Virus record (IMG/VR): IMGVR_UViG_3300035698_001623
Span: 1 to 24,650 of that record
Length of the DNA: 24,650 nt
Source of the DNA: a virus
Strand: one strand, 5' to 3'
This document shows, piece after piece, positions 1 to 24,650 of the stretch. Under the pieces are notes generated by a model. That model searched no databases. It was not told the origin of the DNA and saw only the letters and a list, made by a program, of their open reading frames with translations. A program made the position numbers and the translations under genes. Each line of letters opens with the position of its first letter. Position 1 is the first letter of the stretch.

Positions 1-9
1 AATGATCAT
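1..9 (-). CDS. possible start of a leftward gene, cut by the window edge
   Basis: Only an ATG and two further codons (Met-Ile-Ile) lie inside the window, so no function can be given. Support is a good AAAGGA Shine-Dalgarno on the minus strand (plus positions 18-23), 8 nt upstream of the ATG. The orientation also matches the two leftward genes at 398-1362, and the preceding non-coding stretch looks like a promoter or leader region. It could equally be a chance ATG. Confidence 0.25.
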
Positions 10-50
10 GATAAGATTCCTTTACTTTTTTAGATTAAAAGAATAGGTAA

Positions 51-66
51 CTGGACTGCTGGACTG
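51..66. repeat. tandem 8-bp repeat CTGGACTG x2 (left arm)
   Basis: CTGGACTG occurs twice head to tail. A matching pair in the opposite orientation, CGGTCCAG x2 (reverse complement CTGGACCG), lies at 268-283. The 11-mer at 54-64 is the exact reverse complement of 278-288. Together they bracket an AT-rich stretch, an arrangement seen in regulator-binding sites and replication origins; the function here is inferred. Confidence 0.6.
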
Positions 67-76
67 CCAGACTACA

Positions 77-103
77 CCCCCCACGCGGTCAGGTCAAGGG
101 GGG
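77..103. other. C6/G6 inverted repeat (hairpin)
   Basis: Six C at 77-82 and six G at 98-103 can pair around a 15-nt loop. No T-run follows on either strand, so it is not a convincing terminator. It may be a structured leader element or a protein-binding site in the left non-coding region. Confidence 0.4.
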
Positions 104-152
104 CATGAGGATAATCTAAGGTAGTGCTTATTAAGTAAGCTCATGCCTTAAG

Positions 153-170
153 GGGTATAAATCCATACCC
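153..170. other. small hairpin GGGTAT / ATACCC
   Basis: A perfect 6-bp stem (153-158 with 165-170) closes a 6-nt loop in the AT-rich part of the left non-coding region. Only a weak, interrupted T-run follows on the plus strand, so terminator function is doubtful. Confidence 0.35.
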
Positions 171-267
171 TTCTAAAATTTAATAATTGAAAAAGGTAAT
201 AGATAAGATTATATATACAGATTAGATTGTGCAGTGAGCGCTCGGCAGTGGGACAGAGGGGTATCAA

Positions 268-283
268 CGGTCCAGCGGTCCAG
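268..283. repeat. tandem 8-bp repeat CGGTCCAG x2 (right arm, inverted)
   Basis: CGGTCCAG occurs twice head to tail. Read on the minus strand it is CTGGACCG x2, matching 7 of 8 bases of the tandem pair at 51-66. A TATAAT-like, AT-rich segment lies at 208-218 between the two arms, and an 8-bp palindrome GAGCGCTC lies at 236-243. Confidence 0.6.
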
Positions 284-299
284 CAGTCTATTTAGGTAT

Positions 300-347
300 A
301 TTTTCCATTGTATCGGGTGCATATAACTAGCTGACACAATGGAAAAT
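300..347. repeat. 12-bp perfect inverted repeat
   Basis: ATTTTCCATTGT at 300-311 is the exact reverse complement of ACAATGGAAAAT at 336-347, with a 24-nt loop. Its right arm overlaps the T-tract of the leftward terminator at 343-364, so on the leftward transcript this hairpin and the terminator tract overlap and may compete. It may serve as a 3'-end stabiliser or an antiterminator-like element; both roles are inferred. Confidence 0.55.
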
Positions 348-364
348 GCCCCAATTAAGGGGCA
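343..364 (-). terminator. rho-independent terminator of the leftward genes
   Basis: On the minus strand TGCCCC, a 6-nt loop (TTAATT) and GGGGCA are followed directly by TTTT. The 6-bp GC-rich stem is at plus 347-352 and 359-364, with the T-tract at 343-346. It sits 34 nt past the stop codon of the leftward 219-aa gene, as expected for an intrinsic terminator. Confidence 0.7.
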
Positions 365-380
365 CTGATAGTATCGAGTG

Positions 381-400
381 ACTGGTATCAACTGGTATCA
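381..400. repeat. tandem 10-bp duplication ACTGGTATCA x2
   Basis: Two perfect adjacent copies; the second contains the TGA stop codon (minus strand) of the 219-aa gene at 398-400. The 9-mer GGTATCAAC is shared with 260-268, so this is part of the wider family of short repeats in the left non-coding region. Confidence 0.6.
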
Positions 401-1057
401 GAGTGCTACAAAGTCTTCAGATACTTTGGGTTTCGCCATTTCATTTAATCGTGCAGTCAGTTTTTGACCGATACCTGACTCATCAGATGATGCATCAATC
501 ACAGTCAGGCATGATTTAATCTGTACTGGCGTGAGAATGGTTTTTCCACCTGCCAACATGGATAGAATGTCACGATATACCTTTACATTCTTATCAATCA
601 CTTTCGATTGATTCTCATTTGGCTCATCAAAACCAAGTTTTTCTGCCATCAAGACAAAAACATTGTCAGCGCAAACACGATCGAACCATGCTTCAATATC
701 CGCTTTCTTGAGTCGATCACCCGCTGCCTCCGACTCCAGATAACTGATGACTGCCTCAATTGAGATATCTGTGTCAGTGACAATACTAAGTGAACCATCG
801 GCCGACTCATACAGCGATTTAATGATGCCATCTTGAGCACTCTCAATCATGCTGCCAATATATGGCAGGAGTGCAGTGACATTCTCAGTGATATCTGTCG
901 GGTTAACGTGAGGCACAGATACTGCAATGCTACGATATTTTGCGGGAGTTTTCTTTGTGCTTTTATATCCCACCTTTGCCAGTCGCTGACCATAAAGCGG
1001 ATTGGTATTGCCAGCGACAAAGGGAACAACATCATGGGCAGTGGAAACATTGGACAT
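398..1057 (-). CDS. conserved-looking hypothetical protein, 219 aa
   Basis: I cannot assign a function. The protein is soluble, with no signal peptide or membrane segment. Residues about 15-50 hold a basic Gly/Lys-rich stretch (around YGQRLAKVGYKSTKK). The centre (about 55-135) is acidic and mixed helical, and the C-terminal third looks helical and ends in an acidic tail. The start is supported by CGGAG 6-9 nt upstream. It is transcribed opposite to the virion genes and followed by an intrinsic terminator, so it probably belongs to the tail end of a leftward early or DNA-metabolism cluster; this is inferred from position only. A 15-codon ORF ends 2 nt before its ATG and could couple its translation. 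Confidence 0.7.
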   Translation of the reverse strand: MSNVSTAHDVVPFVAGNTNPLYGQRLAKVGYKSTKKTPAKYRSIAVSVPHVNPTDITENVTALLPYIGSMIESAQDGIIKSLYESADGSLSIVTDTDISIEAVISYLESEAAGDRLKKADIEAWFDRVCADNVFVLMAEKLGFDEPNENQSKVIDKNVKVYRDILSMLAGGKTILTPVQIKSCLTVIDASSDESGIGQKLTARLNEMAKPKVSEDFVAL

Positions 1058-1059
1058 TT

Positions 1060-1107
1060 TTAGACTCCGGTAATGAATGAATGGAATAACCGATTGATTA
1101 TCCCCAT
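1060..1107 (-). promoter_or_regulatory. possible 15-codon upstream ORF (leader peptide)
   Basis: On the minus strand an ATG at 1107 opens a 15-codon ORF (MGIINRLFHSFITGV) whose TAA ends 2 nt before the ATG of the 219-aa gene. Its initiation context, GGGGTTATATG, is identical over 11 nt to that of the 72-aa gene starting at 1362. The Shine-Dalgarno of the 219-aa gene lies inside this ORF, so its translation could control access to that site. No runs of a single regulatory amino acid are seen. Confidence 0.3.
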
Positions 1108-1143
1108 ATAACCCCGATATTGCACAGAGTTATATAGTGAGAA

Positions 1144-1362
1144 TCAGTCTAGATTGATTATGAATTGAACATAAGCACTGGACATATCATAGAATTCAAT
1201 ATGCCCATAATCTTCGCTTTTGATATGTTCGATATCCCTGATACTGAAATAAGGGCCTGAAATAATCTTAAAATCTTTACCATTAACCCAATCGTCCTTC
1301 GATACTTTGCGACCATAGGCGCCAGTAACCTGCAAGACCCCGTTAGAATTAAACCCTGACAT
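1144..1362 (-). CDS. hypothetical small protein, 72 aa
   Basis: The frame opens further upstream at 1428, but those extra residues derive from a CAA trinucleotide run and read as a poly-Cys stretch. The internal ATG at 1362 has AGGGGG about 5 nt upstream and is the likely start (MSGFNSNGVLQ). The 72-aa product is soluble, with no recognisable domain. It has a Gly/Lys-rich centre and an aromatic, acidic C-terminus (IEFYDMSSAYVQF). It lies 86 nt upstream of the 219-aa gene on the same strand and probably shares its transcript. Function unknown. Confidence 0.55.
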   Translation of the reverse strand: MSGFNSNGVLQVTGAYGRKVSKDDWVNGKDFKIISGPYFSIRDIEHIKSEDYGHIEFYDMSSAYVQFIINLD

Positions 1363-1390
1363 ATAACCCCCTATAACTAAATAAACTAAA

Positions 1391-1404
1391 CAACAACAAC
1401 AACA
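1391..1404. repeat. CAA trinucleotide run
   Basis: Four CAA units plus CA lie in the divergent intergenic region, upstream of the 72-aa leftward gene (TTG repeats on its sense strand). This is a simple repeat that could vary by slippage. Confidence 0.6.
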
Positions 1405-1502
1405 TCGAGAACACCAATTACACCACATAAACCTGTTGCGTGCTCACAACAAATGGAAACAAAGTGTAACAGTGTTGCACCCTGGGCAACCCGGCCAAGT
1501 GT

Positions 1503-1518
1503 GTAAGTGCTAACTTAC
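1503..1518. promoter_or_regulatory. operator-like dyad GTAAGT-gcta-ACTTAC
   Basis: A perfect 6-bp dyad around a 4-nt centre. The core AGTGCTAACT recurs 49 bp downstream. This is the form expected of a dimeric repressor or activator site; no binding protein can be named. Confidence 0.45.
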
Positions 1519-1551
1519 TTATCCTGTTCTGGCCAACTCAGACTTAGAGAA

Positions 1552-1567
1552 GTGAGTGCTAACTAAC
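1552..1567. promoter_or_regulatory. second operator-like dyad GTGAGT-gcta-ACTAAC
   Basis: Shares the 10-bp core AGTGCTAACT with the dyad at 1503-1518 and is symmetric at 5 of 6 pairs. The 49-bp spacing puts the two sites within about a quarter turn of the same helix face. Confidence 0.4.
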
Positions 1568-1610
1568 TTAGCCACCCCCCGGAACTTTTTTTAGATTTCG
1601 TTGGCGACCC

Positions 1611-1713
1611 TTTCCTAAAGACATCTCCTAATTTTGCTAAACTTTTCCTAATTTCCACCATCCCTGCTAATTTCCACCACTGCGCGTAACAATCCCTCAT
1701 GCATCTTTCCTAA
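1611..1713. repeat. pyrimidine-rich leader with CCTAA direct repeats
   Basis: TTTCCTAA occurs at 1611-1618, 1644-1651 and 1706-1713, and TCTCCTAA at 1624-1631. CTAATTTCCACCA is repeated exactly at 1648-1660 and 1667-1679 (19-bp period), with a partial CTAATTT at 1628-1634. The strand is strikingly poor in G. It could be a regulator array or a phage promoter element upstream of the late genes. Confidence 0.5.
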
Positions 1714-1734
1714 CCCCATGCTATCCTAGCACCC

Positions 1735-2280
1735 ATGAATACCCTAACTTCCACTCAAGAGCGCGCCCTATCTCTTTTAGGTAAGGGTGTATCTCCGGAA
1801 CAAACTGCACTTGCCTTAGGTGTAACTCCTTCTGCAATATCGCAGCTTTTATCCGAAGAAGAGTTTGCTGAGGAAGTAGCTAAACTTAGATTCACTAACT
1901 TAGCTAAGCATTCTGAGCGGGATGAAAAAGCTGACCTCTTAGAAGATGCACTTTTGGAAAGAGTAAAGGATTTGCTACCTTTTATTTCTCGCCCACTAGA
2001 AGCTGTGCGCGCTTATCAAATTATAAATAGTGCAAAGAGGCGCGGTCAATCTACTCCGGAAAGTATAACTGCGCAGAATGAAGTAGTCCAGCTAGTTATG
2101 CCTGTACAAATTATTAACCAATACACTGTAAATAGTCATAACCAAGTTATAAAAGCAGGTGAAAAAGATTTAATTACCATGCAGTCAGGTGGTATGCAAA
2201 AATTTTTAGCAAAAAACAAAGGACCTCAGGATGTCAAATCACTCCCTAGCCCAGCAGAAAGTATTGGAAGCAGCAGCTAA
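1735..2280 (+). CDS. terminase small subunit-like HTH protein
   Basis: 181 aa. Residues about 7-45 form a helix-turn-helix of the small-terminase type (ALSLLGKGVSPEQTALALGV, then TPSAISQLL). A charged helical segment follows (about 50-105), then a less ordered C-terminus. In phages such a protein recognises the packaging site and regulates the large subunit. Identity is inferred from the HTH, the length and the position directly upstream of terL; a plain HTH regulator is the alternative. No Shine-Dalgarno precedes the ATG (the upstream bases are C-rich), which is unusual for this window. The last 50 nt overlap a small ORF in another frame. Confidence 0.65.
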   Translation: MNTLTSTQERALSLLGKGVSPEQTALALGVTPSAISQLLSEEEFAEEVAKLRFTNLAKHSERDEKADLLEDALLERVKDLLPFISRPLEAVRAYQIINSAKRRGQSTPESITAQNEVVQLVMPVQIINQYTVNSHNQVIKAGEKDLITMQSGGMQKFLAKNKGPQDVKSLPSPAESIGSSS

Positions 2281-2371
2281 GAAAGCTCAATTAGTTGAGA
2301 AGAACAAAGAAGCTGCTAAATTACACTTACTAGCTATGCAATCTCTCCTTCGTAGAATGTCTACTAAATAA
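2231..2371 (+). CDS. small helical protein between the terminase genes, 46 aa
   Basis: This 46-codon ORF overlaps the end of the small-terminase gene by 50 nt in a different frame, and its TAA overlaps the terL ATG as TAATG. An AGGA lies 8 nt upstream of its ATG. The product is Ala/Lys/Leu-rich, with no Gly or Pro, and is predicted to be one continuous amphipathic helix or coiled coil (AQQKVLEAAAKKAQLVEKNK). TerL has no clear Shine-Dalgarno of its own, so it may depend on translation of this ORF, as at the other TAATG junctions here. Function unknown; it could assist terminase assembly, which is inferred from position. Confidence 0.55.
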   Translation: MSNHSLAQQKVLEAAAKKAQLVEKNKEAAKLHLLAMQSLLRRMSTK

Positions 2372-3939
2372 TGGCCGCCCAAATATCTTCAGGTATACCA
2401 TTATCTGACCAACTTGGTCTAGATACGTCATCAATTCCTGAACCAGAAGAGCCATCATTTAAGGAAGCTGCATTCAAGACTGCCGAGATTCAAGAGCATG
2501 CTAAAACATCTCTTGATTTCCTGGCAGCTCTTGCCATGCCTACAGTTTTTAAGTACTTATTCCCTACAGTATTCAAACAAATATGGGTTTGGCTTGTATC
2601 CTACGCTGGTAAAGTACGTGATTTTTCCCAACTTGCGATTGGACTTCCACGCGGGTTTGGAAAAACCATGCTTATAAAGATTTTCATTCTTTACTGCATA
2701 TTATTCACTAAGAAACAGTTCATTCTTATAATTTGTGGTACTCAAACTAAGGCTAATAATATCATATCCGATATTGTTGGTATGCTCAATGAGCAGAATA
2801 TTAAAAGAGTATTTGGTAACTGGCAATTAGGTGCTGAAACAGACAGGCAGGATCTAAAGAAGTTCGGGTTCCGTGGAAGAAACATAATTCTAATGGGAGC
2901 TGGCGCAGGTTCAGACATTCGCGGCATAACATTAGAGAATGTGCGCCCGGATATTATGGTATTTGATGATATTCAAACCAGAGATGCAGCTGATTCTGAA
3001 GTAGTTTCTAATAATCTAGAGACTTGGATGATTGGTACTGCAATGAAAGCTAAGTCTCCGGAAGGCTGCTTATTTATATTCATTGCTAACATGTACCCAA
3101 CTAAGCATTCACTGCTTCGTAAATTAAAACATAATCCTACATGGGTTAAGTTCATTGCCGGTGGAATTCTTAGCGATGGAACTTCACTGTGGGAAGAACT
3201 ACAACCTATTGAGCAGTTATTAAAAGAATTCGAGAATGACTTATCTATGGGTAAGCCCGAAATCTTTTATGCTGAGGTACTTAATGATGAGAATGCTTCA
3301 GTTAATAGCTCAATTGATATATCTAAGATACCTGATTGCCCATATGAACCTGAATTTCAATTTGGGCAGCATCAAGGTAACTTTATAGTAATAGACCCTG
3401 CCACAGATAAAGCTAATGCCGATAGCGTATCTATTGGCTACTTTGAAGTATGGGATGGTGTACCTGTTTCTAGAGAAATTGTTGAAGGCAGACTATCCCC
3501 AGGTGATTCTATAGATGAATCCCTTAAACTGTGTTTCAAATACAACTGCTCTTTGGTAGCTGTAGAGAGTAATGCATACCAGTACTCCCACTTATACTGG
3601 TTTAACTACATCTGCAATCAGAGAGGTATTATAGGAATTAACTGTGTAGATGTATACAGCGGCCACATGAGTAAGAATAGTAGAATTCTTAGTATGTTCA
3701 AAGGCCTCTTAGCTAAAGAACAATATTTATCTAAGCAAGTATATGCTCAAGTGATATCACAAGTTACCTCCTTTAATTACCTAAAAACAAATAACGTAGA
3801 CGGCATACTGGACTTATTAACCTATGCCCCGAAAGTTATTGAGATGTATGGACAGTTCCTAATATCTCAATTAATCCTGGAGCAACAAGAAATAGACGGT
3901 ATGGAAATATTAACTGAAGCGGATACATCACCTTTCTAA
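2371..3939 (+). CDS. terminase large subunit (packaging ATPase/nuclease)
   Basis: 522 aa, full length for the family. The N-terminal ATPase has a Walker A at residues 93-99 (PRGFGKT, Lys98) and a Walker B at 194-201 (DIMVFDDI, Asp199-Asp200). The C-terminal RNase H-fold nuclease has plausible metal ligands Asp342 (VIDPA), Glu399 (VAVESN) and Asp481 (GILDLL). It translocates DNA into the prohead through the portal and cuts the concatemer. The start overlaps the upstream stop as TAATG, with no strong Shine-Dalgarno, suggesting translational coupling. The holin-like gene starts 2 nt after its stop. Confidence 0.92.
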   Translation: MAAQISSGIPLSDQLGLDTSSIPEPEEPSFKEAAFKTAEIQEHAKTSLDFLAALAMPTVFKYLFPTVFKQIWVWLVSYAGKVRDFSQLAIGLPRGFGKTMLIKIFILYCILFTKKQFILIICGTQTKANNIISDIVGMLNEQNIKRVFGNWQLGAETDRQDLKKFGFRGRNIILMGAGAGSDIRGITLENVRPDIMVFDDIQTRDAADSEVVSNNLETWMIGTAMKAKSPEGCLFIFIANMYPTKHSLLRKLKHNPTWVKFIAGGILSDGTSLWEELQPIEQLLKEFENDLSMGKPEIFYAEVLNDENASVNSSIDISKIPDCPYEPEFQFGQHQGNFIVIDPATDKANADSVSIGYFEVWDGVPVSREIVEGRLSPGDSIDESLKLCFKYNCSLVAVESNAYQYSHLYWFNYICNQRGIIGINCVDVYSGHMSKNSRILSMFKGLLAKEQYLSKQVYAQVISQVTSFNYLKTNNVDGILDLLTYAPKVIEMYGQFLISQLILEQQEIDGMEILTEADTSPF

Positions 3940-3940
3940 T

Positions 3941-4144
3941 ATGACAAACGAAAATCACGATATCATGCAGAAAGTTACAATCATAAGTCTAGGCATCTTA
4001 GGTTCTTGGACGCTACAAGATATAAGTTTGTGGATGGCTATAGGTTCTGGTCTTATAGGTATAATCTATGGTATTGTTCAGATAGCTAAACTTCTTAGAG
4101 AATGGTACATTAAAGAACGAGACAGGAATAAAACTAATGGCTAA
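3941..4144 (+). CDS. putative holin
   Basis: 67 aa. A short polar N-terminus is followed by one long or two short hydrophobic segments (about residues 11-26 and 30-52, including MAIGSGLIGIIYGIVQIAKL). A strongly charged C-terminus ends the protein (REWYIKERDRNKTNG). This is the profile of small phage holins, which form membrane lesions timing lysis. It starts just after terL and overlaps the next gene by 8 nt. No endolysin is recognisable nearby, so the assignment rests on topology and size; another small membrane protein is possible. Confidence 0.55.
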   Translation: MTNENHDIMQKVTIISLGILGSWTLQDISLWMAIGSGLIGIIYGIVQIAKLLREWYIKERDRNKTNG

Positions 4145-5264
4145 ACTTACCTACGAAGAAGTGGCAGCCATGACGGATAAGAGCCAAAAAGAGAGTAGGG
4201 AAGCAACTAAAGAATTTCTTGTGGGTGCAGCTAAAGTTGTAACTACCGACCTTCCTGGGTTTTTAATGGACTTAGGAGATAAGCTAGCTGGTGATACCAA
4301 AACTTTCGGAGAGAAAGATAGATCATCTCAGTTATTTGAAAAGCTAACTGGCATAGGCAGTGCAGGATCTATAGACGAGATACTGGGTGGGATAGTTAAT
4401 CCTGCTATGTTTGTTCCTGCTTTCTTAACTAAAACTTTAGGTGCAATTCGCGGAGCCGAAAAAGCAATTAAGAAGGGCGTAAATCCCCAAAAGATATTTG
4501 ATGATCTTGAGATATTTACTGCTCCTGGCACTGATGAATTAAGATCAGTAATATCTGACAGCCGGGCTAAACTTATCGTAGGCGGCTTTGAAGGTCCACG
4601 TGCAGACACTGGTTTAGTTTATGGCCCAGATTTACTTGCGTCTAAACTAAAACTACCTGATATTCTAGACCATCCAGAATTATTTTCTGCTATACCAGAT
4701 CTAAAAGATCTTAGAGTTAGCGGTAAATTGAACTTTGGCGGTGGCGCCTATAGCCCTACAGGTAAAAGAATGTATATAGGAGCAGATAATACTGAAGAAA
4801 AAATGCTTAGCACAGTTCTGCATGAAACTCAACATGCTGTGCAGGACTACTTTAGTATGCCCCAGGGCGGTAACATGGATATGTTTATTAATGATGTAGA
4901 TGCTTTTAATGATGCTAGAAAAAGGCTAGCTAATATATTTGATAGACAAGTGCAAAGAACACAAAAACCTATAGGCGGATCTGATTCAGCTGTTAAAATG
5001 ACTTTAGATAATCGGCAGATATTAGAACGTGCCCGCACTGACGCCTTTAAGAACTACAAAAGAATAGCTGGTGAGGTTGAAGCTAGGGCAGTTGAAACAC
5101 TTAGATCAAATCCTGGTTTACGTTATAGGCTACCTACATCTTACTATGATGTACCTCTAGATAAACTAATCATGGACCCCAAAGCAGTACCCAAGGTAAC
5201 TGATGATCCTAAAGTCCGTGCCATACTTGATTATATGGCAAGCAACCCAGAGTTTGGTAAATAA
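4137..5264 (+). CDS. zincin-like putative metallopeptidase of phage polyvalent-protein type
   Basis: 375 aa. The signature is LHETQHAVQ: an HExxH motif with His229, Glu230 and His233. Downstream, GEVEAR at residues 312-317 could supply a third ligand. HExxHxxQ plus a GE-x-EAR motif is a pattern I associate with zincin-like domains in large phage virion polyproteins. Residues 1-110 are helical with a hydrophobic Ala/Gly/Phe-rich part (about 80-105). No signal peptide is evident. It lies between the holin-like gene and the portal, so it may be a virion-injected protease, a maturation protease or a cell-wall/host-targeting enzyme. Function beyond a zincin fold is not established. Confidence 0.6.
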   Translation: MAKLTYEEVAAMTDKSQKESREATKEFLVGAAKVVTTDLPGFLMDLGDKLAGDTKTFGEKDRSSQLFEKLTGIGSAGSIDEILGGIVNPAMFVPAFLTKTLGAIRGAEKAIKKGVNPQKIFDDLEIFTAPGTDELRSVISDSRAKLIVGGFEGPRADTGLVYGPDLLASKLKLPDILDHPELFSAIPDLKDLRVSGKLNFGGGAYSPTGKRMYIGADNTEEKMLSTVLHETQHAVQDYFSMPQGGNMDMFINDVDAFNDARKRLANIFDRQVQRTQKPIGGSDSAVKMTLDNRQILERARTDAFKNYKRIAGEVEARAVETLRSNPGLRYRLPTSYYDVPLDKLIMDPKAVPKVTDDPKVRAILDYMASNPEFGK

Positions 5265-5277
5265 CTGAAAGCAACCA

Positions 5278-7296
5278 ATGGCAGCCACCCAATCATTCCC
5301 ACTAACTAAGAAGTCCCAAGAAGGTCTTATACAATATCATCGCACTGTATCAACTCTAGTAGAGAAGCAGTGGAGAATTAAAGATCAGATGCGTAAGATT
5401 GATTTAGCTTACCTTCGTGAGCAAGATCAAACTACGGAGAACCAGCGGGCTAAGATAGCTAATCGTTATGGTGATGCTAATAAATATCAGAACGTAACTA
5501 TCCCAATCATTAAGCCTCAAGTTAAGGCGGCGGTAGGTTACCAATCTTCAGTATTCCTTACTGACTATCCGCTATTTGGTGTGGTGGCTGATCCTATTTA
5601 TCAAGATGCTGCTATGCAGATGCAGGCAGTTATTGAAGAAAACAGTATTCGCGGAGGTTGGGCGCGCGAACTAATGTTATTCTTTCAGGACGGATTTAAG
5701 TACAATCTGTCAGCTTTAGAAGTATCTTGGGAAAGAATAGCTGTTGCGCAGATTGAAACAGATATCTCTTATAAAACCGGTATTGAGGGTAAGCCCAAGC
5801 AGATTATCTGGCAAGGTAATAAACTAAAGCGCTGGGATCCATATAATACTTATTTTGATTCTCGCTGCGATCCATATCTAATTCCTACTGAAGGCGAGTT
5901 CTGTGGGCATACTATGCTCATGTCTAGAACTGCACTAAAGAATTACATTGCAGCTCTAGATACTAAGATTATAGAGAACGTAGTTCTAGCATTTGAATCT
6001 CCTTCATTGCTGAATATGGCTACTTCTGGTGGATCTTCCCAAGGTGCCTATGGTTCTTCTTACTATCTTCCATCATTAAATCCTGACGCCTTCCTTGACC
6101 CAATTACTGCTGATTCCATTGATTGGATGTCTTGGATTGGTCAAGGAGATTTCTCTTCTAGAAAAGGCGCGCAAGAAATTAACTACAGAGGACTTTACGA
6201 AGTATCTGTAGAATATGTACGTCTAATCCCTAGTGATCTATCAATTAGAGTTCCTGCACAGAATACTCCACAAGTATGGAAACTTATCATTATCAATCAT
6301 TCTGTGATAATTTATGCAGAGCGTCAGACAAATGCCCACGAAAAGATACCTGTATTTTTTGGGTGCCCTGCGGAGGATGGGTTAAGTTACCAGACGAAAT
6401 CTTTAGCACAGGACGCAGAGCCTTTTCAGCAAGTTTCCTCAGCCTTAATGAATTCGGTAATAGCTTCACGGCGCAGAGCTATCACTGATAGGGTATTGTA
6501 TGATCCTTCACGAGTTTCTGAAGCACAAATAAATTCTGCTAACCCTTCAGCTAAGATTCCAGTTAGGCCTTCAGCTTACGGTAAACCTGTTAGTGAATCT
6601 GTGTATGCTTTCCCATTCAGGGATGATCAAGCTGGCATAGCCTTCCAAGAGATTCAAGCTATTGTTCAGTTTGGTAATGTACTTAACGGACAGAATCAGG
6701 CGCGCCAAGGTCAGTTTGTTAAAGGCAATAAAACAGATGGCCAGTGGGAATCCACTATGGCTAATGCTACATCTAATGATCAGCTAACCGCGCTACTGTA
6801 CGAATCTCAAGTATTCACTCCTGTTAAAGAAGTTCTGAAGATAAACATGCTTCAGTACCAAACACAGGGTACTATATATTCACCCTCGCAGGGTAAGGAT
6901 ATACAGGTAGATCCCTTAGCACTTAGAAAAGCTGTACTTAATTTCAAAGTAACTGATGGTCTAGTACCTAAAGAAAAGGTTATCGCATCTGATGTACAGC
7001 AGATGGCTATGCAAGTTATCGGAGGATCTCAGGCTTTGGCGCAAGGATATAACATTGCTCCCATGTTTTCCTATCTGCTAAAGACTCAGAACGTAGACTT
7101 CAGCCCATTTGAAAAGTCACAACCTCAGATAGCATATGAGCAAGCAGCAAATAACTGGTCTCAACTAGCACAACTTGCAATCCAAAAAGGAGCGCCATTT
7201 AACGTACCACAACCAACTCCAGAACAGTTTGGCTATGATCCTAACCAAGCAGATCCTTCTAACCAATCCGGATTACAAACTTCACAAACTCAATAA
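5278..7296 (+). CDS. portal protein
   Basis: 672 aa, in the usual size range for podovirus portals. The N-terminal region (about 1-130) is helical and contains KYQNVTIPIIKPQVKAAVGY. The middle is mixed alpha/beta with aromatic-rich strands. The C-terminal half has long helices, and the last 35 residues are a Pro/Gln/Asn-rich flexible tail. The portal forms the dodecameric vertex ring that docks terminase and nucleates the head. No catalytic motif is expected; the call rests on length, composition and the position between terminase and scaffold/capsid genes. Its TAA overlaps the next ATG (TAATG). Confidence 0.75.
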   Translation: MAATQSFPLTKKSQEGLIQYHRTVSTLVEKQWRIKDQMRKIDLAYLREQDQTTENQRAKIANRYGDANKYQNVTIPIIKPQVKAAVGYQSSVFLTDYPLFGVVADPIYQDAAMQMQAVIEENSIRGGWARELMLFFQDGFKYNLSALEVSWERIAVAQIETDISYKTGIEGKPKQIIWQGNKLKRWDPYNTYFDSRCDPYLIPTEGEFCGHTMLMSRTALKNYIAALDTKIIENVVLAFESPSLLNMATSGGSSQGAYGSSYYLPSLNPDAFLDPITADSIDWMSWIGQGDFSSRKGAQEINYRGLYEVSVEYVRLIPSDLSIRVPAQNTPQVWKLIIINHSVIIYAERQTNAHEKIPVFFGCPAEDGLSYQTKSLAQDAEPFQQVSSALMNSVIASRRRAITDRVLYDPSRVSEAQINSANPSAKIPVRPSAYGKPVSESVYAFPFRDDQAGIAFQEIQAIVQFGNVLNGQNQARQGQFVKGNKTDGQWESTMANATSNDQLTALLYESQVFTPVKEVLKINMLQYQTQGTIYSPSQGKDIQVDPLALRKAVLNFKVTDGLVPKEKVIASDVQQMAMQVIGGSQALAQGYNIAPMFSYLLKTQNVDFSPFEKSQPQIAYEQAANNWSQLAQLAIQKGAPFNVPQPTPEQFGYDPNQADPSNQSGLQTSQTQ

Positions 7297-7595
7297 TGGC
7301 AATACTCAATACACAAACATCCTTTGTATCCTGGATACTTACTCCTGAGGAAGAAGCACAGGGTAGTGTTTTTTCACTTACTCAGAAGCAATTAATCCAG
7401 AATCGTATAGCTGTACTAGCTGAAGAAAAGCTAGCACTTACCTATGATCCTAATGAACCAATGAAGTTTCTTCAAACAGAAGCAGAACTTCAAGGTCAGA
7501 TTGGTATACTAAAATACCTTCTAACCATGTCCCAAGATGTAGAAGCTATGTCAGGTAATGCTGAAATAACTTCTAATGACTCTAATTCTTTTTAA
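7296..7595 (+). CDS. hypothetical protein between portal and scaffold, 99 aa
   Basis: Starts inside the portal stop (TAATG). The product is acidic, with two helices (about residues 22-48 and 52-82) separated by the DPNEP loop and a Ser/Asn-rich tail. No known domain is recognised. Its place between portal and scaffold suggests a small head-assembly or virion protein, inferred from synteny only. Confidence 0.65.
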   Translation: MAILNTQTSFVSWILTPEEEAQGSVFSLTQKQLIQNRIAVLAEEKLALTYDPNEPMKFLQTEAELQGQIGILKYLLTMSQDVEAMSGNAEITSNDSNSF

Positions 7596-7613
7596 CTCTC
7601 AGGAGAAATAATC

Positions 7614-8360
7614 ATGGCCGGTCAAGTAATGAATGCTATTCAGAAGATTTTTGGTAACCCTGCTCAGGAATCGCAGTCTACACAGCAGACTATATCAAAT
7701 AATCCTGCACAAAATTCGCCTCCGCAAAGTACTGAAGTATCTCCGAAAACTGCGGGTAATGGCACTGTGCCTGAGGGCTCTAATAAAGAATCCCCTGAGG
7801 ACAAGTTCTCCAAATTATGGGAACCTAACACCACTGAATCAAAAGGCGACATCCAAGATTCTGATGGAATTACTCCTCAGCAAATGATGGAAGCTGCAAG
7901 TAAGGTAGACTTTACCAAGCATGTGACTCCTGAAGATATGCAAAAGATTGCGGCTGGTGGAGAGGATGCAGTAAAGACCTTGATGCTTGTAATGAATAAA
8001 GCTAATCAAGGAACTTACGCTCAATCAATGCTTGTAACTAACAAAATGATTGAGAAGTATTTTGAGAAAGCTAAGGCGGATTTTGCTTCACAAGTTCCAG
8101 GCTTAGTTAAAAGGCAATCAGTTAATGAGACCCTTCTCAAAGATAACCCAGGATTTAACGATCCAGCGGTAGCCCCTGTAGTAAGAATGATTCAATCACA
8201 ACTAGCCGATAAGTATCCAAACGCTTCAGCCGATGAACTTCAGCAAATGGCTAAGGAATACTTTACCGGAGCAGCAAGTAAGTTATCACCGTCTAAAAAA
8301 TCTAAGACAACTGAGTCGGATACACAGACGGATGATTGGGATGACTGGGTTCAAACTTAA
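7614..8360 (+). CDS. putative scaffolding protein
   Basis: 248 aa. After a short hydrophobic N-terminus, residues about 15-85 are low-complexity Gln/Ser/Thr/Pro/Asn-rich. A helical Ala/Lys/Met-rich core (about 85-225) follows, and then a basic patch (SKKSK) and a very acidic end (DTQTDDWDDW). This disordered-plus-helical profile with a charged tail, placed just before the major capsid gene, fits a scaffold that templates the prohead and is later removed. A strong Shine-Dalgarno (CTCTCAGGAGAA, 7596-7607) implies high expression; the same 12-mer precedes the gene at 10069. Confidence 0.65.
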   Translation: MAGQVMNAIQKIFGNPAQESQSTQQTISNNPAQNSPPQSTEVSPKTAGNGTVPEGSNKESPEDKFSKLWEPNTTESKGDIQDSDGITPQQMMEAASKVDFTKHVTPEDMQKIAAGGEDAVKTLMLVMNKANQGTYAQSMLVTNKMIEKYFEKAKADFASQVPGLVKRQSVNETLLKDNPGFNDPAVAPVVRMIQSQLADKYPNASADELQQMAKEYFTGAASKLSPSKKSKTTESDTQTDDWDDWVQT

Positions 8361-8372
8361 CAAAGGGCTATC

Positions 8373-8777
8373 ATGCTATTTAAGCGTTCTCTCATAGAAG
8401 CAAATTCTTCTATGCCATCTAAGCTTCGTGCTGGTGATGGTATGGTCGAAAACTGCGCAATTACTGAAACTGTTATTAACGTCAACCATACTCTCACTGT
8501 TGCAGATATGGCTTCGGGTATTCTTTACTACAGTGCTTTAAGTGCTGGACGTAACGCAACTACGCCGACTGCCGTACTTATTCTTGCAGCCGCACCAGAT
8601 ATGGATATCGGAGATAGTTTTAGTTTCCGAGTGGTTATCCAAGATGCATTTGCACTTACCTGGGTAGCTGGAGTTGGCGTAACTCTGCGGGGTAGAACAA
8701 CTACTGCTGCTTCTAGTTCATCTGTCATCACCGTAGTTAAGACCTCTGAAACTACTGTCGACTGGTTTGTTGGTTAA
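8373..8777 (+). CDS. putative head decoration or virion beta-protein, 134 aa
   Basis: Small, beta-rich, Thr/Ala/Val-rich protein. Notable segments are ADMASGILYYSALSAGRNAT, TPTAVLILAA, and WVAGVGVTLRGRTTTAASSS with a hydrophobic strand end. Its position between scaffold and major capsid, and its compact beta composition, suggest a capsid decoration or head-fibre protein. No database-level match is claimed. The gene is preceded by AAAGGG and followed by a 14-nt gap to the capsid gene. Confidence 0.45.
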   Translation: MLFKRSLIEANSSMPSKLRAGDGMVENCAITETVINVNHTLTVADMASGILYYSALSAGRNATTPTAVLILAAAPDMDIGDSFSFRVVIQDAFALTWVAGVGVTLRGRTTTAASSSSVITVVKTSETTVDWFVG

Positions 8778-8791
8778 TTTAAGGAACTAAA

Positions 8792-9994
8792 ATGACTACT
8801 GGTATTTTTAATACGGGCGCGTTTACGCAAGACCTAGAAGCTAAGTCATTTGCAAGAATGATTACTCGCCTAATGCCGCAAGGTCAGGCACCGCTTTTTG
8901 GTATGACATCTTTCCTGGGAGTAGAAACTGCTGTTCAAGTAGAGCACGGCTTCTTTACCAAGACTATGTTATTCCCACTAATGACTCTTAGTGGAGCTAT
9001 TGCAGATGGTGTAACTAACATTTTCAATTTAACCACTACTGAGAACCTAGTTCCTGGTATGCTGTTTAGAGCTGAAAGTACTGGTGAAGTAGTTCTTCTA
9101 AACAGTGTTCTGTCTGGCACTCAAGTTAACGTAACTCGTGGTATTGGTAGCACTCCTGCCGCTATTGCAGATGGTGTTAACATGTACCAGACGGGTTCTG
9201 CTTTTGAAGAATCTTCGCTGCGTCCTAATGCTCTGGGAATTAACACTGTCCGGATTACTAACCTAACTCAAATCTTCCGCAACTCTTGGGGAGTTTCAGG
9301 TTCTGCGCAGGCCACGCAAGTTATTGCTGGTGAAAGTACTGTTGCAGAAAGCCGTATGGAATGTTCTGCGTTCCACGCTGCTGATATTGAGAAGGCTTTA
9401 TTCTTCGGCACTAAGAGTCAAGGTACTAGAAACGGCCAACCGTTCCGTACTATGGATGGTCTGAGATCTATTGTAGGTAATCTAGCCTACTATCCTCCCA
9501 GCTATGCTGCAGTTAACATTAATGCTGCCGGTGGTACGACTAACTTTACCCAACTAGAGACTCTGCTAGATCCGGTATTTAACCAAGCTACTGATCCTAA
9601 GGTAGGTAATGAGCGTGTGCTATTCGTAGGTGGTACTGCTAGAAAGGTTATCAATAACATTGGTCGCCTGAATAGTACGTACTATATTCAGAATGGTGCT
9701 ACTTCTTATGGCCTACAGTTTGGTCAATTCAACATTGCACGCGGTACTTTCCGTATGATTGAACATCCTCTGTTCAACAGCAATGCTGACTGGAGCAAGT
9801 ATGCTTTTGCAGTTGATCTTTCTACCTTCAAAGCTGCCTATCTAGGTGGCCGCAGAACTAAGAAAGAAGACATCCTGGATGGTAATGGCATTGATGCTGT
9901 CGGTGGTTCTCTGACAACTGAGGTAACTTGTGTTGTTAAGAACCCGCCTGCTAATGCGCTGATTACTAACCTAACTGCGGCAGCCGCTGGCTAA
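8792..9994 (+). CDS. major capsid protein (SU10-like, HK97 fold expected)
   Basis: 400 aa. The segment around residues 188-225, with ESRMECSAFHAADIEKALFF and then TRNGQPFRTMDGL (212-224), resembles the SU10-type major capsid family, which is expected to adopt the HK97 fold. Residues 60-140 are a beta-rich insertion with repeated IADGV units (71-75 and 125-129). The position directly after the scaffold and decoration genes agrees. The Shine-Dalgarno is AAGGA, 9 nt upstream. The stop codon is followed by a long hairpin over the next ribosome-binding site. Confidence 0.85.
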   Translation: MTTGIFNTGAFTQDLEAKSFARMITRLMPQGQAPLFGMTSFLGVETAVQVEHGFFTKTMLFPLMTLSGAIADGVTNIFNLTTTENLVPGMLFRAESTGEVVLLNSVLSGTQVNVTRGIGSTPAAIADGVNMYQTGSAFEESSLRPNALGINTVRITNLTQIFRNSWGVSGSAQATQVIAGESTVAESRMECSAFHAADIEKALFFGTKSQGTRNGQPFRTMDGLRSIVGNLAYYPPSYAAVNINAAGGTTNFTQLETLLDPVFNQATDPKVGNERVLFVGGTARKVINNIGRLNSTYYIQNGATSYGLQFGQFNIARGTFRMIEHPLFNSNADWSKYAFAVDLSTFKAAYLGGRRTKKEDILDGNGIDAVGGSLTTEVTCVVKNPPANALITNLTAAAAG

Positions 9995-9996
9995 TC

Positions 9997-10060
9997 CTCC
10001 TGAGGGAATAGTTTCTTGTAGGGTTCTATTCAAAAACCTTACTCTAACCCCTCTCAGGAG
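9997..10060 (+). promoter_or_regulatory. two-stem hairpin sequestering the next Shine-Dalgarno
   Basis: The outer stem pairs 9997-10006 with 10051-10060 (10 bp with one G-U; CTCCTGAG with CTCAGGAG is perfect). A nested stem pairs 10018-10025 with 10035-10042 (8 bp with one G-U) around a 9-nt loop. The 3' arm contains the AGGAG of the gene at 10069. The 5' arm begins 2 nt after the major capsid stop codon. It could lower translation of the downstream gene, stabilise capsid mRNA, or be an RNA-processing site. Confidence 0.6.
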
Positions 10061-10068
10061 AACTCATT

Positions 10069-10500
10069 ATGTCCGATACCCAATCTAAAAAGCATCTATT
10101 CTTCAGTCACTCCAAGTCAATTAACTATGCCTTCAAAAAAGGTGGCGTAGCTTCTTTTAGATTTGGTATGTTTGCTACTAGCAAAGAAGAAGAAATTGAA
10201 GAACTTACTGCTGAGATTAAAGCAGGTCATCCTTCATTCTTCATTGATCCTAATAAGCCATACATGACTGAGGAAATGGAAGATCCAATGAAGGCTATGC
10301 GCACCAAGATTATTGCAGAGCACATGGCTTCTTTAGCTCATAGCACTAACCCTGAAAATGATATGGGTAAATCTGATCAAGGCGCTTTTAGGGCAGAAAA
10401 TACTAGAGATGTAGCTAGTGTTGCTGCTGGCGGAGATGCTACTCAAAATGCTGCTAAGCTAGTTGCTTTAGCTAAAATTCAGGCTTCTGGAGCTAAGTAA
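10069..10500 (+). CDS. virion-associated hypothetical protein after the capsid gene, 143 aa
   Basis: The N-terminal half (about 8-60) reads as a small beta/alpha unit (FKKGGVASFRFGMFATSKEE, then an EIEELTAEIKAGHP helix). The C-terminal half is Ala/Gly/Asn-rich and probably flexible. Small proteins of this form often follow the major capsid gene in tailed phages and act in the head or neck; this is inference from place and shape. Start by strong CTCTCAGGAG, which is buried in the hairpin described at 9997-10060. Its TAA overlaps the next ATG. Confidence 0.55.
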   Translation: MSDTQSKKHLFFSHSKSINYAFKKGGVASFRFGMFATSKEEEIEELTAEIKAGHPSFFIDPNKPYMTEEMEDPMKAMRTKIIAEHMASLAHSTNPENDMGKSDQGAFRAENTRDVASVAAGGDATQNAAKLVALAKIQASGAK

Positions 10501-11093
10501 TGACACTGACTGAATTGCGGCAAGAGGTTTACACGCTAACTAATAGGCCGGATCTGGTTAATGAAACCTTAACTGCAATTCGGTCAGCCACGCTTAAGTT
10601 ACACACGCTAGATTATTTCTATAAAGATATATTTGAGACTGGAATAACCTTTCCAGATCCTGGCTATCTTCAACAACTAGAGTATAGAACAGTAGTTCCT
10701 CGTTGGCGTGCACTAAAGTATCTGCGTAAAACAGACGTATCGGCTCACCAAGATGGAGAGTTTCTAACTGTCCTCTCAATTCCAGAGATGGTTGAGGACG
10801 ATTATAAGCTCAATAGAAATAACGTATGTTATGTAGCAGGCCAAATAGTGCAAATAAGGTCTTCGGACCTTTTACAGTATGCGCTTCTAGGTTGCTACAT
10901 ATACCCAGATATCACTGAAGCTGACTATGATTCATGGATTGCATTAGATCATCCATATGCTATCGTATTTGAAGCTGCCAGTAAAGTCTTCAAGATAATT
11001 GGGGATACTGATCAATTCAATGCCTTCACTCAACTAGCAAGAGAAGAGGCTGCTATGATCTCCATGAGTAACATTCAAGCTGTGGGATACTAA
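10500..11093 (+). CDS. putative head-tail adaptor / connector protein
   Basis: 197 aa. It begins with a helical segment typical of adaptor proteins (TLTELRQEVYTLTNRPDLVN, then a helix to about 37). A beta-containing middle (ALKYLRK onward) and C-terminal helices (AIVFEAASKVFKIIGDTDQF, then LAREEAAMI) follow. Phage gatekeeper/adaptor proteins (tail tubular protein A type) share the pattern of long helices flanking a small beta region, and are encoded just after the head genes. No unique motif proves it. It is coupled to the upstream gene through TAATG, with GGAG nearby. Confidence 0.55.
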   Translation: MTLTELRQEVYTLTNRPDLVNETLTAIRSATLKLHTLDYFYKDIFETGITFPDPGYLQQLEYRTVVPRWRALKYLRKTDVSAHQDGEFLTVLSIPEMVEDDYKLNRNNVCYVAGQIVQIRSSDLLQYALLGCYIYPDITEADYDSWIALDHPYAIVFEAASKVFKIIGDTDQFNAFTQLAREEAAMISMSNIQAVGY

Positions 11094-11096
11094 ATT

Positions 11097-12368
11097 ATGA
11101 CTGCATCTATATGGTTTCCAGGTTCTCCTATATCTGTATTAGACAGAATACTTAGAGTACCTATTGGTGAGCAAGTAACTGATGTACCTGCATTAGCTGA
11201 GCGCGCACTTAAAACATTAGCTTTTGATGCGCTAGGTAATCCTATTGCACTTGCACCAATTCCTGGCCCTAGAGGACCTACTGGGCCTAAAGGAAATAAA
11301 GGAGACACAGGTGCAAAAGGTGACCCAGGTAACTATCTAGGTTTTGATCTAATAGGTGCTAGTACTGATATTGCTGATCGTCCAGTTAGTGCAAGTGATG
11401 GAGAAGCTTGGGGTCTATTAGTTGATGATACTATTCGTGTATACATCTGGTTTGATGGTGCATGGTATGATGCTGGAACAATTACTAGTAGCGTATCTGT
11501 ACCTGCTGCTGGAATATTCTATGTAACTAAAGGAGGTTCTGATTCTAACTCAGGCCTATCTTTAGATAATCCACTTCTAACTATTAATGCTGCTGTAGAT
11601 GCTGCAATAGCTTTAGGTACTCCTTGTGCTATTAGTGTTTATCCCGGCGAATATGAAGAAGCAGCGGAGATATCTGTACCAGACAATTGTGCTATAGTAG
11701 GTGCACTTGGTCAGTTCCTTACTAAGGTAGTTCCTACTAGCGGAGATGAACAAAAGAACATGTTCCTAGTAGGGAGTGGTTGTTATATTCAGGGGTTTTC
11801 CTTTAGTGGAATGCAGATAGATGACTTTGATGACCCAACTGGGGGCTTTGCAGTAGCTTTTCGCCCAGATGCTTTAATCATACGTTCTCCTTATATCAGA
11901 GATATATCACAAATTAGCAACTATCCTGCTACTCAGATAGCTCCTGCTAATGATGTAGCTGATGCTAATCCTTCAGTTGGTGTAGGTGGTGGTGTACTTC
12001 TAGCAGATAGAAGTGTATTAGATCCTAATAGCATCTTTCCTTACATGCTAGCTTTCGGTGCAACTCCCCGCTCACCTAATGGAATGGGCTATGTAGCAAA
12101 GAATGGCGCGGGCATTAACGGTATATCCTCTATATCAATCTTTCAGCGTTACGGATTCTATGCACTAAATGGTGGGCAGATCACGCTAAACAATAGTGGA
12201 ACTCAGTTCGGTGACTACTCTATGTATGCTAAGGGTAGCATGGATGTAGTTATACCTTCAGTTTCTACTGAATCATTACTAGAGTCTGGAGCTGCGGGTA
12301 CATTATTAGAAGATAATAGTGCAGATATTGTAGATACTGTTTGGTCAGATCTAGTATCTAATGGTTAA
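11097..12368 (+). CDS. collagen-like / beta-helix tail fibre, N-terminal portion (ends at an in-frame TAA)
   Basis: 423 aa up to a TAA. A short N-terminal attachment region (1-55) is followed by seven Gly-X-Y collagen-like triplets (residues 57-78), which trimerise fibre proteins. A short linker domain (about 80-135) leads into a right-handed beta-helix-like region from about residue 140 (FYVTKGGSDSNSG, TINAAVDAA, ISVYPGEYEEAA), with NGAGINGISSISIFQRYGFY near 345-365. The reading frame continues without interruption after the TAA at 12366-12368 into the next ORF, giving 623 residues in all. It therefore looks like the first part of a longer adhesin. Likely role: host receptor binding. Confidence 0.75.
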   Translation: MTASIWFPGSPISVLDRILRVPIGEQVTDVPALAERALKTLAFDALGNPIALAPIPGPRGPTGPKGNKGDTGAKGDPGNYLGFDLIGASTDIADRPVSASDGEAWGLLVDDTIRVYIWFDGAWYDAGTITSSVSVPAAGIFYVTKGGSDSNSGLSLDNPLLTINAAVDAAIALGTPCAISVYPGEYEEAAEISVPDNCAIVGALGQFLTKVVPTSGDEQKNMFLVGSGCYIQGFSFSGMQIDDFDDPTGGFAVAFRPDALIIRSPYIRDISQISNYPATQIAPANDVADANPSVGVGGGVLLADRSVLDPNSIFPYMLAFGATPRSPNGMGYVAKNGAGINGISSISIFQRYGFYALNGGQITLNNSGTQFGDYSMYAKGSMDVVIPSVSTESLLESGAAGTLLEDNSADIVDTVWSDLVSNG

Positions 12369-12446
12369 ACTGCTGGATGGCCGGCCGAAGCTGAAACATT
12401 TACACGCAGAGATGCAGCTAACCTTATTCAAGCTATAGCTTTCGAT
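12366..12446 (+). other. in-frame TAA and open coding segment joining two fibre ORFs
   Basis: The TAA at 12366-12368 is in the same frame as both the 423-codon ORF before it and the ORF starting at 12447. The 26 codons between the TAA and that ATG are open and protein-like (TAGWPAEAETFTRRDAANLI). They contain no ATG, GTG or TTG start. An 8-bp GGCCGGCC palindrome lies shortly after the stop. Readthrough, a point nonsense mutation or a sequence error would all explain this. Confidence 0.75.
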
Positions 12447-12968
12447 ATGTTTAGTGGAACACAAACTTCTACTCAAGCATTTGGTATGGGACTATACACA
12501 TATGATGCTACTCCAGTATTTAATGTGTCATACAAGACTGCGTTCTTAGCTTCTTTTGGCTACCTACACACTGCCATAGAAACATATGTTACTGATACTG
12601 CACAAAGAACTGCTATTAGTGGGTTAATTGATCTAGTAACTGAGATGGTAGATACACCTAACATTGCCCAGTTTGGATCACTTATTGAAAGCTTAGGTCA
12701 TCAGTTTAACAATGCAGGTGCCGGAGTTAACGTAAATGCCTTACCTACTAACTTCCGTAGACCGGGAACTAACAGAGATGTTACCTTCACAGTCCTACAA
12801 GATACTGGAGGTAGAGTAAGATGGTCAGGTGCTGATGAAAAGAACAATCAATACTTTGCTGGCGGCACGCGAATTAACGGACTAACTGGCAAACTAGAAG
12901 GTAGACCTTTTACTGCTAGTGTTAGGCAAATTGCAAGACGTATATCTAACTCCAGAGGATTCTTCTAA
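12447..12968 (+). CDS. tail fibre C-terminal portion, in frame with the preceding ORF
   Basis: 173 aa from the first ATG, but no Shine-Dalgarno precedes it, and protein-like coding extends upstream to the TAA at 12366-12368. It is therefore probably the C-terminal domain of the 11097 fibre, not an independent gene. The segment beginning FTRRDAANLIQAIAFDMFSG resembles the RD-x-x-x-IV-x-A-x-x-x-D type repeats of phage fibre proteins. The C-terminus is basic (SVRQIARRISNSRGFF). It overlaps the next gene as TAATG. If the TAA is a true stop, this portion is a silent remnant or is made only by readthrough or reinitiation. Confidence 0.6.
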   Translation: MFSGTQTSTQAFGMGLYTYDATPVFNVSYKTAFLASFGYLHTAIETYVTDTAQRTAISGLIDLVTEMVDTPNIAQFGSLIESLGHQFNNAGAGVNVNALPTNFRRPGTNRDVTFTVLQDTGGRVRWSGADEKNNQYFAGGTRINGLTGKLEGRPFTASVRQIARRISNSRGFF

Positions 12969-13390
12969 TGACTACTGTAACTACTTCACAAGCGCCGACA
13001 GCTAAACCTGTAGGTGTATCTCTTGAACTTACTACTGCATACCAGACAATCATAGCAGTTCCTGATTATCTTATTCCAGTAGCCGGTAGTACTGATCCAA
13101 CTGAAACTAGAACTGCGCCAGGTGTAGCAGAAGTTAGCTCCCCCTTGTTACTTACCAATAAGGATTCAGTGAGTAGAACTGTCTCAGTTAGGATTACTCG
13201 GGCCGGAGGTGGCTCATTTATTTTAGCTAATGCCTTAGTAGTTGAACCCTATGATGTAGTCATTTTCCCACTTAATGGACAGTTCCTACAGACTGATGAT
13301 GTGCTACAAGTGCTAGCTTCAGCTAATAGTGCTGTAGATGCTACTATTAGTTATACCGTAGGCCAAGCGGAGGAAGATGATGTTATCTAA
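12968..13390 (+). CDS. small beta-rich virion protein, 140 aa
   Basis: The start overlaps the preceding stop (TAATG), with GAGGA upstream. The product is Val/Thr/Ser-rich and predicted to be a beta-sandwich (VSLELTTAYQTIIAVPDYLI, then VSRTVSVRITRAGG, then an acidic tail EEDDVI). No Cys and no membrane segment. Small beta proteins between fibre genes commonly act as fibre adaptors, caps or chaperones; this role is inferred from context. Function not recognised. Confidence 0.6.
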   Translation: MTTVTTSQAPTAKPVGVSLELTTAYQTIIAVPDYLIPVAGSTDPTETRTAPGVAEVSSPLLLTNKDSVSRTVSVRITRAGGGSFILANALVVEPYDVVIFPLNGQFLQTDDVLQVLASANSAVDATISYTVGQAEEDDVI

Positions 13391-14624
13391 AACAGCTATG
13401 AGTAGGCAGGCTCTGGGTCACGGTAAACGTGTATCTTTACCTATTCCCTATGATCCAGTAAGGCATAAAGGTTTTAGTGTCATAGGTACTGACAATAACA
13501 TGTATGTCAGTAATGGTACAGCTTGGATTCAAATATATACATTTGATCCTGATGCTCCACCAATCACTGCACTTACATCTTCCATAGAATTTACTGTAGG
13601 TTCTGGTGGAGACTTCCCCAACCTAAACGCAGTATTTGAATATTTGTCAGTATTTCAACCTTACTACCGAGCAGATTGGCCCACTGCTGGAACTGCCACA
13701 GTTGTAGTTCGTATACTTAGCGGTACTGTCCTAGCAGAACAGCTTAGTTTTATCAACCAAGATATGAGTTGGGTATATATTTATGCAGATGATGCAACTG
13801 TAGAAGTTGATCCAACTGCACTAGAGATAGCTACTTACTACATTGATAGAGAGCATGCACTATTCTTTTCTCTAGGTACGGCACTACCCAACATCACTGG
13901 TATTACTTTTACTTTAGGTGTTGGTACTATTCCTCAAGACCCAGGCCTAATTGCAGGGATTGGTGCATACACACCTAAATCAACATGCTTTTCTGTGCGA
14001 GATGGTAGCCAAATCAGTATGGGGACTTATGAAGTTTCTGCTGTTTATCGTCTTCCAGGTGCAGAAGGTTGGAATAAAGGTGCTACTGTAGGTAACAATT
14101 CTCGCATTTCAGCACTGGGAGGTAACTTCTCAAACTGCTTTGAAGTAGGCCTAACAATACAAAATGGTAGTAGGGCAAAACTTTGGGCATGTGATGCTAC
14201 AGGTGCAGGTACTACTGGAATAAACGTAGCTGCTAATTCTCAAATATCTGTCACTAATAGTACATCTCTCATACCAGGATTCTCATCAAACTTTAGAAAA
14301 AGTGTTGGTATAGATAGCGTAAATGATATTGTAGTAACAAATGGTAGTTTTGCTGACATAGGTAACGGAGTTCTTGGAGGCACTAATACCCCTGCAAATG
14401 CCGTTACTAACAATGGTATTATCTTTCGTGGTGATGTTGGTCCTGCTGTACCTACTGGTATTTTTAAGCCTGATCCATACACTGTAGGCACACTACCTGA
14501 TGTTGCTGTGTATGATGCTTGTTTAATTCATGTAGCTGATGGGGATACTGGATCTCCATGTCTTGCAGTTAGTAATGGAACAAATTGGTTGCGGATAGCT
14601 CTTGGCGCCGCTGTATCTACTTAA
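13380..14624 (+). CDS. tail spike/fibre with pectin-lyase-like beta-helix
   Basis: Two adjacent ATGs exist (13377 and 13380). GGAGG at 13369-13373 is 6 nt from the second, so 13380 is preferred, giving 414 aa. A short attachment region (about 1-65) is followed by FTVGSGGDFPNLNAVFEYLS, a classic opening of pectin-lyase-like beta-helix spikes. Repeating beta-turn units then run to about residue 335 (ISALGG, LWACDATGAG, ISVTNSTS). A small C-terminal domain (about 345-414) repeats the display-like ending VSNGTNWLRI. Probably a second receptor-binding protein; no catalytic residues are assigned. It overlaps the upstream gene by 11 nt. Confidence 0.7.
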   Translation: MLSKTAMSRQALGHGKRVSLPIPYDPVRHKGFSVIGTDNNMYVSNGTAWIQIYTFDPDAPPITALTSSIEFTVGSGGDFPNLNAVFEYLSVFQPYYRADWPTAGTATVVVRILSGTVLAEQLSFINQDMSWVYIYADDATVEVDPTALEIATYYIDREHALFFSLGTALPNITGITFTLGVGTIPQDPGLIAGIGAYTPKSTCFSVRDGSQISMGTYEVSAVYRLPGAEGWNKGATVGNNSRISALGGNFSNCFEVGLTIQNGSRAKLWACDATGAGTTGINVAANSQISVTNSTSLIPGFSSNFRKSVGIDSVNDIVVTNGSFADIGNGVLGGTNTPANAVTNNGIIFRGDVGPAVPTGIFKPDPYTVGTLPDVAVYDACLIHVADGDTGSPCLAVSNGTNWLRIALGAAVST

Positions 14625-14636
14625 GGAGAATGTATT

Positions 14637-14897
14637 ATGGCCACCACTGTTACCCTACATTTTTACGAATTCCTAGCTAGGCTAGATAAAGATGCGGAAG
14701 TTGCCCCAGGAGAAGCTACTCCTATAGGTATGCATATCAGATTTACTAGGAGAGTAACTACTGATGGAGTAGTAACCTCAGAAACCTTACTTCAACCTAG
14801 AGCTGCTACCTATGTTGATCTAGTTGAAGCACTTGCTCTTACAGAGTTAAACGATCTAGACGCTAAAGTTACAGCAGAAAAAAGTAGCAGGGGCTAA
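14637..14897 (+). CDS. hypothetical virion-module protein, 86 aa
   Basis: Preceded by AAGGAGAA, an excellent Shine-Dalgarno, 7-9 nt upstream. An N-terminal helix (LHFYEFLARLDKDAEVAPGE) leads into a short beta region (IGMHIRFTRRVTTDG) and a C-terminal helix. No domain is recognised. It lies between the spike and the heme oxygenase-like gene, whose ATG overlaps its stop (TAATG), so the two are probably co-translated. Confidence 0.6.
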   Translation: MATTVTLHFYEFLARLDKDAEVAPGEATPIGMHIRFTRRVTTDGVVTSETLLQPRAATYVDLVEALALTELNDLDAKVTAEKSSRG

Positions 14898-15391
14898 TGA
14901 ACTTAAGAGAAATCACCAGGCCGCTGCATCATTCTGCTGAGCAGCATCCTATTGGCGCAGCTATGGCTAATGGAACTATAAGCAAACAAGATTGGGCAGA
15001 TTGGCTTGGTGCTTTACTTATTGTCCATAGAAAAATAGACCCTTTACTTCCTGCTGCTTGTGGTAGAGTGTCGCAGATTCTTTCTGATTTAGAGGCATGT
15101 AAACCTTTTGAACCTAGAGAGAATCTACCCGCTATAAGTTATGCTAATAGTCTAACTAGCTATCAAGGTGCATTCTACGTATTTACTGGCGCACATTTAA
15201 TGGGCGGCGCAGTTATAAGAAAGCGCTTAGTTAATAGACTACCTTGTGAACACCTAGCTTGGGCGGATAGAAAAGAAGCTATACAAAGCTGGCAGCATTT
15301 AAGAGAAGCAACTGAACACGCTAAAGCTTCTAAGGATGCGTTCTCTGCTATCCTAAGGATCATGGATGCTATATATGCACACTCCACATGA
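14897..15391 (+). CDS. heme oxygenase-like protein
   Basis: 164 aa, all-helical. The N-terminus (LREITRPLHHSAEQHP) matches the first helix of bacterial heme oxygenases, with His11 (or His12) at the proximal heme-ligand position. YVFTGAHLMGG at residues 94-104 corresponds to the distal helix and its flexible Gly-Gly kink (YVLEGSxLGG in HemO/BphO-type enzymes). It resembles the bacterial HemO/BphO class more than the cyanobacterial HO1 class, and is somewhat shorter than typical enzymes. Heme oxygenases cleave heme to biliverdin, iron and CO. Whether this copy is catalytic or a virion protein re-using the fold is unknown. It is coupled to the preceding gene by TAATG inside the tail module. Confidence 0.65.
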   Translation: MNLREITRPLHHSAEQHPIGAAMANGTISKQDWADWLGALLIVHRKIDPLLPAACGRVSQILSDLEACKPFEPRENLPAISYANSLTSYQGAFYVFTGAHLMGGAVIRKRLVNRLPCEHLAWADRKEAIQSWQHLREATEHAKASKDAFSAILRIMDAIYAHST

Positions 15392-15467
15392 ATTAACTAC
15401 TGCAGATTATGCAGAACTATTTAAGCTTATCTGGGATTCCCTGAAAAGTTTATGGAATGGAGCTTAA
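15366..15467 (+). CDS. small ORF between heme oxygenase-like and nozzle genes, 33 aa
   Basis: The ATG at 15366 has AAGGA 6 nt upstream, inside the end of the heme oxygenase-like gene (26-nt overlap, different frame). The stop lies 3 nt before the next gene. The product has a polar start and an amphipathic helix (ADYAELFKLIWDSLKSLW). It fills a gap that would otherwise be unusually long for this operon and may couple the nozzle-like gene to upstream translation. Function unknown. Confidence 0.5.
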   Translation: MLYMHTPHELTTADYAELFKLIWDSLKSLWNGA

Positions 15468-15470
15468 ATA

Positions 15471-17018
15471 ATGGGCGAAGTATTCAGAGCTAACTTATCT
15501 TCCGCAGTGTTTCCTATGACACTAGCGGATGCTGGTCGTACAGTTATATCTCAGCAAGGCGATCAGAATTACGATAAGCGCGTAGATCCTCAGGGTACTC
15601 AAAAAGATGCAGGTATTCCTCAGGCTATTTATTTACAGGATGTAATTCCTACAGTAAATGGATATCAGAGTATAGGATATAATTCAGATACTAAACCTAT
15701 GCCACCTAGACAAAGTGGTACAGGTACACTAGCACTGGTACAGAGTTTTGTAGTAGATGTTCCTGGTCGTAGCTTACCTGCAATTTTAGTGCAGCGGCAA
15801 GGCACTCTTAGTTATCATGACGTAGTATCTATTCCTATTACTTTTAGTACTTCTTGGCAATATCAGGCAACAACCGTTAGACCTGTAAAAGGTTTAGAGG
15901 ATTCTACCATTGCTACAGTTCGTGGAGTTAATTACTGGTGTGATGGCAGTACTATATTTAGTTTTACTATAGATCCTAATACCTATCAGGTTACATTTCT
16001 AAGTCTACTCACTGTAATTACTGGAATAACTATAGCCACTATTAAAGCTATATGTAGTTCATATAATTACCTAATAGCTATAGATGATAACAATGTAGTA
16101 CACTGGTCATCTACAACTACGCCAACTGATTTTGTACCCTCATTAGTTACGGGTGCAGGATCTGAAATACCCTCAGATTTACAAGGTCAGGCTAGGTTTA
16201 TACTTACACATCCTGACGGATTTATTATCTATTCAGATCGTAATGCTGTATTTGCTAGATACACTGGTAATGCTAGATATCCATTCAAATTTACTCCAAT
16301 AGCTGATGCTGGCGGATACACTACAGTTAAACAAGTAAGCGGTAATAACCAATCCCTAGTTCACTACGGTTTGGATAATTCTAACAAGGTACAGATATTA
16401 AAAGAAGGCCGCGCCGAGTTAGTTGCTCCGGAGGTCACTACTTATCTGGAAAGAAAAACCTATAGAGATACTTTTGATTATGCAACAAATGCGTTTGGTA
16501 AAACTAATTTACCTTTATATGCTGTGCACTTCCTACTGGATAGATATATAATCATAGGTGATTTTGTTTATGATACACTGCTGCAGAGATATGGTAAGCT
16601 AAGCTATGATTATCACTCTATATGTGCCTCAGATAGATATATAGTTTTTATACCCAATAATAGTACAGGCAAACCTGCTAAGTTATCTTTTGATATATAT
16701 GATTCATTAGCTACATTCCAGGGTGTATTATTGCTAGGTAAGTTCCAAGTTGTTAGATCTAGAAATATAAAACTAGAGGGTGTAGAAGTAGAGTCAAGTC
16801 AGGATGCCAGCTTAGTTACACCTAACTTCTCTATGTATCTATATCCTTCATTAGATGGCAAGAATTTCTTATCTCCTATAGAATTAACTTGTACCTTTTC
16901 TGATGAACTAATAACTGCGCCCGTGCACAATACCGCTAAGAACCACTCTATCTTACTAAAGGGTGCTTTTGATATTAACACCTTGCAGCTAGATTTTACA
17001 ATTGCTGGAGGTAGATAG
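15471..17018 (+). CDS. putative tail nozzle / beta-propeller-like structural protein
   Basis: 515 aa, almost entirely beta-strand by composition. The N-terminus contains a YLQDVIPTVNGYQSIGY segment (about residues 53-69), like the opening VxPTxxGYxxxGY region of podovirus nozzle-type proteins. Repeated blade-like units follow (for example VRGVNYWCDGSTIFSF, LIAIDDNNVVHWSS, FIIYSDRNAVFARYTG, IIGDFVYDTLLQRYGKLSYD), suggesting a propeller. Nozzle proteins close the tail tube beneath the adaptor and direct DNA and ejection proteins. The call rests on fold pattern and position; a different beta-propeller tail protein is possible. It ends in TAG, overlapping a GTG start. Confidence 0.5.
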   Translation: MGEVFRANLSSAVFPMTLADAGRTVISQQGDQNYDKRVDPQGTQKDAGIPQAIYLQDVIPTVNGYQSIGYNSDTKPMPPRQSGTGTLALVQSFVVDVPGRSLPAILVQRQGTLSYHDVVSIPITFSTSWQYQATTVRPVKGLEDSTIATVRGVNYWCDGSTIFSFTIDPNTYQVTFLSLLTVITGITIATIKAICSSYNYLIAIDDNNVVHWSSTTTPTDFVPSLVTGAGSEIPSDLQGQARFILTHPDGFIIYSDRNAVFARYTGNARYPFKFTPIADAGGYTTVKQVSGNNQSLVHYGLDNSNKVQILKEGRAELVAPEVTTYLERKTYRDTFDYATNAFGKTNLPLYAVHFLLDRYIIIGDFVYDTLLQRYGKLSYDYHSICASDRYIVFIPNNSTGKPAKLSFDIYDSLATFQGVLLLGKFQVVRSRNIKLEGVEVESSQDASLVTPNFSMYLYPSLDGKNFLSPIELTCTFSDELITAPVHNTAKNHSILLKGAFDINTLQLDFTIAGGR

Positions 17019-17350
17019 TGAGTAATACTAATGCAGTACTTCCATTTACCGGTGTAAATCTAAAGGACCTAGCAGAAACCTTAGGTATTACGCAATTCTT
17101 GAGTGAGACAGCTTGGTACCAAACTATAGGTGGCTTACTTATTCAGGGCGGGCTAGTTACTGGGGCTAGTGATGGAGATGTTATTCCATTTAATGCTGCA
17201 TTTCCATCGCAACCTTTATTTGTGGCGGTTCAGTCTATAAATAGTAATGCACCTAACTCTTATATTACTGCCGCTACCTTAACAGGCTTTACAGTAAAAC
17301 ACACAGGTGGAGGTTCTCATGATTACTATTGGTTTGCTATAGGTGCATAA
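17018..17350 (+). CDS. stand-alone gp53-like tail-fibre C-terminal domain protein
   Basis: 110 aa beginning with GTG (TAGTG overlap; GGAGG 6 nt upstream). After a short lead, residues about 33-110 match the pattern of gp53-like fibre C-terminal domains: WYQTIGGLLIQGG, then a FP turn (AAFPSQPLFVAVQ), TLTGFTVKH and the terminal YYWFAIGA. In most phages this domain ends a long fibre. Here it is a separate short protein, perhaps a fibre tip or a cap bound to the nozzle or a spike; that role is inferred. Confidence 0.6.
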   Translation: MSNTNAVLPFTGVNLKDLAETLGITQFLSETAWYQTIGGLLIQGGLVTGASDGDVIPFNAAFPSQPLFVAVQSINSNAPNSYITAATLTGFTVKHTGGGSHDYYWFAIGA

Positions 17351-17417
17351 GAATCCCCTCGTGTGTTTTACACTCTATTCGTTACAGTAAGAACATCCCC
17401 TAATCAGGAGAATTGAC

Positions 17418-18035
17418 ATGGCTATAATTGGTGAAGCAAGCACTGCAAGAGCTTCAGAAACTGGTAGTAAATCTACACAACTACAATTAGACCAAGAAGG
17501 GTTTAATAAAATTGTGTACGATATACTATCTAGTGATCAAGGGTTAGCTGGATTAGCTACCGGAGAGAATATGTCCGGTGGTTATGGTTCCAGTGTCAAG
17601 GCTCAACTAGCTCAGGACTTAGTAATTAAGATGAGTGGAGAGTTGGCTAAACTAACTGCGCCTACACTAGAAAAGACTAAGAAAGTATCTAAGAAATCTT
17701 CTGGTGGCGCCAAAACAGTAATCTGCACTGAGCTAATGAAGCAAGGTAAGCTTTCAGAAGAATTATATAGTGCCGGGCATGAACACTTTCTATCTTTACC
17801 ACCTGAAGTAATTATTGGTTACAGGGTATGGGCAGATAAAGTAGTTCCACTAATGCAAAAATCTGAACGGCTATCTAAAATTCTTGCACCTGTAGCTGTT
17901 GCTAGGTATGAGATGATTGTAAATAAGAAGTTCTCATTACTGGGTGCGGCCACGATTTATATTGGCCAACCTATCTGCTTCATGATCGGCACCTTTCTAA
18001 GGAACAAGCATGGCGACTTCGCAAGAACTTCTTGA
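17418..18035 (+). CDS. putative internal virion protein, 205 aa
   Basis: Strong Shine-Dalgarno (TCAGGAGAA) after a 67-nt gap. A low-complexity N-terminus (1-25) and a Ser/Lys-rich linker (about 85-105) flank helical parts. Then comes a compact helical domain (ICTELMKQGKLSEELYSAGH, ending around LAPVAVARYEM) and a hydrophobic C-terminal segment (LLGAATIYIGQPICFMIGTF). It is the first of three genes whose order (small, coiled-coil, giant) resembles the ejection-protein cassette of podoviruses. A membrane-associating role during DNA entry is inferred. Confidence 0.5.
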   Translation: MAIIGEASTARASETGSKSTQLQLDQEGFNKIVYDILSSDQGLAGLATGENMSGGYGSSVKAQLAQDLVIKMSGELAKLTAPTLEKTKKVSKKSSGGAKTVICTELMKQGKLSEELYSAGHEHFLSLPPEVIIGYRVWADKVVPLMQKSERLSKILAPVAVARYEMIVNKKFSLLGAATIYIGQPICFMIGTFLRNKHGDFARTS

Positions 18036-19662
18036 TCTGATAGGCACTGAAACTGATGGATTTCTGCAGGCTAATAAAAAAGCCGGAGAAGCTGCAAGTG
18101 CAGGAGCTGAAGCCGCCGCTGCTTTATCTAGAGAAGCTGCTGCTAAGTTAAGACAATCTGCTCAGGCTGAAGCTACTATAGCTACTGAGAAATTACTAGC
18201 TAAGCAGCGAACTGAGCAAGCTAATGTAAAAGCAGCACTGGCCGCAGGACATGATCCTAGCGGAGCTTCTAGTAGCATCCTTGATTTAATTAGAACTACT
18301 CAAATAGAAGGCCAGAAAGTTACTGATGGCATAAACAAATTACGTAAAGAACGTAATACTTCTATCTTTGAAGACCCAGTTGCCTGGGTGCAGGCTAATT
18401 TCCTTAGCGATACGGAGGAAAATCTGACACTTAATACTGCTGCAATGCAGGCTGCTAGTGATCAAGCAGGTAAGTTAAACAATCTAATTCAGAGCACTAC
18501 TCAAACTAACTTAGCTATTGAAGAAAGTGTTAATGCTGCGGTTATAAAATCCACTGCTACGGTAGCAGCTACTCGTTCTGAACTTAGCGCCATTCAAGCT
18601 GAGCAAGAGGGTATTGCGCATAATGTTACTTCGCTAACTGCTATTGCGCAGATGTCTGGCGCTAATCTTAATGCCATGCATACACTACGTAACTCAACGA
18701 TGGCTGAGCAGAATTATAACCTAAACTTAAAACAAGAAGCTCGCGCTCGTGAACAGTTCTCTTGGCAACAGGAAGAAGCTAGACTGCGTAAAGAATTAAA
18801 ATTTACGGCTGACCAGGAAGATGAATACCTAATTGAGACACTGAACCTAGCTAACAGAAAGTTAGGCCGCCCAGAAATGTCAGGCGCTGGTGCAAGATCA
18901 ACAGTTAAGCTATTAAAAACTGGCGGAGTGCAAGAGCTTACTCGACTTTACAATATAGGCATGAGTGAAAGAGTTAATCCTGGTGAAGGTATCATAGGTA
19001 CCACACCTGCTGAAGCTCTAGAAAATATAGTTCAGCTACGCGGTAGAGTAACTGCTGCACAAAAGCAAGTATTAGATATAGTTCAAGAAGTTCAAGAAAA
19101 TCTACCTGTTACTGCTGTTGATCCTAAGACAGGTAAGTTTGATCTGAAATTATACAATAGGAATGTTAAGGCAAAATTCGATGAGTTATATAAAACTATT
19201 AAGCCAGGTACAGGTAATCCTTATGATGTAGTCGATCTAACTCCGTATATTAAAAATCTGCCTGTAATACAGAATCAAACATTTACTAAACTAGTTCTGA
19301 ATCCTGCTATTGAATCCAGAATTCCTTTATCTGATCCTAATGCTGTTATATCACTAGCTATAGAAGCAGTTAAAAGACAAGATGTCAGTATGGCCGAAGC
19401 AGTAGCTGGATTAACTTCTATCTACCAAAGAGCTAATGCTATGAATCAGGCGGCTAAAGGATTTATAGGTTTTGGTATTGTAGCACCCAATGGCGGTAGA
19501 AATTACACAATCAAACTTGATGGTAAAAGAGTAGATCTTACAGACTTTACTCAGCTAGGTCGAGCTATGAACCAAAGATTGGCGGGCTCCCCTAACAACC
19601 CATTCCTACCCAGAAGAAATCTTAGAGATAATGCAGCCCCTTACGTTGCTGGAGATAACTAA
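18010..19662 (+). CDS. internal virion / ejection protein, coiled-coil, 550 aa
   Basis: Overlaps the previous gene by 26 nt, with AAGGAAC ahead of its ATG. Residues about 10-85 are an Ala/Glu/Lys-rich coiled coil. Further helical stretches run to about 280 and include an Arg/Glu-rich block (EARAREQFSWQQEEARLRKE). The C-terminal part is more globular. No enzymatic motif is seen. Length, helix content and the gene order between a small and a giant protein match the middle ejection protein of short-tailed phages, which lines the channel for genome entry. Its stop overlaps the next ATG (TAATG). Confidence 0.6.
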   Translation: MATSQELLDLIGTETDGFLQANKKAGEAASAGAEAAAALSREAAAKLRQSAQAEATIATEKLLAKQRTEQANVKAALAAGHDPSGASSSILDLIRTTQIEGQKVTDGINKLRKERNTSIFEDPVAWVQANFLSDTEENLTLNTAAMQAASDQAGKLNNLIQSTTQTNLAIEESVNAAVIKSTATVAATRSELSAIQAEQEGIAHNVTSLTAIAQMSGANLNAMHTLRNSTMAEQNYNLNLKQEARAREQFSWQQEEARLRKELKFTADQEDEYLIETLNLANRKLGRPEMSGAGARSTVKLLKTGGVQELTRLYNIGMSERVNPGEGIIGTTPAEALENIVQLRGRVTAAQKQVLDIVQEVQENLPVTAVDPKTGKFDLKLYNRNVKAKFDELYKTIKPGTGNPYDVVDLTPYIKNLPVIQNQTFTKLVLNPAIESRIPLSDPNAVISLAIEAVKRQDVSMAEAVAGLTSIYQRANAMNQAAKGFIGFGIVAPNGGRNYTIKLDGKRVDLTDFTQLGRAMNQRLAGSPNNPFLPRRNLRDNAAPYVAGDN

Positions 19663-22600
19663 TGGCAGAAGAACAACTTTACCCTGCATACTTAATTGCT
19701 GCGGATAACCACAACATAGGTAACGGCTCATTTTCTTGGGCTGATCCTGAAGCTTGGGCGCAAAAACTTGGTAACATAGGTGATTATGCTGCCACCTCTT
19801 TTCTTTCTGGTGTTAACAGCTTTTATAATACAGGCGCTACTATAGGCAACTGGATTGGCTTAGATACCGAGGAGCGTAATACTCAAGAGTGGATCTCAGA
19901 TATGGATTCAGATCTTGGAAAGTATTACCGAGATAATAGACAAGCGGTTGATCTAGGCGGTTTCATCGCTACTGCACTAATTCCGGGCATAGGTGGAATT
20001 AAGTTATTCAATGCCGGCCAGAAAGCTTTAGAGGTAGCAATTGATACTGGCAAGATAGGCGGTAACTTAGCCAAAGCTACTGGACTACTTGTGCCTAAAA
20101 ATGCTATGCTTGTGGATGAGGCAGCCGCTGCAATTAACTCATCTACCACTACTCTCAAACTGCTTAATGCTAATACTGTAAAAGCTCTTGAGGGAGGCTT
20201 TAGACAAAACGTATTAGAAGCTGCTGCTTTTGAAACTGTAGTTCAGGTAACTATGTTTAAGTCTCCCATACTTGAAGAGCAGGATGTGGGAGATATAGTT
20301 ACTAACATAGCATTAGGCGGAGCTATTGGAGGAGCTATTGCAGGTGCATTTACTGGGGCTAAGCTTTATGGTACACTAAAGAAAGCTGTTGGTGTAGAAG
20401 ATAATGCTCGCTTACCTTTTGTTAGTAGACCTTCTTTAGCTAGTGCAACTTCGCCCGCCGAAAGAATCATTAACTACACTTGGGATAGTGAAGCTGCTGC
20501 TGTTCCTAAGTCCATTATGAGTGCTGATGGTACAACAGTAGTTAACAATTACGCAGTAACTAACGAACTGTATGTTGGCAAGATCACATCTAACTTTCAG
20601 GATACTCGTGCAGCTATTATTGAGCTGTCCACCGATAAAGAGTTTGGTAATTTTGTAGCGTCTATCTCAACTCCCGTACTTAAAGATGGAAGATACGCGC
20701 CCGGCTTTGCACAAAGATACTATGAGAACTTTGATGGAGCCATAGCTATTACGAGGCCCTCAGAAATAACTGCGCTAGAAGCTAAGGTAAATGCTCAGTT
20801 AGCTAAAGGTGAGACTGCGAATAAGAATTTAGCTGTAAGATTTGTTAAGACTAACGGAGAGAATGCAGGTGCTATACTAACAGATGCTCCCAAGGTATTA
20901 ACTATTGGAGATGTATTCAAGTCTGCAGATGATATTCTTAACTACGCACGAAAGCAAAAGTTTTCTAATGCTCTCGATGGTACTGATATGTGGTCTGCCT
21001 TAAAATTAGCTGGTAAGAATCCGCATATAGCTGCCCAGGCTAGATATGTTTGGGCAGACAAGGTTCTTAAAGAAGTACCTGCCGGGGCAATGCTTGATAA
21101 GCATGATATACCCGTACTTGAGAGAGCACTAAAGGATAAAGTATTTAATCTCAAAGTAGTTAGTGGCAAAGGTCCATCTCTGCAAGTCACTAAGATAGCT
21201 AGCGAGAAACAGCTATTTGATTTGATTAAAGAATCTAAGGAAGAAGTAGCTACTACTCTACTGAAAAGATTAAAGAGGAAAAACTCTGCTACACCAGAGG
21301 AGCTTGGGCAAGAAATGATTCCGCTTATTACTAATGTGCGGCAATCCTATCTGAATGCTAACCCCGCCCAGAATCTTGCTGATGATCTATTTGCACACCA
21401 GTCAGCTACAGCTAAGTTACAGAAGGATCTAAAGGCTAGAGGTATAAGCGAAGATACTTCTGAATATAATACTGAGGCACTATATCAACCATCATACATG
21501 AGAGTAGTGTACGATGTAGATAAGTCTATTGTAGATGCTAATCCTCATATCCTAGATGGCATTACTTTTCATAAACAGATGCAGAGAGCTTATGTAGATA
21601 ATGCTAAGAATGTGGTGGCTACTATAGCAGGTAAACTTGCTGCTGCCTTACCGGATATATCTAATAGTGCACTAATTAAGTCATCAAGAGCTGGCGGCGG
21701 AGCTGGACTATTCTCATCTGAAAACTCTAACTACGGAACACTAGGGTCAGTAACAGCTTGGATAGGTTCTGTATCTAGAGAACTTAAGACAACTGCCCGT
21801 AAGAAGTTACAGGAAGATTTGCAGGGTCCATTGGTTGCTTTAGGAAATAAACAAGAGGCAGCCATTGAATTTGAAAGTATTAATCAGAAGGTTACTAGAA
21901 GCGGTCAGCAATGGATTAGATACACTGATCCTGATAGTGCTGAAGAGTTTCTTATCTCCCAACGTGCTGCTAAGGCCTTTGTTGATAAAGATACTGGACA
22001 ACTTGATTATGATTCGCTTTTTGCTTCACTGGGTGATGACCTTATTGAAATAAAGAATACCGAAGCTCGTGCAGTTATTGATGCTCACATAGGTATTAGC
22101 GGACAAAGAACTGATCATTTCAGAAGTATACATGCTGCACAAGGTAAGACGGATAATAAGCTACCACAAGTTTACAGGCCTATTCGACCTAACTTAAAGG
22201 ATTATCCTTACTTTGCTTTTGTAAGAGATACTAGAGTTACTAGTGGTAATCACACTACTATGATTCATGCAGCCTCTGAAAAAGAACTAGCTGCACTTAT
22301 GGATAAAGTACCGCCCGAGTACCAGAAAATAACTAAAGCACAAACTGAAGATTACTTTAAGGCGCGCGGCGAGTTTGAATATCAGCGAACTCTAAATGAA
22401 AACTATATAAATAGTGATCTAAGTAACAAAGGTATTTTTAGTAACTTCTTTCCCAAGAGCGATCCACAGAAAATTGTAGATGATATTCTACAACAACATT
22501 ACCGTGAGAGTGATACTCTTATGGCGGAAACTGTGCGGCTAAGGTATGAACCTGAGTTTACATTCATTGAAAATTTAGGTGATCAATACTCTAAGATTGA

Positions 22601-24518
22601 CACTTCTATATTCTCAGGCAAGCGCGAGCTAATTGAGAAGACTGCACAGAATCCTTATTACAATTACATCAAGACTGCACTTGATATATCTAAGGTAAAT
22701 GAACATCCACTAATCTTTGGGTTTAATAAACTTCTAGACACTGCTACAAGTAAAGCTGTTAGTGCTATAAATACTACCTTTGGTAAAGTAAAATCTCCTG
22801 AAGATCTAGAACTAATTAATGCTCAGCTAGATAAGTTTGGTATGAAGCCTGCTTATCAGGATGCAGCTTTGCAAGCATTAGCTAATCATACTGCGCCAAA
22901 AGGTGAACTAACTAAATTCGTTCGTAGGTCTAATGCACTACTATCTCAATTTGTTCTAGGCCTTGATCCACTGAACAGTCTTAACAATGCTATCGGCTCT
23001 AATATTCTAAGGATGACTGAGTTAAAGCAACTTACTCGTGCAATACAAGAAGGTAATACTGAGATAGCAGGTGAATTAGGTAGAATAGCTAAGATTAAAC
23101 TTCCCGGGGTAGATGATGAAATCTTTGCGCCCACTAAACTTGTTGCCCAAGCTATTAAGAATTTCTGGGAAGATGCTGGTGGCGTAGATATAGCTTTAGG
23201 TAAAAGAAAAGCCGGCCCCTTAATTACTCGCTATCGTGAGATGGGTTTAATTAAAGATCGTGCTGAGCAACTAAAGATGCTGGCCGATGATGTGACACTC
23301 CAGGGAACTGAGACTGTTGCTGATCTGGATAAAAAGATAAATACTGGACTAAAGAGAGCTCAGGATCTTCTGGATAAGGGTGAGGATCTAAGTGGTAATA
23401 AATTAGCTGAAGAATTTAACAGATTCATTAGTGCTAATGTAATGGATCAGATCACCGGCATTGCAGTTAGGCAAGGCATACTTGATGAGGGCATGGCCAG
23501 AACTTATATTAACACTTTTGTTAATAGAGTTGAAGGCAATATGATTTCATCACAGCGGCCATTAATATTTCAAGGGCCCATTGGACAAGCAGTTTCTTTA
23601 TTCCAATCCTACCAGTTCAACCTAATACAGCAGTTATTTAGATATGTTGGCGAAGGTAAAGGTAAGGACTTAGCTATGCTGGCGGGCCTACAGTCCACTA
23701 TGTATGGCTTACAATCTATGCCTGCGTTCCAATTTATGAACGTACACATCATTGGGCAGATGTCAGGTAATCCAGAACACAGAGATACATATGATGCAGT
23801 CTATGGCACTGTCGGTAAAACGGCTGGTGATTTCCTTCTCTATGGTATTCCGTCTAATATCCTCCAGACTAACATCTACTCTCGTGGAGATATTAACCCG
23901 AGACAGATTACTATTCTCCCCACTAGTTTACAAGAGATTCCAATTGTACAAGGCTGGGGAAAATTTCTTGGCTCGGTTAAGGAAACGCTTAAAGGTGTAG
24001 CTAATGGTGGAGATATCTGGGAAACAATTCTACAGGGAGTAGAGCATAATGGTATCTCAAGACCTCTAGCTGGCTTTGCGCAAACCTTACAAGCATTTGG
24101 TCCAGAAGGGATGGTATACTCTACATCTAACAAAGGCTCAATCTTATACGAGAATGATCTAATGTCTCTAGCTACCTTATCTAGATTAGCGGGCGGCCGT
24201 CCCCTAGATGAAGCTGTAGTTAACGATGCTATGTTTCGTGTACGCACTTACGAAGCTGCCCGTAGAAAAGATATGTTATCTCTCGGTGAGAGAATGAAAA
24301 CAAATCTGATCAAAGGCAATGAAGTTAGTGATGAGGATATTGCTGAGTTCGCTAAGAAATATGCAGAGCTTGGTGGTAAGCAAACTGGTTTTAACCGATG
24401 GATGATGGGACTATATCAAAGTGCAAACACTTCCCAAGCTGAACAGCTGCAAAATTCTCTAACCAATCCTTTCACCTATAAGATACAAACTCTTATGGGT
24501 GGTGAAGATACTCCTTAA
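19662..24518 (+). CDS. giant internal virion / ejection protein, 1618 aa
   Basis: The largest gene in the window. The N-terminal 100 residues are aromatic and polar (SFSWADPEAWAQKLGNIGDY). A Gly-rich hydrophobic stretch lies near 99-116 (GGFIATALIPGIGGIKLF) and a glycine-zipper segment near 210-240 (ALGGAIGGAIAGAFTGAKL), both able to insert in membranes. The remainder is predominantly helical with many charged repeats. The C-terminal quarter (SQRPLIFQGPIGQAVSLFQS, then YQFNLIQQLFRYVG) resembles the ends of giant podovirus virion proteins. No lysozyme or transglycosylase motif was recognised. Likely ejected ahead of DNA to span the envelope; inferred from size, position and membrane-active segments. 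Confidence 0.65.
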   Translation: MAEEQLYPAYLIAADNHNIGNGSFSWADPEAWAQKLGNIGDYAATSFLSGVNSFYNTGATIGNWIGLDTEERNTQEWISDMDSDLGKYYRDNRQAVDLGGFIATALIPGIGGIKLFNAGQKALEVAIDTGKIGGNLAKATGLLVPKNAMLVDEAAAAINSSTTTLKLLNANTVKALEGGFRQNVLEAAAFETVVQVTMFKSPILEEQDVGDIVTNIALGGAIGGAIAGAFTGAKLYGTLKKAVGVEDNARLPFVSRPSLASATSPAERIINYTWDSEAAAVPKSIMSADGTTVVNNYAVTNELYVGKITSNFQDTRAAIIELSTDKEFGNFVASISTPVLKDGRYAPGFAQRYYENFDGAIAITRPSEITALEAKVNAQLAKGETANKNLAVRFVKTNGENAGAILTDAPKVLTIGDVFKSADDILNYARKQKFSNALDGTDMWSALKLAGKNPHIAAQARYVWADKVLKEVPAGAMLDKHDIPVLERALKDKVFNLKVVSGKGPSLQVTKIASEKQLFDLIKESKEEVATTLLKRLKRKNSATPEELGQEMIPLITNVRQSYLNANPAQNLADDLFAHQSATAKLQKDLKARGISEDTSEYNTEALYQPSYMRVVYDVDKSIVDANPHILDGITFHKQMQRAYVDNAKNVVATIAGKLAAALPDISNSALIKSSRAGGGAGLFSSENSNYGTLGSVTAWIGSVSRELKTTARKKLQEDLQGPLVALGNKQEAAIEFESINQKVTRSGQQWIRYTDPDSAEEFLISQRAAKAFVDKDTGQLDYDSLFASLGDDLIEIKNTEARAVIDAHIGISGQRTDHFRSIHAAQGKTDNKLPQVYRPIRPNLKDYPYFAFVRDTRVTSGNHTTMIHAASEKELAALMDKVPPEYQKITKAQTEDYFKARGEFEYQRTLNENYINSDLSNKGIFSNFFPKSDPQKIVDDILQQHYRESDTLMAETVRLRYEPEFTFIENLGDQYSKIDTSIFSGKRELIEKTAQNPYYNYIKTALDISKVNEHPLIFGFNKLLDTATSKAVSAINTTFGKVKSPEDLELINAQLDKFGMKPAYQDAALQALANHTAPKGELTKFVRRSNALLSQFVLGLDPLNSLNNAIGSNILRMTELKQLTRAIQEGNTEIAGELGRIAKIKLPGVDDEIFAPTKLVAQAIKNFWEDAGGVDIALGKRKAGPLITRYREMGLIKDRAEQLKMLADDVTLQGTETVADLDKKINTGLKRAQDLLDKGEDLSGNKLAEEFNRFISANVMDQITGIAVRQGILDEGMARTYINTFVNRVEGNMISSQRPLIFQGPIGQAVSLFQSYQFNLIQQLFRYVGEGKGKDLAMLAGLQSTMYGLQSMPAFQFMNVHIIGQMSGNPEHRDTYDAVYGTVGKTAGDFLLYGIPSNILQTNIYSRGDINPRQITILPTSLQEIPIVQGWGKFLGSVKETLKGVANGGDIWETILQGVEHNGISRPLAGFAQTLQAFGPEGMVYSTSNKGSILYENDLMSLATLSRLAGGRPLDEAVVNDAMFRVRTYEAARRKDMLSLGERMKTNLIKGNEVSDEDIAEFAKKYAELGGKQTGFNRWMMGLYQSANTSQAEQLQNSLTNPFTYKIQTLMGGEDTP

Positions 24519-24534
24519 CCTATAGGAAATAATC

Positions 24535-24650
24535 ATGGCGATAGATCTCACTAGATACCCAGGTGTAAATTCTTTTTTTAATTTACTAGCGGGAGAACTT
24601 CAACAATTTAATAGGTTAGCCATATTTAATGGGGGCCCTGCTACAGTTAT
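24535..24650 (+). CDS. start of a further rightward gene, truncated by the window
   Basis: ATG with AGGAA 8-9 nt upstream, 16 nt after the stop of the giant ejection gene. The first 38 codons are open (MAIDLTRYPGVNSFFNLLAG onward) and read like a typical phage protein N-terminus. Function cannot be judged from this fragment; it continues the same operon. Confidence 0.6.
   Translation, partial: MAIDLTRYPGVNSFFNLLAGELQQFNRLAIFNGGPATV

Follow-up and report, generated by a model that had tools for sequence, protein, structure and literature searches.

The fibre locus and its in-frame stop

In the window analysed here (the whole stretch of DNA, a single contig of 24,650 bases from an uncultivated virus record in IMG/VR), the reading frame of a tail fibre is interrupted by an in-frame TAA codon. 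This raises the question of whether the stop is read through to give two forms of the fibre, whether it separates two genes, or whether one gene has simply been broken. We put the probability at about 0.93 that this is one 623-codon tail-fibre gene broken by a private single-base nonsense substitution, whether this is a real allele or a wrong base in the consensus. The features of the locus are as follows.

11097..12365, + strand: N-terminal 423 codons of the fibre gene, with a collagen-like stretch and the adhesin region (phrog_29288, E 1.7e-21; phrog_13163, E 1.1e-17)
12366..12368, + strand: in-frame TAA at codon 424, interrupting the fibre frame; TAT (Tyr) in the closest relative
12369..12968, + strand: remainder of the fibre frame, 199 codons plus the terminal stop; the last ~105 residues are the family's conserved C-terminal region
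12447..12968, + strand: 173-aa ORF from the mechanical calling, with its ATG at codon 451 of the fibre frame; it has no Shine-Dalgarno, its start falls within a predicted helix, and it is a separate gene in no relative found

The original prediction held that the 423- and 173-codon ORFs share one frame and that the 26 codons from the TAA to the next ATG (codons 425-450) are open, and the reading frames bore out both points. The ORF at 11097-12368 (423 aa), which ends in the TAA, and the open stretch at 12369-12968, which contains the second ORF (12447-12968, 173 aa), together make up one frame of 623 residues. This continuity is not a matter of chance, because in the nearest relative, described below, this frame is uninterrupted and forms a single ORF of 623 aa.

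The phage and its relatives among isolates

The phage carries an SU10-type major capsid protein (SU10_MCP, PF17236, E 4.3e-42), and the named phages nearest to it by capsid, at 36% identity, were Polaromonas phage Tiera and Pseudomonas phages of the PaP2/PaMx41 type. In the N-terminal part of the fibre, a short collagen-like stretch (about residues 55-79) is followed by an adhesin region common to the tail fibre and baseplate wedge families of phages; over about residues 110-400, the profiles phrog_29288 and phrog_13163 (baseplate wedge subunit) were matched with E values of 1e-17 to 1e-21. Isolate phages, searched at both the nucleotide and the protein level, gave no match to the fibre or to its C-terminal part, and none of the solved structures matched the fibre by sequence. 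When the protein of the intact relative was used as the query against isolate phages, only weak matches were obtained, to the adhesin region of cyanophages at about 30% identity; these included Synechococcus phage proteins annotated as tail fibers protein or baseplate wedge initiator. Matches in isolate phages were confined to fibre residues 141-399, whereas the C-terminal region was covered by none.

A near-identical phage has a tyrosine codon at the site of the stop

A search with the part of the frame that follows the stop recovered the phage IMGVR_UViG_3300037330_000021 (locus L001, and L007 in the comparison over aligned blocks) together with four more distant phages. Around the fibre gene, IMGVR_UViG_3300037330_000021 was found to be 99.7% identical in DNA to the window over 6,654 bases, and its fibre gene is an intact 623-aa ORF (L001, 3729-5600) with the same neighbours, the same frame length and a protein that is 99.7% identical. 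Three bases differ between the two fibre genes: 12368, where codon 424 is TAA in the window whereas it is TAT (Tyr) in L001; 12542, which is silent; and 12945, which exchanges Ser and Ala. The sense codon that the original prediction had proposed to look for in close relatives is thus present, and this result contradicts readthrough. The break would have arisen by the change of one base in a Tyr codon, giving TAA at codon 424, the direction most probably being from sense to stop. No second near-identical relative was found in the collections searched, and no other IMG/VR contig contained the DNA flanking codon 424, whichever third base the codon was given.

When the window was compared with L007 in aligned blocks, 52 substitutions plus indels were counted. 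Forty-two of the substitutions lie in ORFs (a count that includes two minus-strand ORFs, possibly not genes), and comprise 18 silent changes, 23 replacements and 1 stop. At the observed share of transitions, 3.0% of changes would be expected to create stops if there were no selection, which amounts to 1.27 among 42 coding substitutions; therefore, one stop needs no special cause.

Two further differences between these phages were observed. At 4137-5264, the window encodes an intact 375-aa ORF with an HExxH-type motif (LHETQHAVQ), about 920 bp of which (window ~4143-5062) are absent from L007, and the two edges of the missing stretch carry a near-identical 7-base repeat; either the deletion is real or the assemblies differ. 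At 13704-14011, in the next fibre-like gene, there are 6 differences from L007 in about 300 bases, all of them changing amino acids, and this cluster may represent assembly noise (it lies near the end of the L007 contig) or fast evolution of the fibre.

The fibre gene is unsplit in the wider family

A profile built from the proteins of these five phages detected 80 loci in IMG/VR, corresponding to 57 homologous genes when each distinct gene was counted once. In 33 of these, a single ORF runs from the adhesin region through to the conserved C-terminal region, and a split fibre gene was seen in none of the 33; in the other 24, the sequence ends before the C-terminal region, and the frame is open up to that end. 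The relatives vary in length from 552 residues to more than 1,500, but in every case no stop separates the adhesin region from the C-terminal region. The last ~105 residues of the fibre share 51-80% identity with divergent relatives (one aligned sequence, L048, is cut by the end of its contig). Because the C-terminal end is conserved to this degree, a product of 423 residues would be missing a region retained in all relatives that could be judged. If the stop is a genuine allele, this product would most likely not work as a normal fibre, and the part after the stop is probably not translated.

The surroundings of the gene were also compared. The slot between a 197-aa gene (10500-11093) and a 515-aa gene (15471-17018) holds a multi-gene fibre module in the window (11097-15391), while in the related phages L011 and L012 it is occupied by just one gene, a different one, of about 500 aa; no homologues of the tested fibre-module genes were found in L009-L016. 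From gene content, the fibre module in the 10500-17018 slot looks to have been swapped.

Real allele or consensus error

The odds between a real nonsense allele and a consensus error are roughly even. We consider it somewhat short of an even chance that the TAA arose in sequencing or assembly and that the phage itself has a sense codon here. Such an error is favoured by the fact that a true stop would delete a C-terminal region conserved in all resolvable relatives, and that the record is a contig of an uncultivated virus. However, the change is a substitution and not a homopolymer indel, and real strain variation is also present, as 52 substitutions plus indels separate the contigs.

A real allele would have a precedent in a laboratory phage, the kayvirus mutant 812K1/420, in which a premature stop likewise breaks the tail fibre gene into two ORFs, and in which another gene is split by a nonsense mutation that leaves the frame unchanged (PMC6445280). 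The premature stop in the fibre gene of that isolate resulted from a 77-bp deletion (PMC6445280), whereas the stop described here is due to a substituted base, and the phage is a different one, represented by an uncultivated record. We regard it as very improbable that the stop was recently gained in the lineage of the window as a tolerated or useful change that switches off or tunes down the C-terminal region, and that it is kept in the population as a variant of the host-range kind.

Readthrough and a separate downstream gene

Besides a nonsense mutation or a sequence error, both of which stand, the original prediction had listed programmed readthrough, which does not. Under programmed readthrough, adhesins of two lengths (423 aa and 623 aa) would be made in set proportion, and the open frame on each side of the stop is compatible with this. 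However, a stop that serves such a purpose should be kept in close relatives, and codon 424 is a sense codon in the 99.7%-identical phage and a stop in no homologue. Stimulating RNA structures just past readthrough stops are common, although not universal; the fold of 12366-12465 was no better than those of shuffled sequences (z 0.18). TAA terminates 19 of the 22 + strand ORFs counted, the 423-aa ORF and 18 others, and it is thus an ordinary stop here, as had been supposed when recoding was judged unlikely. With this usage, and with no tRNA genes in the window, reassignment of TAA as a sense codon was rejected. The tail genes of P2-like phages were also considered as a readthrough precedent and set aside, the mechanism there being a -1 frameshift and not readthrough of an in-frame stop.

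AlphaFold was run on a five-row alignment; the model was poor overall (mean pLDDT 44.6), and hence only the stretch 391-520 was used. About these residues a helical domain was predicted (pLDDT mostly 64-89) that spans the TAA, which falls between the predicted helices 408-421 and 430-453, that is, inside the domain and not at its edge. The ATG that opens the 173-aa ORF (codon 451) lies within predicted helix 430-453. As modelled, the positions of the stop and of the ATG are at odds both with a short form designed to end where a domain ends and with a downstream product that is a protein in its own right. Since the 99.7%-identical phage and all other complete relatives found lack the stop, no special readthrough mechanism is needed, and we hold programmed readthrough to be extremely unlikely.

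That 12447-12968 is a separate 173-aa gene with its own start is hardly credible: it begins with ATG and its end coincides with the start of the following gene, but it forms one ORF with the upstream part in every homologue that could be judged, its ATG has no Shine-Dalgarno (duplex energy +0.3 kcal/mol; the other genes beyond position 7600 have -4 to -10.6), and the sole + strand promoter-like site in the scanned stretch 11000-13500 sits inside the ORF, downstream of its start, with none upstream of 12447. Promoter-like sites in this stretch were fewer than in shuffled sequences. The lack of a Shine-Dalgarno agrees with the original prediction, as does the lack of an earlier start after the TAA: ATG, GTG and TTG are absent before 12447, and only ATT (12426) and ATA (12435) occur.

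Implications

Taken together, these data settle that a candidate recoding event is, in all likelihood, a nonsense codon of the ordinary kind, private to this record, and in the annotation a single fibre gene with an interruption should replace the 423-aa and 173-aa calls. Broken fibre genes through premature stops are already known in phages; if the allele is real, it would only exemplify the polymorphism of such genes in an uncultivated phage.
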